DNA of 64,000 bases from assembly GCF_003610295.1 (NCBI RefSeq), contig NZ_RAPV01000003.1, positions 248,001 to 312,000 on the forward strand, given 5' to 3'. A model generated the notes under the pieces. It was not told where the DNA came from. It searched no databases and saw only the letters and a program-made list of their open reading frames with translations. The stretch comes from Paraburkholderia sp. BL23I1N1. GTDB lineage: Bacteria > Pseudomonadota > Gammaproteobacteria > Burkholderiales > Burkholderiaceae. The position numbers and the translations under genes were made by a program. This document shows, piece by piece, positions 1 to 64,000 of the stretch; within the stretch, counting starts at the first letter, position 1; every line of letters starts with the position of its first letter.

Positions 1-313
1 TCCTGATAGATTCCTGCGAAGGCAAGCTGAAAAACATAGACGCGACTGGAAAGCACCTTATCGCCTCGGCACGTGCGAGCAGGTCGCAAGAGCTTCGCAT
101 CAATGCTTCGTAGGCCTTCTGGGACCGCTCCTCATTTCTTGCTGCCGGCGTAAGTATCGTTGCTGCATGAAACGCCAAATTGAACCTGACCTCACCGACA
201 GCCTGCTTCAGTTCGTGTACCGGCTCGATAAGAATCTTCGAAACAAGCTGTCCGATAACGTAGACGATCACGCCTCCCACGATCGTGATGACCGAGGTTG
301 CGAGTGATGACAT
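1..313 (-). CDS. Small membrane-anchored protein, partial (C-terminus beyond window edge)
   Basis: The frame opens with ATG at 311-313 behind a clear GGAGG six bases upstream and stays open to the left edge, so at least 104 residues are encoded. Residues about 5-25 form one hydrophobic helix (ATSVITIVGGVIVYVIGQLV), followed by a soluble, charged region containing LIEPVHELKQAVGEVRF. This looks like a single-pass membrane protein with a cytoplasmic domain. I recognise no named family. It belongs to a leftward run with the two small genes to its right. The true C-terminus lies outside the window. Confidence 0.7.
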   Translation of the reverse strand, partial: MSSLATSVITIVGGVIVYVIGQLVSKILIEPVHELKQAVGEVRFNLAFHAATILTPAARNEERSQKAYEALMRSSCDLLARAEAIRCFPVASMFFSLPSQESIR

Positions 314-344
314 TGGAGGCCTCCGGGAAGTCGACTGATCTGAG

Positions 345-404
345 TCTTGTGTCAAACTCTGTTGTTTTGCGTCAAGGTCTATTGTCTTGTGTCGAACTCT
401 ATTG
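345..404. repeat. Three tandem imperfect 20-bp repeats
   Basis: Units at 345-364, 365-384 and 385-404 share the pattern TCTTGTGTCAAACTCTATTG with two to five differences each. They lie 32 bp upstream of the leftward membrane-protein gene at 1-313, so they could be a regulator-binding array for it. No larger structure is visible. Confidence 0.7.
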
Positions 405-492
405 TTCGTTCACATCGGCAACCCGATTCGATATTTTCCAACGTGAGCGACTATGTTTCGTAGCTCAAATCGCATGGGTCACTGCCGCCATA

Positions 493-669
493 CTAGATCG
501 AATTATTCTCGGATTGCCGCTCCCCAACTTCCCGATTCTCCGTCACGGCTCGGCGAACCGCTTCCAAAAGGTCGAGGCGCGCCTCGGGGTCGGGGATTTC
601 GATCAGCTTGCGCGGAGCCTTGACGTGGGGCTTCAGCGTCACACCGTAAAGTTTTTGCGGCGCAGTCAT
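493..669 (-). CDS. Small hypothetical protein, 58 aa
   Basis: ATG at 667-669, TAG at 493-495. The product is hydrophilic and charged, with the core KPHVKAPRKLIEIPDPEARLD and a C-terminal acidic/polar stretch. A weak GGAA ribosome site lies upstream. Codon use resembles a real gene, and it runs in the same direction as its neighbours at 1-313 and 739-921. I do not recognise a family. It resembles the small accessory genes of prophages and genomic islands. Confidence 0.5.
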   Translation of the reverse strand: MTAPQKLYGVTLKPHVKAPRKLIEIPDPEARLDLLEAVRRAVTENREVGERQSENNSI

Positions 670-738
670 AGTTCGTTTCCGGCTTCGATTACAGCTAATT
701 CGTACGGCAGGCTCGGTCTTGCTTCTGATTTCGGAAAA

Positions 739-921
739 TCAGGCTTTCGGAATTTTACTGAGTTGGGAACTATGGACTCCGTGCGTCGCGCGTCTCCAGG
801 CTTCGTCGGCACGTTGCTGGGCTGATTTCACGGTATATGCGACCCCTTGCTTGCCCTTCGGACCTGGCGAAAACGCCGAAGTCAGACCGGAAAATGTCCG
901 GCGGACGGTCTTGGTGACCAT
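739..921 (-). CDS. Small basic hypothetical protein, 60 aa (doubtful)
   Basis: The product is a lysine/arginine-rich 60-residue protein beginning MVTKTVRRTFSGL, with a glycine/proline-rich middle. It lies 69 bp upstream of the 58-aa gene on the same strand. No convincing ribosome-binding site precedes the ATG. It is kept because of its collinearity and plausible composition. It could be a chance frame. Confidence 0.3.
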   Translation of the reverse strand: MVTKTVRRTFSGLTSAFSPGPKGKQGVAYTVKSAQQRADEAWRRATHGVHSSQLSKIPKA

Positions 922-981
922 GGCGCGCTCTGCGTTTGTATCGGAATCATAAGTCTAGGTCTTTACGTGCAACCTGCGATA

Positions 982-997
982 CTGTACGTTTACACAG
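982..997. promoter_or_regulatory. Candidate LexA (SOS) box
   Basis: CTGTACGTTTACACAG matches the CTGT-N8-ACAG LexA consensus exactly. It ends 18 bp before the ATG at 1016 of a possible two-gene rightward unit. SOS control of accessory genes in islands and prophages is common, but a single 8-base specified match can arise by chance. Confidence 0.4.
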
Positions 998-1015
998 CAC
1001 TTTGGCGGCTCCACC

Positions 1016-1243
1016 ATGGACGCGAGAAGACGCCTCGAGCGAAACCTCGCCCGTAATCACGCCGCGCCAAGGGAGTCACAGCCAATCCGCTACGCCCTTA
1101 AGAGAGTGCTAATTGGATCAGGGGAAACTCGCCGGATTATCCGCAGCCTTCGGCATCAGCAACAAGAGCCGAGGCGCACGGGAGTCGCCAGAGCAGACCC
1201 AGTACGAACAGGATGCGTTCGTCCGTCAGGAGGATTGAAATGA
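1016..1243 (+). CDS. Arginine-rich small hypothetical protein, 75 aa (doubtful)
   Basis: Opens at ATG 1016, just after the LexA-like box, and ends at TGA 1241-1243. The stop overlaps the ATG of the next gene in an ATGA arrangement typical of translational coupling. The product is very arginine-rich and has no recognisable domain. The composition argues against a folded protein. The overlap and the promoter-proximal position argue for it. Confidence 0.3.
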   Translation: MDARRRLERNLARNHAAPRESQPIRYALKRVLIGSGETRRIIRSLRHQQQEPRRTGVARADPVRTGCVRPSGGLK

Positions 1244-1458
1244 CAGATGACCTGCGACGACAACTCTGCGAAGTTGAGCAAGCCCTGGTGGCGCTTGAGG
1301 GCGTGATTGAAGTGCGAAGGGAGTACATTTCGCTGCTTCAGCGTTTGGGATCTCGTGACAAGGATCTAGCGTCCCTCGACGCGCTTATGACCGCCTGGTC
1401 ACGTCTGCAGTCGCAGCGAGACTGCCTCGCCGCCGCTATCGCCGGCAGGGCCCGGTGA
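1240..1458 (+). CDS. Small coiled-coil hypothetical protein, 72 aa
   Basis: The start at 1240 is chosen because GGAGG lies six bases upstream; a longer frame from 1213 has no such site. The product (MTDDLRRQLCEVEQALVALE...) is largely predicted helix with heptad-like leucines, probably a short coiled coil. Its stop codon at 1456-1458 sits directly against the IS630 element: the element's TA target lies at 1460-1461. The gene has therefore just escaped disruption, but any downstream operon partner has been separated from it. Confidence 0.6.
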   Translation: MTDDLRRQLCEVEQALVALEGVIEVRREYISLLQRLGSRDKDLASLDALMTAWSRLQSQRDCLAAAIAGRAR

Positions 1459-1483
1459 CTAGTACAACATCCCGTAAATACGT

Positions 1484-1783
1484 TTAATAATTATCAGGCT
1501 GCAAATAAGGCTGCAGGAGCGTGACGACCACATCGGCCATTTCGTCGAGCGAACCCGTGCCCGGCAGCGGTTCCCAACGCCCACTATGGCTGCGAAAGGC
1601 GGCGCCATATCGATTGCGGCCGAGCTCGGTGAGGCGCGCCACGACGGTTGGCTCGTCATTATCCAGACGTTTGATCAGCAAGTGGCGCCCGTAGGCTTGC
1701 GTGACGATCTGCTCATGACCGAGCAGGCTGCGCAGTTGACGCTGCAGTTCAGCAGCGTGGTGTTTGGCGGGTACAGCTGGCAT
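1484..1783 (-). CDS. IS630-borne accessory protein, 99 aa, unknown function
   Basis: ATG at 1781-1783 with GAGG about ten bases upstream; TAA at 1484-1486. It begins 13 bp after the transposase stop and ends inside the inverted repeat, so it travels with the element and is probably cotranscribed with it. The product begins MPAVPAKHHAAELQRQLRSL and contains IVTQAYGRHLLIKRLDN, PTVVARLTELGRNRYGAAF and a C-terminal helix. I recognise no domain. The ARLTELGRNRYG segment and lack of membrane segments suggest a small cytoplasmic, possibly nucleic-acid-associated protein. That is inference only. Confidence 0.65.
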   Translation of the reverse strand: MPAVPAKHHAAELQRQLRSLLGHEQIVTQAYGRHLLIKRLDNDEPTVVARLTELGRNRYGAAFRSHSGRWEPLPGTGSLDEMADVVVTLLQPYLQPDNY

Positions 1784-1796
1784 CTGCGTTCCTCGA

Positions 1797-2879
1797 TTAC
1801 GATGCACCGCTTTGCAGCGGATAGCCCCGGAAACTCCATTTGAAGGGGCGTGCGGCCTGATTGTGCTCGCCGACGAACTGCCCGGTGCGCTCGCGCAGGT
1901 GCGCGGTGCTGGTGTGGCTGGCATGGCGCAGCACCCGGCGCGTATAACGGGCAAACCAGAGTTCGATCTGATTGACCCAGCTTGCGTGCAACGGCGTGAA
2001 GTGGAAGTGAAACCGCTTGCCATGCCGCGCATTGAACGCCTGCCAGACGGCCTGCGCGCGATGCGTGTTCAGATTGTCCCAAACCACGTGCACCTGTTTA
2101 TCTGGGTACGCGCCTGCCACGCGTTCCATGAAGGCTACCAGATCGTCCTGGGTGCGCCGCTCGCGGCACTCTGCCAACACCTTTCCGGTATGCACATCGA
2201 GCGCAGCAATCAACGCCTGGGTGCCGTGACGGATATATTCGAATTCACGGCGACGCAGCCGTCCTGGCGCGGGTGCCCGTCCCGGGTGCTTGCGCTCAAT
2301 GGCCTGAATGCCGGTCTTCTCGTCGATGCTGAGCACTACCGCGTTTCGCGGCGCCTTGCGCTACAGCTTGCAAATCACGTTGACCTTCTCGCGAAAGGCC
2401 GGGTCTGGACTGTGCAGCCATTGCCGGACCCGCTGCGGGCGTACGTCGCCGGCCTGCAGAATGCGCTGCACGTGACTGCGGCTGATCTGCCCGACGACGC
2501 CGCGCTCCACGGCACGCGCCGCAATCTCGTCGAGTGTCGGCGTGACCCGTTCCTCAGGCTCCTGCGCTTCACACGCCAGCGCAATCAACTGCAGTCGCGC
2601 TTCGTGCGTGATGCGTGGCGGACGGCCACTGCGCTCGCCCTCGCGAATACCCTGGACACCTTGCCGGGCAATGCGCTTGCGCCACAGGCAGACCGTTTGC
2701 ACCGAGACACCCAGTTCCCGCGCAATCACCGTATTGGAGTGACCCTCGTGGGCCCACAACGCGATACGCGCCCGCATCACATCTCGCTGCATAGCCGTCT
2801 TCCGCTCAATCAGCGATAGCAGTTCCTGTCGTTCTTTATTCGCCAGCTTCACTGGCGTTGCACGGCGGCCTCGGCTCAT
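1797..2879 (-). pseudogene. IS630-family transposase with in-frame amber codon
   Basis: One continuous frame of 361 codons runs from ATG 2879 to TAA 1797 except for TAG at 2361-2363. The first part (172 aa) carries the helix-turn-helix region (VIARELGVSVQTVCLWRKRI) typical of IS630. The second part carries the DDE catalytic core: D in LSIDEKTGIQAIER, D in VVWDNLNTHRA, E in SWVNQIELWF. Family members normally read CxLYxxPP at the break, so TAG replaces a conserved tyrosine codon, a one-base change. With no frame change the lesion is a nonsense mutation, and the copy should be inactive unless suppressed. Confidence 0.88.
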
Positions 2880-2937
2880 CCGGACATGATAACCGGGGCA
2901 GTTTATTATTCAATCTATTTTCGGGATGTTGTACTAG

Positions 2938-3332
2938 CATCGGGACATGTCCAGGTCGCGTGTCGATTAATATCGATTGCGGTTCGGCGGAAGGTGATGG
3001 CATACGCGCTCTCGGGTGCGCGTCCGTCGAGACATGCAGATCAGTGGCCTTGCCATGGTATTGAAGGAGCAAACGAGCCCACGAGCGAATGACGGCTCAT
3101 GGCCGATCCCGGTCCGACGCGCACCATCTGATTACTCCGCCACTGAAAAGTCCACGTCCGTCAGCACTCGACCCGTTGCAGCCGGTCGAGCAGTCTCTGT
3201 TTTAAGGGTAGGTATCGGAGTGGAACGGTCGTTCCGTGCCGTCGCCTGGGGGACAAGTCATCGGCCTCTGCGGACGCTTAGACCCGTGAGTTGGTGAGGC
3301 TGCTTGGCTGCCCGCGCGGGCGGCTTTTGCGC
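2938..3332. other. About 395 bp with no convincing gene
   Basis: This stretch lies between the right end of the IS630 element and a transposase fragment. Short frames exist (for example ATG at about 3089 to TAA at about 3203) but lack ribosome sites and recognisable products. A GC-rich palindrome at 3307-3324 followed by TTTT could be a weak terminator. The rest looks like degraded island DNA. Confidence 0.5.
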
Positions 3333-3435
3333 TCATGCAGCGGCCTCGCGCATCAGTCGTTCGCGCGTCATCCACAGATTGCTTAGAGCGAACAGCGTGT
3401 GCAACTCTGCATGTTCTTCATCAAGCCGCGATAGT
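3333..3435 (-). pseudogene. Fragment of a transposase C-terminus (IS5-like)
   Basis: Read leftward, the last 34 codons before TGA encode RLDEEHAELHTLFALSNLW and MTRERLMREAAA. The LFALSNLWM pattern is the kind seen at the C-terminus of IS5-type transposases. Upstream of about 3436 the frame runs into the end of the TetR gene and no further transposase sequence is visible. The rest of the element is gone. Assignment rests on one short motif. Confidence 0.45.
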
Positions 3436-3441
3436 GCACCT

Positions 3442-4074
3442 TTAGATGCGACCGTGCGCGGCGATGAACATGGCGACGGCCGACCGGCAATAGGATTCGA
3501 TTTCGTTGTCGTCCTCTGCTCTCGCCTCATCGAAGCGTGCGATAAGCAGGAGATCGGATCCTTTGAAAAGCGCGGCAAACAAGCGGGCGGATCGGAGAGC
3601 ATCGGGTACGTTCAGAATCGCTTTCGCGTGCAACTGACGCAACACGGCCTCGATCTGGGCGATGACATGGGCGGGCCCGGCTTCGTAATGGAGCTTGCTC
3701 AACGACTTTTGATTCGTCTTGTCGGCCAAAACCATGGCTTCGACACTGCGGACGTCCGGGCTCAACAGCGTGCGAAGCAGGGATGATCCCACCGCCATGA
3801 GCTGATCTTCGGCCGAACCGTCGACGCCTTCAGAAAGGGCCTGCGGTGCAAACTGATCGCAGCGGGCCACCATGGCCGCGCTGAACAGCGCCTCCTTGTT
3901 CTCGAAGTGCCGATAGATGCTGAGCTTGGATATCTTCGCCCGCTGCGCGACCTTGTCCATGGTCGTCGCTTGAAAACCCAATTCCACAAAGAGTTCGCAG
4001 GCGGCGTCGACGATCGTTTGGCGAAGCGCCTCGTTGGCGGGCCGGCCGCGCCGGCCCTGGCTATTTTCGGTCAC
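3442..4074 (-). CDS. TetR/AcrR-family transcriptional repressor, 210 aa
   Basis: The N-terminal TetR helix-turn-helix is clear: residues about 14-60 include IVDAACELFVELGFQATTMD and KISKLSIYRHFENKEALF. The C-terminal ligand-binding half resembles the AefR-like subgroup. It is divergent from the flavin oxidoreductase at 4334, with a promoter and a palindrome between them, so it most likely represses itself and that gene in response to a small ligand. The inducer cannot be told from sequence. Length is normal for the family and nothing appears broken. Confidence 0.9.
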   Translation of the reverse strand: MTENSQGRRGRPANEALRQTIVDAACELFVELGFQATTMDKVAQRAKISKLSIYRHFENKEALFSAAMVARCDQFAPQALSEGVDGSAEDQLMAVGSSLLRTLLSPDVRSVEAMVLADKTNQKSLSKLHYEAGPAHVIAQIEAVLRQLHAKAILNVPDALRSARLFAALFKGSDLLLIARFDEARAEDDNEIESYCRSAVAMFIAAHGRI

Positions 4075-4088
4075 GACAATTCCAGTAC

Positions 4089-4132
4089 TTGACAGTATCC
4101 AAATTGGTGCATTACGATACCACGCAGTATCG
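4089..4132 (+). promoter_or_regulatory. Candidate promoter and TetR operator
   Basis: TTGACA (4089-4094) and TACGAT (4113-4118) are separated by 18 bp. A perfect inverted repeat CGATAC-N6-GTATCG (4115-4132) overlaps the -10 element. This is the arrangement expected when the divergent TetR protein blocks RNA polymerase. The leader to the oxidoreductase start would then be about 200 nt. Confidence 0.5.
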
Positions 4133-4333
4133 CAATGTGCAAGCCAAGGGCAGGTTTCCCCCGGGCCGCCCGGCGATATCGAGCGGCATTGTCGGGCTGG
4201 TCAATACAGCCATGGGCAACTTTCTTGCCAATGTCGAAGCCGTGCTCGCTGACCGTCTCAAACGCGTATCGCCGGACGATGTTGCACACCGCGCCCAGCC
4301 CAACCTTCCATCCACAACACGGAGCCCATCACC

Positions 4334-5227
4334 ATGAATGACGTCATCATCATCGGCGGCAGCTTTGCCGGCCTCGCCGCCGCGCTGCAGCTCGGCCGTG
4401 CCCGCCGCAAGGTCACCGTTCTCGATACCGGTCGGCCGCGTAACCGCTTTGCCGGCCACTCGCATGGCCTGCTCGGCCACGATCACAAACCGCCGCTGGA
4501 CATCCTGGTCGAGGCGCGGCAGCAACTGGCGCGCTATCCAACGATCAGCCTCGTCAATGCCCGGGCCGAGAGCGTGTCTGGCGCCATCGACGATTTCTGC
4601 GTCGTCACTGACGATCACGAAAGCCTGAGGGCGCGCCGCGTGATCCTGAGCTATGGTGTCGCCGACCAGATGCCTGATGTTCCGGGCTTTGCCGAAAGCT
4701 GGGGCACGTCCATCGTGCCCTGCCCCTATTGCGACGGCTTTGAAGTCGCCGGCCAGCATTGGGGCCTCGTCTGGTCCAGCCCGCAGTTGCACCAGTCTGC
4801 CAGGCTGTTCCGCGATTGGACTGACAAGTTGACTGTCTTCGCCGATGGTCATGACATTGCGCCCGATATCCAGGTCGATCTGGCGCGCCGCAACATACCT
4901 GTCGTCGATGGCCGGATCATCGAGATCGCCCATCACAACGGCCATATCGCCACCGTCAATCTCGATACCGGCCGCAATGTCGCGGTCGACGTCCTGTTCG
5001 CCCATCCGCGCAACAAGCCGTCCGCACGCCTGCATGAATCACTGGGCCTCGCCACGGTCGATACGCCCACCGGCATCGTCCTCAAAGTCGACGAGCGCCG
5101 CCAAACCAGCATGCCCGGCGTCTACGCCGCTGGCGACCTCGCCACGCCCTTCTTGCCCTCGGTCACCCAGGCTTCATCGCAGGGCGCGATGGCGGGTATC
5201 TTCGCCCAGCAGTCGATGGTGGTTTGA
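4334..5227 (+). CDS. NAD(P)/FAD-dependent thioredoxin-reductase-like oxidoreductase, 297 aa
   Basis: The N-terminal FAD-binding motif is VIIIGGSFAGLAAALQLG. A CPYCDG motif at about residues 133-138 is the redox-active CxxC of thioredoxin reductase and its relatives. The C-terminal FAD motif is PGVYAAGDLATP. The length is near the usual 300-320 residues, and the NADPH-binding middle lacks a textbook GxGxxA. Such proteins reduce dithiol partners or small disulfide metabolites in the cytoplasm. The adjacent TetR gene and the methyltransferase 95 bp downstream suggest a detoxification or holomycin/gliotoxin-type thiol cassette. That is inference. The partner is unknown. Confidence 0.88.
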   Translation: MNDVIIIGGSFAGLAAALQLGRARRKVTVLDTGRPRNRFAGHSHGLLGHDHKPPLDILVEARQQLARYPTISLVNARAESVSGAIDDFCVVTDDHESLRARRVILSYGVADQMPDVPGFAESWGTSIVPCPYCDGFEVAGQHWGLVWSSPQLHQSARLFRDWTDKLTVFADGHDIAPDIQVDLARRNIPVVDGRIIEIAHHNGHIATVNLDTGRNVAVDVLFAHPRNKPSARLHESLGLATVDTPTGIVLKVDERRQTSMPGVYAAGDLATPFLPSVTQASSQGAMAGIFAQQSMVV

Positions 5228-5322
5228 GAGCACAGATCCCTGCTCTCGTTGCGTCGTCGCCTTCGAAAAGGTTGGCGTAGATCGACGCGGCGAAAGGCGG
5301 ATCGTCGAGTCAAGGAGATGAC

Positions 5323-6198
5323 ATGGCAAGGCAAAGTGCTGATCAGGTGGGTGACTGGAATGGTCAAAGCGGGGAGCGCTGGGTCGCCAACCAGGCCCGG
5401 CTCGACGCTCTGGTGGCGGTGTTCGGGCAGGCCGCGATCGAAGCCGCCGCGCCCGCGACGGGTGAGCGCGTTCTGGACATCGGCTGCGGCGCGGGTGCGT
5501 CGAGTCTGGCTCTGGCCGCTCGCGTCGGCGCGGGGGGCCAAGTGCTGGGCGTGGACATATCAGAATCGCTGATCGATCGATCGATCGATCGAGCGCGCGC
5601 GCTTGCGCGCCACGATACGCCGGCCCGGTTTCAGGTGGCCGACGCCAGCAGCGCAGAGCTGCCCGAAGGTGCGTTCGACATTCTGTTCTCGCGTTTCGGC
5701 GTGATGTTTTTCCCCGATCCGACAGCGGCGTTCGCCCATATGCGACGCGCGCTCCGGCCGGGCGGCCGGGTCGCTTTCGTCTGCTGGCGCGGTGCGGCCG
5801 AGAACGATTGGATGCGACTGCCAGTGGTCGCGCTCAAGGACATCGTCCCGCCGAGCGCGCTGCCCGATCCCGAAGCGCCCGGCCCGTTTTCGTTCGGCGA
5901 CCGGGAGCACGTGGCGCGCATCCTGACGGCGGCCGGTTTCACCGAAATCGTTATCTCGCCCTTCGACGCGGCCGTCCCATTCGGCGAGGGCGAAACGCGG
6001 GACGCCGCGATCGCCGACGCAGTGAGGATGACGCTTGAGGTCGGCCCGCTGTCGCGTGCGCTCGCTGGTCAGCCCGACGACATCCGCGCCCGTGCCTCCG
6101 CCGCAGTTCGTGCCGCCTTCGCGAGCCTCCCCGGCGAGGGGTCGGTGTTGATCAACGGCGCGGCGTGGGTCGTCATGGCACGAAATCCGGCAAGCTGA
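5323..6198 (+). CDS. Class I SAM-dependent methyltransferase, 291 aa
   Basis: SAM-binding motif I is VLDIGCGAGASSLALA at about residues 49-64, followed by the acidic GVDIS and by the motif IV/V region (ILFSRFGVMFFPDP). The N-terminal W-N-x-x-x-G-x-x-W pattern (DWNGQSGERWVANQ) is typical of small-molecule methyltransferases of the UbiE/ArsM-like superfamily. It sits 95 bp after the oxidoreductase and probably shares its promoter. The coding sequence contains a run of 5.5 GATC units at 5571-5592, encoding LIDRSIDRA between motifs I and II. A slip there would frameshift the gene. Substrate unknown. Confidence 0.88.
   Translation: MARQSADQVGDWNGQSGERWVANQARLDALVAVFGQAAIEAAAPATGERVLDIGCGAGASSLALAARVGAGGQVLGVDISESLIDRSIDRARALARHDTPARFQVADASSAELPEGAFDILFSRFGVMFFPDPTAAFAHMRRALRPGGRVAFVCWRGAAENDWMRLPVVALKDIVPPSALPDPEAPGPFSFGDREHVARILTAAGFTEIVISPFDAAVPFGEGETRDAAIADAVRMTLEVGPLSRALAGQPDDIRARASAAVRAAFASLPGEGSVLINGAAWVVMARNPAS
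5571..5592. repeat. (GATC)5.5 tetranucleotide tract inside the methyltransferase gene
   Basis: Five and a half perfect GATC units lie in the reading frame, followed at once by a GC-alternating run to about 5610. Each unit is also a Dam target site. A one-unit change would shift the frame. Confidence 0.9.
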
Positions 6199-6526
6199 CA
6201 GGGATTAACAGGGGAGACGCCTCCGCTTGGTAGAGCTGGGCGTTGTTGGCCGCTCAGATTGATGTCCCTTCTGGCCGCTGAATGAGCGCTCGCCTTGCGA
6301 CAATCAGATGGCCGGTTGCGAAGCAGAGCCGACGCCTGAGCGGCCTGCCGCCGGCGCATGTGACCGGCAGTTTGTGGCCGATAACCGTAGGTCGACCCAG
6401 CCGATGAGCAGCGCACTGATATCCTCATAGCCAGTACGCATAGCGAGGGGCCCGCACGGCAGTCATGTTGCGCCACCCTACAGTTTCGTCATACATTACC
6501 GCCGTCGAAAGCAACCGAGACCGGCA
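6199..6526. other. 328 bp without a recognisable gene
   Basis: This lies between the methyltransferase and the toxin gene. Frames are short or overlap in unlikely ways, and no ribosome site precedes them. It presumably holds the promoter of the toxin-immunity pair, but I see no clean -35/-10. The sequence has the look of scrambled island DNA. Confidence 0.5.
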
Positions 6527-7009
6527 ATGCCCGCATCCTGCTACTTCACGCTGAACGACCAGAAAATGTCCGCGCTCGTCTGCTCCGGGATCGGAGGGAT
6601 GGCCGCTTTCTCCGGAAAGCCAAGCTACGTAAACAACCCTGCCGACACGGCGGTGGAAAGCGCCGGCCCGTTACCAACGGGACGCTACTACATCGTCGGC
6701 CGTCAAAGCGGAGGCCGCCTCGGCTGGCTGTGGGACTGGATAAAAGATACAGCATCCCACGTTCAGCACGACCAGTGGTTCGCCCTTTATCGGAACGACG
6801 GCACCATCGACGACTACACGTTTGTGAACGGCGTTCGACGCGGTAATTTCCGGCTTCATCCAAATGGCCGGTTCGGAATCAGCGAAGGATGCATTACCCT
6901 CCAGTCGCCGGCACAATTCGACCGTTTGCGTGCCTACCTGACGTCACAGCAAACGAAGTTCATTCCCGGCACCAACATTTCCTACTACGGCACGGTGGAC
7001 GTACGATGA
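6527..7009 (+). CDS. DUF2778 / Tlde1-like L,D-transpeptidase-fold toxin, 160 aa
   Basis: Family hallmarks are GPLPTGRYYIVGR at about residues 47-59, followed by SGGRLGWLWDW, and the catalytic pair His111 (FRLHPNG) and Cys122 (SEGCITL), an H-X10-C arrangement. DUF2778 proteins include Salmonella Tlde1, a type VI secretion effector that acts in the target periplasm, cutting or exchanging residues in peptidoglycan tetrapeptides. No signal peptide is visible, as expected for a T6SS-delivered protein. The next gene overlaps by 4 bp and encodes a membrane protein, the expected immunity partner. No VgrG, PAAR or other T6SS gene lies in the window, so it would be an orphan effector. Confidence 0.82.
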   Translation: MPASCYFTLNDQKMSALVCSGIGGMAAFSGKPSYVNNPADTAVESAGPLPTGRYYIVGRQSGGRLGWLWDWIKDTASHVQHDQWFALYRNDGTIDDYTFVNGVRRGNFRLHPNGRFGISEGCITLQSPAQFDRLRAYLTSQQTKFIPGTNISYYGTVDVR

Positions 7010-7290
7010 ACGGAGTGCTACGTGTGCTGTTGGCCGTGGTGTTGACCGTGCCAGTATTCTTGGGCCTGACGCGGATCGATTCGCTTCTGGGCTGGTTATA
7101 CAGCGAGAGCGGTTATCGGACGCTAGGACCCCTTTTTCACCTGTTTGGCGCCGTGGGCGTCGAGGGTCATGAAAGCGTGATTGCGGGCGTACTGCTCGTG
7201 ATTAGCTTTATCCTCGCGCTCTGCATCGCGTCGCTAGTATTTACCTTGCTGAAGCGACGAAAGGCTCGCGAAGTTCAGACGCGCAGTTGA
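7006..7290 (+). CDS. Probable membrane immunity protein for the DUF2778 toxin, 94 aa
   Basis: ATG at 7006 overlaps the toxin stop (ATGA), so the two are translationally coupled; the longer in-frame start inside the toxin gene is rejected. The product has two hydrophobic helices (about residues 4-21 and 57-82), with a soluble segment between them and a basic tail (LKRRKAREV). With the N-terminus inside, that loop would lie in the periplasm, where it could bind the toxin. Function is inferred from pairing; the sequence itself belongs to no family I recognise. Confidence 0.7.
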   Translation: MNGVLRVLLAVVLTVPVFLGLTRIDSLLGWLYSESGYRTLGPLFHLFGAVGVEGHESVIAGVLLVISFILALCIASLVFTLLKRRKAREVQTRS

Positions 7291-7317
7291 ACGGCAAGGC
7301 CAAACCGCGATAACGAC

Positions 7318-7345
7318 CGAAGAGCCCGCCGAACCGGGCTCTTCG
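7318..7345. terminator. Bidirectional rho-independent-type hairpin
   Basis: A perfect 11-bp stem, CGAAGAGCCCG / CGGGCTCTTCG, with a 6-nt loop lies between the convergent immunity and dam genes. No long T tract follows on either side. Confidence 0.7.
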
Positions 7346-7349
7346 CGTA

Positions 7350-8141
7350 TCAGAACAGGCCGGCCGGTGTTGCGGCATCGTCCCAGCTGAAAATAATCAC
7401 TTCCTTACGCGCGACTTCCCGCCCACCTCCACCCACGGTGTACTTGATGTCCGCCGTCTCGATGTGAAAACCGTCGAACGCCCGACGGATATCCGGATGG
7501 TCGTTGAGGCTGACAATCGCCCTGCCCTTCAGCGATCGCAGGCGAGCCGCCATCTCGAGGTACTCGGAATACGGAAACGGCACGCCGTAGCCTTCCGTTT
7601 CCCAATACGGCGGATCGAGATAGAACAGCGTGTGCGGCCGGTCGTATTTGTCGATACAGGTCTTCCAGTCAAGCCGCTCGACGAACGTGTTGGATAACCG
7701 TAGGTGCGCCGCCGACAGGGTCTCTTCGAGTCGCAGCAGGTTCAGCCCCGGTGGCGCAGTGGTTGCCGTCCCGAATGACTGCCCTTCGATCTTGCCGCCG
7801 AAACAGTTCTGCTGCAGGTAGTAGAAGCGCGCGGCACGCTGGATATCGGTGAGCGTTTCCGGGAGCGTGTCCTGCAGCCATTTGAATACCTGCCGACTGG
7901 TGAGCGCCCACTTGAATTGCCGCACGAACTCCTCGAGGTGATGCTGCACGACGCGGTACAGGTTCACCAGCTCGCCGTTGATGTCGTTGATGACTTCGAC
8001 CTTCGCAGGCGGACGCATGAAATACAACGCGGCCCCGCCCGCAAAGACCTCGACGTAACACTCATGCGCGGGAAAGCGCGGGATGATGTGATCTGCCAGA
8101 CGACGCTTGCCGCCGATCCAGGGAATGATGGGAGTTGCCAT
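7350..8141 (-). CDS. Prophage DNA adenine methyltransferase (Dam type), 263 aa
   Basis: The SAM motif is PWIGGKRRLADHI at the N-terminus, followed by EVFAGGAALYF. The catalytic DPPY motif is TLFYLDPPYWETEG at about residues 173-186. The target-recognition region lies between. Size and order are those of phage-encoded alpha-class N6-adenine methylases that modify GATC or related sites, protecting phage DNA or tuning its packaging. It lies downstream of the lysis genes on the same strand, separated by a hairpin. Specificity cannot be read from sequence. The window does contain GATC-rich tracts. Confidence 0.88.
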   Translation of the reverse strand: MATPIIPWIGGKRRLADHIIPRFPAHECYVEVFAGGAALYFMRPPAKVEVINDINGELVNLYRVVQHHLEEFVRQFKWALTSRQVFKWLQDTLPETLTDIQRAARFYYLQQNCFGGKIEGQSFGTATTAPPGLNLLRLEETLSAAHLRLSNTFVERLDWKTCIDKYDRPHTLFYLDPPYWETEGYGVPFPYSEYLEMAARLRSLKGRAIVSLNDHPDIRRAFDGFHIETADIKYTVGGGGREVARKEVIIFSWDDAATPAGLF

Positions 8142-8235
8142 ATGTGGATTGCCTTGTTGGGAATTTGTTAGAATTCGCCCCGCCTACCGGTAGGTGTCAG
8201 GGCCCTGGCTAATTCACTGGCTGCTTCAGTGGAAA

Positions 8236-8275
8236 GGCGGCCGGGAGAAATGCGCTAACATTTTCCCGGTCGCCC
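8236..8275. terminator. Strong hairpin between holin and dam genes
   Basis: GGCGGCCGGGAGAAA (8237-8251 region) pairs with TTTTCCCGGTCGCC (to about 8274) through one G-U pair, with a loop of about ten bases, and outer GGAAA/TTTCC can extend it. It lies after the holin stop on the minus strand, so it probably ends the lysis transcript. About 190 bp here carry no gene. Confidence 0.5.
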
Positions 8276-8332
8276 TGTCTTTTCCACAGCCGCGCTACAA
8301 CGACGCGGTGTGGTCAAAGTAACTTGCTGGAT

Positions 8333-8968
8333 TTACCCTTCTGCCGGCGACCGCGGCATCGAAACGCGGTCTGGTGGCGTCGTCTGCGCGACGATGGTGT
8401 CCGGCGACACCGCAAACTGCGTGATCGCTGCCGCCTGTCTGTCAGCACGCGAGGATGAGCCGAAGAAATATTCCTTCGAGCCCAGCACCATCGCGATCAG
8501 AATCCCGAACAGTGTGTCGAGCGCGCGCATCACACTATCGTCCACCCTGATCTGTTGCGCCGCGAGCAGGAACTCCAGTCCGATCACCGCAAAGAGCGCC
8601 GTCGTATACATGTAGGCCAGATTGCGCGCCGTATGGTCGTGTTCCACCGCCGCAAAATTGCGCGCGCTCGCCCGATCATCGGCCGCTACCCTGTCGGCCT
8701 GCACCTGGACGCCGGCCATGTTCTCCGCGTGCGTGAAACCCGCCTGCCGCATCTTCAGCGCGAAGTCATCATCGGCCTGCTTCAGCGCGAGCAGCTGCTC
8801 GGGCGTCATCTGCTGGCCGGTCAGTGCGGACCTGACCGCATCGACTGAACCATCTGCGAGACCGAGCTTGCCGGCGATCGCTGAAGCGGCCATCGCGGCG
8901 ATGCCGGGTACGCCACCGGTCAAAGACGTGACAAGCCACGGCGCTACCGTTTTCAGGAAATCCATCAT
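8333..8968 (-). CDS. Phage holin, three-TM GTA-type, about 211 aa
   Basis: The ATG at 8966-8968 overlaps the endolysin TGA (ATGA), and a GGGGTGAG lies just upstream. The N-terminus MMDFLKTVAPWLVTSLTGG plus a glycine/alanine-rich hydrophobic stretch, then a charged region and two C-terminal membrane helices (YMYTTALFAVIGLEFLLA and LFGILIAMVLGSKEYFFG), fit the three-transmembrane holin family. It would form the inner-membrane lesion that lets the endolysin reach peptidoglycan. The much longer upstream frame extends through the endolysin gene and is not used. The gene appears intact. Confidence 0.72.
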   Translation of the reverse strand: MMDFLKTVAPWLVTSLTGGVPGIAAMAASAIAGKLGLADGSVDAVRSALTGQQMTPEQLLALKQADDDFALKMRQAGFTHAENMAGVQVQADRVAADDRASARNFAAVEHDHTARNLAYMYTTALFAVIGLEFLLAAQQIRVDDSVMRALDTLFGILIAMVLGSKEYFFGSSSRADRQAAAITQFAVSPDTIVAQTTPPDRVSMPRSPAEG

Positions 8969-9516
8969 GCGCTCACCCCGAATGCACGATTGAGCTGCCA
9001 GCCGTATTCGAACGTCTCGTTCTCCACGCGCTTTTCGGCACACTCGATGTAATAGACAGACTGCTGTGCGGTCACCATGCCAAGCAGCACGCGGTGGCCG
9101 TCCGCACCCCGCGCGGCGAGGAAAGCCTTCAGTGCCGCGATCGTCATGGCGCCAATGCCGCCGTCGACGGCGATATCGGCGAACGCGCGCTGGTTCTGGT
9201 TCAGCACGTTCAGCGCACGTTGCATGAACCGCACGCCCGTCGCCTGCCCCGCGTTCACGCCGATGTCGAACAGCCTGTCGGCGAGCGCGGGTGAGAGCGC
9301 ATCGACCAGATCGAACTTCGGTTGTAACCAGTAGCGGCTGCGATAGATCTGCGCGGCCGTCGACCATGGCATGTCGCGCATCGCGCCGGCATAGCCGAAT
9401 GCGCGTGCGACCGCGACGGTAATGCCCCACATCGTTTCGCCGCCGGCATCAAGCGCGTTGTTTGAATACCCGCCCTCGCGGCCGATCAGTGCATCGATTT
9501 TTTCCTCAAGTTTCAT
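8965..9516 (-). CDS. Endolysin, glycoside hydrolase family 108 muramidase, 183 aa
   Basis: The start at 9516 is chosen for AGGA ten bases upstream. The N-terminal catalytic motif is LIGREGGYSNNALDAGGETMWG, with the glutamate of REGGY being the GH108 general acid. A C-terminal peptidoglycan-binding-like domain follows (VDGGIGAMTIAALKAFLAAR). It cleaves the glycan backbone of murein during phage lysis. It sits between the coiled-coil protein (11 bp upstream) and the holin (4-bp overlap), so the three form one lysis cassette. Length is standard and no lesion is seen. Confidence 0.88.
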   Translation of the reverse strand: MKLEEKIDALIGREGGYSNNALDAGGETMWGITVAVARAFGYAGAMRDMPWSTAAQIYRSRYWLQPKFDLVDALSPALADRLFDIGVNAGQATGVRFMQRALNVLNQNQRAFADIAVDGGIGAMTIAALKAFLAARGADGHRVLLGMVTAQQSVYYIECAEKRVENETFEYGWQLNRAFGVSA

Positions 9517-9527
9517 TGCTTCGTTCC

Positions 9528-9974
9528 TTATTTCGTTGCCCTGGTCACGGTCTGCTCCAGCACCTCGAGGCGCTGCTGCTGCAACCGGTTGAGGATGTCG
9601 CCTTCGTTGATATGGGTGAACACCCACACGATTGAGCCCACCAGGAAGGTCTGAACGATGCCGAGCACAATCCCGAGCACCCACATCGCGCCCCTCGCCG
9701 TGTTCTTCATCGCCGCCACCCTGTCGTCGACGTCGCCGATCTGCTGCTCCAGAGCGTCGCGCTCCTTCTTGCCCTCAGCCACACGCGCCCACAGCAGCTC
9801 GATGTCCTTGCGCGCGTTCTGGTTGTGAATCGCCATCTCGGCAATCGCACGGTCAAGCGCGGCAACCGGCTGCACCGATGTCTTGATGTCCTCAAGGCTT
9901 GCCGCGACGCTGCGCAGCTGCTCGCCAAAACGCGCGATCTGCACCGCCAGATCGTTGTTGTGCTGCTCACCCAT
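9528..9974 (-). CDS. Phage membrane-anchored coiled-coil protein, 148 aa
   Basis: Residues about 5-95 are heptad-rich helix (VAASLEDIKTSVQPVAALD and a second run near ERDALEQQIGDVDDRVAA). One membrane helix follows (MWVLGIVLGIVQTFLVGSIVWVF, written here by its ends MWVL...VWVF), then a short helical tail. The layout resembles XhlA-like hemolysin/holin accessory proteins or antiholins. Position at the head of the lysis cassette, just after tail gene D, supports a lysis role. The exact role is not assignable. A 100-bp gap with a poly-purine stretch separates it from gene D. Confidence 0.6.
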   Translation of the reverse strand: MGEQHNNDLAVQIARFGEQLRSVAASLEDIKTSVQPVAALDRAIAEMAIHNQNARKDIELLWARVAEGKKERDALEQQIGDVDDRVAAMKNTARGAMWVLGIVLGIVQTFLVGSIVWVFTHINEGDILNRLQQQRLEVLEQTVTRATK

Positions 9975-10074
9975 CGGGCCGTCCGTTCAATAAAAAACCG
10001 CCTCGCGTGAGACGCGGGCGGTTCGTTGTCGTGCTGCTTGTTGTCGTACGCTTTTTTGTCTTCTGTCGATCGCG

Positions 10075-11127
10075 TCAGTGCGGCGGCGCCGGCACCACGA
10101 GGTTGATCTTCCTGCCCTTCTTTTTCTCGTGCCCGACCTTCGCTTTGCCCCTGTTACCGGCGTTCAGCTCGACCTGTGCCTCCCAGCTACGGCCCGCGTA
10201 GGTGTTCGTCACAGACTCGATCAGGAAATCCCCGTCTTCCTCCTTCTTGAAGCCCTTCAGCGTGACCGTCTTCTCGGCCGCGAAATCCGCCCGCCCCGTC
10301 ATCGTCATCGTGCTTTTCGCGGTGTGGTGATTGAGCTTCTGCAAACGCGCCTGTGCAGCCGCTTTCGCGACCTCCGGGTTCGCGAACGCATGCCGCTCGG
10401 TGTGCACCGCGGATGCACCGGGCGGCGCATCGGGATTCGGGATCGTGAGATCAATCTTCTTTCCGGTCTTTGTGTCATGCACTTTCGTGCGCACGGCGAC
10501 GAAGCTCGCGCGATCGGGAAACGTGATCTCGTAATCGAGTAACGAATCAGGCGTCAGCGTGATGGTGGGGAGCGACTTGCCGCTCACGCTCCTGCCGGCG
10601 CCACGGCCCGCGACAATCAGCTTGCCCGCCTTCACCGTCGCCGTTGCACCGTGCTGCCGTGCAAGACGCGTGATGAAGTGAAGATCGCTCTCGCCAAACT
10701 GGTCAGCACGCGGCACCTGGGCTTCGACACTGCATGCAGCCGTCCATTTATTGCGCCGCGCAATGTCACCGACAATGTCCGCCAGCTTCACGTTCTCCCA
10801 GCTACCGTACCGGTGCGACTTCGCCGTTGCGCGCATGTTCGCCGGCCTGCCGCGGATCACAACGGATGCGGGCGGTCCCTTGAGCGATATCTCGTCGACC
10901 GCGTACTCACCCAGAAACGACAGTCCCCTGCCGCTCCAGCCAAGCGAGATCTTCAGCATGGCACCCTTCGGCGGAAACTGGATCCTGCCGTCGCGATCGT
11001 CGAGCTCGATCTCGCACTCGTCCGACTCAAGCCCCGGCTTGTCCACCGTCCGGATACGCAGCACGCGATCCTGGATCACGCGCGTGATGTCCTCGCCGTT
11101 CGCGACGATCTGGAAAATTGCCTGCAT
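10075..11127 (-). CDS. Phage late control D / tail hub protein (P2 gpD-like), 350 aa
   Basis: The N-terminal half (DITRVIQDRVLRIRTVDKPG ... DECEIELDDRDGRI) and the central SWENVKLADIVGDIARRN and FGESDLHFITRLARQHGA are typical of the gpD/VgrG-like baseplate hub family. The C-terminus is lysine-rich. In P2-like phages this protein joins the tail tube to the baseplate and is the last of the tail genes. It lies 9 bp after the remnant of tail gene X, in the order normal for these phages (X then D). The coding sequence is intact although the rest of the tail operon has been lost. Confidence 0.88.
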   Translation of the reverse strand: MQAIFQIVANGEDITRVIQDRVLRIRTVDKPGLESDECEIELDDRDGRIQFPPKGAMLKISLGWSGRGLSFLGEYAVDEISLKGPPASVVIRGRPANMRATAKSHRYGSWENVKLADIVGDIARRNKWTAACSVEAQVPRADQFGESDLHFITRLARQHGATATVKAGKLIVAGRGAGRSVSGKSLPTITLTPDSLLDYEITFPDRASFVAVRTKVHDTKTGKKIDLTIPNPDAPPGASAVHTERHAFANPEVAKAAAQARLQKLNHHTAKSTMTMTGRADFAAEKTVTLKGFKKEEDGDFLIESVTNTYAGRSWEAQVELNAGNRGKAKVGHEKKKGRKINLVVPAPPH

Positions 11128-11136
11128 TGGTCCCTC

Positions 11137-11250
11137 CTATGTCCAGAGCTGGACCGGTTCATCGCGCTGCACGTTGAGATCGGGCAGCGCGATGATGATG
11201 CCTGCGGCAAACGGCTGCGTACGTGCCGCCAACCCCGGATTTGCTTCGTA
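11137..11250 (-). pseudogene. C-terminal fragment of phage tail protein X
   Basis: The last 37 codons encode YEANPGLAARTQPFAAG and IIIALPDLNVQRDEPVQLWT, matching the C-terminal half of P2 gpX-like proteins (YEANPGL..., then LPDL, then V-LW). Upstream of codon YEA the frame no longer resembles gpX, which should read WRHYGRT about a dozen residues earlier. The family is about 67-70 aa, so nearly half is missing. The break at 11250/11251 coincides with the start of a plus-strand gene remnant, marking a deletion junction. Confidence 0.75.
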
Positions 11251-11496
11251 CCCCGACTCGCAAACCTCGCGCGAATTGACGCCATTCGCATCGAGATCCG
11301 CAAGCTGGTTGAGATCATCGCTCTTGGAGCCGACATCGAGCTGCTCGACCTCATGCGCGACGAGGTAGGCGGCTATAGCCGGCACAAAGCGGCACAGGAA
11401 GCACGCACCTGTGCTAACGCTGCCGGTGTTCAGCTCGAAACGGGACTGACGATGCTTGACCGCGCCATGTGGCCGCCGGGAGGCACAGCAAAATGA
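11251..11496 (+). pseudogene. 3' remnant of a phage early-region gene
   Basis: From 11251 the plus frame encodes an 81-residue helical segment (NLARIDAIRIEIRKLVEIIA, later LLDLMRDEVGGYSRHKAAQE) ending at TGA 11494-11496. The stop overlaps the ATG of the next gene, so this is the true 3' end of a gene. No start codon or ribosome site precedes it, because the sequence immediately left is tail gene X on the other strand. The gene has lost its 5' part in the internal deletion. Product unknown. Confidence 0.65.
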
Positions 11497-11723
11497 CACT
11501 TCTTACCCGCGCATTCATTCTCGAACGCTACGGCGTTCGGCTGACGATGGGCCAGCTCGCCGCGCTGCTGGCCATGTCGGAGGGCACGATCCGCAATCAG
11601 GTCAGTGCCGAGACTTTCCCGATTCCGACATACAAGGAAGGTGCAGCCCGCTATGCCTCTTACGACGCTGTCGCGGAGTACCTGGACAAAATGTCAGAGG
11701 AGGCGCGTCGCAAAGCGGCCTGA
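11493..11723 (+). CDS. Small phage DNA-binding protein (helix-turn-helix), 76 aa
   Basis: Starts at ATG 11493, overlapping the previous stop, with GGGAGG nine bases upstream. The product has a single DNA-binding helix-turn-helix (TMGQLAALLAMSEGTIRNQV) followed by a short wing (PTYKEGAARYASYDAVAEYL). This is the layout of excisionase-like or PrtN/AlpA-like phage regulators. It lies in what was the early region, between the truncated gene and the DUF4393 gene. An imperfect GC-rich stem followed by GTTTTT at about 11727-11778 may terminate it. Confidence 0.7.
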   Translation: MTLLTRAFILERYGVRLTMGQLAALLAMSEGTIRNQVSAETFPIPTYKEGAARYASYDAVAEYLDKMSEEARRKAA

Positions 11724-11783
11724 AGATTGCGGCGGCATTGGCGAGTCACTCTCACTCACCGCCGAAATCGTTTTTGCAAAAGC

Positions 11784-12671
11784 TTATTCCTCCACAGCCG
11801 CGGGCGAATTCACCGAAGCTGTGGGCAAAGCGGCATACATTCCAACGGCGGAAGCAAACTGAGCTCCGAAGGAGGTGCGCCCCACAATGCCGCGCTGGAA
11901 TACTATAGTGCGGGTGTCGTTATCGTGAAATTTCCTTAGACCCCGGACATACTCCCGCTTTTCAACCCAGTCGTACGCTCCCGGAGCGGTCACATATTGC
12001 GTGTAATCCACGTCGACCAGCCCAAGCCTGACCCAGTTTTCCAACATAGCAGTAAAATTCTGAACCTCGACTTCCTTGCCCTCGGCACCCGCAAGAAATT
12101 CCATGTAGTGCGGACGCAGCGACATGTAACCCGATTGGTCATTGTTTTGCAGGCGGATCTCGACTATTGATTGCCGAACCGGACTGGTAAGAAGCGGGCG
12201 AAGCCAACCGACTTCGTTCGGATCAATCTGCTTGATCAGCTCGACGAACGCAGGATGCGCATTTCCGTTTTTGCGCTTATCCATCGCCGTGGACAGCAAG
12301 CTCAGGTACATCGCCTTGAGGTCTGGCTCTTCGTGAGTAAACGCGAGCCCTTGCAGTGCCGGGCCAGCAATCGACGCCTTCGGCTCGACAAGTTCCTCCG
12401 CAGGAATATCAGCAGTCTTCTCTTCCAGATCCTTGGCGAACCGGCTTTCGAAATAGCGCTTCGCCTTTTCGAATCCAAAATTAACGGCAGCAATTGGCAA
12501 CAGCACGTTATTGACCGCCCGTGTCAGCGTCACGGCAGCCTTTCCGAGATTAGAGGCAGCCTCCCTTGCCTGTGGATCGTCCTTGGCAATTTCAATTAAT
12601 TACCCTATAGCACCAACCGCTTTCTTGGCCTCGTCGAGAGCAGAACCGGAATCAGAATCTGAATCAGCCAT
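11784..12671 (-). pseudogene. DUF4393 / Abi-alpha abortive-infection-type protein, with early nonsense codon
   Basis: A continuous frame of 296 codons runs from ATG 12671 to the stop at 11784 but has TAA at codon 24 (12600-12602), where the context AIG-stop-LIEIAKDDPQ suggests a lost lysine codon. The remaining 249 residues from GTG 12533 contain the DUF4393 core: PIAAVNFGFEKAKRYFESRF, then GPALQGLAFTHEEPDLKAMY and AFVELIKQIDPNEVGWLRPL. Abi-alpha proteins are proposed to block phage growth. As a prophage cargo gene this would be a superinfection defence. Translation restarting at GTG 12533 could still make most of the domain, so loss of function is likely but not certain. Confidence 0.72.
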
Positions 12672-12728
12672 TTTTTGCCCCGCAATGTTCGGCACCCCTG
12701 CGCCGCCGACCGTTATTATATTCGCACG

Positions 12729-13833
12729 CTACGCCGCCTTTATTAGCTTAAGTCGCCCCTTCTTAGCTACTTGAGCGGGATCCAGATTCGTGTACCGCTT
12801 CATGTTGCGCCAGTCCTTGTGCCCCGTCACCGCAGCGACCTCAGGTATCTGCCAACCCGCCTCGAACAGGGCACTGGTAGCTTCATGGCGCAGGTCATGG
12901 AAATGCAGATCGATAATGCCCTTGGCATCGCAAGCCTGCTTGAAGTACTTGCTCGCGGTGCCCTTGTCGAACCGGAAAATGTACTCATTCCTGTGCGGCG
13001 CCGTCTTCGGATCGACCTTGCACTTCTCAGCGTATTCCGGCGGCACCGGGTACCTCGGTTGCCGCATGATGACTTCGAACGCGTCGCCAATCAGCGGGAT
13101 CCACTCATTGTTGCCGACCTTCTGCCGGGGATGCTTGCGATCGCGCACCAGCGCGAGGTGATTCTCGGCGTCGATATCGTCCCAACGCAGGTTGAACAGC
13201 TCGCCACGGCGGAACGCGCACTGCATGGCGACGCGCAACAGATCCGGCATCGCCTGTTGACGCTCCGGATGCTCGGCAAACCACGCAAAGATTTTCTCGA
13301 TTTCTTCGGGTGTTGGTCGACGCTCACGCTTGCCGCCGGCTTCGATCAGACGCAGATGGTGAAGCGTGGGACGGGCCGTACCGATCGCATCGGGCAACGT
13401 CAATTCGAGCAATGACCCCATGTGGCGCAGGACGGTGCCGAGCTTCGAGATATCCATGTCGACGGTATAGCCACCGGCGCCGGCTTTCCTACGATCCTGC
13501 GCAAACTTGACGATACGCTGTGTCGTGAGTTTCGCGGCAAAGTCACTTTCGAACGCATCTTCCAGCCGCTTCAGGACGTAGTCCTCGTTTGACTTTTCCT
13601 TCACCGGCCGACCGGATTCTGCACGCGCTTCGCGGTATTTCCTCACGAGCTCGCCCACCTTGACAGTGGCCGAGTCGACCGCATTCTGGCCATTGTCGAT
13701 CTCGACTTCCTTGGCCCGTGCCCAGGCCTCGGCAGCACCTTTCGTTTTGAACGTTTTTGCTATACTCTGCCCTCGCTTGCGGACCTGGGCACGCCAGCGA
13801 CTGCCGACTGCCGACTGGCAGGATTGAAGCCAT
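12729..13833 (-). pseudogene. Phage tyrosine integrase, frameshifted by a 7-bp tandem duplication
   Basis: ATG 13833 begins MASILPVGS. The heptamer CTGCCGA then occurs twice (13801-13807, 13808-13814) and the frame is lost. Removing one copy restores GSRWRAQVRKRGQSIAKTFK and a single 365-residue integrase. The body (309 aa from GTG 13658) has the catalytic residues: R in CAFRRGELFNLRW, HxxR in LHFHDLRHEATSA, the H of VTGHKDW and the final tyrosine in MKRYTNLD. The arm-binding N-terminus is what the frameshift removes. The gene faces away from tRNA-Arg, 217 bp off. The lesion would trap the prophage remnant. Confidence 0.88.
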
Positions 13834-13853
13834 GTTTTACCCCGGTCGAAAAC

Positions 13854-13913
13854 TGTAGCAGTGCCAGATCACTTTTCAGTGCTACAAGGTCAATTTGTAG
13901 CAAAAGTGTAGCA
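13854..13913. repeat. Cluster of TGTAGCA heptamers, likely integrase arm-type sites
   Basis: TGTAGCA occurs at 13854-13860, 13896-13902 and 13907-13913 and inverted at 13880-13886, with a near match at about 13919. Four exact copies within 60 bp, directly upstream of the integrase start and between it and tRNA-Arg, is the pattern of integrase arm-binding sites beside an attachment core. Confidence 0.65.
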
Positions 13914-14049
13914 GAGGCTGCTATAAACTGGAGTTCACAGGCTGTCACGGCGCTTCATTTAGGAAGAAGCAGAAAGGCCGGAAACGCCCACGGGACAAGG
14001 CTGAAGCCAACAGCAGCAAGGCTCCAGTCATCCCATTGAAAACATCTAT

Positions 14050-14124
14050 CTCCCCGTAGTTCAATGGATAGAACAAGTGCCTCCTAAGCGCTAGATACAG
14101 GTTCGATTCCTGTCGGGGGGACCA
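14050..14124 (+). tRNA. tRNA-Arg (anticodon CCT)
   Basis: The cloverleaf folds: acceptor CTCCCCG with CGGGGGG (one G-U), D arm in TAGTTCAATGGATAGA, anticodon stem-loop with CCT in GCCTCCTAAGC, T arm ACAGG-TTCGATT-CCTGT, then A and an encoded CCA. It is the probable integration target of the prophage to its left. Its natural terminator has been split by the 2-kb element that begins 48 bp after the CCA. The mature tRNA sequence is intact. The exact 5' nucleotide could be 14050 or 14051. Confidence 0.93.
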
Positions 14125-14215
14125 ATCAGCAACATCAGAACACTTCAAAAAAGCCCCGCCAGGCATTGCCTCCAGCCCCTCACTTGGCGTGTTGTTTTGT
14201 GACGGTTGATTCTTT

Positions 14216-14251
14216 ATGATGCCCCGTAGGTCAAGACTTACGGGGCATCAT
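14216..14251 (+). promoter_or_regulatory. 13-bp perfect inverted repeat directly before the element's start codon
   Basis: ATGATGCCCCGTA (14216-14228) and its exact complement (14239-14251) flank a 10-nt loop and end one base before the ATG at 14253. In a long transcript the hairpin would cover the ribosome site. In a transcript starting near 14227, from a possible TTGTTT/TATGAT promoter (14192-14197, 14215-14220), the 5' arm would be missing and the site free. Several IS families use this device against read-through expression. Confidence 0.55.
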
Positions 14252-14252
14252 C

Positions 14253-16086
14253 ATGTCTGAGAAAAATTTTGGGGAGGATGAAGCCGAATCAGCGCCGCCC
14301 TCGAAAGGCCCTCGGATTCCAGCAGAAGTCGACGGGCTTCAGGTCAATCATTGCAAATCCCCTCAGTGTGTCAATTTCGGATTCCCGGCCAGTCCTAATC
14401 GCCCTTATCGTCGAGCCGGAACGCCACCCGTTCCGGGCGACTATATCGTGGCCAAAACCAGCCATGGCACCGTGCCGGCCATTAAGTGTGCTTTTTGCAA
14501 TGAAAAAATCTCCGATTCGAAGCAATCAAGCAATAGCTGAAGAGTATGCCCGCTTGGGGAATCATCTTAACCGGCAAGTTTCAGAGCCCTCGTGCAAAAC
14601 GGAGGGTTGTTCGATGCATAATATTCCCTTGTCGAAATCGGGAAGCCAGTATATAGCGTTCGGAAAAACAGCGGCCGGCACTCAACGCTATCGTTGTTTG
14701 GAATGCAGAAAGACATTTATAGGAAAGCAGAAATCTATTTCTGGACAACGACGTTCAGAAAAGAATCGTGATGTATTTATTTTGGTTGTTAATCGTGTTC
14801 CGTTGTCACGGATTGTCGAGACAACAACCTTGGCGCCCAAGGCGGTATACGACAAAATCGAATTTATTTGCGACCAGTGTCGCTTGTACTCCGGAAGCCG
14901 CGAGGCGAAACTTTTGACGCCGGATTTCGTTCTGCCGAAGATGTACGTTTCAGTCGACCGCCAATATTATCTGGTTAACTGGTTGAAACGAGACGACCGA
15001 AGGGCGGTGCAGCTTAATGCCATTGCGACGGCGGATTTAAAAAGCGGGTACGTTTTCGGAATGCATCTTAATTTTGATGAGACCGTTATCGCAAGCCAGG
15101 TTGAAGAAGCCTCTGCCAAGGCGGGAGACGCCCATTTGGCACCGCCTTTTCGCCGATACGCGCGCCTTTGGCTTGCTCGCGACTACGACGAGGCCCTGAC
15201 AGACGCGCAGCGCCGCGTTTCGGCCTCCTTCTTCACTGCACCGCCCAACTTTAATGACGCCCTGCTGAACGACATTTCCTCGGAATATGCGGATGCAGAC
15301 GCCCGAACCGATATTGAAGAGTCTGATTTTAAAAATAAGGAACTACAACTCCCTAAGAGTGGCATGCAGGTTCGTGAAATGTACACGATGTACGGCCATT
15401 TCCAATTGGTCGCGCGAATGTTAAGAAATGCCCCGAAGGTCCGTGTATTTATGGACCAGGATTCCGGATTCCGTGCTGCCTTTATGTCAGCCTATCGAGA
15501 CAGAGTAAAAGAGCGCACAGCAGATGGGTTTTTTGTCAAGGTTGCGAAAGATGCCACGGCTTATCAAAAGCAACACGCAGTTGTCGAAGCAAAGCGGCAG
15601 CTAATTCTCTTCATGGCCGAAAATGGCATTACAGATGAGTATTCCGCGCAAGTCGAGATGATGAAGCTGAATGTTAGGGCAGCAACTCCGGTTGGGCGAT
15701 GGGGCGATAAATGGGTCAATCATCCTATGCCGATAGCTTCAGAACCCCGCAAGCAAGTCAGTTGGCAAACCAATTTCGGAGATTACGACGAGAACCACGA
15801 AGCGCGCTTGCTTTTGAAAGCTTCATTGCATGCCGTTGACCGGTTCTTTATGATTACCCGCCGTCGGTTGACTAAGGCAGAGCGGCCGGTAGTAAGCGTT
15901 CGAAGGAATCGAGCCATGTGGTACGGATATGCAGCTTATAACCCTTCCTATCTCGCCAGGGAACTTGAAATTTGCCGGGTTTATTTTAATTATTGTGTCG
16001 TTGGAAAAGACAAGAAAACCCCTGCCATGCGCCTTGGACTGGCGTCCCATCCGGTCGACCCACAGGAAATTCTACATTTTTCTTAA
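14253..16086 (+). pseudogene. Double-zinc-ribbon transposase-like protein, frameshifted at an A6 tract
   Basis: Frame 1 from ATG 14253 encodes zinc ribbon one: NHCKSPQCVNFG and IKCAFCNEK. It fails after A6 at 14503-14508. The rest continues in another frame to TAA 16086 with zinc ribbon two (CKTEGCSMH and YRCLECRKTF). A large domain follows, containing MYVSVDRQYYLVNWLKRDDR, FGMHLNFDET and VRVFMDQDSGFRAAFM, whose aspartates are candidates for a DDE-type active site. Deleting one A gives a single 610-aa protein. It is the only gene of the 2-kb element and so presumably its transposase. No named family is certain. The shift may be a mutation or recoding. Confidence 0.7.
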
Positions 16087-16110
16087 ACAAAAGCCCCTGT
16101 TTGTATAAAA

Positions 16111-16138
16111 AAGGACAGGGATTTGGGTCCCTGTCCTT
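16111..16138. terminator. Terminator of the 2-kb element's gene
   Basis: A perfect 11-bp stem, AAGGACAGGGA / TCCCTGTCCTT, with a 6-nt loop lies 24 bp after the transposase stop and is preceded by an A run. It lies inside the right inverted repeat and so belongs to the element. Confidence 0.75.
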
Positions 16139-16385
16139 GAATCACCTCCGCCCAGTAAGGCCCCTAACAACACGCCAAGTGAGGGGCTGGGGCATTGCCT
16201 GCCGGGGCTTTTTTTGTCGCCGTCATTGCCCAAGATTGCTGAACACAGCACGGCCGAAGCCAAATCTCTTCTACCTTGCGCACCAACCTGACTCGCCCGA
16301 TCGTATCGGCGGAATCCATGCGTCTTGCGGAAGCGCATCGACCGCCGATACCTAAAGTATTCCCGGCGAACGCCGAAAATCAGGC

Positions 16386-16595
16386 ATGGAAAACGACGAC
16401 CGCCTCCGCCCTGGCCACCCTCTATATGAAGAAGCGATGGCCCTCGAAATGACCGTGCGTACACTGCGTCACGCACAGGGCAAGAAGAATCCCGAAGACG
16501 TTCTCTACGCCTCACCGGAATGGGATGTTGTTAGCGAGGAGTTTGTACGCGACCTTTATCGAGCAATGGGTGGCAATCCGGCCGAGCTGCCTTGA
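16386..16595 (+). CDS. Small hypothetical protein, 69 aa
   Basis: ATG 16386 to the stop at 16595. The product is acidic and soluble (MENDDRLRPGHPLYEEAMAL, then a C-terminal region with PEWDVVSEEFVRDLYRAMGG), with composition like a real small protein. No strong ribosome site is seen (AGG four bases upstream). It is the first gene right of the 2-kb element and lies between it and a convergent GST gene. No family recognised. Confidence 0.5.
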   Translation: MENDDRLRPGHPLYEEAMALEMTVRTLRHAQGKKNPEDVLYASPEWDVVSEEFVRDLYRAMGGNPAELP

Positions 16596-16647
16596 TCGAC
16601 CTTGGGTCGCGCTTGTCACTGTAATAATACAAACCGCCCTCAGCCCA

Positions 16648-17355
16648 TCACGACGGCCGCTTCGGAATATCCAATCCCCTCGCCACCGCCGGACGCGCAA
16701 CGAACGCCGCCAGCACTCGCTTCACATTCGGAAAGTCGTCGATCCCAACCAGATCCCCTGCTTCGTAGAAGCCGATCAGATTGCGCACCCACGGGAAAGT
16801 CGCGATATCAGCGATCGAGTACGCATCGCCCAGGATCCAGTTGCGCTGTTCGAGCTGCTGCTCCAGCACCCCAAGCAGCCGTTTCGACTCGGCGATATAG
16901 CGGTCGCGCGGGCGTTTGTCTTCGTATTCCTTGCCGGCGAACTTGTGGAAGAAACCCACCTGGCCGAACATCGGGCCGATGCCGCCCATCTGGAACATCA
17001 CCCACTGGATCGCTTCGTAACGGCCAGCGGCATCCTGCGGAATCAATCTGCCGGCCTTGTCCGCCAGGTAGATCAGAATCGCGCCGGATTCGAACAGCGG
17101 TAGCGGCTTGCCGCCGGGCCCGTTTGGATCGATGATCGCCGGAATCTTGTTGTTCGGATTCAGCGACATAAACTCCGCCGACATCTGATCATTCGTATCG
17201 AAGCGCACGAGGTGCGGCTCGTACGGCAAACCGGTCTCTTCGAGCATGATCGACACCTTCACGCCATTGGGCGTCGGCAGCGAATACAGCTGAATCCGGT
17301 CCGGATGCTCGGCAGGCCATTTCTTCGTGATCGGGAAGGCGGAAAGATCGGTCAT
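16648..17355 (-). CDS. Glutathione S-transferase family protein (YfcG/YghU-like), 235 aa
   Basis: The start at 17355 is preferred; longer frames upstream lack similarity. The N-terminal thioredoxin-fold domain is RIQLYSLPTPNGVKVSIMLE and reads on through NPNNKIPAIIDP, the cis-proline glutathione site, to LFESGAILIYLADK. The C-terminal helical domain includes DAYSIADIATFPWV. The TPNG start of the fold places it with the nu-class GSTs, which act as glutathione-dependent disulfide reductases or peroxidases in the cytoplasm. Length is close to YfcG. It appears to be a single-gene unit. Start choice is moderately certain, since the ribosome site is weak. Confidence 0.85.
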   Translation of the reverse strand: MTDLSAFPITKKWPAEHPDRIQLYSLPTPNGVKVSIMLEETGLPYEPHLVRFDTNDQMSAEFMSLNPNNKIPAIIDPNGPGGKPLPLFESGAILIYLADKAGRLIPQDAAGRYEAIQWVMFQMGGIGPMFGQVGFFHKFAGKEYEDKRPRDRYIAESKRLLGVLEQQLEQRNWILGDAYSIADIATFPWVRNLIGFYEAGDLVGIDDFPNVKRVLAAFVARPAVARGLDIPKRPS

Positions 17356-17569
17356 GGTGACGGTGTAAACCTTGTGCGAGAGCTGCGGCTGGAAATTGGA
17401 ATCGGGACTCCGCGATCGGCCAGGAGACCGAAAAGAAAGACCCGAACGCGCGACCGCCAAATATAAACCGACTCAGCACAACGCGTGCGCGCCCGCCCCG
17501 AAACACCCCACCACGAACATGGTCACTCAACACGCTTCACTATTGCCTACCCGCGGGAAGCCCCAAGGC

Positions 17570-17791
17570 TCACCACAAATCCTTGGTCGCCGTCCCGGCG
17601 CGCAGGTTATACCCTTCGCGCCACAAGGCCGCGCCGACCGTCAGCAGCAAGGTCTTCTGCTCGGCATCGAGTTGCTCCCACGTCGCGGCCAGCCAGGTGG
17701 CAAAACCTGCACAGGTTGACTCGAGATCGACGGGCGCCTTGCCCTCCAGGTACTGCCGTTCGAACATCGAGAGCACTTTTTCGGGTGTCAT
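17570..17791 (-). CDS. Small conserved-type hypothetical protein, 73 aa
   Basis: ATG 17789-17791 has an excellent AGGAGGT nearby. The product (MTPEKVLSMFERQYLEGKAP... then FATWLAATWEQLDAEQKTLL) is helical, soluble and contains one cysteine. The good ribosome site makes it a real gene. The longer frame upstream is rejected. Function is unknown. It lies 214 bp upstream of the GST start on the same strand but has its own leader. Confidence 0.7.
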   Translation of the reverse strand: MTPEKVLSMFERQYLEGKAPVDLESTCAGFATWLAATWEQLDAEQKTLLLTVGAALWREGYNLRAGTATKDLW

Positions 17792-17894
17792 GCGCACCTC
17801 CTCCGGGTTGGATGCGCCAAGTCTAAAGGCGGCGCACGGCGCGCGGAGCGTCCGCGGCGCCGAACCCGGGTTACTCCCAGGCCATAACAAAAAA

Positions 17895-17912
17895 AGGGCG
17901 CCGAAGCGCCCT
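17895..17912. terminator. Bidirectional terminator
   Basis: AGGGCGC-CGAA-GCGCCCT with A7 on one side and CTTTCCCTT on the other, between the 73-aa gene's promoter region and the end of the csbD-like gene. Confidence 0.75.
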
Positions 17913-17940
17913 TTCCCTTCAAGCGGCACCGCGCACCGGA

Positions 17941-18132
17941 TCACGGCGCGTTGCGCTTTGCATTGTCCTTGGCGTCTTCCTTAGCATCGCCATAGGCCTT
18001 TCGCACCTTGCCTGCGCCTTGTTGAAGGTCGCCTTTGAGCTCCTTTCCCGGATTGTTAGTGGCCTTACCGACGGCTTCGTTAATCTTGCCCTTGATCTGC
18101 TCGCCCACGCCCTTCACCTGGTCCTTGTTCAT
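17941..18132 (-). CDS. CsbD-family stress-response protein, 63 aa
   Basis: ATG 18130-18132 has GGAG six bases upstream. The sequence is typical CsbD: MNKDQVKGVGEQIKGKINEA, then GKELKGDLQQGAGKVRKAYG and an alanine/lysine/aspartate tail. CsbD proteins are small, hydrophilic, general-stress-induced proteins of unknown biochemical function. A strong terminator follows. Longer upstream frames are not supported. Confidence 0.9.
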   Translation of the reverse strand: MNKDQVKGVGEQIKGKINEAVGKATNNPGKELKGDLQQGAGKVRKAYGDAKEDAKDNAKRNAP

Positions 18133-18317
18133 ATTCGGCTCCGATTTCTGAAATGCCGACGCGACTTTGCGCCAGTACTCCGATTCAGCAACGGGTGTGC
18201 CCACGCCGGCCGCCCGCGGCCAAACCCGCTTTATCCGATCAAGCCGGTCGCGAAAAATATTTCAAAAGAGCCCTAAAGTCCGGGCGCCGCCTGCCGTAAA
18301 GGTGCCATGGAGGGGCC

Positions 18318-18644
18318 ATGGAACGCACACTCACTACGCTGACGGGATCAACCCACGCGGCGCTGATCGACCAGGACATCGCGCACATCCGGCGCGTGAT
18401 GCGGCCAGCTTTACAAGGCGACCTGGCCGGGCCGATTCTGCCGGCCACCTATTGGCGCACGCGTCTGGACCAATTGCTCGACACGGGCAATCTGTCCCAT
18501 GCGCAACTGTGCGGGGTCGACAGCCTCCTGCTGCAACTCGACGAGTTCGAAGCCAGCGTCCCGCCGGCGTGGAACGAACTGGCCCCGGCAACCGCCGCGC
18601 TACCCCAACCGCCCCACCTCGTAACTGCCTGCCGTCATATCTGA
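18318..18644 (+). CDS. Hypothetical protein, 108 aa
   Basis: ATG 18318 is preceded by GGAGGGG. The product is soluble and leucine/alanine-rich (DIAHIRRVMRPALQGDLAGP ... HAQLCGVDSLLLQLDEFEAS), probably helical. It is followed by a terminator at 18709-18732. No domain recognised. The ribosome site and codon use support a real gene. It is divergent from the csbD-like gene, so the two may share a stress-responsive promoter region. Confidence 0.7.
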   Translation: MERTLTTLTGSTHAALIDQDIAHIRRVMRPALQGDLAGPILPATYWRTRLDQLLDTGNLSHAQLCGVDSLLLQLDEFEASVPPAWNELAPATAALPQPPHLVTACRHI

Positions 18645-18708
18645 CGCGCTGCAAACCTTGACGGCCGGCGCTCTGCGCCGGACAGCCCGATATTTCCCCG
18701 CTAAAAAA

Positions 18709-18732
18709 AGGCCGCGAACCCTGTCGCGGCCT
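18709..18732. terminator. Rho-independent terminator
   Basis: A perfect 9-bp stem, AGGCCGCGA / TCGCGGCCT, with a 6-nt loop preceded by A7, after the 108-aa gene. It reads best on the minus strand (T run) but can serve both. Confidence 0.7.
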
Positions 18733-18915
18733 GAACACGTCGCAACGCAGGGAATTCGCGTCACCCCGCAAGCGTACACGTCCAACTGTGACACCCGCGT
18801 TTAGGCGAAAACGGTCGCTGCATCGCAGGAGATTTTCTACCCTTCGTCCACGAAAATAGGAAAAAGGGACGACATTAGGTCATAATGTCCGCAAAAATTC
18901 CCAGCAAGGACCTCC

Positions 18916-20199
18916 GTGACCCTCGCCGCACCGCTCGATCTGCTCAGACAGGCGCGCGCCCGCTTCACCCAACGCGAAATCGCCGCGCACGTCGGTAAGG
19001 ACATCAAGACGGTGCGCCGCTGGGAAAAAGGCGAAACGCCCTGCCCGTCCATGCTCGAACCGGCCTTGCGCGATCTGCTGCACAGCAGCGGCGCGGCGAA
19101 GGCCGGCGCGGCTACGGGTAGCGCCCAGTTCCGTTTTATCGATCTGTTCGCCGGCATCGGCGGCATTCGCATGGGTTTCGAGGCGCACGGCGGCGACTGC
19201 GTCTTCACAAGCGAGTGGAACGATTTCTCCACCAAGACCTATCGCGAGAACTACCCGGCTGACCGTGAACACGCGCTGATCGGCGACATCGTTTCGTTCC
19301 CCGCCGAAGAAGTGCCGAGCCACGACGTGCTGCTCGGCGGCTTTCCGTGTCAGCCGTTCTCGATCGCCGGCGTCAGCAAGAAGAACGCGCTGGGCCGTCC
19401 ACACGGATTCGAGTGCACGACGCAAGGCACGCTGTTTTTCGACGTCGCGCGTATCATCGCGGCCAAGCGCCCCGCTGCGTTCCTGCTGGAGAACGTGAAG
19501 AATCTGCTTTCGCACGACAAAGGCCGTACCTTCGACGTGATCCTGCAGACCTTGCGCGACGAACTCGGCTACGAAGTGCACTACCGCGTGGTTGACGGCC
19601 AGCATTTCACGCCGCAGCACCGGGAGCGCATCATCATCGTCGGCTTTCGCGGCAAGACGGCGTTCTCCTGGGACGACCTGCGTCTGCCGGAAAGCGGCCC
19701 GCGCCTCGGTTCGATCCTGCATCGCACCGACGGCAGCGAACCGGTGCTGCCGTGGGACCACGATCGCTTCTTCGACCACACCGGCAAACGCGTAGAACCG
19801 AAGTACACGCTCACGCCGAATCTCTGGACCTATCTGCAAAACTACGCGGCGAAGCATCGCGCGGCGGGGAACGGCTTTGGCTTCGGCATGGCTTATCCCG
19901 ACAGCGTCACGCGCACGCTCTCCGCGCGTTATCACAAGGACGGCTCGGAAATTCTGGTCTATCAGGGCGAGCAATTGCGGCCGCGGCGCCTCACGCCGCG
20001 CGAATGCGCAAGACTGATGGGCTTTCCCGACACCTTCAGGATTCCGGTGAGCGACACGCAGGCTTACCGGCAATTCGGCAACAGCGTCGTCATGCCGGTG
20101 ATGCGGGAAGTCGCGCGCATCATGCTGCCGCATGTGCAAACCCTGCTTGCCGAGGAGACGCACAATGGTTCGAAGCAAGCCCTTTCGCTCTATTCCTGA
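18916..20199 (+). CDS. dcm: DNA (cytosine-5) methyltransferase, Dcm type, 427 aa
   Basis: GTG start with AAGGA upstream. An N-terminal helix-turn-helix-like segment ([20 protein letters not shown]) precedes the catalytic domain. Motif I is [20 protein letters not shown], motif IV is the catalytic PCQ in [12 protein letters not shown], motif VI is ENVKN, motif VIII lies around [11 protein letters not shown], and motif X is [10 protein letters not shown]. The vsr gene directly downstream and the CCWGG cluster between them point to CCWGG (CmCWGG) specificity as in E. coli Dcm. No restriction endonuclease is adjacent, so it is likely a solitary methylase. The N-terminal helix-turn-helix may autoregulate transcription. 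Confidence 0.9.
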
Positions 20200-20225
20200 G
20201 CAGCCTGATCCGCTAGCCGGGTTGC

Positions 20226-20248
20226 CCAGGTTATCCTGGTTGTCCAGG
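20226..20248. repeat. Three CCWGG sites at exact 9-bp spacing between dcm and vsr
   Basis: CCAGG (20226-20230), CCTGG (20235-20239) and CCAGG (20244-20248) are each followed by TT, giving three 9-bp units. They lie 27 bp after the dcm stop and 18 bp before the vsr start, where methylation could affect vsr expression. Confidence 0.9.
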
Positions 20249-20265
20249 TTACCCGGACGCTAAAG

Positions 20266-20712
20266 ATGGTCGATATCGTCGACAGCGCAACGCGCAGCCG
20301 GATGATGTCCGGCATTCGCGGCCGCAATACGAAGCCGGAGATTCTGATCCGCAGCCTGCTGCATCGGCAGGGCTTTCGTTTCCGTCTGGACGCGCGCGAC
20401 CTGCCGGGCCGCCCGGACATCGTGCTGCCGCGCTATCGCGCTGTCGTACTGGTACACGGCTGCTTCTGGCACGGTCACGACTGTCATCTTTTCAAATGGC
20501 CACAAACGCGGCCGGAGTTCTGGCGCGACAAGATCGGCCGCAATCGCAGCAACGACGACAAGGTTCAGGCGGCCTTGCTCGCGAGCGGCTGGCGCGTTGG
20601 CGTGGTATGGGAATGCGCTTTGCGCGGAGCGAATCGCGATATCGAGGGTGTGTTGCAGCGACTTGTCGAATGGTTGAAGAGCGACGCGCTGCGCTTCGAG
20701 GAACGCGGCTGA
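20266..20712 (+). CDS. vsr: Very short patch repair endonuclease Vsr, 148 aa
   Basis: Family motifs in order are SRMMSGIRGRNTKPE, GRPDIVLPRYRAVVLVHGCF with the catalytic aspartate, and CFWHGHDCHLFKWP with metal and zinc ligands. Vsr nicks 5' of the T in T:G mismatches that arise by deamination of methyl-cytosine in CCWGG sites. It works with Dcm, and the two genes are adjacent as in many genomes. The 66-bp gap holds three CCWGG sites. Length and motifs are complete. Confidence 0.93.
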   Translation: MVDIVDSATRSRMMSGIRGRNTKPEILIRSLLHRQGFRFRLDARDLPGRPDIVLPRYRAVVLVHGCFWHGHDCHLFKWPQTRPEFWRDKIGRNRSNDDKVQAALLASGWRVGVVWECALRGANRDIEGVLQRLVEWLKSDALRFEERG

Positions 20713-20919
20713 AAGCTGCTTGTAGCCTGTCCGGTTCGAACGAATCCCGAAGTCGCTGGTGATACACTCGATTGGCTAGCTCCGGGTATTTTTCGCGTGC
20801 TGACCTGGCAGAAATCGGGCAGTTAACCGGCAACAATCCGCCAACAACTCAATGGCAAGCCGGCAGCAAAAAAAGCACGCCCCGACCATCCCAGAACCGC
20901 TCAAGAAGGGAGGTACACA

Positions 20920-21423
20920 ATGGCTGATTTCCGTCTCTGGTCCGACGATTTCCCCACCAACGGCTTTATGCCGAAAGCCCACGAGTATCACGACAAGGCC
21001 TTCGGCGTAGACGGCGAGAACATCTCGCCCGCGTTGCAGTGGGACGCGCCGCCGGCCGACACCCAAAGCTTCGCACTCACCGTTCACGATCCCGACGCGC
21101 CCACCGGCAGCGGCTTCTGGCACTGGGTTGTCGTCAACATTCCGGCTGACGCCCGCTCATTGCCGCGCAACGCCGGCAAGGCCGACGGTTCGCTGCTGCC
21201 GCAAGGCGCACTGCAGGTGCGCAACGACTACGGCACGGTCGGCTTCGGCGGCGCGGCGCCGCCGCGTGGCGACCGGACGCATCGCTACATCTTCCGCCTG
21301 CATGCGCTGAAGGTGCCGCATCTGCCGATCAATGCGGAGACCACCAATGCGGTGGCGCGTTTCATGACGCATCTGAACGAACTCGACTCGACCACTCACA
21401 CCGGTCTCTACGAACTCAAATAA
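20920..21423 (+). CDS. YbhB/YbcL-family (PEBP-like) protein, 167 aa
   Basis: GGGAGG precedes the ATG. The fold signature includes ENISPALQWDAPP, the DPDAPTGSGFWHWVV anion-pocket motif and the late GDRTHRYIFRLHALK. These bacterial relatives of phosphatidylethanolamine-binding protein / Raf kinase inhibitor have no settled function. No signal peptide, so cytoplasmic. It stands 207 bp after vsr with its own leader and is followed by the DHA2 transporter gene. Confidence 0.9.
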   Translation: MADFRLWSDDFPTNGFMPKAHEYHDKAFGVDGENISPALQWDAPPADTQSFALTVHDPDAPTGSGFWHWVVVNIPADARSLPRNAGKADGSLLPQGALQVRNDYGTVGFGGAAPPRGDRTHRYIFRLHALKVPHLPINAETTNAVARFMTHLNELDSTTHTGLYELK

Positions 21424-21527
21424 CACGTGAAACACGCGGTTCATCGCAAGATCGCAGAGCCGATGAGCCGCTCCACTTCCAATCCACAAGAACGATGCAC
21501 GCACAACCATCGCGCAAGGACAATTCA

Positions 21528-22934
21528 ATGCCGGCCGATGCCGCCCCAGCTTCCCCACGCGCTGCCGGCACACCGCTCGCGGACAGCACCGAACAAGGTT
21601 TGCCGATTCCGCAACGCTACTGGGCGATGCTGGTCATCGCCCTCGCCCTCACGCTCGCGGTGCTCGACAGCGCGATTGCCAACGTGGCGCTGCCGACCAT
21701 CGCGCGCAATCTGCACGCGAGCGCAGCGGGCTCGATCTGGATCGTCAACGCTTACCAGCTCGCCATCACCATTTCACTGCTGCCGCTTGCGTCGCTCGGC
21801 GACCGCATCGGCTACCGGCGCATCTATCTGGGCGGGCTGATCCTGTTTACCGTGGCGTCGTTCGGATGCGCGTTGTCCAACTCGCTGCCGACGCTCGCGC
21901 TCGCCCGCGTGATCCAGGGCTTCGGCGCGGCGGGCATCATGAGCGTGAACACTGCGCTCGTGCGCATGATCTATCCGCCCGCGCAGCTTGGGCGCGGCGT
22001 TGCAATCAACGCGATGGTCGTCGCGATATCGTCGGCAGTCGGGCCGACGGTCGCCTCCGGGGTGCTCGCCGTCGCTTCGTGGCCGTGGCTGTTCGCGATC
22101 AACGTGCCGATCGGGATCGCGGCGATCGTCGGCGGCTTCAAGGCACTGCCGCTGAATCCCGGCCACGAGTCTCCCTATGACTATCTCAGCGCGGTGATGA
22201 ACGCGTGTGTGTTCGGCCTCCTGATTTTTGCCGTCGACGGTCTCGGTCACGGCGAGCGCTTTGGCTGGGTTGCCGCGGAAGCAATCGGCGCGGTGGTGAT
22301 CGGCTACTTTTTCGTGCGCCGTCAATTGACCCAGCCCGCGCCCCTGCTGCCGATCGATTTGCTGAAGATTCCAGTGTTCGCCCTCTCGATCGGCACCTCG
22401 GTCTGTTCGTTCTGTGCGCAGATGCTGGCCTTCGTATCGTTGCCGTTTTTGTTGCAGGACACGCTCGGCTTTTCGCAGGTCGATACCGGTTTGCTGATGA
22501 CGCCGTGGCCGGCGGTGATCATCCTCGCCGCGCCGATTGCCGGCGTGCTGTCGGACAAGATATCGTCAGGCTGGCTGGGCGGCGTCGGACTCGTTGCGAT
22601 GACCGTGGGCCTGCTGCTCCTCGCCACCCTCGGCGCGCATCCCGAGCCCATGCAGATCGCGTGGCGCATGGCGCTGTGCGGCGCGGGCTTCGGGATCTTC
22701 CAGTCGCCGAACAATCGAACCATGTTATCCTCCGCGCCGCGTGAGCGCAGCGGCGGCGCGAGCGGCATGCTCGGCACCGCGCGCCTGACCGGACAGACGC
22801 TCGGCGCCGCGCTGGTCGCGCTGATCTTCGGCATCGCGCCGCAGCACGGGCCGACTATCGTGCTGTATGTGGCCGCGTGCTTTTCGGCGGTCGCCGCCGT
22901 GGTCAGTACGTTGCGCGTGATGCAGCGCGCGTGA
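21528..22934 (+). CDS. MFS transporter, DHA2 (EmrB/QacA) drug-efflux type, 468 aa
   Basis: The start at 21528 is preferred over 21495 because AAGGA lies ten bases upstream. Hydrophobicity fits 14 membrane helices. The motif A loop is LASLGDRIGYRRIYLGG after helix 2 and motif C lies around AVGPTVASGVLA. The first helix ends LAVLDSAIANVALPTIA, the DHA2 motif D. Such pumps export drugs or biocides by proton antiport across the inner membrane. No membrane-fusion partner or regulator is adjacent. Substrate unknown. Confidence 0.88.
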   Translation: MPADAAPASPRAAGTPLADSTEQGLPIPQRYWAMLVIALALTLAVLDSAIANVALPTIARNLHASAAGSIWIVNAYQLAITISLLPLASLGDRIGYRRIYLGGLILFTVASFGCALSNSLPTLALARVIQGFGAAGIMSVNTALVRMIYPPAQLGRGVAINAMVVAISSAVGPTVASGVLAVASWPWLFAINVPIGIAAIVGGFKALPLNPGHESPYDYLSAVMNACVFGLLIFAVDGLGHGERFGWVAAEAIGAVVIGYFFVRRQLTQPAPLLPIDLLKIPVFALSIGTSVCSFCAQMLAFVSLPFLLQDTLGFSQVDTGLLMTPWPAVIILAAPIAGVLSDKISSGWLGGVGLVAMTVGLLLLATLGAHPEPMQIAWRMALCGAGFGIFQSPNNRTMLSSAPRERSGGASGMLGTARLTGQTLGAALVALIFGIAPQHGPTIVLYVAACFSAVAAVVSTLRVMQRA

Positions 22935-23012
22935 ATATGCTTCAACCTTCCAGACAGTTCGACGTGACCAGCACGCGTGGTTCTTGAAAGAACCACGCCG
23001 CCGCTGATGCGG

Positions 23013-24443
23013 CTATGACGACGATGCCGTCACGTCAGCGAGCTTTACCGCTTTGGCCGTCACCGAAGAGGCGGTCGCGATATCGCGCAGGTCGCCAAGG
23101 AACGTATCGCGCCAGACCGACAGATTGTTCTCGCGCATCGGCGCCATCATGTCCGCGTGACGCGCCTGACGCTCGGCGAGCGGCATCGACAGCGCGCGCT
23201 CCAGCGCTTCGGCCATCTGCGACAGATCGAACGGATTGACGACCAGCGCGCCCGGCAATTGCTCGGCCGCACCGGCAAATTGCGACAACACGAGGACACC
23301 CGGATCGGCGGGATCCTGCGATGCGACGTACTCCTTCGCGACGAGGTTCATTCCGTCGCGCAGCGGCGTCACATAGCCGACCTGCGATTGACGGAACAGC
23401 GCCATCAGCAAATTGCGCTCGTACTTGCGGTTCAGGTACTGGATCGGCGTCCAGTCGAGTTGTGCAAAGCGGCCATTGATGCGGCCCGCTTCGCCCTCAA
23501 GCGTCTGACGAATACGCTGATATGTCTGCACATCCGCGCGCGTTGGCGGCGCGATCTGCACCAGCGACACGCGTCCGTGCCAACCCGGTGCATTCAGCAG
23601 CAGCCGTTCGAACGCCTGAAAGCGCTCGACCAGACCCTTCGAATAATCGAGCCGGTCGACGCTCATGATCAGTTTGCGCCCGCGCATGCCGTCGCGCAGG
23701 CTGCGCACCGGCTTGCGGTCGGTGAACTGCTCGGCGGCCTTGGCGATTGCGTCCGGATAGATGCCGATCGGGTACGCCGCCACTTTCAGGAAACGGTTGC
23801 AGGCGTGCACCATGCCGTCTTCGCTCGAAGAGCCGTGCTGGCCGCGTTCGATAAAGTCGACGAACGACTGGCGGTCCGCTTCGGTCTGAAAACCGATCAC
23901 GTCGTAGCTGCACATCGCCTTGACCAATTCCTCGTGTGGCGGAATCGTACGGAGTACTTCCGGAACGGGAAACGGGATATGCAGGAAGAAGCCGATCGGA
24001 TTCTTCACGCCGAGTTCGCGCAGACAGCGGGCGAACGGCAGCAGGTGATAGTCGTGCACCCAGATGATGTCATCGGGTTTGAGCAGTGCCTTGAGCTGCT
24101 TGGCGAGCGTCGCGTTGACGCGCTGATAGCCCGCGTATTCCTGCCTGTCGTAGCGCGACAGGTCGTTGCGATAGTGGAATGTCGGCCACAGTGTCGCGTT
24201 CGAAAAGCCGCGATAGTACTGGTCATAGTCGCGCTTGGTGAGGCCCACCGTCGCGTACGTCACATTGCCCTGCTTTTCGATAATCGGAGCGGACGGCTCG
24301 CTGACCGTTTCACCGCTCCAGCCGAACCAGACTCCGCCGGTTTCCTTCAACGCGTCCAGCACGCCGATCGCGAGGCCACCTGCCGCGGGACGGCCTTCCT
24401 GGATCGGCGCCACACGATTCGATACCACGATCAGTCTGCTCAT
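23013..24443 (-). CDS. otsA: Alpha,alpha-trehalose-6-phosphate synthase, 476 aa
   Basis: GT20 family signatures are SRLIVVSNRVAP with the GGLAIGVLDAL loop, VWFGWSGE, IIWVHDYHLLPFARCL (acceptor site), SVDRLDYSKGL and the UDP-binding RDGMNLVAKEYVASQ. It joins UDP-glucose and glucose-6-phosphate to make trehalose-6-phosphate for osmotic and desiccation protection. otsB is not in the window, so the phosphatase is encoded elsewhere. GAGGTGA precedes the start. The gene appears monocistronic, and an AT-rich leader at 24444-24560 may hold a stress promoter. Confidence 0.95.
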   Translation of the reverse strand: MSRLIVVSNRVAPIQEGRPAAGGLAIGVLDALKETGGVWFGWSGETVSEPSAPIIEKQGNVTYATVGLTKRDYDQYYRGFSNATLWPTFHYRNDLSRYDRQEYAGYQRVNATLAKQLKALLKPDDIIWVHDYHLLPFARCLRELGVKNPIGFFLHIPFPVPEVLRTIPPHEELVKAMCSYDVIGFQTEADRQSFVDFIERGQHGSSSEDGMVHACNRFLKVAAYPIGIYPDAIAKAAEQFTDRKPVRSLRDGMRGRKLIMSVDRLDYSKGLVERFQAFERLLLNAPGWHGRVSLVQIAPPTRADVQTYQRIRQTLEGEAGRINGRFAQLDWTPIQYLNRKYERNLLMALFRQSQVGYVTPLRDGMNLVAKEYVASQDPADPGVLVLSQFAGAAEQLPGALVVNPFDLSQMAEALERALSMPLAERQARHADMMAPMRENNLSVWRDTFLGDLRDIATASSVTAKAVKLADVTASSS

Positions 24444-24654
24444 TGGTGCTTCACCTCGTCAGTTGTTTCGTTGCATACGGATATGGGCCAAACAGGTGCA
24501 TGCAATTCGCGTGCCGTTTTCCGAGATACTGAACATAAAAATGTTTGCAAATGTGACAAACGAGCACAAACGCGCGATATCGAAGCATCGCGAAGAAGTT
24601 CTTTCTGCTTTGTACGACGAAACCGGGGCTCGTCTTACTGGCTGAGAAATGGAC

Positions 24655-24867
24655 TCAGGCGTCCTGTTCTGAGCCCAGATCGCGCTGGTACTCCAGCCCT
24701 TCCCGACGCACGCCGCCCTGGTTGTGTTCGCCGTCTGGCGGCGCATCGGGGGCGATGCGGTTTTGCGCTGCCGGGTCTGGCGACTCTACTGGGCCGCTGT
24801 TGCTGCTGCCCGTTCGGGAATCGCGCTTCGAGTGGCGCGCGGAACGTCGCAGTGCTGGATGTCTCAT
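24655..24867 (-). CDS. Hydrophilic small hypothetical protein, 70 aa
   Basis: ATG 24865-24867 has GGAG ten bases upstream. The product is highly polar and probably disordered (RHPALRRSARHSKRDSRTGS, later EYQRDLGSEQDA), with no hydrophobic core. Such proteins are often annotated near stress genes in Burkholderia. No domain is recognised and a chance frame cannot be excluded. A longer overlapping frame in another phase (24635-25009) is less likely. Confidence 0.5.
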   Translation of the reverse strand: MRHPALRRSARHSKRDSRTGSSNSGPVESPDPAAQNRIAPDAPPDGEHNQGGVRREGLEYQRDLGSEQDA

Positions 24868-25054
24868 GATCGATGCCTCCAGGGGGAGCCCGCCGCCATC
24901 GAGACGGCATCAGTTCAGTGTAGGGGTCACGCTGAGAAATTTCCGGTAAAAGATGCGTCGCTTTTGTAACAAGTACATAAAATCGCCGCCCCGGACCCCG
25001 GCGCATCACTGGAGCGTGTCAGAGTTGCACGAGGCGGTCTTCCGACGATGGACA

Positions 25055-25255
25055 TTAAGAGGCTTGAGGCGTTTGAGTGGGCTGCGGCGGCGGGTCACCG
25101 ATGGGCGGCGCGACGGGATCGATTGGATCTGGGGTCGGACTGGGATTGGGAAACGTGTCGGGCTCATCGGGATCGGGCGTTGGCGGCTCGATTGGCTCGG
25201 GACGGTGAGCGAACTTCGGGAGGGGAGATGCGGAAGCGGTGGCATATTCCGGCAT
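25055..25255 (-). CDS. Proline-rich small hypothetical protein, 66 aa
   Basis: The start MPEYATASASPLPK at 25255 has GAGG nine bases upstream. The rest is dominated by P-E-P-I-E-P, P-D-P-D-E-P and P-N-P-S-P-T-P repeats, an extended acidic proline-rich tail. Function unknown. The composition could also arise from reading a GC-rich repeat, so confidence is moderate. Confidence 0.45.
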   Translation of the reverse strand: MPEYATASASPLPKFAHRPEPIEPPTPDPDEPDTFPNPSPTPDPIDPVAPPIGDPPPQPTQTPQAS

Positions 25256-25355
25256 GTCGGTGATCCTCGTATTGCGTTCCATTGGATTAAACCGGAGCAA
25301 GCCTTATGCCGAATGAAAAGACGGGCAAAGCAAAGCAGATGGATAGGTGACCTAG

Positions 25356-26881
25356 GAGCGTGCGCGGCAGAAGTCTGATGTCATCCGGTCGGGCAGGGTA
25401 AACATTGTTAGCAGATGACAACAAGCTATCTCCCCTACGAGCCGCAGCAGCAGATGTTGCTGCCCCACGCGCTGCAAGACTGGCTGCCCGAAGGGCACCT
25501 TGCCTACTACATCAGCGACACGGTGGACTCACTCGACCTCTCCGCTTTCCATGCGCGGTATGCCGGCGGTGGTCAGCGCAACCAGCCCTTTCATCCGGCG
25601 ATGATGGTGAAGGTGCTCGTGTACGGCTATGCGACCGGCGTGTTCTCGTCGCGCAAGCTGGCCAGGAAGCTGCATGAGGATGTCGCGTTCCGGGTCCTGG
25701 CGGCGGGCAACTATCCGGCGCACCGGACGCTGTGCGACTTCCGCGCCTTTCACCTCAAAGAACTGTCGGACCTGTTTGTGCAGGTGGTGAAACTGGCCAG
25801 GGAGTGCGGACTGATCAGGCTCGGGACGATTGCCGTTGACGGCACGAAGATCAAGGCCAATGCCTCGCGCCACAAGGCGATGAGCTACGACCGGATGAAG
25901 AAAGCCGAGCTTGAACTGAAAGAACAGATCGATGCGCTGCTGGCAAAAGCGAAAGTGGCCGATGACGCTGAGAAGAACGAGCCTGAACTCGATATTCCGG
26001 CCGAGATCACGCGGCGCGAGGACCGGCTTGCGGTCATCCGTGCTGCGCGTGCGCGTCTGGAAGAGCGCCAGCGCCAGGCCGATATCGCGCGTGGTCGTAG
26101 CGACGACGACACGCCGCCGGACGGCGGCGACAAGCCGAAAAAGAAGTCGCGCTTCAAGTACAGGTTCGGCGAGCCCAAGCCCGACGCCCAGGAGAATTTT
26201 ACTGACCCGGAAAGCCGGATCATGAAGCACGCCGGCGGCGGCTTCGACTATTCCTACAATGCCCAGGCTGCCGTCGACGACACGGCCCACATCATCGTCG
26301 CGGCCGAACTGGGTAACAGTGCCGCCGACAGCGGCCAGTTGCCAGGCGTTCTTGCTGCCGTGCTGCGTGACGCTGGCGCCAATCCCAGGCAAGTCCTTGC
26401 CGACGCGGGCTACCGGTCGGAAGCGACGTTCGAGCAATTGCGCGAGCATCCCGCCGAGCTGATTGTGGCGCCCGGACGCGAGGGCAAGAAAGATGTGAGG
26501 GTCGATGCCCTGAAGCGCCCGCTGTGCGCCGCGATGGCAGAAAAGTTTACCTCTGCGCAAACTCAGGCGGCCTATCGAAAGCGCAAATGGCTGTCCGAAC
26601 CGCCGAATGCCTGGGTAAAAAGCGTTCTCGGATTTCGACAATTCAGCATGCGCGGACTGGCCAAGGCTCAGGCCGAGTGGAAGCTCGTCTGCGTGGCGCT
26701 GAACCTGCGCAGAATGTCGAAAATGAAACTTGCGTAAGCCCGGAAGGGGGCAAGTTTGCCTGATTTCGCCCCCGGGCAAACCATTTTTGCGCGCACTGGC
26801 GGGCAAAACTGCAATCGCAGTTGACGCCGCCCGATCTGGCGTCAACTCCGGAGGCTCAAATTCTGTCTGCCGCGCGGACTC
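25356..26881 (+). mobile_element. IS1182-family insertion sequence, 1526 bp
   Basis: Ends GAGCGTGCGCGGCAGA (left) and GAGTCCGCGCGGCAGA (right, inverted) match at 13 of 16 positions. CTAG lies on each side (25352-25355 and 26882-26885) within CCTAGG, consistent with a 4-bp target duplication at a palindromic site. The single transposase gene is intact. No gene appears to be broken by the insertion. Confidence 0.85.
25415..26737 (+). CDS. IS1182-family transposase, 440 aa
   Basis: The N-terminal domain (YEPQQQMLLPHALQDWLPEG, then FHPAMMVKVLVYGYATGVFS) and the DDE core are typical of IS1182: D in TIAVDGTKIKANAS, D in VLADAGYRSE, and E in the region around WKLVCVALNLRRM / FRQFSMRGLAKAQAEWKLV. 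A lysine/aspartate-rich insert (about residues 195-255) separates the first two. The frame is unbroken from ATG 25415 to TAA 26737, so the element may still be active. Confidence 0.93.
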   Translation: MTTSYLPYEPQQQMLLPHALQDWLPEGHLAYYISDTVDSLDLSAFHARYAGGGQRNQPFHPAMMVKVLVYGYATGVFSSRKLARKLHEDVAFRVLAAGNYPAHRTLCDFRAFHLKELSDLFVQVVKLARECGLIRLGTIAVDGTKIKANASRHKAMSYDRMKKAELELKEQIDALLAKAKVADDAEKNEPELDIPAEITRREDRLAVIRAARARLEERQRQADIARGRSDDDTPPDGGDKPKKKSRFKYRFGEPKPDAQENFTDPESRIMKHAGGGFDYSYNAQAAVDDTAHIIVAAELGNSAADSGQLPGVLAAVLRDAGANPRQVLADAGYRSEATFEQLREHPAELIVAPGREGKKDVRVDALKRPLCAAMAEKFTSAQTQAAYRKRKWLSEPPNAWVKSVLGFRQFSMRGLAKAQAEWKLVCVALNLRRMSKMKLA

Positions 26882-27029
26882 CTAGGCATCGGCGCGCGCA
26901 GCGCCGCCGGAAGAATGACGGCCTTGTCACTCACGCGGAATGTGCGAGAACACAGATTCCAGATGCACCACTACCGCAACTGTGCGGGGGACCCGCTTAT
27001 GAGCTAGCGGTGTGAAGCGGCTTTCTTTG

Positions 27030-27061
27030 CTTACTTTCTTTGCCGCGGCAAAGAAAGTAAG
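27030..27061. repeat. 32-bp perfect palindrome, Burkholderia-type dispersed repeat
   Basis: The left half CTTACTTTCTTTGCCG and its exact complement meet at the centre. It is followed by CCTGCCCCGCACAGGGG, a second small stem, and by CGCTAATAGACC, a combination I know as dispersed in Burkholderia and Paraburkholderia genomes. It lies just upstream (3') of the sigma-54 regulator's stop and could end its transcript. Confidence 0.75.
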
Positions 27062-27142
27062 TGCCTGCCCCGCACAGGGGCGACGCTAATAGACCACTAA
27101 GAAAACAAGAAAAGGCCAACACCGCAGGCAAAAAACCCAGCA

Positions 27143-28543
27143 TCAAACATCCGCCCCCCCCAAAGCCCGCGACTCATCCGCCACATCTCCTTCATCACGC
27201 GCATCATTCCCATACTCGACAAGCCGGTTATAAAGTGTCTTCAGACTAATCCCAAGAATCTCAGCCGCCCGCGTCTTCACCCCGCCACACTGCTCGAGCG
27301 TAGCCAGAATCAACTGCCGATCGGCCTCAGCCAGCGAAGTCCCAAACGGAATGGTAATCGCCGTCCCAGCCGCAGGCTTCGACAACGTAATCTGCAACGG
27401 CACCGTCGCCGTACTATCCGAATCCGAACCCGACATGATGTGTGCGCGCTGCACATAGTTCTTGAGCTCGCGCACATTACCCGGCCACGGATACGACATC
27501 AGCATGTCTTTCACTGCAGCAGGAAAATGCTTCTTCGTACTGTGAAGCTCATTGAGCTCATCGAGAAACGCCTGCGCGAGCAGCTCAACGTCCTTACCCC
27601 GGTCGCGCAACGGCGGCAGACTAATCGGAAACACGTTGAGACGGTGATACAAGTCAAGCCGCAACTTCCCTTCCAGCACAGCCTGCTCAGGATCGCGATT
27701 AGTAGCCGCAATCAGCCGAACGTCGGTCTCAATTTCCTTAGTCGTGCCGACCCGCATAAACATGCCAGTCTCCAGCACCCGCAGCAGCTTCACCTGCAAC
27801 TCGATCGGCATCTCGGTGATTTCATCGAGAAACAGCGTGCCGCCGTTCGCGCGTTCGAAATACCCTTTGTGCTGACGGTCCGCACCGGTAAACGAGCCAC
27901 GCTCATGCCCGAACATTTCCGATTCGATCAGGTTCGGCGAGATCGCGCCGCAGTTCACCGCGAGGAACGCATGCTTGCGGCGCAAGCTCAGTTGGTGCAG
28001 CGTCTGGGCGGCGACTTCCTTGCCGGTGCCAGACTCGCCCACCAGCATGACCGAGGCCGCCGTCGGCGCCACACGGCCCATCTGGTCGTAGACCTCCTGC
28101 ATGGCCGGTGAATTGCCGAGCATCAAACCGAAGCGGCCCATGCGGCGCAACTCGCCGCGCAAGGTGCCGATTTCCGCCTTCAGGTCGCCGGCGCGCGGCA
28201 GGCGCGACAGGATCGCCTTCACGCGCTGCATGTTGATCGGTTTCACCAGGTAATCGGTCGCGCCCATCTTCAGCGCGTTGACCGCCGACTCCACCGTGGC
28301 GTGGCCGGTAATCACGATCACCTCCACGCCGGAGCGCGGGTCGAGATCTTCGAACAGATCGACTCCACTGCCGTCGGGCAGCTTCAGGTCGGTAAAGACC
28401 ACGTCCGGCATCTGCCGGACCAGTTGAATGCGCGCTTCGCGCAAATCGCCCGCCGTGGCGGTAGTCAAACCGTCTTCCCCGATGATGGCGGCAAGCGCCT
28501 CGCGGGTACCGGCATCGTCGTCGACAATCAGTACGTGTGGCAT
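27143..28543 (-). CDS. Sigma-54-dependent response regulator, NtrC family, 466 aa
   Basis: The start at 28543 (MPHVLIVDDDAGTREALAAI) gives a complete receiver domain with phosphorylatable Asp52 in VVFTDLKLPDGSG. The AAA+ domain has Walker A GESGTGKEVA, the sigma-54 contact loop as GSFTGAD (a variant of GAFTGA), Walker B GGTLFLDEITEMP and the R fingers. The Fis-type helix-turn-helix is at the C-terminus (TRAAEILGISLKTLYNRLVE). It activates sigma-54 promoters when phosphorylated. No histidine kinase is adjacent. The divergent second activator at 29912 shares the same C-terminal helix-turn-helix type. Confidence 0.93.
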   Translation of the reverse strand: MPHVLIVDDDAGTREALAAIIGEDGLTTATAGDLREARIQLVRQMPDVVFTDLKLPDGSGVDLFEDLDPRSGVEVIVITGHATVESAVNALKMGATDYLVKPINMQRVKAILSRLPRAGDLKAEIGTLRGELRRMGRFGLMLGNSPAMQEVYDQMGRVAPTAASVMLVGESGTGKEVAAQTLHQLSLRRKHAFLAVNCGAISPNLIESEMFGHERGSFTGADRQHKGYFERANGGTLFLDEITEMPIELQVKLLRVLETGMFMRVGTTKEIETDVRLIAATNRDPEQAVLEGKLRLDLYHRLNVFPISLPPLRDRGKDVELLAQAFLDELNELHSTKKHFPAAVKDMLMSYPWPGNVRELKNYVQRAHIMSGSDSDSTATVPLQITLSKPAAGTAITIPFGTSLAEADRQLILATLEQCGGVKTRAAEILGISLKTLYNRLVEYGNDARDEGDVADESRALGGADV

Positions 28544-28844
28544 CGCGTCTCGAAAGCCTGAAAGCGTGAATGGGGAACATGCGAAACCGCATGCTCGAAG
28601 GCCGCCCGGCGGCTTGCCACCGCGCCGCGTGTGCGCCCAGATGTGAGCACACGCTAACACACCGTGGCAGCGCCGAGCCCCTGACTTGATTCAATATCGC
28701 AACAATCGACGAAGAAACCGGGTATCGGAGCGCGATATTGTTGTCTATTTATCTATTGTACGGCTTTATCGAGACAAATTTATCATGCGCGCCACGCGCC
28801 GCGTGTCGACGCGGCACGCCAGCGCAGCGGTGCACGCCGGGTCG

Positions 28845-29144
28845 TCAGTGCGGCCCTGAGCTACGCGGAAACGGCCATGCATCGCCCTGGCCGTTCGAAC
28901 GCGCGGAGCCATTCGCACCGTGCGCGGCATCTGGCGTAGATGGACCGGCGCTCGCCGCGCTCACGCTGCCGGACGGCGTAGCCGGCGTAGCCGGCGTCGC
29001 CACGGTGCCGCCCTCGCCTTCCCAGCGGCTCAGTTCCCGCGCCGCCAGAGCCTGCGCGGCACGGTTTCGCTGCACATAGCGCAAAGCCAGAACCCCGCCA
29101 AGCGCCATCAGCACGCCAAAGATGCGAATTTTGGGTCGTCCCAT
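28845..29144 (-). CDS. Small single-pass membrane protein, 99 aa
   Basis: AAGGAG precedes the ATG at 29144. Residues about 7-22 form one membrane helix (IFGVLMALGGVLALRYVQRN), followed by a basic segment and a low-complexity Pro/Ala/Thr/Ser-rich tail with a TPATPATP repeat. It lies 58 bp downstream of the DUF883 gene on the same strand, probably one operon. Function unknown. DUF883-type neighbours suggest a membrane or ribosome-associated stress role. Confidence 0.7.
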   Translation of the reverse strand: MGRPKIRIFGVLMALGGVLALRYVQRNRAAQALAARELSRWEGEGGTVATPATPATPSGSVSAASAGPSTPDAAHGANGSARSNGQGDAWPFPRSSGPH

Positions 29145-29202
29145 CGTGAACTCCTTGTGATCGTCTAGCGGATTGGCGTTGAGCACTGCGCCTTAGTGTG
29201 CG

Positions 29203-29520
29203 TTAGTGTGCGCTCAGAACGCCAAGCAGGAAGCCGGCGCCCGCAGCAATGCCGATCGAGCGCCAAGGGTTGTGCCGCACGTAGCGCTCGGCATTGACGG
29301 TCGCAACCCGGTAGCGGTGCTGCGCGTTCCGCTGCGCATCGCCGAGCGCCGATTGCAGCGTTTCGACGTGCGCCCCCAGGCGCTCGCGCAGTGCTTCGAC
29401 GCCTTCGCCCGGCACGTTGGCGGCAAGCCGCAGCATTTCTTCCGAGTCCGTCAGCAGCACTTTCAGATCCTCGACAATCTTCTGCCGCCCGAGTGTGAGC
29501 TGTTGCGTGGTGTCAGTCAT
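29203..29520 (-). CDS. DUF883-family (ElaB/YqjD-like) protein, 105 aa
   Basis: A long helix (KIVEDLKVLLTDSEEMLRLA and onward) is followed by the diagnostic C-terminal YVRHNPWRSIGIAAGAGFLL, a membrane anchor with the NPW motif. E. coli YqjD and ElaB bind ribosomes at the inner membrane in stationary phase under RpoS control. A similar role is likely here. It is first in a two-gene unit with the 99-aa membrane protein. Confidence 0.9.
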   Translation of the reverse strand: MTDTTQQLTLGRQKIVEDLKVLLTDSEEMLRLAANVPGEGVEALRERLGAHVETLQSALGDAQRNAQHRYRVATVNAERYVRHNPWRSIGIAAGAGFLLGVLSAH

Positions 29521-29911
29521 CGTTCACTCCTATCTCTGAATTCGGCGTTCGTGTTTGTTTGGGTCTTTTGTGTCTTGTCTCCGGCGCGTCGCGAACAATC
29601 GGAAAACCGCGTTCACCGCCAACGCGCCTTGAACCGAACCGCTCAAAAGCATGTACATGTCGGAGGAATCGTGCAAACGCCGTGCCCGGTAAATTTGCCG
29701 CTTTCATTCGACGCCGGTACGGTTTCAGGCATTTTCGACCGGGCTTGCGTCGACCGATTTCGCCGACCGTTACATGAATTGCCGGAAGCAGCGTCAAAGT
29801 GGTTAAATCGAATTTTTGTGAGATAGTGGTCGCACTGGTCCGTCTTGCTCCAAGGGCTTCAAGGCCTGCGCGCCGCAACACCGAACCCCATTTGCACAGG
29901 ACTCCCCGTTT

Positions 29912-30958
29912 ATGGCGTCAATCGATCTGGACTCGCCCACCGTCTCCGCCGCGCAGACGAAACAGCGCGTCGCGGACGGCGTCGCGGGACTGAAATCGTA
30001 CGGGCTGCTGTATGGCTCGTCGCCGGTGATGCTCGATCTGTACGAACAGATCGAACGCGTCGCCAGCACTGACGCGACCGCGCTGATCATCGGCGAATCC
30101 GGCACCGGCAAGGAATTGATTGCCCGCACGATTCACGATCAAAGCAGCCGCAAGGACGCACCGTTTGTCGCCGTGAATTGCGGCGCGATTCCCGACGAAC
30201 TCATCGAAGCCGAATTATTCGGCCACGAAAAGGGCAGCTTCACCGGCGCGGTCCAGGGTCGCGTTGGCTACTTCGAACATGCGAACGGCGGCACGCTGTT
30301 TCTCGACGAAATCACGGAAATGGCGCCGGTGCGCCAGGTCAAACTTCTGCGCGCGCTCGAGACCGGCACGTTCTTTCGGGTGGGCGGCAACGAACTGATT
30401 CGCGGCGACGTGCGCGTGATCGCTGCGACCAATCGCGACCCCGCGGTAGCGGTGAAGGAAAACGGTCTGCGTGAAGACCTGATGTACCGGCTCGCAGTTT
30501 TTCCGTTGCGCGCGCCGCCATTGCGCGAACGTGAAAGCGACCGCGAACTGCTCGCCCAGCACTTCCTCGCCCTGCTGAATCAGCAGGAAGGCACGAGCAA
30601 GAGCTTCAGCAAACGGTCGATCGAAACGCTGCGGACCTGGTCGTGGCCGGGCAACGTGCGCGAGTTGAAGAACGCGGTGTATCGCGCGTTCATTCTCGCG
30701 GAGAACACGGTCGAACTGCCGCATCCGCATCTCGCGTCGCGTGTAAAAAAACCCATGACGCAAGGCGACGCGATGAGCGTATGGATCGGCACCCCGCTCG
30801 CCGATGCGCAAAAGCAGATCATTCTCGGCACGCTGAAGTATTGCGGCGGCGACAAGCGGCGCGCGGCCAAAGCGCTCGGCGTGAGTCTGAAAACGCTTTA
30901 TAACCGCCTGAGCACGTACGGCGGCGACGAACACGCGGACGACGAAACCGAGCAATAA
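29912..30958 (+). CDS. Sigma-54 activator without receiver domain, 348 aa
   Basis: A short N-terminus (about 30 residues) leads straight into the AAA+ domain: Walker A IGESGTGKELIA, the loop GHEKGSFTGAVQG, Walker B GGTLFLDEITEMA, then ATNRDP. The C-terminal Fis-type helix-turn-helix is KRRAAKALGVSLKTLYNRLS. Lacking a receiver, it resembles PspF-type activators controlled by a partner protein or by level. It is divergent from the DUF883 unit and 1.4 kb from a second activator whose DNA-reading helix (GISLKTLYNRL against GVSLKTLYNRL) is almost identical. The two may share target sites. Confidence 0.9.
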   Translation: MASIDLDSPTVSAAQTKQRVADGVAGLKSYGLLYGSSPVMLDLYEQIERVASTDATALIIGESGTGKELIARTIHDQSSRKDAPFVAVNCGAIPDELIEAELFGHEKGSFTGAVQGRVGYFEHANGGTLFLDEITEMAPVRQVKLLRALETGTFFRVGGNELIRGDVRVIAATNRDPAVAVKENGLREDLMYRLAVFPLRAPPLRERESDRELLAQHFLALLNQQEGTSKSFSKRSIETLRTWSWPGNVRELKNAVYRAFILAENTVELPHPHLASRVKKPMTQGDAMSVWIGTPLADAQKQIILGTLKYCGGDKRRAAKALGVSLKTLYNRLSTYGGDEHADDETEQ

Positions 30959-30969
30959 GCGATGTCAGG

Positions 30970-30996
30970 CGCTCACGCGATTCGTTCGCGTGAGCG
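30970..30996 (+). terminator. Rho-independent terminator
   Basis: A perfect 11-bp stem, CGCTCACGCGA / TCGCGTGAGCG, with loop TTCGT followed by TGTGTTTT, 11 bp after the activator's stop. The next 360 bp (to 31355) hold no gene and presumably the lipoprotein operon promoter. Confidence 0.85.
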
Positions 30997-31355
30997 TGTG
31001 TTTTCTGTATGCTCGCCGTCTACTTTTCCGCGCTCGTCCAACGTGCTTGTTTCACCCCCTCTCTGCAGAAACGTCCTTTTCTGCCTACCTGTCATCTCAT
31101 TAATCCCTTCGCATCACCAATCAAATCGGCGTCTTTCCAGCAGAAACCGATTTGACTCGCACCATCTTTTGCAATTGCTTGCACTTTCCCTCTGCCAATT
31201 ACAAATGGCATCCTGCAAAATGCGGCAGCGCTCAGTGCGACCGTGAGAAAGACGTGCCTTGCGCTCACACATCGTTCACACACGTGCTTCGTATAAGTGA
31301 GCGATGCATGAGCAGCACGTGAGCGAAAGGCACTTGCAGGAGCAGAGACAGGGAA

Positions 31356-31952
31356 ATGCAAAAAAGTATGGTGTGGGCCGAAGGGGCAAAACAAACAGCC
31401 AATGCGTCTAAAGCGGCCAAACGCGGACGTCCGAATGCAACGGCGCTCGCCGCATTGGCCGTGGCGATCTCGTCGGCATTGAGCGGTTGCAGTTCGCTCT
31501 ATTCGGAAGGCGCCACCGCCGGCGCCGGTATCGCAGGCGCCGCGCTCGCGGCGAAGATCACCAGCAATGCGGCAGTCGCCACCGGCATCGGTCTCGGCGC
31601 AGTGGCCGCGGCCCGCGCCGGCGTGCAGTACTCGCAGCGCGTAGTCCACAAGAATGCGCAGGACGGTATCGCCAAAATCGCCGGGCCACTCGACGTCGGC
31701 GCGATTGCTCCGTGGAGCGTGACCCACTCGGTGCCGATCGAAGACGACGAACACGGCCGCGTCACCGTCAGCCGCACGATCAGCGCCGGCGCGCTCGACT
31801 GCAAGGAAATCGTCTTCTCGGTCGACCAGACCGCCACCCAAAACGTGCCGGCGAGCAGCGCGTTCTACGTCGCGTCGATCTGCCGTGACGGCGACAACTG
31901 GAAATGGGCGTCGGCGGAACCCGCTACCGAACGCTGGGGCGCGCTGCAATGA
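31356..31952 (+). CDS. Putative lipoprotein, paralog 1, 198 aa
   Basis: A long basic N-terminus is followed by a hydrophobic segment and the lipobox LSGCSS (cysteine near residue 45). A glycine/alanine-rich segment (GAGIAGAALAAKITSNAAVA) could span or insert in membrane. The C-terminal domain ends WKWASAEPATERWGALQ. The next gene overlaps by 4 bp and encodes a paralog with the same C-terminal motif. The start could be 31356 or 31368. Role unknown, envelope-located. Confidence 0.72.
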   Translation: MQKSMVWAEGAKQTANASKAAKRGRPNATALAALAVAISSALSGCSSLYSEGATAGAGIAGAALAAKITSNAAVATGIGLGAVAAARAGVQYSQRVVHKNAQDGIAKIAGPLDVGAIAPWSVTHSVPIEDDEHGRVTVSRTISAGALDCKEIVFSVDQTATQNVPASSAFYVASICRDGDNWKWASAEPATERWGALQ

Positions 31953-32569
31953 GGGCGCTGCCGCTTCCACATCCGCGGGATGAACGCGCGCTGTCCGAGC
32001 TACGCTCTGCGGATGGTGCGCGCGCCGCCCTGGTCCCGCGTACCCTTGCCGCGGCACTTTCCGGCAACCGGCTGCGGCTCGTGCTGGCCGGCGCACTCTG
32101 TGTCGGCGCCAGTCTGCTGACGAGCGGCTGCTCGTCGGTCGGCGCGGCGAGCGGCGCCGCGGCCGGTGTCGCGTCAGGTCTCGTGACGTCCAACCCGGCA
32201 GTCGGCATCGGCGTCGGTATCGCCGTGCAGGCCGCGACCGACGAAGCCATCGGCCGCTACATGCGCACCATGCACACCGATCAGCAGAACATGATCGCCG
32301 CGCTGGCGGGCGCGATGCCGGTCGGCGAGACGCGGCCCTGGGCGGTCAAGCACACGCTGCCGATCGAGAACGGCCACGGCAAGGTGCGCGTGACGCGCGC
32401 ATTCAACTCGGCGCTCGCGTTGTGCAAGGATTTCGTGTTCTCGGTACAGGACGGCGACGGCCCGGACGCGCACGAAGACTGGTATACGGCAAGCGCGTGC
32501 CGGCAGGAGAAAGGCTGGAAGTGGGCGTCTGCAGAACCGGCGGTCGAGCGCTGGGGCAATCTGCAATAA
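31949..32569 (+). CDS. Putative lipoprotein, paralog 2, 206 aa
   Basis: ATG 31949 overlaps the stop of paralog 1 (ATGA). The lipobox is LTSGCSS, with the cysteine near residue 60, after a hydrophobic helix. The glycine/alanine segment (VASGLVTSNPAVGIGVGIAV) and the C-terminal domain PWAVKHTLPIENGHGKVRV ... KWASAEPAVERWGNLQ match paralog 1 in order and spacing. The pair arose by tandem duplication and is translationally coupled. A textbook terminator follows. Confidence 0.75.
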   Translation: MRALPLPHPRDERALSELRSADGARAALVPRTLAAALSGNRLRLVLAGALCVGASLLTSGCSSVGAASGAAAGVASGLVTSNPAVGIGVGIAVQAATDEAIGRYMRTMHTDQQNMIAALAGAMPVGETRPWAVKHTLPIENGHGKVRVTRAFNSALALCKDFVFSVQDGDGPDAHEDWYTASACRQEKGWKWASAEPAVERWGNLQ

Positions 32570-32570
32570 A

Positions 32571-32602
32571 AAAACGGCAGGGTCTCCCCTGCCGTTTTTT
32601 TT
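32571..32602 (+). terminator. Strong rho-independent terminator
   Basis: A 12-bp perfect stem, AAAACGGCAGGG / CCCTGCCGTTTT, loop TCTC, then further T's, directly after the second lipoprotein. It can also serve the convergent ABC ATPase gene. Confidence 0.95.
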
Positions 32603-32644
32603 GCCTGCTTTTTACCTCGAGCGTCTCAATCAGCTCGACCGGAT

Positions 32645-33991
32645 TTAAGACTCCACGTCTTCCAGACTGAAAATTTCCGTCTGGTCGTTGTACGAGAAGA
32701 TCTCGCCATAACGGCCCCAGTTGATCACCGCGTCGAGCGTCTCTTCCGCGGCGCTGTCCGACAGAAAATCCTCCAGCTCCTGCTCGAAGCGCACGCGCGG
32801 CGCGCGATGCCCCGGCCGTTCGTTCAACACCTTCTTGATCCGCGCGGCGAGCGGCACGTGGCGCAGCAGGTGCTCGGCGAACATCATCTTGCGTTCCTGC
32901 GTGCCGAATTCCGAGAACACGCGTGCCGGCGGCGTCAGGAAAATATCCCCTTCGCGTATGTCGGCGAAACCCAGGTGCTGCAGCACTTCGGCAACCGGGA
33001 ACAGATCGTCCACCTCCAGATGCAGCGAGCGGGCGATTTCCGGCATGTCGGCGCGGCCGTGATACGGCGCGGCGGCCAGCGTTTCGATCAGACCGGCCAT
33101 CAGGTTGGTCGACACATGCGGCAACCAGCTGTGCAGTTCCAGTCCCTTCCTGGTCTTTTCGTCGGTCTGACGCGCGGTCATCTTCGCGTAGATGTCGTCG
33201 ACCAGACGGCGGAATGCCGGGTCCAGACGGTTACGCGGATGCTTGAACGGCACCTTGATTTCAGCGATGACACGACCCGGATTGGACGACAGCACCAGAA
33301 TCCGGTCGCACATGAACACCGCTTCCTCGATGTTGTGCGTGACGATCAGCACCGCCTTGATCGGCATGCGGCCTTGCGTCCACAGATCGAGCAGGTCGGT
33401 ACGCAGCGTTTCTGCCGTCAGCACGTCGAGCGCGGAGAACGGCTCGTCCATCAGCAGCAGCGTGGGGTCGACCACCAGCGCGCGTGCAAAGCCAACACGC
33501 TGACGCATGCCGCCCGACAACTCTCGCGGATACGCGTTTTCGAAACCGTCGAGACCGATCAGGTCGATCGCCGCCAGCGCGCGCGTGCGGCGTTCGCTCG
33601 CGGCGACACCCTGCGCCTCGAGACCCGCTTCCACGTTTTGCAGCACGGTCAGCCACGGGAACAGCGCGAAGGTCTGGAACACCATCGCCACGCCCTTGGC
33701 CGGGCCGTCCAGCGGCTTGCCCATATAGGTGACTTCGCCGTCGGTCGGCTCGATCAGACCGGCGATGATGCGCAGGAGCGTCGATTTGCCCGAGCCCGAA
33801 CGGCCCAGCAGACCAACAATTTCGCCTTCGCGCAACGACAGATTCGCGTCGTCGAGGACGAGCAGCTCGCCCTGCGACTTGTTGAACCCGCGGCACACGT
33901 CCTTGACGCGCAGGATCTCTTCGCCGAGGCGCGGCGGCATCGGCGGGGTCTGGATCGGTGCGGCGGTCATAGCAGCTTTAGGATTTTGCAT
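32645..33991 (-). CDS. ABC transporter ATPase, nitrate/sulfonate type, with AAA-associated C-terminal domain, 448 aa
   Basis: The nucleotide-binding domain has Walker A LLGRSGSGKSTLLRI, signature LSGGMRQRVGFARA, Walker B LLLMDEPFSALD and the switch H in VTHNIEEAV. It is followed by an extra domain of about 170 residues (from about residue 285) of the AAA-associated C-terminal type, containing SLHLEVDDLFPVAEVLQHLG. This domain is seen in NrtCD-like ATPases and may sense a ligand. It pairs with the fused permease 19 bp upstream. No binding-protein gene is nearby, so the substrate cannot be told. Confidence 0.9.
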   Translation of the reverse strand: MQNPKAAMTAAPIQTPPMPPRLGEEILRVKDVCRGFNKSQGELLVLDDANLSLREGEIVGLLGRSGSGKSTLLRIIAGLIEPTDGEVTYMGKPLDGPAKGVAMVFQTFALFPWLTVLQNVEAGLEAQGVAASERRTRALAAIDLIGLDGFENAYPRELSGGMRQRVGFARALVVDPTLLLMDEPFSALDVLTAETLRTDLLDLWTQGRMPIKAVLIVTHNIEEAVFMCDRILVLSSNPGRVIAEIKVPFKHPRNRLDPAFRRLVDDIYAKMTARQTDEKTRKGLELHSWLPHVSTNLMAGLIETLAAAPYHGRADMPEIARSLHLEVDDLFPVAEVLQHLGFADIREGDIFLTPPARVFSEFGTQERKMMFAEHLLRHVPLAARIKKVLNERPGHRAPRVRFEQELEDFLSDSAAEETLDAVINWGRYGEIFSYNDQTEIFSLEDVES

Positions 33992-34010
33992 CGCGTTTAG
34001 CCTTTATTTC

Positions 34011-35762
34011 TCAATCTAGCCGCAGCTTGGCTTCGGCGTAGGCGAACATCGGACGCCACAACAGGCGGTTGAACAGGGTCACGAACAGGGACATCACGGC
34101 GATGCCCACGATGATCTTCGGATAGTCGCCCGCTGCGGTGGTCTGCGCGATGTAGGCGCCCAAGCCATGCGCGACAACCTTGGTGTCGCCCCACTGAACA
34201 AATTCCGCGACGATACTTGCGTTCCACGCGCCACCCGATGCGGTGATCGCGCCGGTCACGTAATAAGGGAAAATGCCCGGCAGCATCGCCTGACGCCACC
34301 ATTGCCAGCCGCGGATGTGGAAATTCTTGGCCGCTTCCCGGTAGTCGTTTGGATACGAACTCGCGCCGGCAATCACGTTGAACAGGATATACCACTGGGT
34401 GCCGAGCACGATCAGCGGCGACAACCAGATGTCCGGATTCAGATGAAAGCGCACGATGACGATCACGAACACCGGAAACAGCAGGTTCGCCGGGAACGCG
34501 GCGAGGAACTGCGCGATCGGCTGCACCTTCTGCGCGAGCGCCGGCCGCAGGCCGATCAGTACACCGATCGGCACCCAGATCACCGAGGCGATGGCGATCA
34601 GCACCACCACCCGCAGCAGCGTGATGAGCCCCAGAACGAACACGTGCCAGACTTCGTCGAGCGACACGCCGGTTCGCACGTAGGTGATCACGCGGTAGAC
34701 CACGTAGACCGTAGCGAGCAGCACCACGGCCGCCCAGACAATGTCGCCGACGCGCGAGGTCTTCTCGCGCTGCGGAATCTGGAAGCGCGGGCCGCGAAAC
34801 GCCGGCAACGTGAAGTTGACGCGCGCGGCCTTGGCGAACATCCAGCCGAGCGGCACCAGCAGACGGTGAATCAGGTGGGTGCGGCGGATCAGGTCGAGCA
34901 GCCACGATTCCGGCGCATTGCCCGAGCTGGTGGTTTCCATGCGGAATTTATCAGCCCACGCAACCAGCGGGCGGAACATGAACTGGTCGTACGCAAGAAT
35001 CACGACCGTCATGGCAAGGATCACCCAGCCGACCGCGTGCAGATTCTTGTCGGAAATCGCCTGCGCCAGATACGCGCCGATACCCGGCAGCGTGATCGAG
35101 TTGTTGCCGACGGTGATGGCTTCCGAGGCGACCACGAAGAACCAGCCACCCGACATCGACATCATCATGTTCCAGATGAGGCCCGGCATCGAGAACGGCA
35201 CTTCCAGCTTCCAGAAACGTTGCCATGAAGTCAGATGAAAGCCGCGCGAGACTTCGTCCAGATCGCGCGGCACCGTGCGCAGCGACTGGTAAAAGCTGAA
35301 CGTCATGTTCCAGGCCTGGCTCGTGAAGATCGCGAAGATCGCCGCCAGCTCGGCGCCGAGCACGCGGCCCGGGAACAGCGCGAGGAAGAACGTGACTGTA
35401 AACGAAATGTAGCCAAGCACCGGCACCGACTGCAGGATGTCGAGAATCGGCACCAGCACCATGCCGGCGCGGCGGCTCTTGGCAGCCAGCGTGCCGTACA
35501 CGAGCGTGAAGATCAGCGAGGCGACCAGCGCCGCCAGCATGCGCAGCGTGGTGCGCATGGCGTACTCGGGCAGATTCGACGGGTCGAGCGAGATCGCCTG
35601 AGTCTTGAGGGTCGACATCGGCGCCAGCGTTTCGTGAAACCCGATCGCGGTCATCGCGATGATGCAGATGATCAGCGGAAAGGCGACGAAGTCCCAGCGA
35701 TTGGGCAGCACCCGCCATGCGGATGCATTGGCGGTCTGCTTCAGATTGAAGCTGAAATCCAT
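34011..35762 (-). CDS. ABC transporter permease with two fused permease domains, 583 aa
   Basis: Two BPD_transp_1 (NrtB/SsuC-like) units lie head to tail. The first (about residues 20-280) has its EAA loop around DLDEVSRGFHLTSWQRFWKL. The second (about 345-583) has it around DYREAAKNFHIRGWQWWRQA. A basic linker separates them. The protein thus supplies both halves of the membrane channel. It is the first gene of a two-gene operon with the ATPase. The start at 35762 has GGGAGAG upstream. Confidence 0.9.
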   Translation of the reverse strand: MDFSFNLKQTANASAWRVLPNRWDFVAFPLIICIIAMTAIGFHETLAPMSTLKTQAISLDPSNLPEYAMRTTLRMLAALVASLIFTLVYGTLAAKSRRAGMVLVPILDILQSVPVLGYISFTVTFFLALFPGRVLGAELAAIFAIFTSQAWNMTFSFYQSLRTVPRDLDEVSRGFHLTSWQRFWKLEVPFSMPGLIWNMMMSMSGGWFFVVASEAITVGNNSITLPGIGAYLAQAISDKNLHAVGWVILAMTVVILAYDQFMFRPLVAWADKFRMETTSSGNAPESWLLDLIRRTHLIHRLLVPLGWMFAKAARVNFTLPAFRGPRFQIPQREKTSRVGDIVWAAVVLLATVYVVYRVITYVRTGVSLDEVWHVFVLGLITLLRVVVLIAIASVIWVPIGVLIGLRPALAQKVQPIAQFLAAFPANLLFPVFVIVIVRFHLNPDIWLSPLIVLGTQWYILFNVIAGASSYPNDYREAAKNFHIRGWQWWRQAMLPGIFPYYVTGAITASGGAWNASIVAEFVQWGDTKVVAHGLGAYIAQTTAAGDYPKIIVGIAVMSLFVTLFNRLLWRPMFAYAEAKLRLD

Positions 35763-36497
35763 CAGACGCTCTCCCTATTCATACAGGCATTCAAACGCAC
35801 AGAAGGGGCCGCGGCTTCGGCGCGGCAGTCTGAAGATCGGTCCGGAAAGCGGAAATCAGGCATGGCAAAACGCATGTGCGCAGTAAATCGTTAGCGTTGG
35901 AGACACGTGGACCGGTGACGGACGGGTCCGTGGGCAAGCCGCCCGGGACCGCAACCGTCAAGCCGGACTCCTGTCGCCGCAGGCGCCGCCCGAAGGCTGG
36001 CGGGCTTTCCTTGTTTTGGACGGCACGACACTACACCATCCTATGTTTCAGGCACAACCTTTCACGGCAAATAGCAACAAATAGCCTCGAACGCACGGGC
36101 AACAGCCTTCGGCCGGCGTCGGCAAGGCCGGATACAACCGCATACAACGAGTCAAATACTTCCCGTGCATGACCCGCTTTCCCGGCGAAAGCGATCATGA
36201 CCGGCATCGCGTTTCAAACACCCTGAAAACCCGCGCTGCCATTCAGAAAGCTGACGCGCTGCCGTTAAGGACCTAATGGGCGAGGCGAACGTACTTCGCA
36301 TTCCCGCAATAACGGTGGCGTCTGGCCCCATGACGGTTAAAATCAAGAAACGACACACCTGATTGCGGTAATCCCGGGCCATGGCACGGCCCACACTGAG
36401 AGCGTATCGCCAGCCGCTTCCACAGGGGCGAACCAGCGCCAGCGCGCTGCCACGAAAAAGCTAGTTGCATGTCACAGCCAGACGGATCAGAGGGTCG
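35763..36497. promoter_or_regulatory. 735-bp intergenic region with a structured GC-rich segment
   Basis: The divergent ABC operon and diguanylate cyclase genes share this gap. No gene is visible. At 35917-35959 a strong hairpin forms (outer GACGG/CCGTC, inner GGTCC/GGACC and GGGC/GCCC around loop AAGCC), followed by further GC-rich stems to about 36010. It could be a structured leader of the ABC operon. It fits no riboswitch class I can name. Confidence 0.4.
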
Positions 36498-38189
36498 ATG
36501 AACAGGACAACCTTGCGCCAGGCAACCGGACCGATCAGCTTCGCGCTGATCGTGCTCGTTTGCTGGTTCGTGGCCGGCATGGTCGCGGACCGGATGGTAC
36601 AGCAAGAGCTGGACGCAGACTTGCGCACGCAGCGGCAAATGTCCATGTCGATCGTCGACAACATGGCGGAGGTTATCGCCAGCGACCTTGCAATGTCTCG
36701 GGCCATCCCCGCAACCATGGCCGAAATGGACGTGGTCCAGCGCGCGCTGGTGCAATCCCAGAATTATGCCGCGAACAATGAAGCGGCGGAACCCGCCTTG
36801 CACGACGCGTTGTTAAAAGATTCGCAGATGCTCGCCGTGAGCAATTTTCTGCACGACGCTCAAGGCTTCTCCGGGCTCGACCAGATCTGGCTCGTCAACG
36901 CCAACGGCATCTGCGTCGCGTCGAGCAGCGCCATCAATACCCCCCTCGCCGCCGAGCGCTCCTTCATCGGCGTCGACATGCGCACCCGCGGCTACCTGAC
37001 CAATGCCCTGCTCGGCGCGTTTTCGGAAGCCTATGGTGTCGGCCGCCTGAGCGGCGAGCCGGGCATCTTCATCGCCGCGCCGGTCTACGCCGACGGCTTG
37101 CTGGTCGGGGTGGTGGTGGCCAAGGTGGGGATCGCGCGGTTGCGCCATTGGGTCGCGCATGCCGGCACCTTCGTCGCCGACGAGAACGGCGTCATCATCA
37201 TGGCGCACGACAGCGAACTCGAAGGCCACGCGCTGCCGAACTCGCACGTGACGCAAATGAGCGCCGCCGAGCGTATGACGATCTATCGCCGCGAAATCCT
37301 CCCCGACATCCGGATCCAGGTCGACGCGCAGGTGCGCGAGCAGGCGCCGTGGGTGCCCGCAAATATCGCCAGCCAGTTGTTCGGCATGAGCGAGCAGCCG
37401 ACGCCGGCGCTGTATCAGGCACGCAGCGGCTTGAACTCGGGGCTGTCGGCGCATCTGGTCGATCCGCTCGCGGCCTGGCCCGAACTGCTGCGCAATCACA
37501 AGCGCGATCATCTGCTGGTGTTTCTGACACTGGCCGGCACCGTCGCGCTCGCGTGGGTGATCACCGTGTCGTACGTGCGCGAGCGGCGCCACCATCGCGC
37601 CACCCGCGATCTTGCCGAGCAATTGCAATCGGCCAACACCCTGCTCTCGGCCGAGGCACGCCACGATGCGCTGACCGGCGCGCTGTCGCGGCGCTACTTC
37701 CTCGACCTGCTGCGCCACGAGATCGAGCGCGCGCATACGTGCAACGAGCCGCTGTGTATGGCGATCGCCGACCTCGACCACTTCAAGCAGATCAACGACC
37801 GCTTCGGCCACGCCGCCGGCGACCGCGCGCTCGAGCATTTCGTCGACACTTGCCGGGCCGAGTTGCGCGGCACCGATGCAATCGGCCGGCTGGGCGGCGA
37901 AGAATTCGGCTTGCTACTGCCGGCCACGGACCTCGCGGGCGGCCGCGAAGTGGTCGAACGCTTGCGCCTGCGCCTGAAGGCGATTCCTTCGCCGAAGCTG
38001 CCGGCTTCGGTGGGCCTGAGCGTGAGCATCGGCATCACCGAACTCTCCGCCGACGATCTGCCCGAGCGCATCATGAGCCGCGCCGACACGGCGCTTTACG
38101 CGGCGAAGACGGGCGGCCGCGACCGCACCGAAGCGCTTCCACCCGACGATACCGCGCCGCCCGCGCGGACGGTGGCCAACGCGTGGTGA
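36498..38189 (+). CDS. Diguanylate cyclase with periplasmic sensor domain, 563 aa
   Basis: The start at ATG 36498 is preferred over an upstream TTG. There is an N-terminal membrane helix (ISFALIVLVCWFVAGMVADR), a Cache-like periplasmic domain of about 280 residues, and a second helix (LLVFLTLAGTVALAWVITVS). A coiled linker then leads to the GGDEF domain with the active-site motif RLGGEEFG. An RxxD inhibitory site (RGTD) lies five residues before GGEEF, so product inhibition by cyclic di-GMP is expected. It makes c-di-GMP from GTP in response to an unknown periplasmic signal. It appears monocistronic. Confidence 0.92.
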   Translation: MNRTTLRQATGPISFALIVLVCWFVAGMVADRMVQQELDADLRTQRQMSMSIVDNMAEVIASDLAMSRAIPATMAEMDVVQRALVQSQNYAANNEAAEPALHDALLKDSQMLAVSNFLHDAQGFSGLDQIWLVNANGICVASSSAINTPLAAERSFIGVDMRTRGYLTNALLGAFSEAYGVGRLSGEPGIFIAAPVYADGLLVGVVVAKVGIARLRHWVAHAGTFVADENGVIIMAHDSELEGHALPNSHVTQMSAAERMTIYRREILPDIRIQVDAQVREQAPWVPANIASQLFGMSEQPTPALYQARSGLNSGLSAHLVDPLAAWPELLRNHKRDHLLVFLTLAGTVALAWVITVSYVRERRHHRATRDLAEQLQSANTLLSAEARHDALTGALSRRYFLDLLRHEIERAHTCNEPLCMAIADLDHFKQINDRFGHAAGDRALEHFVDTCRAELRGTDAIGRLGGEEFGLLLPATDLAGGREVVERLRLRLKAIPSPKLPASVGLSVSIGITELSADDLPERIMSRADTALYAAKTGGRDRTEALPPDDTAPPARTVANAW

Positions 38190-38305
38190 CGGCTGGCGAT
38201 GCTGGTTGACGCAAAGCAAGTCCCGGCCTCGGGCATCCCGTAATGAAGCAGGTATCATCAACCCTGACATTGAGGTTGCCGCTACCGCTCTAACGGGAGA
38301 TTCGC

Positions 38306-38572
38306 ATGAAGGGAAATTTGGTCATCGTCTGTCGCGATCAGGATGCTGACGCTTTCGACCATTTGCTGGCCGAATATGGCGCGTTCCAGACGCGTTTGTC
38401 GTCGACTGCGTGGTATTTGAAGCTGGAAGTCGCGCCCGAGCTGATTCAGGAAGAAATACTCGCGCGTCTCGGCAAGTACACCACGCACTACATCTTCGAA
38501 GCCGAAACGGTAACGTGGAGTACGGTGGATGGCGACGCGGCGAATGCGTTGAACACGCTGTTTTCAGACTAG
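38306..38572 (+). CDS. Small hypothetical protein, possible ferredoxin-like fold, 88 aa
   Basis: GGGAG lies upstream of ATG 38306. The order strand (NLVIVCRD), helix (AFDHLLAEYG), strand (STAWYLKLEV), helix (ELIQEEILARLG), strand (HYIFEAETV) resembles the beta-alpha-beta layout of small SinR/Cas2-like proteins. No catalytic residues or CRISPR locus are present. The resemblance is a topology guess. It stands alone between the cyclase and the histidine kinase. Confidence 0.6.
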   Translation: MKGNLVIVCRDQDADAFDHLLAEYGAFQTRLSSTAWYLKLEVAPELIQEEILARLGKYTTHYIFEAETVTWSTVDGDAANALNTLFSD

Positions 38573-38649
38573 CGCAACGGTTGCCGGACGCGCTGTCCGG
38601 CATCAACACAGCGGGGCAGGCGCCTGCCGCCCTCGCCCCGCTCCACCTG

Positions 38650-39966
38650 CTACCAGACGCTTTCCGAAGCCGCCATGACACGCGGGACCACTTCGAACGG
38701 AAAGCTCATCAGGACTCGCAAGCCACGGCCGCCGTGGTTGCCGATCTCCCACTCCCCGCCCGCACGCCGCACCAGACGCTCGACGATCGCGAGCCCCAGC
38801 CCGCTATGCCCGTTGCCGCCACGCGCCGGGTCGAGCCGAACGAACGGCCGGCTGGCATTGATCAGGTCCTGCGCGGCGATACCGCTGCCGGTGTCGCTTA
38901 CCGAAAGCGTGTACCCCTGCGCCGTGCGTGCCGTGGCGACGACGATCGGCGGCGCGCCGTAAGCATGCGCGTTATCCAGCAGGTTCGACAGGATCCGGTC
39001 GAGCGTCGCCGCGGGCAGCAGGAAACTAGGCCCCGCGTTGAGTTCGGTCTGCACCGTGGGCGCACCCGCCGCGACCGCGCGATAACTGCGGACCACGCGC
39101 TCGCATTGCGCGTCCACTTCGACCGCTTCGCTGCGATCGGCGCCGTCGTGGGCGAACACCAGAAACTGTTCGACGATATGTGTCATTGAATCGACGTCGC
39201 GCACGACGCCGTCACGCATTTTCACTTCTTCCATCATTTCGGCGCGCAGACGCAAGCGCGCCAGCGGCGTTTTCAGATCGTGCGCGACGCCGGCCAGCAT
39301 CACGGCCCGATCGTTTTCAGTGCGCGCCACTTCCTGAACCATCTGATTGAAGCCGTGCGTGAGTTGCCGCAACTCGCGCGGACCGCGTTCGGGCACCGGC
39401 GGCACCGGCAGGCCGCGGCCGAAGCGCGCCACCGCCTGGGCAAGCGAGCGCAACGGCTGCTGCAACGCCCACGCGGCGAAAAGCGCCGCCATCACCGCGA
39501 ACGAGAAAATGATCGCGAGCCACAGCACCGTGCGGTCGAGCGAACGCGGCGGGCGCAATGGCTGCACCGGCACGACGATCCAGCTGCGATCCGTGGTGGC
39601 GCGCACCCACAGCGTGGGCGGATGGCCCGGCTGGCCGACCCGCACCAGCGTGCCGGCGGGCATGCGATCGCGCACGTCCTCGATGAAACGTTGGAGCGGC
39701 GCCGGCAAAGCGGTGCTATCCGGCGGCACATCGGCGCTCGCCGGATCGACCAGCCTGACGCGCGACGGCAAAGGCTGGTCAGGCGTGCGGGCAACGTGCT
39801 GACGCACTGCGTCGACGAGGAAAGTGGCTTCCTCGACGGCATAACGCGTTTGCAGCTGGCTGCGCTCGAGCCGCATGAGCGCGTACCACGCGAAATGCGA
39901 CAGCAGCAGCACTGCAATGACTAGCAGCGCGAGGCGCCCGAAAAGCGAATCAATGGGCCGGCGCAT
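38650..39966 (-). CDS. Sensor histidine kinase, EnvZ type, 438 aa
   Basis: Two membrane helices (about residues 10-25 and 150-170) enclose a periplasmic domain of about 125 residues. A HAMP linker follows, then the dimerisation motif VAHDLKTPLARLRLRAEMME with the phospho-accepting histidine. The ATP domain has N box LSNLLDNAHAYG, G1 DTGSGI and G2 GHSGLGLAI. It overlaps the response-regulator gene by 17 bp, so the two are one operon. The signal is unknown. The divergent Spy-like gene suggests envelope stress or metal sensing. Confidence 0.92.
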   Translation of the reverse strand: MRRPIDSLFGRLALLVIAVLLLSHFAWYALMRLERSQLQTRYAVEEATFLVDAVRQHVARTPDQPLPSRVRLVDPASADVPPDSTALPAPLQRFIEDVRDRMPAGTLVRVGQPGHPPTLWVRATTDRSWIVVPVQPLRPPRSLDRTVLWLAIIFSFAVMAALFAAWALQQPLRSLAQAVARFGRGLPVPPVPERGPRELRQLTHGFNQMVQEVARTENDRAVMLAGVAHDLKTPLARLRLRAEMMEEVKMRDGVVRDVDSMTHIVEQFLVFAHDGADRSEAVEVDAQCERVVRSYRAVAAGAPTVQTELNAGPSFLLPAATLDRILSNLLDNAHAYGAPPIVVATARTAQGYTLSVSDTGSGIAAQDLINASRPFVRLDPARGGNGHSGLGLAIVERLVRRAGGEWEIGNHGGRGLRVLMSFPFEVVPRVMAASESVW

Positions 39967-40675
39967 GCTGTTCGCCGTCCGGCACGAACACGTAGCCGCG
40001 CCCGCGCACCGTTTGAATGAAGCGCGGCGTGGACGGATCGGTTTCGAGAATGCGACGCAAACGCCACACCTGGACGTCGATGCCGCGGTCGGTGCCGTCG
40101 TATTCCGGGCCGTGCAGCAGTTCGAGCAGGCGCTCGCGTGTAAGCGTGCGCATGGGGTGATTCACGAAAATCTTCAGGAGCGCGAATTCGCTGCCCGACA
40201 GCGTGAGCGGCTTGTCTTCGAGATGCAGCGTGCGCGACTGGAAATCCAGCGTGAAGCGGCCGAAGTTGAACGGCTCGCGCTGTTCCGGCGCCGCCGCCGA
40301 GGGCAGCGTGCGGCGCCGCCGCAGCACCGCCTGCACACGCGCCAATAGTTCGCGCGGGTTGAACGGTTTGCCGAGATAGTCGTCCGCGCCGAGCTCCAGC
40401 CCGACAATCCGGTCGACGTCGTCAGCACGCGCGGTGAGCATGATCACGGGGATATCGTCGCCCGACGCGCGCAGCTTGCGCAGCGCGGTCAGCCCGTCTA
40501 CGCCCGGCATCATCAGATCGAGCACGATCAGATCCGGACGCTCGCGTTCGAGCCTGCGCTCAAGCGTGCCCGCGTCATGCAGCACCGAAACTTCGATGCC
40601 CTGACGGGCCAGATAGTCGCGCAGAAGATCGCGCAATTCGACGTCGTCGTCGACGACAAGTATTTGAGTAGCCAT
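39950..40675 (-). CDS. OmpR-family response regulator, 241 aa
   Basis: The receiver domain has acidic residues VVDDDVE, phosphorylatable Asp53 in LIVLDLMMPG and Lys in LGKPFNPREL. The winged-helix DNA-binding domain runs from about residue 140 with RTLTRERLLELLHG and GIDVQVWRLRRILE up to TVRGRGYVF. It is first in the operon with its kinase. The divergent Spy-like gene 220 bp away is a likely target, inferred from position. Confidence 0.93.
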   Translation of the reverse strand: MATQILVVDDDVELRDLLRDYLARQGIEVSVLHDAGTLERRLERERPDLIVLDLMMPGVDGLTALRKLRASGDDIPVIMLTARADDVDRIVGLELGADDYLGKPFNPRELLARVQAVLRRRRTLPSAAAPEQREPFNFGRFTLDFQSRTLHLEDKPLTLSGSEFALLKIFVNHPMRTLTRERLLELLHGPEYDGTDRGIDVQVWRLRRILETDPSTPRFIQTVRGRGYVFVPDGEQHAPAH

Positions 40676-40895
40676 GGGATGGAGTTTAACGCGCAGCAGG
40701 AAGGGATTTCGATTTCAGAAGGCCCGCAAGGGTTACCGGGTGTTACCGTGAAAGGCGCACGTAATGTCCCGTAATAGCCGCATCAATCCGCGTAACACAG
40801 CGCCGGACGCAGTTCTCTACGCTGTGTCTTACCGAATGCAGGCCGTCCTCAATCATCGGTTGCATCGTCGGCTATTCCATTACAAGGAGCCTTAC

Positions 40896-41423
40896 ATGTC
40901 CACCAAAAAAATGTCGCGCGTTCTCGCCGTTGCCGCCACTGCCCTCGCCATCGGCGCGGGTGCCGCCTATGCCGCACAACCCGCCGCTCACGGCGGCCCC
41001 GGCGGCTGGCATGGCCACTTCATGAAGGAACTCGGGCAACTGCATGACCAGTTGAAGCTGAACGCGGATCAGGAAAAGCAATGGCAGGCCGCGCTCGACA
41101 CCATGAAGCAGAACCACGAAGCCATGCGCGCCAACCATGAACAGATCAAGAACCAGATGAAGGCCGCACAGCAGCAGCCGATCCTGGATCTGAACGCCAT
41201 GGCGGCCAGCCACCAGCAAGTCGAGCAGAAAGACGCGCAACTGCGTCAGCAAACCACGGACGCGTGGCTCAAGTTCTATAACGGCTTGAACGACCAGCAG
41301 AAGACCACCGTCAGCACGGCGCTGAAGCAGCGTTTTGCGAAGATGGAAGCACGTCACGAGAAGATGCGCGACCGCTGGGAACATCACAAGGACGCAGCGT
41401 CGGCGCCGGCTGCGAATCAGTAA
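40896..41423 (+). CDS. Spy/CpxP-family periplasmic protein, 175 aa
   Basis: The start at 40896 has AAGGAG upstream. A signal peptide with cleavage near AAYAAQ is followed by an all-helical, glutamine/histidine/lysine-rich body in which LGQLHDQLKLNADQEKQWQA matches the LTxxQ repeat of Spy/CpxP. Such proteins are ATP-independent chaperones or negative regulators of envelope-stress kinases. Divergent placement from an OmpR/EnvZ-type pair fits the CpxP-like theme. A histidine-rich start of the mature protein (HGGPGGWHGH) may bind metal. Confidence 0.85.
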   Translation: MSTKKMSRVLAVAATALAIGAGAAYAAQPAAHGGPGGWHGHFMKELGQLHDQLKLNADQEKQWQAALDTMKQNHEAMRANHEQIKNQMKAAQQQPILDLNAMAASHQQVEQKDAQLRQQTTDAWLKFYNGLNDQQKTTVSTALKQRFAKMEARHEKMRDRWEHHKDAASAPAANQ

Positions 41424-41472
41424 GCGGTACGACGAAGGCGGAAGGCGGCTTGCGCGGCCGTCGTCCGGATGC

Positions 41473-41506
41473 AAAAACGCCACGGAGGGTTTTCCGTGGC
41501 GTTTTT
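41473..41506 (+). terminator. Strong rho-independent terminator
   Basis: A 14-bp perfect stem, AAAAACGCCACGGA / TCCGTGGCGTTTTT, with a 6-nt loop, about 50 bp after the Spy-like gene. Confidence 0.95.
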
Positions 41507-41606
41507 GTTTGCGTTCACAGCCTGCACTTCAGGCCGAGAAACTCGTTGCGCCCGCAACTAGCAACTAATAAGTAGCAACCGTCGGCCGTCGGCCCGTGAA
41601 TGGCGC

Positions 41607-42317
41607 TTATCCGTTGAGCGGACCGAGATCGAACAGCAGCACTTCGGCGTTCTCACCCTTTTCGAGCGTCACCGTATCGGTCTCGCTGAGCTTGGCGGCG
41701 TCGCCGGTCTGGAGCGCTTCGCCATTCACAGTCAACGCTCCGCGCGCCACGTGCACATACACCAGCCGGCCTTTCGGCAACGCGAACGCAGCCCGTTCCG
41801 CGCCGTCGATCAGCGCCGCGTAGATCGAGGCATCCGCATGAATCGTGACGGAGCCGTCGCGGCCGTCGGGCGAGGCGACCACGCGCAGACGCCCGCGCTT
41901 GTCGGCATCGTCGAAGCGTTTTTCCTCGTAGCCGGGCGGGTCGCCCGCGCGCTGCGGAATCACCCAGATCTGCAACAGGTGCGCCTGCTCGTCCTGCGAT
42001 GCGTTGAACTCGCTATGCTGCACACCCGTGCCGGCGCTCATGCGCTGCACGTCGCCGGGACGGATGGTCGAACCGTTGCCCATGCTGTCGCGGTGCGCGA
42101 GCGCGCCTTCGAGTACATACGTGACGATTTCCATGTCGCGATGGCCGTGCGTGCCGAAGCCCTGGCCACCGGCGATGCGGTCCTCGTTGATCACCCGCAG
42201 CGGTCCGAAATGCACGTGTTGCGGGTCGCGGTAGTCGGCAAACGAGAAGCTGTGATACGAATCGAGCCAGCCGTGATTGGCGTGGCCGCGTTCGTCGGAA
42301 CGGCGAATCTCGATCAT
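41607..42317 (-). CDS. Pirin-family protein (YhaK-like), 236 aa
   Basis: The start at 42317 has GGGAGATC upstream. The N-terminal cupin carries the metal-binding set: [20 protein letters not shown] followed by [16 protein letters not shown] and, later, QHSEFNAS. The C-terminal cupin is the degenerate half. E. coli YhiW/YhaK relatives have quercetin-dioxygenase-like activity or act as redox sensors. No partner gene is adjacent. It appears intact. Confidence 0.9.
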
Positions 42318-42819
42318 GGGGATCTCCCGGTGAGTAAATAGCGATGCCCAGAATGTATGGGCGCGCGGCTCGTTAAACAATCGGCAACGGCGCACCGGAT
42401 CGTTTCATAAATCCGTGCAATCGCGCACGGGTGGGGGTGGTGAGGGTGGCGGCGCTGGCAGGCCGGTTGCGGGCGGTCCGGCTCGCTTTACCTGCCACCG
42501 GCTCGTCGATCGTTCACGCGAATGAGCGTCCGCAAGCACGGCCCGGCTGCGGCCCGGCACCGTCGCGCATGCGCAACGCATGCGTCCGTCCAATCGCAAC
42601 CAGCGGCGTCCCGCACTGGCGCCCCGCCCCTGTTCGGGTAAAATACCGCCCTTTTCGAGACGCATGGGCGCTCAAGGCGCGCCGGCGGCCCCGAAGCAAT
42701 GCCGAAGCAATGCCCCAGCGGCGCGACAATTTTGACCGCCTAGAATAGCGACGGCCGGCCACGAGCCGGCGGTCGTCGAGATCGGCACACCACGACGATC
42801 AGTCTGATCCAGGAGAAAC
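42318..42819. other. 502-bp intergenic region, no gene seen
   Basis: Very GC-rich, with overlapping chance frames on both strands and none with a ribosome site. A hairpin GACGGCCGG...CCGGCGGTC lies at about 42750-42772, shortly before the binding-protein gene. It presumably carries the promoter of the amino-acid importer. Confidence 0.5.
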
Positions 42820-43596
42820 ATGAAAAAGGCCGCACTGTGCGTGGCGCTTGCCGTCATGGCCACCGGCGCGATGGCGAAAGAATGGAAAACCGTGCGCATC
42901 GGGGTGGACGCCAGCTACCCGCCGTTCGAATCGAAGGCGGCAAGCGGCCAGGTGGTCGGCTTCGACGTCGATTTGACCAAAGCGCTGTGCGCGAAAATGA
43001 ACGTCAAGTGTGTGTGGGTCGAGCAGGACCTGGACGGGATCATCCCGGCGTTGAAGGGCAAGAAATTCGACGCGATCGTGTCGTCGCTGACCGTCACGGA
43101 CAAGCGCCGCGAACAGATCGATTTCTCCGACAAGCTGTTCGACGCCCCGGCCCGCATGATCGCCAAAGCCGGCTCGCCGCTCTTGCCCACGGCCGAATCG
43201 CTGAAGGGCAAGCATGTCGGCGTCGAGCAGGGCTCGACCCAGGAGGCCTACGCCAAGGCGTACTGGGAGCCCAAAGGCGTCACCGTGGTGTCCTACCAGA
43301 ATCAGGATCAGGTCTACGCCGACGTCGCTTCGGGACGTCTCGACGCCGCATTGCAGGACGAATTGCAAGCCGACGCCGGGTTCCTGAAGACGCCGCGCGG
43401 TAAAGGCTTCGCCTGGGCCGGCCCGGAAGTAAAAGACCCCAGGACGATTGGTGAAGGCACGGCCATCGGCCTGCGCAAGGATGACGTCGAGCTGAAAGCG
43501 ATGTTCAACCAGGCGTTGGCGCAGGTGCACCAGGACGGGACGTTCAGGAAACTCGAAAAGCAGTACTTCGACGTCGACATCTATCCGGGTCACTGA
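42820..43596 (+). CDS. Periplasmic binding protein for basic amino acids (ArgT/HisJ-like), 258 aa
   Basis: A signal peptide (MKKAALCVALAVMATGAMAK, cleaved after AMA) precedes the family-3 solute-binding core. The ligand motif is VRIGVDASYPPFESKAASGQ, with GFDVDLTKALC following, then SSLTVTDKRREQIDFSDKLF and the GSTQEAYAK hinge. It captures lysine, arginine, ornithine or histidine in the periplasm and hands it to the HisQMP complex encoded just downstream. AGGAG precedes the ATG. The 277-bp gap to the permease is unusually long and holds short repeats. Confidence 0.92.
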   Translation: MKKAALCVALAVMATGAMAKEWKTVRIGVDASYPPFESKAASGQVVGFDVDLTKALCAKMNVKCVWVEQDLDGIIPALKGKKFDAIVSSLTVTDKRREQIDFSDKLFDAPARMIAKAGSPLLPTAESLKGKHVGVEQGSTQEAYAKAYWEPKGVTVVSYQNQDQVYADVASGRLDAALQDELQADAGFLKTPRGKGFAWAGPEVKDPRTIGEGTAIGLRKDDVELKAMFNQALAQVHQDGTFRKLEKQYFDVDIYPGH

Positions 43597-43873
43597 CACC
43601 CATGAAACTCGGGGCTCGCCCGCATGGGCTTTCCCGAGGCTTCGTAATACAGTCGGCACTAGTTTCAAAAACAGCTTCAAAGCAGCTTCAAACCCGATTC
43701 AATACCAGAGTCGAAAAGCGCGCTGCAAGGCCGGTAACGGCCATGCAGTCATGATTTGCACAGCGGTGCGCTGTGCGCCGCAGGAAACGGCGAGCCCTGG
43801 CTCGCGGCAAACGCGGTGCAGAGCTGGCCGCGTCTTTCGCGGTGCGTCGCAAACGCATCGTCAAGGACCCCCT

Positions 43874-44563
43874 ATGTTCCTTCAAGGCTACGGCCCGCTG
43901 CTTCTCAACGGCACCTGGCAAACCGTCAAACTGGCGGTATTGTCGCTGGCGTTCGCTTTCGTGCTGGGCCTGCTCGGCGCGGCGGCGAAACTGTCGAAGA
44001 ACCGCTTCTCCTATGGTGCCGGCACCGTCTACACGACGCTGGTGCGCGGCGTGCCCGACCTGGTGCTGATGCTGCTGCTGTTCTACAGCATCCAGATCTG
44101 GCTGAATAACCTGACCGACCTGCTCGGCTGGGACCAGATCGACATCGACCCATTCGTGGCTGGTGTCGCGGTGCTGGGCTTCATCTACGGCGCGTACTTC
44201 ACCGAGACCTTCCGCGGCGCGTTTCTCGCGGTGCCGCGCGGCCAGCTGGAAGCGGGCGCGGCCTACGGCATGACCGGCTGGCAAGTGTTCTCGCGAATCA
44301 TGTTCCCGCAGATGATGCGCTTCGCGCTGCCCGGCATCGGCAATAACTGGCAGGTGATGGTGAAAGCCACGGCGCTGGTGTCGATCATTGGCCTCGCTGA
44401 TGTCGTCAAGGCTTCGCAGGATGCGGGCAAGGGCACGTTGCGGTTCTTCTTCTTCACCTTGCTTGCAGGGGCGATCTATCTCGTCATCACCACAGTGTCC
44501 AACTTCGTGCTGATGTACCTCGAAAAGCGTTACTCGACTGGCGTGCGAAAGGCGGATCTATGA
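43874..44563 (+). CDS. hisQ: Amino-acid ABC permease HisQ-like, 229 aa
   Basis: The start at 43874 (MFLQGYGPLLLNGTWQTVKL) matches HisQ; longer frames upstream lack homology. Five membrane helices, with the EAA loop QLEAGAAYGMTGWQVFSRIM, the coupling helix for the ATPase. It overlaps the next permease by 4 bp (ATGA). It forms the inner-membrane channel with the HisM-like protein. Confidence 0.92.
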   Translation: MFLQGYGPLLLNGTWQTVKLAVLSLAFAFVLGLLGAAAKLSKNRFSYGAGTVYTTLVRGVPDLVLMLLLFYSIQIWLNNLTDLLGWDQIDIDPFVAGVAVLGFIYGAYFTETFRGAFLAVPRGQLEAGAAYGMTGWQVFSRIMFPQMMRFALPGIGNNWQVMVKATALVSIIGLADVVKASQDAGKGTLRFFFFTLLAGAIYLVITTVSNFVLMYLEKRYSTGVRKADL

Positions 44564-45273
44564 TCGAGATCATTCAGGAATACTGGCGCAACTATCTGTA
44601 TACCGACGGCTACCGCCTCACCGGTGTCGTGATTACGCTGTGGCTGCTGGTGGTGTCGATCGGGCTCGGCTTCTGCCTGTCGATTCCGCTTGCGGTCGCG
44701 CGCGTATCGAAGAAGAAATGGCTCGCCGGCCTAGTGTGGCTGTATACGTATATCTTTCGCGGCACGCCGCTCTACGTACAGCTGCTGCTCTGCTACACCG
44801 GCTTGTACAGCCTAGAAATCATCCGCAACCACGAACTGACCAACGCGTTCTTCCGCGACGGCATGCATTGCACGCTGCTCGCGTTCACGCTGAACACCTG
44901 CGCGTACACCACCGAAATTTTCGCGGGCGCGATCAAGGCCACGCCGTATGGCGAGATCGAAGCGGCGCGCGCGTATGGCATGTCGTCGTTCACGCTGTAC
45001 CGGCGGGTGATTCTGCCGTCGGCGCTGCGCCGTGCGTTGCCGTACTACAGCAATGAAGTGATCCTGATGCTGCACGCCACCACCGTCGCGTTCACCGCGA
45101 CCGTGCCGGACATTCTCAAGATCGCACGCGACGTGAACTCGGCCACGTATCAGTCGTTCAATGCGTTCGGCCTCGCCGCCCTGCTCTATCTGACGATTTC
45201 TTTTGCGCTCGTGTGGCTGTTCCGCCGCGCCGAGCGCCGCTGGCTCGCTTACCTGCGGCCGCAAGGCAAATAA
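44560..45273 (+). CDS. hisM: Amino-acid ABC permease HisM-like, 237 aa
   Basis: Starts at ATG 44560, overlapping hisQ. The EAA loop is EIEAARAYGMSSFTLYRRVI and the N-terminus (IQEYWRNYLYTDGYRLTGVV) is typical of HisM. It is the second half of the importer channel, followed 48 bp later by the ATPase. Confidence 0.92.
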   Translation: MIEIIQEYWRNYLYTDGYRLTGVVITLWLLVVSIGLGFCLSIPLAVARVSKKKWLAGLVWLYTYIFRGTPLYVQLLLCYTGLYSLEIIRNHELTNAFFRDGMHCTLLAFTLNTCAYTTEIFAGAIKATPYGEIEAARAYGMSSFTLYRRVILPSALRRALPYYSNEVILMLHATTVAFTATVPDILKIARDVNSATYQSFNAFGLAALLYLTISFALVWLFRRAERRWLAYLRPQGK

Positions 45274-45321
45274 TCAAAAAGGGCACTGCGCTCCAAGCAG
45301 GTAAGCCCGCCAAGGATCCTG

Positions 45322-46101
45322 ATGAACACCAAGAAGCAAAAGCTCTTCGTCGACGAGCTTCACAAACAGTACGGCGACAACGAAGTCCTCAGGGGCGTGT
45401 CGCTGAGGGCCAACGCCGGCGACGTGATCAGCGTGATCGGTTCGTCCGGTTCGGGCAAGAGCACGATGCTTCGCTGCATCAACTTCCTCGAACAGCCGAA
45501 CGCCGGGCGTATCTTTGTCGACGGTGAAGAAGTCCGCACGCAGATCGGCAAGGCCGGCGCGCTGCGCGTGTCCGATCCGAAGCAGTTGCAGCGCGTGCGC
45601 ACCAAGCTCTCGATGGTGTTCCAGCACTTCAACCTGTGGTCGCACATGAACGTGCTCGAGAACATCATCGAGGCGCCGGTCAACGTGCTGGGTCTGAAGC
45701 GCAAGGAGGCCGAAGACCGGGCGCGCCAGTATCTGGAGAAAGTGGGCCTCGCGCCGCGTCTCGAGAAGCAATACCCGTCGCATCTGTCGGGCGGACAGCA
45801 GCAACGCGTGGCGATCGCGCGCGCGTTGGCCATGCATCCGGACGTGATGTTGTTCGACGAACCGACTTCCGCACTCGATCCCGAACTGGTCGGCGAAGTG
45901 CTCAAGGTCATGCAGACGCTCGCCGAAGAAGGCCGCACGATGATCGTCGTGACCCATGAAATGGCGTTCGCGCGCAACGTGTCGAATCACGTGATGTTCC
46001 TGCATCAAGGCCGCGTCGAAGAAGAAGGCCATCCGGACGAAGTCTTCAAGAACACAAAGAGCGAACGGCTCAAGCAGTTCCTCTCCGGCAGCCTCAAATA
46101 A
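45322..46101 (+). CDS. hisP: Amino-acid ABC ATPase HisP-like, 259 aa
   Basis: Walker A is [14 protein letters not shown], the Q-loop [10 protein letters not shown], the signature [14 protein letters not shown], Walker [13 protein letters not shown] and the switch region [10 protein letters not shown]. It powers the importer formed by the two permeases and the binding protein. It ends the four-gene unit; a weak stem (TACAGCC / GGGCTGTA) at 46110-46132 may terminate it. Confidence 0.94.
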
Positions 46102-46693
46102 GACTGCCATACAGCCTGGTATTTGGGCTGTAGTCAAAGCATAATTACAAGACGCTTACAGACGCTTTTTTTACTTCGCTCACCTGCACATTCCGGGTGT
46201 TTTACCCGCGAAAAACCTACCGCGGCGCACGCCGTCCGCCCCTCTTCCGCCCTACTCTGCCGCTTTTCAAGCGTCAATAGTGGCAATCCTTAACGTTATC
46301 CTCGCCGAACCGTGATTCCCTTGCCTCATAAGGGTTTCCGGCATTTTTTTCACTGTGGCGATGGATTGTTACGCACATTCTTATTGCAATTTGGAGACAC
46401 CCACACTGGCCGGTACTAATTTCTGCTTCCACTTCAGGGTATTTTTGATAAATTAGTAACCAAAGTAGCAAAACAAAGTTCATTAAAAGTAGTTTCACTT
46501 CAAAGCAACAGAGGAGAACCGGTCGGCGAGGGATCGGCATGGCGCGAAGAATAGCCCGCTGAGGCTATCCGTCACGGCAGGAAACCCAATCCACCCGCTA
46601 ATCTCCCTGGTACCGATTTCTGTTCGGCGCGCTTGCGTCCGAACACCATTCGCAGTACTGGGTTTCACTTTTTGACAGGGTATGGAGGAGAAG
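46102..46693. other. 592-bp A+T-rich regulatory region upstream of the porin
   Basis: The sequence from about 46330 to 46500 is markedly A+T-rich for this genome, as is common for strong porin promoters. I cannot pick a single -35/-10 with confidence. An 88-codon leftward frame (46274-46540) begins inside it but has no supported product. Confidence 0.5.
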
Positions 46694-47821
46694 ATGAAGA
46701 AAGCTTTGCTCGCCGCTGCGTTGATGACAGCCGGTGTAGTTGCCCACGCCCAAAGCAGCGTGACGCTGTACGGCCGCCTTGACGCTGGCCTGGAATACAT
46801 CAGCGGCCTTCCGAACAACAGCTATACCGGTTCCACGTCGCGCTTCCGTGCGGAAAGCGGCGACTGGGGTACGAGCCTGTGGGGCATGAAGGGCGTCGAA
46901 GACATCGGCGGCGGAAACAAGGTCCTGTTCCAGTTGGAAGGCTCGTTCAACACGATGAACGGTCAGGGCCCTGGTGGCGGTGGTCTCTTCAATCGTTGGG
47001 CAACAGTCGGTATGGCGAACGACGCGTACGGTACGCTGACATTGGGCCGCATGCTCTTCATCTCGAACGGCGTGTGGGACTTCGACCCGTTCGGTCAGTC
47101 AAACTGGTCGTCGGCATCGCTGGTGCGTGGCCGCAACTGGCCGCAATCGAGCAACAACATCGCGTACCAGTCGCCGAAGCTCTACGGCTTTGACGTGTAC
47201 GGCCAGTACGCGCTGTCGAACGCGACGAACTGGAACGGTAACGGCACGACGCCGCAAGGCCGCGAAGCCGGTCTGCAACTCACGTACACCTCGTCGCTGT
47301 TCCAGGTGCGCGGCTTGTACGACGAAATCCGCAACAGCGCGAACGGTCAATTCACCGACCCGTTCAACTTCTCGCGTGAATACACGGCTGCTGCCAACGT
47401 GTTCCTTGGCCAGTTCAAGATCCAGGCTGCGTACCAGGCGATCCGCACGTCGAGCTCTGCCAGCGCAGCCGGCGCGTCACCGACCTCGCTCGATCACGAA
47501 TGGGGTGGCGTGACGTGGCAAGCCACGCCGGCTGCCGCGCTGATCGCTGCGGTCTATCACGTGAACGCGAACAAGGGCGCGGGTAACGCAACGATCTACA
47601 CGATCGGCGGTTCGTACAACCTGTCCAAGCGCACGTTGCTGGACATCCAGGTCGCAACCGCGCGTAACAGCAAGACGGCTAACTTCGGCCTCGACGCGAA
47701 CACCGCAGGTGTTGGTGGTACGGGCAACCCGGCTATGTCGCCTGCAGGCTCGTACAACGAGAACCCGCTGCCGGGTCATAGCCAGACTGGTGTGTACGCA
47801 GGTATTCAACACTCGTTCTAA
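46694..47821 (+). CDS. Outer-membrane general porin (OmpC-like, Burkholderia type), 375 aa
   Basis: The start at 46694 has GGAGGAG immediately upstream. The signal peptide MKKALLAAALMTAGVVAHAQ is followed by SSVTLYGRLDAGLEYI, the universal start of betaproteobacterial porins. The constriction-loop region lies around ASLVRGRNWPQSSNNIAYQS, and the C-terminal strand ends in phenylalanine (YAGIQHSF), needed for BAM assembly. It forms 16-stranded trimeric pores for small solutes. A GC-rich hairpin (47833-47857) follows. Confidence 0.94.
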   Translation: MKKALLAAALMTAGVVAHAQSSVTLYGRLDAGLEYISGLPNNSYTGSTSRFRAESGDWGTSLWGMKGVEDIGGGNKVLFQLEGSFNTMNGQGPGGGGLFNRWATVGMANDAYGTLTLGRMLFISNGVWDFDPFGQSNWSSASLVRGRNWPQSSNNIAYQSPKLYGFDVYGQYALSNATNWNGNGTTPQGREAGLQLTYTSSLFQVRGLYDEIRNSANGQFTDPFNFSREYTAAANVFLGQFKIQAAYQAIRTSSSASAAGASPTSLDHEWGGVTWQATPAAALIAAVYHVNANKGAGNATIYTIGGSYNLSKRTLLDIQVATARNSKTANFGLDANTAGVGGTGNPAMSPAGSYNENPLPGHSQTGVYAGIQHSF

Positions 47822-48129
47822 TCGAACGGTTTGCCCCGAAGGGAGTTTCTTCGGGGCGCCCCCCAAGGGAATTTCCTACGGGGCGTAGTCGCAAGTTCTT
47901 CAAGAGAATCTTTTTCACGCTGCTGCGAGAGGCGCGTATCGGTGCGATGTCCGAAAGGGTATCGCACCGTTTTTTATTTCAGCGCACGGTTTTGCCGCTG
48001 CCTCGACGCACCGTGCTGGTGCGCGGCGCATGCTTTGCCGCTGCGATTGCCCTGCTGCAATGACCTGCAATACCGGCGCTTGATTCCTGCGTTTGAACGT
48101 TGCGCAGAGAAGGCCTCTGGCCTAAAAAC

Positions 48130-48522
<393 letters not shown>

Positions 48523-48618
48523 CTACGCCGCGCCGGATGCGTTGCGGCGATCCGGCGGACGCTTCTGGTCTGCTATGGGGTAAGTCCGCAGCAACCGTTC
48601 ACTTCAGCTCGCTTCAGT

Positions 48619-50319
48619 TCACTCCACCGGCTCGGTGTAGCGCGACGTAATCGGATAACGCCAGTCGCGGCCGAACGCGCGATGCGTGACGCGAATGCCG
48701 ATCGGCGCCTGACGGCGCTTGTATTCGTTGATCTTGATGAGACGCGTGACGCGTTTCACGTCCTCCACCGCGTAGCCCGCCGCGATGATTTCAGCAAGCG
48801 AGCGGTCCTCTTCCATGTACATGCGCATGATCGCGTCGAGCACTTCATACGGTGGCAAGCTGTCCTGATCGGTCTGGTTCTCGCGCAGTTCCGCCGACGG
48901 CGCGCGCGTCAGAATCCGCTCGGGAATCACGTCCTGCTTTGCAAAGGTGGTGGCATGGTTACGGTAATGGCACAGCTTGTAGACCAGGGTCTTGGCGATG
49001 TCCTTGATCACCGCGAAACCGCCGGCCATGTCGCCGTATAACGTGCAGTAGCCCACCGCCATCTCGCTCTTGTTGCCGGTGGTCAGCACGATCGAGCCGA
49101 ACTTGTTCGACAGCGCCATCAACAAAGTGCCGCGAATACGAGCCTGAATGTTTTCTTCAGTGGCGTCTTCGGCGCGGCCGGCGAATTCATCGGCGAGCGA
49201 GCTGCGGAACGCTTCGAACATCGGCGCGATCGCGATTTCGTCGTAACGTACGCCGACGCGGCGCGCCATCTCGGCGGCATCGGTTGTCGATATGTCCGCC
49301 GTGTAGCGCGACGGCATCATCACCGCGCGCACGCGATCGGCGCCCAGCGCGTCACATGCGACGGCGAGCACGAGCGCCGAATCCACGCCGCCCGACAGGC
49401 CGATCAGCGCGCCCGGGAAGCCGTTTTTATTGATGTAGTCGCGCACGCCCATCACGAGCGCGGCGTACACCTGCGCTTCGAGCGAAAGCTCCGGTGCGAT
49501 CGCGGCGGGCAGCGGTTTGCCGTCGTCGAATTCGACGATTGCGTTGCCTTCTTCGAACTGCGCCATCTTCGCGACCAGTTCGCCCTTCTCGTCGAGCACG
49601 AACGAGCCGCCGTCGAACACCAGTTCGTCCTGCGCGCCGACCATGTTCACGTAGACCATGGGCAAGCCGGTCTCGCGAATCCGTGCGCGCAGAATGTCGA
49701 AGCGCACCGCCTCCTTGTTCAGGTGGTACGGCGAACCATTCGGAATCAGCAGCACTTGCGCGCCCGCCGCCCTCGCCATTTGCGCAGCCGACGCATGCCA
49801 CGCGTCCTCGCAAATCACCACACCGTACTTCACGCCCTCCAGTTCGAACACGAACGGTTGCGGATCGGAAGCGAAGTAGCGCTTCTCGTCGAACACCTCG
49901 GTATTGGGCAAATCCTGCTTGCGATAGGTGCCGACCACTTCGCCGCTCACGATCAGCGAGGCCGCGTTGAAGCTATCGACCGGCGGGACGCCGCGCTCGA
50001 TCGGCGCGTTTGCTTTACCATGACCGTGCGCCAAGATGTGCGCCACGTCACGCAGCGGATGGCCGACGATCACATGCAAGCCGGCGAAGGGCTTCAGTTG
50101 CGCGGCCAGATCGGCGAGCGCCGCCGCGCTCGCGGTGTAGAACGCGGGGCGCAGCAACAGATCTTCGGGCGGGTAGCCGGATAGCGCGAGTTCAGGCGCA
50201 ATCAGCAGCTTCGCACCATCGTTGTGCGCGGCGCGCGCGGCAGCGACAATCTTCGCAACGTTGCCGGCGAAGTCGCCGACGGTGACATTGATTTGAGCAA
50301 GAGCGATTCGGGTCTTCAT
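48619..50319 (-). CDS. nadE: Glutamine-dependent NAD+ synthetase, 566 aa
   Basis: The start at 50319 (MKTRIALAQINVTVGDFAGN) fits the family; the longer frame is not supported. The N-terminal nitrilase-type glutaminase has its triad: Glu in LLIAPELALSGYPPEDLLLR, Lys in YRKQDLPN, and Cys in GVVICEDAWH. The C-terminal synthetase has the PP-loop LIGLSGGVDSALVLAVA and TTGNKSEMAVGYCTLYGDMA. It amidates deamido-NAD using glutamine. The glnB gene lies 150 bp downstream. Confidence 0.94.
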   Translation of the reverse strand: MKTRIALAQINVTVGDFAGNVAKIVAAARAAHNDGAKLLIAPELALSGYPPEDLLLRPAFYTASAAALADLAAQLKPFAGLHVIVGHPLRDVAHILAHGHGKANAPIERGVPPVDSFNAASLIVSGEVVGTYRKQDLPNTEVFDEKRYFASDPQPFVFELEGVKYGVVICEDAWHASAAQMARAAGAQVLLIPNGSPYHLNKEAVRFDILRARIRETGLPMVYVNMVGAQDELVFDGGSFVLDEKGELVAKMAQFEEGNAIVEFDDGKPLPAAIAPELSLEAQVYAALVMGVRDYINKNGFPGALIGLSGGVDSALVLAVACDALGADRVRAVMMPSRYTADISTTDAAEMARRVGVRYDEIAIAPMFEAFRSSLADEFAGRAEDATEENIQARIRGTLLMALSNKFGSIVLTTGNKSEMAVGYCTLYGDMAGGFAVIKDIAKTLVYKLCHYRNHATTFAKQDVIPERILTRAPSAELRENQTDQDSLPPYEVLDAIMRMYMEEDRSLAEIIAAGYAVEDVKRVTRLIKINEYKRRQAPIGIRVTHRAFGRDWRYPITSRYTEPVE

Positions 50320-50454
50320 GGCAGGATCGACAGGCAAGCCAGGCGGCTTGCGAGTACCGTGGCTGGTTAGCTCGACGGCAACGGACAAATCGGATAAACG
50401 AACGACGCACCGCTTTCATCGCGCCGCGCCGCTCATTGGGAACAGTCACACAGA

Positions 50455-51624
50455 TTGAACCAGGAACGCTTTGATTATCGCACGGGCATTCTGGCGTCGC
50501 CCTCCGAGGTGGACGCCGCGGAATGGAATGCCCTCCTTGCGCAGCAGACACAGCCCACGCCGTTTTTGCGGCACGAGTTTCTGAGTGCGCTCTCCGCGAC
50601 CCGATGTGCGGTCGCCGATACCGGCTGGGCGCCGCAATTCGTCACGCTCACCGACCCGCGCACCGACAAACTCGTGGCGGCCGCGCCTGTGTATCTGAAG
50701 GGCCACTCGTACGGTGAATATGTCTTCGACTGGGCCTGGGCCGACGCGTACAAACGCAACGGCCTGCCCTATTACCCGAAGCTGCTGTGCGCCGTGCCGT
50801 TCACACCGGTGCAAGGCAACCGGCTGTTGTCGGCGGATACGCATGCCCTCAGGCATCTGGCGGCAACGCTGATGGCGTTCGCCGAGCAAGCCGACGTGTC
50901 GTCATTGCACGTGCTGTTTCCGACCGAAACGGAGGCCGCCGCGCTAACCGACATGGGCATGATGCTGCGCGAAGGCGTGCAATTCCACTGGCTCAACGAC
51001 GGCTATCGCGACTTCGACGATTTCCTCTCCACGCTCGAACAGAAGAAACGCAAGAACATCCGCGCGGAGCGTCGCAAGGTGCAGGAAGCCGGCGTGACGA
51101 TGCGCCGGATTCGCGGCGAAGATATCCAGGACGCCGACTGGCGATTCTTCAGCAAGTGCTACCGGCAAACCTACCGCGAGCACTTTTCGAGTCCGTATCT
51201 GAACCTCGATTTCTTCCGGATGATCGGTGCGTCGATGCCGGAAAATCTGCTGCTGGTGATCGCCGAATACGACGGCAAACCGATCGCGAGTTCGCTCGTG
51301 GTCTATCAGCGCGATGAGAAAACTGGCGGCACCTTGTACGGCCGTTACTGGGGTGCGCTCGAACATGTGCCGTGCCTGCACTTCGAAACGGCGTACTACC
51401 AGCCGCTCGAATTCTGCATCGAAGAAAAGCTCGGTGCGTTCGAAGGCGGCGCCCAGGGCGAGCACAAGATGGCGCGCGGTTTTTTGCCGACGGTGACGCG
51501 CTCGGCGCATTGGCTCGCGCATCCGGCCTTCGCCGATGCGGTCGGCCATTTCCTCGACAACGAAAAGAACAGCATTCACGCGTATGTGGACGAGCTGCGC
51601 GAACACAATCCGTTCAAAGGTTGA
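50455..51624 (+). CDS. GNAT / FemAB-like (DUF482, peptidogalycan-type) acyltransferase, 389 aa
   Basis: The TTG start at 50455 is inferred; no strong ribosome site is seen. The family pattern includes NALLAQQTQPTPFLRHEFLS, the basic LEQKKRKNIRAERRKVQEAG, ITVR-like GEDIQ... and FFSKCYRQTYREHFSSPYLN. The C-terminal GALEHVPCLHFETAYYQPLE and AQGEHKMARGFLP are hallmarks of this group. Such proteins are GNAT-fold enzymes proposed to transfer aminoacyl groups in cell-envelope or peptide modification. The substrate is unknown. Divergent from nadE. Confidence 0.85.
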   Translation: MNQERFDYRTGILASPSEVDAAEWNALLAQQTQPTPFLRHEFLSALSATRCAVADTGWAPQFVTLTDPRTDKLVAAAPVYLKGHSYGEYVFDWAWADAYKRNGLPYYPKLLCAVPFTPVQGNRLLSADTHALRHLAATLMAFAEQADVSSLHVLFPTETEAAALTDMGMMLREGVQFHWLNDGYRDFDDFLSTLEQKKRKNIRAERRKVQEAGVTMRRIRGEDIQDADWRFFSKCYRQTYREHFSSPYLNLDFFRMIGASMPENLLLVIAEYDGKPIASSLVVYQRDEKTGGTLYGRYWGALEHVPCLHFETAYYQPLEFCIEEKLGAFEGGAQGEHKMARGFLPTVTRSAHWLAHPAFADAVGHFLDNEKNSIHAYVDELREHNPFKG

Positions 51625-51677
51625 CAATCTTGCGCGGCACGACGGTCGTGAGCCGCCGTGCCGCGCTTCGCTACAGT

Positions 51678-53945
51678 TCAGCGGCCGGCCAGCGACAACG
51701 ACTTCGTCAACGCATTCGCATCCCGCGAAGACGCGCCCGCGATAAACCCATAACTGCCGCCGTTTATCTTCCACGCGTGATTCGTCGCGTCCCAGGTCGC
51801 GAGCCGCTGCGCCGGGATCGTCACGCTGACGGGCTGAGCCTGCCCCGGTTGCAACGAAAGCTTTTGCCAGCCGACCAGACACTTCGGCGGTTCGCCCAAC
51901 CCCGCAGGCAACGCCGCGTAAACCTGCGCGACCTCCTCTCCCGCACGCGCGCCGTTATTGGTCACGGTGAACGTGACGGTCACGTTGCCCGCGCCGTCGG
52001 CACTCGCATTGAGGTTCGAGTAGGCAAAGCTCGTGTATGACAGACCGAAACCGAATGGGAACAAGGGTTCGATCTGCTGTGCGTCATACCAGCGATACCC
52101 CATCAGCAGGCCCTCGCTGTATTTAACGCTCAGATCGGTCGCGGAAATGACCGGTTGCGGCAGGTCGCTATCCTGCTTCGGAAACGAGATCGGCAACTTG
52201 CCCGACGGATTAGCGTCGCCGAACAGCAGATCGGCGATCGCCTGGCCGCCTTGCACGCCCGGATACCAGCTTTCCAGCACACCATGCACATTGCCGAGCC
52301 ACGGCATCAGCACCGGGCTGCCGTTTTCGAGCACCACGACGACCCGTTTCGCCTTGGCCGCCACAGCAGCGATCAGGGCATTCTGATCGTAGGTCTGGTT
52401 AGACGGATCGGCCTTGCTGTCCGGCAGGCTCAGGCTCGGCAAATCAAGCGTTTCAGTTTGCCACTGCGTCGCGAACACGATCGCGACATCCGCCTGGGCC
52501 GCGGCGTTGGCGGCTGCATTCGCATCATTCCCGTCGAAGTAGCTCACGCTCGCGTTCGGCGCCTTCGCCCTGATCGCCCCGAGCGGCGCGGACTTGTACC
52601 AGGTCGCACAAGCACTGAGCAACGCGCCAGCCGGCTGCTGACAACCCGACACGGCGTTGCCGTCGATCGCTGGCACCGCGCCTGACCCGCCGCCCGACAG
52701 CACGCCCGCATCAGCATGTCCGCCGATCACCACGATCGACGACAGATTCGCTGCCGCAAGCGGCAGTACAGCCTGCTGCGCGCCGGCCGGCGCGGCGTTT
52801 TTCAACAGCACCGCCGATTGCTGCGCAACCTTCAGCGCAAGCGTATTGCCAGCGGTTTCGTCGATCGCGCCACCTGCCGTAGGCGGCGAATCCATGATGC
52901 CGATCCGCACCAGCGTGCGCAGCTTGCGCTGGACCATGTCGTTCAATCGCGCGATCGGCACCGTGCCCGCCGTCACCGCGGCCTGGAGCTTGGTGTTGAA
53001 ATACGAACCGAAATACGCGGATAGAGGATTGCTGGTGTCGCTATCGTCGGCGGCGCCCGGCTGTTCCTCGTCGAGACCGGCGAGCACCGAGGGCACCGTG
53101 CTATGCGTGGCGCCCCAGTCCGACTGCACGACACCCTTGAAGCCCCATTCGGTTTTCAGCACATCCGTGAGCAGGTAGGGGATTTCGCACGCATAGGTGC
53201 CGTTGACCTTGTTGTACGAACACATCACACTGCCCGGCTGACCCTCCTTCACGCCAATCTCGAACGCGAGCAGTTCGGTCTCGCGCATCGTGCGTTCGTC
53301 GACCTGCGAGTCACCCGTATTGCGGTTCGTCTCCTGATCGTTCATCGCATAGTGCTTGATGGTCGCGATCACTTTCTGCGACTGCGTGCCGACCGTGCGG
53401 GCGGCGCTCATCGTGCCGCTCAGCACCGGGTCCTCGCCCATGTATTCGAAGGTGCGCCCGTCGCGCGGCTCGCGCGCGAGGTTCACGCCACCGCCAAGGC
53501 CTTCCGCGTAGCCGAGCGTGCGCAACTCGACCGCGATGCGGGTACCGTACTCGTTAGCAAGCGCCGGGTCCCAACTCGCGGCAAGCGCTACCGGTGCAGG
53601 CAGCGCCGTGACGCGAGCGTTATTCACGTTGACACCGCCCGCGGAGTCCGCGCTGCTGACCCTGGGAATGCCGAGCCGCGCAATGCCGGGGATGTAGCTC
53701 GCTCCGCCCAGCGCGTCCGCCGGGAATGTGCCGTAGCCTAGCGTCGGCATGCCGGTACCGTGCACCATCTGAATTTTTTCGGCCGTAGTCATTTGCGCGA
53801 CCAGCGCCGCGGCACGCTGGTCGGCGGCCGTATCGGGATCGGCCGGCGCGACCTGCAAGTCGTCGTTATGGCCGCACGCGGCAATCAGGGCCACCACGGC
53901 ACAGGCCGTCGCGATTGCGGTACCACGGAAATACGTTCTACCCAT
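51678..53945 (-). CDS. Glycoside hydrolase family 3 beta-glucosidase, lipoprotein, 755 aa
   Basis: The lipobox ALIAACG at the N-terminus targets it to the envelope. The GH3 N-terminal barrel includes NLAREPRDGRTFEYMGEDPV and KHYAMNDQETNRN, and the nucleophile aspartate in GVVQSDWGATHS. The C-terminal alpha/beta sandwich includes ESWYPGVQGGQAIADLLFGD. A fibronectin-III-like domain ends the protein (VTFTVTNNGARAGEEVAQVY). It probably releases glucose from plant-derived beta-glucosides or cello-oligosaccharides in the periplasm. The neighbouring AraC gene is divergent, at 147 bp, and may control it. Confidence 0.92.
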   Translation of the reverse strand: MGRTYFRGTAIATACAVVALIAACGHNDDLQVAPADPDTAADQRAAALVAQMTTAEKIQMVHGTGMPTLGYGTFPADALGGASYIPGIARLGIPRVSSADSAGGVNVNNARVTALPAPVALAASWDPALANEYGTRIAVELRTLGYAEGLGGGVNLAREPRDGRTFEYMGEDPVLSGTMSAARTVGTQSQKVIATIKHYAMNDQETNRNTGDSQVDERTMRETELLAFEIGVKEGQPGSVMCSYNKVNGTYACEIPYLLTDVLKTEWGFKGVVQSDWGATHSTVPSVLAGLDEEQPGAADDSDTSNPLSAYFGSYFNTKLQAAVTAGTVPIARLNDMVQRKLRTLVRIGIMDSPPTAGGAIDETAGNTLALKVAQQSAVLLKNAAPAGAQQAVLPLAAANLSSIVVIGGHADAGVLSGGGSGAVPAIDGNAVSGCQQPAGALLSACATWYKSAPLGAIRAKAPNASVSYFDGNDANAAANAAAQADVAIVFATQWQTETLDLPSLSLPDSKADPSNQTYDQNALIAAVAAKAKRVVVVLENGSPVLMPWLGNVHGVLESWYPGVQGGQAIADLLFGDANPSGKLPISFPKQDSDLPQPVISATDLSVKYSEGLLMGYRWYDAQQIEPLFPFGFGLSYTSFAYSNLNASADGAGNVTVTFTVTNNGARAGEEVAQVYAALPAGLGEPPKCLVGWQKLSLQPGQAQPVSVTIPAQRLATWDATNHAWKINGGSYGFIAGASSRDANALTKSLSLAGR

Positions 53946-54092
53946 TGCTCCTCCGGCTTCGTTCTGTTGTACTTAAGCTCGTCCGACAAGAACAAGAGTC
54001 TAGGGAAGGGCACGGTAGCCGTTTGACATGCAGGAGCGGCTTTTGACCAGAAGATGCTCAGGAAAACCCGGGGATGACATCAGAGAGACACC

Positions 54093-55118
54093 GTGGAGCT
54101 ACTCCAGAAATCCGTTTCCGCCCGGCTATATCGATGGCTGCTCGACGAACTCCAGCGCGACGGACTCGATCGCGAGGCGATATGCAGATCGATTGGTATC
54201 CGGGAACACGAACTTGATGCCGCGGACGCGCGCGTAGCCGGCGACCAGCATGTGCGCATGACGCAACTGATGGCCGGCTGGAAGCTCAACTACACGCCGC
54301 CTGTGCCAGGCGTAGCCGGCTGGTTACGGCCCTTTCCGGAACTGGCGGGCGTCGTGTGCAATCGCCCGACCTTGCGCGACGCATTGCGGCGCTTCGTGCA
54401 GTATCGCGAGCTGATCGGTAATGTCGACTGGCTGTTGATGCACGAGGAGAACGACGCTGTAGCGTTCGACTACGTGCTCGAAGGCGACGGCCGTTCGGCA
54501 CGCTGCGCGCTGGGCAACTTCGCGATGATTGCCGACCTCGCCCGCCTCTACGATCCGTCCATACGGGTCCGCGAAGCAGGTTTGACCGGCACGCTGTCCG
54601 CGCCCAACGTAAACTTTGAAGACGCACTCAGAAGTCCGATCCGGGTCGACCAGCAACGCAATCGCATCGTGCTCGCCTCGGCGGTGCTCGACGCTTCGTT
54701 CGAACAGTTCAACCCCTCGCTCGCGGACATTCACCTGCATGCCGCGGACGAGGTCCGCCACAAGATCCGCATGCGCGCCTCGTTCGGTCATACGGTCGAG
54801 GCTTGCCTGATCGAATGGCTACGCGAACAGGCCGACGAAGTGTTGCCGGAGCACATGCAGTCGCGCCTGTGCGAACGCTTCGCGATCTCGCGCTGGACCT
54901 TGCGGCGCCGGTTGCTGAACGAACAGACGAGCTTCCACGATCTGCTGACACGCGCGCGAACGCGCGAAGCCAAACAGCTTTTGTCGCGGACGCAACTGCC
55001 GATTCGCGAAATCGGCGAACGTGTCCGTTTTGCATCGACGAGCGCCTTCACGCGATTTTTTACGCGAGTATCCGGCGCGGCGCCGAGTCATTACAGAAGC
55101 ACGCATGACGAGAGGTGA
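54093..55118 (+). CDS. AraC-family transcriptional regulator (arabinose-binding-like N-terminus), 341 aa
   Basis: GTG start. The N-terminal ligand domain (about residues 20-200) is of the AraC 'arabinose-binding domain' type found in OruR/ArgR-like regulators. The C-terminal double helix-turn-helix includes RLCERFAISRWTLRRRLLNE and REIGERVRFASTSAFTRFFT, ending APSHYR. It likely activates the divergent GH3 gene or nearby genes in response to a small organic ligand. That is inference from position. Confidence 0.88.
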   Translation: MELLQKSVSARLYRWLLDELQRDGLDREAICRSIGIREHELDAADARVAGDQHVRMTQLMAGWKLNYTPPVPGVAGWLRPFPELAGVVCNRPTLRDALRRFVQYRELIGNVDWLLMHEENDAVAFDYVLEGDGRSARCALGNFAMIADLARLYDPSIRVREAGLTGTLSAPNVNFEDALRSPIRVDQQRNRIVLASAVLDASFEQFNPSLADIHLHAADEVRHKIRMRASFGHTVEACLIEWLREQADEVLPEHMQSRLCERFAISRWTLRRRLLNEQTSFHDLLTRARTREAKQLLSRTQLPIREIGERVRFASTSAFTRFFTRVSGAAPSHYRSTHDER

Positions 55119-55257
55119 AGCGGCCCGCACGAAGGCGCGAGTGCGGCACGTGCGCACTGCGCCTTCGTTCTGTGGGACACTTGCGCTCTCCTTGCGAGGC
55201 TCGGTTGTGCAGGTCCGCCAAGCCTCTCGTTTGACGACACTCCCGATCGGCGCACCC

Positions 55258-55569
55258 ATGGCGTGGTTTCTATATCTGCTCGAATGCTCGGACGGCAGCG
55301 TCTATACCGGCATTGCCACCGACGTGCAGGCGCGTTTCGACAAACACGTGAGCGGTGAGGGCGCGCGCTATACGCGTTCGCGCAAGCCGGTGCAGGTGCT
55401 GGCGTCGTTTGAGTTGGCGAACCGTTCGAGTGCGTCGAGTGCGGAGTATTGGGTCAAGCGGCTGTCGCCTTCTGACAAGCGCGCGCTGGCCGCGGGGCTG
55501 CGAACGCTCGAATCGGTATTGCCGCTGCCCGAGCCGGTTGCCGCAGACGAACCCGACGCCCCCTTCTAA
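55258..55569 (+). CDS. GIY-YIG domain protein, YhbQ-like, 103 aa
   Basis: The start at ATG 55258 (MAWFLYLLECSDGSVYTGIA) contains the GIY-YIG strand pair. The catalytic arginine lies in DVQARFDKHVSGEGARYTRS and the motif ends with a conserved glutamate (EYWVKRLSPSDKR). Such small proteins are putative structure-specific endonucleases (UPF0213) of unclear physiological role. Its TAA overlaps the FUSC stop on the other strand (CTAA, 55566-55569). Confidence 0.88.
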   Translation: MAWFLYLLECSDGSVYTGIATDVQARFDKHVSGEGARYTRSRKPVQVLASFELANRSSASSAEYWVKRLSPSDKRALAAGLRTLESVLPLPEPVAADEPDAPF

Positions 55570-57671
55570 CCTCTCGCCTCGCGCATCCGCTCAGTCAGCA
55601 GCCGGTGCATCAGCGCGATTTCACCCACCGCATCCGCCTCCAGCGACGTCAACCGATCTCGCGCGGGAAGGTCGCGCCGGATCGGCCGTAACGTCCGGTT
55701 CAATGCCGCGTCGATGTCGTGGCTCGTGGCCGCCATCCACTCGCCGAGTTCGCCGTGCATGTTCCGCCGGTTCGTACTCAGGCGCAGTTGGGTCGCGGTT
55801 CCCGCCATTTTCCGCAACACGCTCAGCACGGTCAGCGTCACCGTATCGACCATCGAGTCCTCGAGCTTTTCAAGTCGGACGCGGCCGATCGCTTCCTCGG
55901 CATTGTTGCTGCCGAGACCCGCGGCTCGACGCAAGCGTTCCATGTCCTTCTCGCTACGCTCCGGCGACTCCAGCGCCGCCCTCAGATACGCGAGATTGGC
56001 CCGCACTGCCTCGCTCAGATAGGCGCGATAGTCGACTTTCTCCCGCGTCGGCCACAGGTAGAACGTTGCCAGCAGCGCCAACACACAGCCCAGCACATTG
56101 TTGCCGAGCCGCGTGAGCGCGTAGGCGAATTCGCTGGCGCCCGGCGTCGCGAAGTCGGCCACGAGCACGAAAGTCGGCGTCAGAAAAAGAACGAAGAGGC
56201 TGTAGCTGACGGGACGCAGCGCCATCGTGGCGACCACCAGCGGAAAGACCGCCAATGAAATGCCGAGCGGCGAATGAATCGCATAGCCGATGCCGGCCGC
56301 CAGCACGCCCCCGACAATGCTTCCGGCCGCGCGCTCGATACTTCGTGGCCAGGTCGCGGCAATGGACGGTTGCAGGATCAGCAGCGTCGCCATGGTTGCC
56401 CAGTAGCCAAAGGGCAGTCCGAGCGCCCGTATGACCAGAAAGCCCGCCGTGGTCGTGACGCCTACGCGGGCGGCGTGGCGCAAGCCGACCGACTGAACCG
56501 AGAGGTTCGCCTTGAGGGTCGACCACGTCCGCGTGAGCAGTCTCGCGGCACTGTCCCGCCACCCGAGCGGCTGCGCATACGCCGGTGCGAAATCGACCAG
56601 TTCGAAGCCGGATTTGAGCGCCACGGGCTCCATCAGCGCGGATTCGAGTCGCCTCGCGAGGCGCCGCAAACGGCGTTGCAGGTCGGCGAGGCGGTTCCAT
56701 TGCGCTTCGCTGGCGTCCGCACCGATTCTGCGCAGAACCTCGCCCATCCCGGTCAGCAGCCGGGCCGCGCGTTTGACGCGACGTGCGTCTTCCGGGGGTT
56801 TTTCGCAGGCACCGGTGACCGCAATCAGATACGCAAAGAGCGCTTCACTTTCGCTCAGCAGAGCGAGCAGCGTGTCGTAAGTTTCCCGGCCGGCCGTTCT
56901 CGAGTCAGGCACGTTCGCCAGCGCCTTGCGCGAGCGCTCCAGCGCAGCCCGCGCATCGGCGCGAAATTTCGCGGCATGCGTGACCCACTGTCCCGGGGCT
57001 GCGCGCTGTTCGAGCAGGCGAGCGCTATCGAATGCGATGTCGGCCAGACGCACATACACCGCACGCAGCGAAGCGCGGCTCGTCCCAAACGGGTGAATGC
57101 GCCAGACAGTCAAGCTCAGCACGACGGCAAACAGGCATCCGGCCAGGTAGATGCCGAGAAACGCCATCCCTTCCCGAAGATTGTGCATGGGCCGGTCGAC
57201 CATCACGACGCAAGCGGTCGCTGCGAGAATCGTCACCTGCGATGTCGCGGCGCCCCAGATCCTGCCGAACGCGCCGAGCGTCGTGAATACCAGTATGGCG
57301 AGCGCCGCGAACACCGTGCCCTCGCCTGACGCGAAAGCAGTCACGCCGCCGCACACGGTCGACAGCAGCGCAAAGCCCATCATCGAGGCGAAGCGGGTAC
57401 GGTTCGAGCCGGCCGCGTCTGCGAGACAGGTCCAGAAAGCGCCGATCGCGGCCCATGCGAAGGTCGGGTCGTGCAGCAGATTACCCACCACCAGCATGGC
57501 GGTGGACGCGCAGGCGGCTCTCAGCCCTTCCGACAGACTGGCCTCGCTCATCGAAAACGACACCATCCATACCGGCCGCTTGCGGTAGATCGCGGTGACG
57601 AGCGCGTACAGGCTCGCATACAGGCGGCTCGACCAGCGCGGCGACGATGGATTGGACTTGCGATTCAGCAT
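55566..57671 (-). CDS. FUSC-family inner-membrane exporter (YccS/AaeB-like), 701 aa
   Basis: Two blocks of about five to six membrane helices (residues about 45-180 and 400-520) are separated by a helical cytoplasmic region of about 220 residues. The second block carries LGLPFGYWATMATLLILQPS, the FUSC motif, and RSIERAAGSIVGGVLAAGIG. A cytoplasmic helical tail follows. Related proteins export aromatic carboxylic acids (AaeB) or fusaric acid. No AaeA-type membrane-fusion partner is adjacent, so its route across the outer membrane is unclear. Confidence 0.87.
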   Translation of the reverse strand: MLNRKSNPSSPRWSSRLYASLYALVTAIYRKRPVWMVSFSMSEASLSEGLRAACASTAMLVVGNLLHDPTFAWAAIGAFWTCLADAAGSNRTRFASMMGFALLSTVCGGVTAFASGEGTVFAALAILVFTTLGAFGRIWGAATSQVTILAATACVVMVDRPMHNLREGMAFLGIYLAGCLFAVVLSLTVWRIHPFGTSRASLRAVYVRLADIAFDSARLLEQRAAPGQWVTHAAKFRADARAALERSRKALANVPDSRTAGRETYDTLLALLSESEALFAYLIAVTGACEKPPEDARRVKRAARLLTGMGEVLRRIGADASEAQWNRLADLQRRLRRLARRLESALMEPVALKSGFELVDFAPAYAQPLGWRDSAARLLTRTWSTLKANLSVQSVGLRHAARVGVTTTAGFLVIRALGLPFGYWATMATLLILQPSIAATWPRSIERAAGSIVGGVLAAGIGYAIHSPLGISLAVFPLVVATMALRPVSYSLFVLFLTPTFVLVADFATPGASEFAYALTRLGNNVLGCVLALLATFYLWPTREKVDYRAYLSEAVRANLAYLRAALESPERSEKDMERLRRAAGLGSNNAEEAIGRVRLEKLEDSMVDTVTLTVLSVLRKMAGTATQLRLSTNRRNMHGELGEWMAATSHDIDAALNRTLRPIRRDLPARDRLTSLEADAVGEIALMHRLLTERMREARG

Positions 57672-57809
57672 CCGGACGGTGGGCCCTCAAAAAACGCACG
57701 TTGGCGCTGCCTCAGCGCATTAATACGCCGGCAGCGGGGATCCTGCTACGACCGCCAGATGATAAGGGTTAACACTGAGATATAAAAATGGCTTCGGTTC
57801 ATCCGGTCG

Positions 57810-57861
57810 ATGCGCTGCGTCTATGCGTTGTGTCTTTGCGCTGTTTCCATGCGCTGCTTTT
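57810..57861. repeat. Four degenerate ATGCGCTG-containing repeats
   Basis: Units of 12-15 bp beginning (A/T)TGCG(C/T)TG occur at about 57810, 57823, 57837 and 57849, between the FUSC gene's promoter region and the ppa terminator. No function is evident. Confidence 0.6.
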
Positions 57862-57881
57862 ATGCACTAAATCGGCCGCCC

Positions 57882-57926
57882 ATGAAAAAACCGCGCGGCC
57901 CTTGCAGGCTCGCGCGGTTTTTTCAT
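57882..57926. terminator. Strong terminator after ppa
   Basis: A 16-bp perfect stem, ATGAAAAAACCGCGCG / CGCGCGGTTTTTTCAT, just downstream (left) of the pyrophosphatase stop, with the T run on the reading strand. Confidence 0.95.
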
Positions 57927-57947
57927 CAACTAGCGGTGTAACGCAGC

Positions 57948-58475
57948 TTACTTCTTGAAGTTCGCCACGCCTTCGCTGATTTCCTTGTGCGCGGCTTCGA
58001 TGCCCGCCCAGCCGTCGACCTTCACCCACTTGCCCTTTTCCAGCGCCTTGTATTGCTCGAAGAAGTGCTTGATCTGGTCTTTCAGGTACGCCGGGACGTC
58101 GTCGATCGACTTCAGGTCGGCGGTCATCGGGCAGACCTTGTCGTGCGCGACGGCGACCAGCTTCGCGTCCACACCCGATTCGTCGGTCATTTGCAGCATG
58201 CCGAGCGCGCGGGCACGGACCACCGAGCCGGCCAGCAGCGGGAACGGCGTGATGACCAGCACGTCGACCGGGTCGCCGTCGCCCGACAGCGTTTGCGGAA
58301 TGTAGCCGTAATTCGCCGGATAGCGCATGCCGGTGCCGATAAAACGGTCGACGTGGAGCAGGCCCGTTTCCTTGTCAGCTTCGTACTTCACCGGATCGCT
58401 TTGCGCCGGGATTTCGATGATGACGTTGAAATCTTGCGGAAGGTCTTTGCCTGCGGGGACGTGATTGAAGCTCAT
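57948..58475 (-). CDS. ppa: Inorganic pyrophosphatase, family I, 175 aa
   Basis: The start at 58475 ([20 protein letters not shown]) matches the family. The metal-binding signature is [11 protein letters not shown], with earlier [16 protein letters not shown] and late [20 protein letters not shown]. It hydrolyses pyrophosphate to drive biosynthesis, in the cytoplasm. Length equals E. coli Ppa, 175 residues. A strong terminator follows. Confidence 0.96.
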
Positions 58476-58733
58476 GAGCGCTCTCTGATCAGATGGAATT
58501 CGGAACACGGCGTGCGGCGCGAGAACTCGAGCGGCGAATCGTGAAACTCGCCAGGACGAGGCGTTGCGGCCGGACAGTGCGGAATACGCCATTATAGCCA
58601 ATCAGCCGATGGCACCTTGAGTTGGATCGGCGCGATAATCGTCTGGCGTCTCTCGCTTGTCTCGCGATTGTGCCTCTCGTTTGTGACCGCCGCGCAACTG
58701 AACCCCGGCAGCGCGACACCTCAAGGAGCATGC

Positions 58734-60173
58734 ATGGAAGAAGCCAGGCATTTCATCGGCGGCGAATGGTCCGCTGCATCAGGCGGCGAGACGATCGCCG
58801 TGCTCGATCCCTCGGACGGCCAGCCGTTCACCCGGCTTGCGCGCGGCACCGCGGCGGATATCGACGCCGCCGTCCACGCCGCCCGGCGCGCCTTCGAAGG
58901 CGCATGGGGCGAGGCGAGCGCCGCCGAACGCGGCCGCGTGCTGTACCGGCTATCCATGCTGGTGGCAGCCCACCAGGAAGAACTCGCTCAACTCGAAGCC
59001 CGCGACACCGGCAAGCCGCTCAAACAGGCGCGCGCCGATTCGGCTGCTTTGGCACGCTACTTCGAGTTTTACGCCGGCGCGGCGGACAAGCTGCACGGCG
59101 AGACGCTCCCCTATCAGGCCGGCTACACCGTGCTGACGATCCGCGAGCCGCACGGCGTGACCGGCCATATCGTGCCGTGGAACTACCCGTTGCAGATCTT
59201 CGGCCGCAGCGTCGGCGCGGCGCTCGCCACCGGCAATGCGTGCGTCGTCAAACCGGCGGAAGATGCGTGCCTCTCGGTATTGCGTGTCGCCGAACTGGCG
59301 GCCGAGGCGGGTTTGCCGGCGGGCGCGCTGAATATCGTCACGGGTTTCGGACATGAAGCGGGTGCGGCGCTCGCGCGTCATCCCGGCATCGATCACATCT
59401 CCTTCACCGGCTCGCCCGAAACCGGCAAGCTCGTGACGCAGATGGCCGCCGAGAACCACGTGCCGGTCACGCTCGAACTGGGCGGCAAATCCCCGCAAAT
59501 CGTTTTCGCCGACGCAGATCTCGACGCAGCCTTGCCCGTGCTGGTGTCGGCGATCGTGCAGAACGCCGGGCAAACCTGCTCGGCGGGCAGCCGCGTGCTG
59601 ATCGAGCGGGTAATTTACGAGCCGCTGCTCGACCGGCTGAGCGGCGCGTTCCACGCGCTGCGGGTCGGACCGTCGCACGCCGATCTCGACTGTGGTCCGC
59701 TGATTAACGCGAAACAGCAACAGCGCGTGTGGGACTTCCTCTCGGACGCGCAACACGACGGCATTCCCATGGCGGCACACGGCGAAGTGATTCCCGAAGC
59801 GCCGGAGAGCGGCTTCTATCAGGCGCCGACGCTTTTACGCGACGTGCCCGCGAGCCACCGTCTGGCGCGCGACGAAGTATTCGGCCCGGTCCTCGCCGCC
59901 ATGTCGTTCGCGGACGAAGACGAAGCGCTCTCGCTAGCCAACGGCACACAGTACGGCCTGGTCGCGGGCATCTGGACGCGCGACGGCGCCCGGCAGATGC
60001 GCCTCGCGCGGCGGCTTCGTTCCGGTCAGGTATTCATCAACAACTATGGCGCCGGTGGCGGCGTCGAATTGCCGTTCGGCGGCGTGAAGCATTCCGGCCA
60101 CGGACGCGAAAAGGGTTTCGAAGCGCTGTATGGCTTTACGGTTTTGAAAACCATCGCGATTCGTCACGGATAG
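58734..60173 (+). CDS. Aldehyde dehydrogenase, NAD(P)-dependent, 479 aa
   Basis: The start at 58734 has AAGGAG eight bases upstream. NAD-site motifs are IVPWNYPLQIFG, GNACVVKPAEDA and FTGSPETGKLV. The catalytic glutamate lies in TLELGGKSPQIVF and the catalytic cysteine in NAGQTCSAGSRVL. The C-terminal LPFGGVKHSGHGREKGFEAL is typical. It oxidises an aldehyde to the acid. It is first in an operon with an SDR dehydrogenase and an ACS-type transporter, so substrate uptake, alcohol-to-carbonyl and aldehyde-to-acid steps are all encoded. The substrate itself is unknown. Confidence 0.93.
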   Translation: MEEARHFIGGEWSAASGGETIAVLDPSDGQPFTRLARGTAADIDAAVHAARRAFEGAWGEASAAERGRVLYRLSMLVAAHQEELAQLEARDTGKPLKQARADSAALARYFEFYAGAADKLHGETLPYQAGYTVLTIREPHGVTGHIVPWNYPLQIFGRSVGAALATGNACVVKPAEDACLSVLRVAELAAEAGLPAGALNIVTGFGHEAGAALARHPGIDHISFTGSPETGKLVTQMAAENHVPVTLELGGKSPQIVFADADLDAALPVLVSAIVQNAGQTCSAGSRVLIERVIYEPLLDRLSGAFHALRVGPSHADLDCGPLINAKQQQRVWDFLSDAQHDGIPMAAHGEVIPEAPESGFYQAPTLLRDVPASHRLARDEVFGPVLAAMSFADEDEALSLANGTQYGLVAGIWTRDGARQMRLARRLRSGQVFINNYGAGGGVELPFGGVKHSGHGREKGFEALYGFTVLKTIAIRHG

Positions 60174-60250
60174 TCGGGCACGCGAGTTTCAAGGGTACGG
60201 AAGCAGACGCATCACCAGCATCGCCATCCACAACACAATACGGAGACATC

Positions 60251-61009
60251 ATGCGGTTGACAGGTAAAACAGCCATCGTCACGGGTGGCGGCTCGGGTTT
60301 CGGCGAAGGTATCGCGAAGACCTACGCGCGCGAAGGCGCGAATGTCGTGATCAACGACCTGAACGGCGCGGCGGCCGAACGTGTGGCGAGCGAAATCGCG
60401 CTCGCCGGCGGCAAGGCGATCGCGGTGGCCGGCAACGTCACGCAACGCGAGGACTGGCAGGCGCTGCGCGAAGCCGCGCTCGAAGACTTCGGCAGCGTGC
60501 AGATCGTCGTCAACAATGCCGGCACCACGCATCGCAACAAGCCGGTACTCGACGTAACGGAAGCCGAGTTCGACCGCGTCTATGCGGTGAACGTCAAAAG
60601 CCTCTACTGGAGCGTGCAGGAATTCGTGCCGTATTTCCGCCAGCAAGGCGGCGGCGCTTTCATCAATATCGCGTCGACCGCCGGTGTGCGGCCGCGGCCC
60701 GGTCTCGTCTGGTACAACGGCAGCAAGGGCGCGGTGATCATCGCCAGCAAGTCGCTCGCCGTCGAACTGGGACCGGACCGCATTCGGGTGAACTGCGTGA
60801 ACCCCGTGATGGGCGAGACGGCGCTGCTGTCGGAATTCATGGGTGTCGAAGATACGCCGGAAAATCGCAAGCGCTTTCTCGCCGGCATTCCGCTCGGGCG
60901 CTTCTCGACGCCGCAGGATATTGCCAACGCGGCGCTGTATCTCGCCTCGGACGAGGCCGAGTTCATCACCGGCGTGTGCCTCGAAGTGGACGGCGGGCGC
61001 TGCGTGTAA
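60251..61009 (+). CDS. Short-chain dehydrogenase/reductase, 252 aa
   Basis: The Rossmann motif is AIVTGGGSGFGEGIAKTYAR, with the NNAG motif as IVVNNAGTTHRN, the catalytic Ser in NIASTAGVRP and the YxxxK as WYNGSKGAV. The C-terminal SDEAEFITGVCLEVDGGRCV is normal. GGAG lies nine bases before the ATG. It oxidises or reduces an alcohol/ketone with NAD(P). It is 77 bp after the aldehyde dehydrogenase and 84 bp before the MFS transporter, with no terminator between. Confidence 0.93.
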   Translation: MRLTGKTAIVTGGGSGFGEGIAKTYAREGANVVINDLNGAAAERVASEIALAGGKAIAVAGNVTQREDWQALREAALEDFGSVQIVVNNAGTTHRNKPVLDVTEAEFDRVYAVNVKSLYWSVQEFVPYFRQQGGGAFINIASTAGVRPRPGLVWYNGSKGAVIIASKSLAVELGPDRIRVNCVNPVMGETALLSEFMGVEDTPENRKRFLAGIPLGRFSTPQDIANAALYLASDEAEFITGVCLEVDGGRCV

Positions 61010-61093
61010 ACGCCATGCAAACCAAACCATCCGGCACCGCTAGAATCGCGATCGACGGCGGCACTTCATTTCCACAAGAAAAAAGGAGACACC

Positions 61094-62413
61094 ATGGCTA
61101 GTCCCGCAGATCCGCTCCACCATCCCGGCGCGGGGGCGCCACCTTCCACTTTCGAGGAGGCGACCTACCGCAAAGTCACCTGGCGGCTCGCGCCGTTCCT
61201 GATGCTCTGCTACGTGGTCGCGTATCTCGACCGCGTCAACGTCGGCTTCGCCAAGCTGCAAATGACCACCGATCTCGCCTTAAGCGACGCGGTCTACGGC
61301 TTCGGCGCGGGGATTTTCTTCCTCGGCTATTTCATCTTCGAAGTTCCGAGCAATGTGATCCTGCACAAAGTAGGCGCACGCGTGTGGATCGCGCGGATCA
61401 TGGTGTCGTGGGGCGTGATCTCCATGCTGACCATGTTCATCACCACGCCGACCATGTTCTACGTGATGCGCTTCCTGCTCGGGCTCGCCGAAGCGGGCTT
61501 CTTCCCCGGCATCATTCTGTACCTCACGTACTGGTATCCGGCGCATCGCCGCGGCCGCATGACCACCTTGTTCATGACGGCAATCGCGTTGTCCGGCGTG
61601 ATCGGCGGCCCGGTGTCGGGCTACATTCTGAAGAGCTTCAACGGCATGAACGGCTGGCATGGCTGGCAATGGCTGTTTCTGCTCGAAGGGATTCCCTCGG
61701 TGATCGTCGGGATCCTGGTGTTCCTGAAACTCGACGACCGCATTTCCAAGTCAAAGTGGCTCACCGCGGAAGAGAAGGAATTGCTCGAACGCCAGGTATC
61801 CGCCGAAGAGGCCACCAAGCACGACATGCCGATTCGTCAGGTGCTCACGAGCGGCCGCGTGCTGATGCTGAGCCTCACGTACTTCTCGTTCGTGATGGGC
61901 CTGTATGGCGTGAGCTTCTGGCTGCCGACCATCATCAAGGCGACCGGCGTGACCGACGCGTTCATGATCGGCCTGCTGTCCGCCATTCCGTTTGCAGCAG
62001 CGGTGATCGCGATGGTGTTCGTGTCGCGCAGCGCGGACCGCAAGCGCGAGCGGCGCTGGCATATCGCGTTGCCGGCATTCGCCGGGGCGATCGGCCTCGT
62101 GCTCTCCGTGGTGTGGACGCACAACACGGCGCTGGCCATGGCCTCGCTCACGCTCGCGACCATGGGCATCCTGACCACCCTGCCGCTGTTCTGGAGTTTG
62201 CCGACAGCAATTCTCGCCGGCACGGGCGCGGCGGCCGGCATCGCGATGATCAATTCGATCGGCAATCTTGCGGGCTTTCTCAGCCCGTACGCGGTCGGCT
62301 GGTTGAAGCAGGCAACGGCCGCGAATGACTCAGGCATGTATATGCTGGCGGCATTCATGGTCCTCGGCGGACTGCTCGCGATCAGTGTGCCCGCGAAGAT
62401 GGTCAACAAGTAA
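61094..62413 (+). CDS. MFS transporter, anion:cation symporter (ACS) type, 439 aa
   Basis: Twelve membrane helices. Helix 1 ends YLDRVNVGFAKLQM, typical of the ACS group (tartrate, glucarate, phthalate and 4-hydroxyphenylacetate carriers). Loop 2-3 carries EVPSNVILHKVGARVWIARI, and RFLLGLAEAGFFPGIILYLT follows. It imports an organic anion with protons. Position after the ALDH and SDR genes marks it as the uptake step. AAGGAG precedes the start and a strong terminator follows. Confidence 0.92.
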   Translation: MASPADPLHHPGAGAPPSTFEEATYRKVTWRLAPFLMLCYVVAYLDRVNVGFAKLQMTTDLALSDAVYGFGAGIFFLGYFIFEVPSNVILHKVGARVWIARIMVSWGVISMLTMFITTPTMFYVMRFLLGLAEAGFFPGIILYLTYWYPAHRRGRMTTLFMTAIALSGVIGGPVSGYILKSFNGMNGWHGWQWLFLLEGIPSVIVGILVFLKLDDRISKSKWLTAEEKELLERQVSAEEATKHDMPIRQVLTSGRVLMLSLTYFSFVMGLYGVSFWLPTIIKATGVTDAFMIGLLSAIPFAAAVIAMVFVSRSADRKRERRWHIALPAFAGAIGLVLSVVWTHNTALAMASLTLATMGILTTLPLFWSLPTAILAGTGAAAGIAMINSIGNLAGFLSPYAVGWLKQATAANDSGMYMLAAFMVLGGLLAISVPAKMVNK

Positions 62414-62516
62414 AAGCGGCTCGCTGGATGACGTAACGCAGGAGCCTCCGTCAACTGCACCACGTCACGCGTCACTCTTCACGCCTGACGCTTCAACGAA
62501 AACAGCAAATACAACG

Positions 62517-62554
62517 AAAGAGCCCCCGGCGCCTTGAAGCGCCGGGGGCTCTTT
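62517..62554. terminator. Bidirectional terminator
   Basis: A 16-bp perfect stem, AAAGAGCCCCCGGCGC / GCGCCGGGGGCTCTTT, loop CTTGAA, between the convergent MFS and hemY genes. Confidence 0.95.
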
Positions 62555-62603
62555 TCCATCTACCGAAGTGCGCGATCAACCGCACGCAGCATCGATCACA
62601 GCA

Positions 62604-63794
62604 TCAAACGATATTCATCGCCAACGCGCTCTCACGATAGTGCTGGCTCGCCTTGTCGGAATCGCCAAGCTGTTCATGCAAACGCGCCAACGCGCGATGC
62701 GAACGAATCTTCAGCGTCTCGTTGTCGGCCAGTTTCAGCGCGCGCTCGAGGAACGATTGCGCCTTGCCCCACAACTGCTGATGCAAACACAAACGGCCCA
62801 AGGCGAACATCAAGTCCGCGTCTTCCGGGCGATCCTTCTGCCACCCTTCGGCCTTCTGGATCAGCGGCAACGCGTCGCCTCCGGTCGTATCCGGATAACG
62901 CCGCAACAGACGCGCGTCCCAGTTCTGCGCCAACGCTTCTTCCACGATCTTGCGTGCTTCCTGCGGACGATTCAGCGACACCAGCAGTTCGGCGGCGAGA
63001 TCGGCGAGACGCGGCGAATGACGCTCCGTGGCCGACAGCGAACTCCACAACTCCAGCAGCGCATCAGCATTGTGACGCCGGTCGCGCAGCAGGTTTTCCG
63101 CTGCGAGCTGACGCAGGCGCACCGCTACCGCCGGATGGATCGCTTCGCGCTTTTCCAGTGTCTTGACGAGCTTGAGCACTTCGCCCCAGTTCTTCAATTG
63201 CTGTTGCGCGCGCAACATGATCTGCTGCGCGTGAATGCGCCGCGCGCCCTGCGATTGCATTTCGGTGAGCGCGGTCAGCGCGCCGTCCGCGTCACGGCCA
63301 TCGGCGCGCATGTCGGCGGTGGCCATCAGGCGTGCGTCCTGCCAGTCGGCTTCGTCGATCTGGGCGAGCCATTCGTCGCGCCGCGCGTATTCACGCATGC
63401 GGTGCGCTGCGGTGGCCGCGATCAAACCGGCCGCGCCCTTGTTGTCGCCATTCGTGAGCGAATCTTTCGCGGCTTTTTCAGCGCGCGAGAAACGCCCGGC
63501 ATACAGATTGCCGATCGCGTCGCGCAATGCGGCGTGCGCCTTCGCGACCCGCGAGCGAGCGCGATAGGCCGCCACGCGCTGCGGCATGCGCCAGATATTG
63601 CGCACGATGCGCAGCAGCGCGTACAGCATGATGAACAGCACCACCAGCCCGACCACGAACAGATTCAGCGAGAGGTCGACGCGATACGGCGGATAGATCA
63701 GCAGCACCTGCCCCATGTCGAAGCGCCCGACCACCGCCAGCACCACCGCGATGGCGAACAGCAACGCGAGCCATAGAAGTCCCCGGATTGCCAT
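62604..63794 (-). CDS. hemY: HemY, haem-biosynthesis-associated TPR membrane protein, 396 aa
   Basis: Two N-terminal membrane helices (LLWLALLFAIAVVLAVVGRF and LNLFVVGLVVLFIMLYALLR) are followed by a TPR-type helical periplasmic domain (AHAALRDAIGNLYAGRFSRA, later LMFALGRLCLHQQLWGKAQS and LARLHEQLGDSDKASQHYRE). This is the gamma/betaproteobacterial HemY, not the Bacillus oxidase of the same name. It is thought to organise late haem synthesis. The stop of hemX lies 2 bp before its ATG. Confidence 0.92.
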   Translation of the reverse strand: MAIRGLLWLALLFAIAVVLAVVGRFDMGQVLLIYPPYRVDLSLNLFVVGLVVLFIMLYALLRIVRNIWRMPQRVAAYRARSRVAKAHAALRDAIGNLYAGRFSRAEKAAKDSLTNGDNKGAAGLIAATAAHRMREYARRDEWLAQIDEADWQDARLMATADMRADGRDADGALTALTEMQSQGARRIHAQQIMLRAQQQLKNWGEVLKLVKTLEKREAIHPAVAVRLRQLAAENLLRDRRHNADALLELWSSLSATERHSPRLADLAAELLVSLNRPQEARKIVEEALAQNWDARLLRRYPDTTGGDALPLIQKAEGWQKDRPEDADLMFALGRLCLHQQLWGKAQSFLERALKLADNETLKIRSHRALARLHEQLGDSDKASQHYRESALAMNIV

Positions 63795-63796
63795 GA

Positions 63797-64000
63797 TTAA
63801 CCTCGGCTCCGGTATTGATTGACGGCCTGCAGGCTGGTGTTCAGATTCGGCAGTTCAACGGCGGCCGAGCCCGCATCCACCTGCTTGACCAGATCGCTCA
63901 CGGTCTGCGTTTTCTTCGACGTGCCGTCGAAATAGCGCGTGAGCGCGGCCTGCGCCGCCTGCAGATCGGACTTCAGCGTGGTCTGGTTGCGCGAGAGCAG
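63797..64000 (-). CDS. hemX: HemX, partial (C-terminal 67 residues)
   Basis: The frame is open to the right edge and ends TAA at 63797-63799. The residues LLSRNQTTLKSDLQAAQAAL, TRYFDGTSKKTQTVSDLVKQ and LPNLNTSLQAVNQYRSRG match the C-terminus of the HemX (uroporphyrin-III C-methyltransferase-like) membrane protein. It lies immediately upstream of hemY in the usual hemCDXY order. The start is outside the window. Confidence 0.85.
   Translation of the reverse strand: MLSRNQTTLKSDLQAAQAALTRYFDGTSKKTQTVSDLVKQVDAGSAAVELPNLNTSLQAVNQYRSRG

Follow-up and report, generated by a model that had tools for sequence, protein, structure and literature searches.

A DDE insertion element inside a tRNA terminator of Paraburkholderia, and evidence that its family targets the dyad of intrinsic terminators

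Directly downstream of a tRNA-Arg(CCT) gene in Paraburkholderia sp. BL23I1N1 (contig NZ_RAPV01000003.1) stands a 2,019-bp unit, at 14172-16190 of the window (the whole 64,000-nucleotide stretch of DNA that was analysed). What kind of element is it, and why does it occupy this position? An earlier model-made annotation, the sequence-only reading, had taken it for an unclassified insertion element with perfect 25-bp ends, a 10-bp target duplication and a single gene for a 610-aa transposase distantly related to IS1 and IS1595. The unit is an insertion element, present as a single copy in its own 9.1-Mb genome, and its flanking 24-nt arms (14147-14170 and 16191-16214) are 92% complementary and form the two halves of an intrinsic terminator. 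The earlier annotation was silent on the terminator halves, on insertion at the terminator dyad and on the cargo of the family. We consider it highly probable that this is a single-gene DDE element, frame-broken here, whose family transposase inserts at the dyad of intrinsic terminators. The features of the locus are as follows:

14050 to 14124, plus strand: tRNA-Arg gene (anticodon CCT), whose terminator is the target (ARAGORN; Rfam tRNA, 61.8 bits)
14147 to 14171, plus strand: left half of the interrupted intrinsic terminator, A-tract and G+C arm (inverted repeat; intact orthologues in L085 and L086)
14162 to 14171, plus strand: left copy of the target duplication, GGCATTGCCT
14172 to 14196, plus strand: left terminal inverted repeat, 25 bp
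14192 to 14220, plus strand: predicted transposase promoter, -35 TTGTTT (14192-14197), 17-nt spacer, -10 TATGAT (14215-14220), by consensus match only
14216 to 14251, plus strand: leader hairpin with a 16-bp stem, the 5' arm overlapping the -10 box and the 3' arm ending beside the start codon (z -3.76)
14253 to 14540, plus strand: start of the frame-broken transposase gene, a 95-aa ORF with the N-terminal zinc ribbon 1 that reaches a stop after the frame change
14497 to 16086, plus strand: remainder of the transposase gene, shifted to the next frame, with zinc ribbon 2, HTH and RNase H-like domain (fold from the L018 model)
16107 to 16138, minus strand: inward-facing, terminator-like hairpin of the right end (stem, then T6 on the minus strand)
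16166 to 16190, minus strand: right terminal inverted repeat, 25 bp
16191 to 16200, plus strand: right copy of the target duplication, GGCATTGCCT
16191 to 16215, plus strand: right half of the interrupted terminator, G+C arm and T-tract

The terminal repeats (25 nt, 100% complementary) and the duplication were as first described, and further copies with matching ends, for which a search had been proposed, do exist: in L024, from Paraburkholderia elongata, the left end has one mismatch in 25. That the element is a real insertion follows from two congeners, L085 (genome G051) and L086 (G017), in which the orthologous tRNA-Arg terminator is uninterrupted. Compared by eye, these empty sites hold one slightly different copy of the target (GGCATTGCCC in L085 and GGCAATTGCCT in L086) with similar outer DNA on both sides, and insertion of the window copy into a terminator is thereby directly demonstrated. 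A search of 59 relatives for the joined-site pattern, with up to three mismatches, had found no match (G051, the source of L085, lies outside those 59), and the empty site was reached by a wider search using the left flank; the tRNA region was matched in all 55 genus genomes searched and the downstream DNA was read at 12 loci. On the other side of the tRNA gene, a phage-type integrase and an Abi_alpha (abortive infection) gene occupy 11784-13658 of the window, so the tRNA may also be the attachment site of an integrative element. A C5 cytosine DNA methylase is encoded at 18916-20199, and its N-terminal HTH-like stretch falls under its Pfam cut-off.

Transposases of this family comprise two zinc ribbons, an HTH and an RNase H-like fold in about 600 aa. 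Both ribbons had been assigned to one large gene, and both are present in the window, but the gene is not intact as the frame changes between them; the supposed 610-aa product corresponds to an extension of the second frame upstream to 14254. One frame holds both ribbons in the 20 relatives of alignment A1, for which open frames were selected, and also in L024, a near twin whose gene is disrupted at a later point. Given these single-frame relatives, the window copy seems either to have been broken after a recent insertion or to have been mis-read here; it is probably inactive. A programmed frameshift joining two ORFs was ruled out, since the A1 relatives and L024 read the stretch in one frame. 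Structure prediction, suggested as a check for an RNase H-like fold, gave a model of the intact relative L018 (72% identical) with an RNase H-like transposase fold; this fold and acidic catalytic residues, a general feature of DDE insertion sequences, are both present. The candidate catalytic residues are D235, D401 and D529 in L018 numbering, with E543 as an alternative third. Their assignment is not certain, and D529 is N in both Firmicutes rows of A1. In a sequence search of the PDB, zinc-finger proteins matched the ribbon region, among the best 60 of 129 matches.

The proposed distant kinship with IS1 and IS1595 was borne out for the second zinc ribbon and the HTH, to which it is limited. 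These match the IS1_IS1595_Zn model (NF050000) at 31.4 bits in the window, over the cut-off of 28, and the transpos_IS1 profile is matched at 24.3 bits, under its cut-off of 100. Both matches would suit a plain IS1 or IS1595 member with an enlarged catalytic domain, but such membership is unlikely on several grounds. The closest intact relative, L018, misses the zinc-domain cut-off at 26.4 bits, as does L039 at 21.5 (with transpos_IS1, L018 scores 27.6 bits, again under the cut-off), and no Pfam DDE domain was matched, neither PF03400 (IS1) nor PF12762 (IS1595). Profile similarity to IS1595, as given by hhalign, spans the ribbon and HTH only and ends just before the first catalytic residue, with a probability of 81% using 13 rows and of 86%, over the same region, using the 10 rows left when L132, L136 and L137, which look like wrong frames, are omitted. 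The catalytic part of IS1 showed no profile similarity (probability 0.1 against five short IS1 rows). IS1 has two ORFs joined by a programmed frameshift, a feature absent from the open-frame rows of A1, and the IS1 and IS1595 families both make 8-10-bp target duplications. The element thus resembles these families in its zinc ribbon and HTH, single DDE gene, terminal repeats and duplication size, and differs from them in its two ribbons, its length of ~600 aa, its terminator targeting and a catalytic part that is not recognisably alike by profile. The nearest fold is that of the IS256 family (ISCth4, 6xg8/6xgx), but identity is 11% in the aligned part; among IS256 sequence models only the zinc domain model NF048018 was touched, under its cut-off. 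The fold search listed no IS1 or IS1595 structures, an absence that excludes nothing. A literature search for ISMhu11, an IS1 subgroup, found no papers. Insertions of IS256 are described as apparently random (PMC3942029, partial text).

The relatives form a coherent family. They occur in five of 98 near genomes, own genome included, and in 29 of the 398 genomes searched across the phylum, with several of those matches weak or partial; the species collection holds 15 loci, with the closest named transposase relatives in P. elongata. The transposase is matched by 124 plasmid records, all below 60% identity (126 records in another search, 15 of which were read), and by two phage records, one of which was read; a DNA-level search of plasmids gave no match. 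Three loci came from viral contigs, and one of them has the same ends and flanks as L040. Taxa with relatives include Nitrosomonadales, Thiocapsa, Dechloromonas, a Geobacter MAG, Geomobilimonas, a Methylomirabilota MAG, Rhizobium, Pontibacillus, Enterococcus and Staphylococcus. In our reading of the aligned ends, these approximate the pattern CAAGCCGTTCACTTAAGGTGTTG, and the 22 elements with both ends measure 1.9-6.2 kb (13 exceed 2.8 kb). Partial or split relatives were also seen (L030, L041, L050 and L059-L064; ends were searched in the first three).

The dfrG transposon of staphylococci, enterococci and Listeria, Tn7491, belongs to the same family as judged by its transposase, which is homologous to that of the window (23.7% identity over 98%; tblastn E 9e-30 to 1e-29). 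Tn7491 was first seen inside Tn6198, and its terminal repeat and 9-bp duplication have been published, together with one copy between the convergent csbB and saeS genes (PMC10763498, partial text); the element is further described in PMC8544886 and PMC8343405 (partial texts). In the main text of PMC10763498, so far as it was available, the words 'terminator' and 'transposase' do not occur. Tn7491 is like the window element in its homologous transposase, terminal repeats, short duplication and terminator sites, and differs in belonging to a Firmicutes branch, in its 3.3-kb length and in its small extra ORF and resistance cargo. In this branch a small ORF of 80-98 aa lies just before the transposase (L038:2380-2622, L039:1314-1610), that of L038 having no Pfam match.

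Targeting of terminators by the family as a whole is strongly supported by the insertion sites in sequenced genomes. End searches covered the stronger matches and a few weaker ones, and 22 complete sites were scored, with both ends found and duplications of 9-10 bp, two of them with one mismatch (that of L074 is readable as 9 or 10 bp). Sites were dropped where one end only was found (L018, L032, L033, L035), or for lack of a duplication (L019), a tandem arrangement without a right end (L022), flanks equal to those of L021 (L020), a partial element (L030) or missing ends (L041 and L043); the dfrG elements L039, L040 and L042 stood outside the site-joining. Minimum-energy ranking of the joined sites, which placed 14 of 21 rankable ones at or below 5% of controls (L025 had no control), is a weak measure and was replaced by a dyad-centred hairpin score. 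A hairpin scoring at least 12 lies within 1.5 nt of the duplication centre at 14 of 22 sites, compared with 0.39% of 21,000 flanking positions. Within 20 nt, 16 of 22 sites have a hairpin of this strength, compared with 303 of 6,300 control positions, and its dyad falls no more than 0.5 nt from the duplication centre at 14 of these 16 sites as against 4 of the 303 controls. The hairpins of L034 and L048 are off-centre by 3.5 and 2.5 nt, those of L031 (11.8) and L036 (10.1) are centred and lower-scoring, L076 has a small hairpin without tracts, and three of the 22 sites (L021, L037, L081) have no terminator. L013 and L014, identical over 2,072 bp, occupy two different terminators of genome G019, one of them behind a rho gene. 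Ten Tn7491 copies were read, seven of which gave a duplication by script (L144 and L149 had none, and L040 has one but stands outside the scored set). Centred terminators are found at four of the seven scored sites (L146, L148, L150 and L151, scores 15.8-17.8) and three sites are weak (L039, 9.0; L145, 5.8; L147, 4.3); 0.36% of 12,000 control positions reach a score of 12. Flanks of the dfrG elements are described only.

The composition of the sites bears on what is being recognised. Tracts of A and T of at least four flank both sides at 13 of 18 sites, compared with 3 of 36 tract-bearing host hairpins in 138 kb of flanking DNA (Fisher 3e-6), a comparison of kinds of terminators rather than of rates, the 18 sites (without L021, L037, L076 and L081) having been picked as terminator-like. 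The inner edge of a tract lies 5-14 nt from the duplication centre. Despite this loose spacing, the 17 sites compared almost all have A and T at 8, 9 and 13 bp beyond the duplication (at 10 bp the A is near-fixed too, whereas T occurs in only 10 of 17), such that both duplex and hairpin recognition are possible. A general preference for short symmetric targets, with terminators being merely the longest palindromes, would account for cuts symmetric about the dyad. It is nevertheless improbable, given that A/T tracts recur 8-13 bp outside the duplication, that host hairpins with two-sided tracts are rare (3 in 138 kb) and that IS1595-type control sites score 5.8-6.1, none of three reaching 12; 17 of the 20 IS1/IS1595-type control loci were without usable ends, and usable ends and duplications came from only these three. 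A further model dispenses with targeting altogether and supposes random insertion, followed by survival only in harmless intergenic places that often hold terminators. Sites in assembled genomes have indeed already been filtered by selection, and eight annotated copies all lie between annotated genes, but selection would neither centre the duplication within 0.5 nt of the dyad nor favour two-sided tracts at the frequencies given above, and we regard this model as very improbable. Finally, the notion that the terminator halves are the element's own ends, which abut the repeats in many copies, has practically no standing, as flanks differ between the identical L013 and L014, and it is refuted for the window by the uninterrupted, element-free terminators of L085 and L086.

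For insertion at the terminator dyad, the reading preferred here, we infer a mechanism in which the two-fold axis of the transpososome would be aligned on the dyad of the target, with the loop lying between staggered cuts spaced 9-10 bp apart. The guide would be the symmetric array of A-tract, G+C palindrome and T-tract, presented as duplex DNA or as an extruded hairpin. Unusual junctions also occur. L022 carries two different family members in tandem (1775-3685 and 3695 onward), with the same 9-bp repeat, GGCGAATCT, before and between them, as if the second element had used the junction of the first. At L019:147-2146 an element lacks a target duplication, and the DNA on its two sides resembles one half each of two different terminators, a pattern that recombination between two copies would produce.

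Each insertion costs neighbouring active genes a terminator, so that some self-protection would be expected of the element, and the arrangement of its ends suggests how. Compared with shuffled sequences, 19 of 20 left ends have a more stable fold in their first 110 nt (z -2.3 to -6.5; L076, -1.4), with the hairpin mostly at about +45 to +80 and its 3' arm often G-rich just before the assigned start codon. Of 26 left ends, 19 have a -35-like box at +21, inside the conserved repeat (TTG in 18), and 14 have a -10 box with five or six matches, compared with 5% of shuffled leaders; these 26 ends count L013 and L014, the same element, twice. The predicted start falls inside the 5' arm or loop of the hairpin in 22 of the 26, some of which have poor -10 boxes (two of six matches in L026 and L036), and outside it in four. 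We propose that transcription from the element's own promoter, whose -35 box occupies the inner part of the repeat, begins within the 5' arm of the leader hairpin. These transcripts would lack much of the arm, in which case the full hairpin would be formed only by read-through transcripts and could hide the ribosome-binding stretch or stop transcription. Read-through-sensing leader devices of this kind are known from IS10 and IS50. At the right end, an inward terminator-like hairpin that may guard this side is present in five of seven transposase-only elements tested (the window copy, L013, L031, L034 and L036) and missing in L021 and L037.

Larger members carry cargo: a NotI-type endonuclease with a D12 methylase (L074), a BsuBI/PstI endonuclease with an Eco57I-type methylase (L076), an N6 methylase with a type I specificity subunit (L077), N6/N4 methylases with unknown partners (L075, L027), an Xre-RES toxin-antitoxin with a methylase-like ORF (L028), Fic and DUF6035 proteins (L026) and DUF192 (L029). 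An IS21-type pair is nested inside L023. Transposase relatives of 489-515 aa (L078:4794-6338, L082:3972-5438, L083:3919-5409) adjoin what is presumably a deoD-like gene in all three loci read, all from one genus. They have P in place of D401 and do not keep D235, and on this basis the protein looks like a transposase that has been domesticated. Vibrio is the probable genus; Vibrio plasmid records also match the window transposase at 21-22%, a figure that involves no comparison with these three loci.

Taken together, the evidence makes it reasonably probable, though well short of assured, that these elements form a widespread DDE family (Proteobacteria, the Geobacter group, a Methylomirabilota MAG and Bacillota), not grouped before, that reads terminators as DNA structures and inserts at their dyad. 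The damage would be offset by a read-through-sensing leader hairpin and an inward terminator; the family would ferry restriction-modification, toxin-antitoxin and resistance genes, and would have been domesticated beside a deoD-like gene in one gammaproteobacterial genus, probably Vibrio. Comparable target choices are known. Group IIC introns are RNA-based retroelements that insert after a terminator motif, without terminal repeats or target duplication. They share the intrinsic terminator as target with this family (PMC4424553, partial text) and differ from it in being RNA-based. TnGBS, ISLre2 and ISKra4 are DDE elements that aim upstream of promoters (PMC3942029, partial text) and some mobile elements target REP palindromes (PMC1525189, abstract); these too aim at a regulatory landmark or extragenic palindrome, but the landmark is the promoter or REP respectively, and in neither case the intrinsic terminator. 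No DDE element with an intrinsic-terminator target was found in the literature searched, which covers few subscription papers and includes the available parts of PMC6350997, PMC10969869 and PMC6382973, and the priority of a terminator-targeting DDE family is not established.

Almost all bacteria have intrinsic terminators, and these, being outside coding sequence, offer an element that aims at them a portable safe harbour with no fixed sequence. Given that the cargo of some relatives includes restriction systems or a drug-resistance gene, such targeting may help them to settle harmlessly in many genomes. If correct, this interpretation would provide a case, open to testing, in which targets are chosen for their shape and not for their sequence, would suggest why plasmids, phages and SCCmec are readily colonised by Tn7491, and would show a route by which restriction-modification systems can travel in single-transposase elements.
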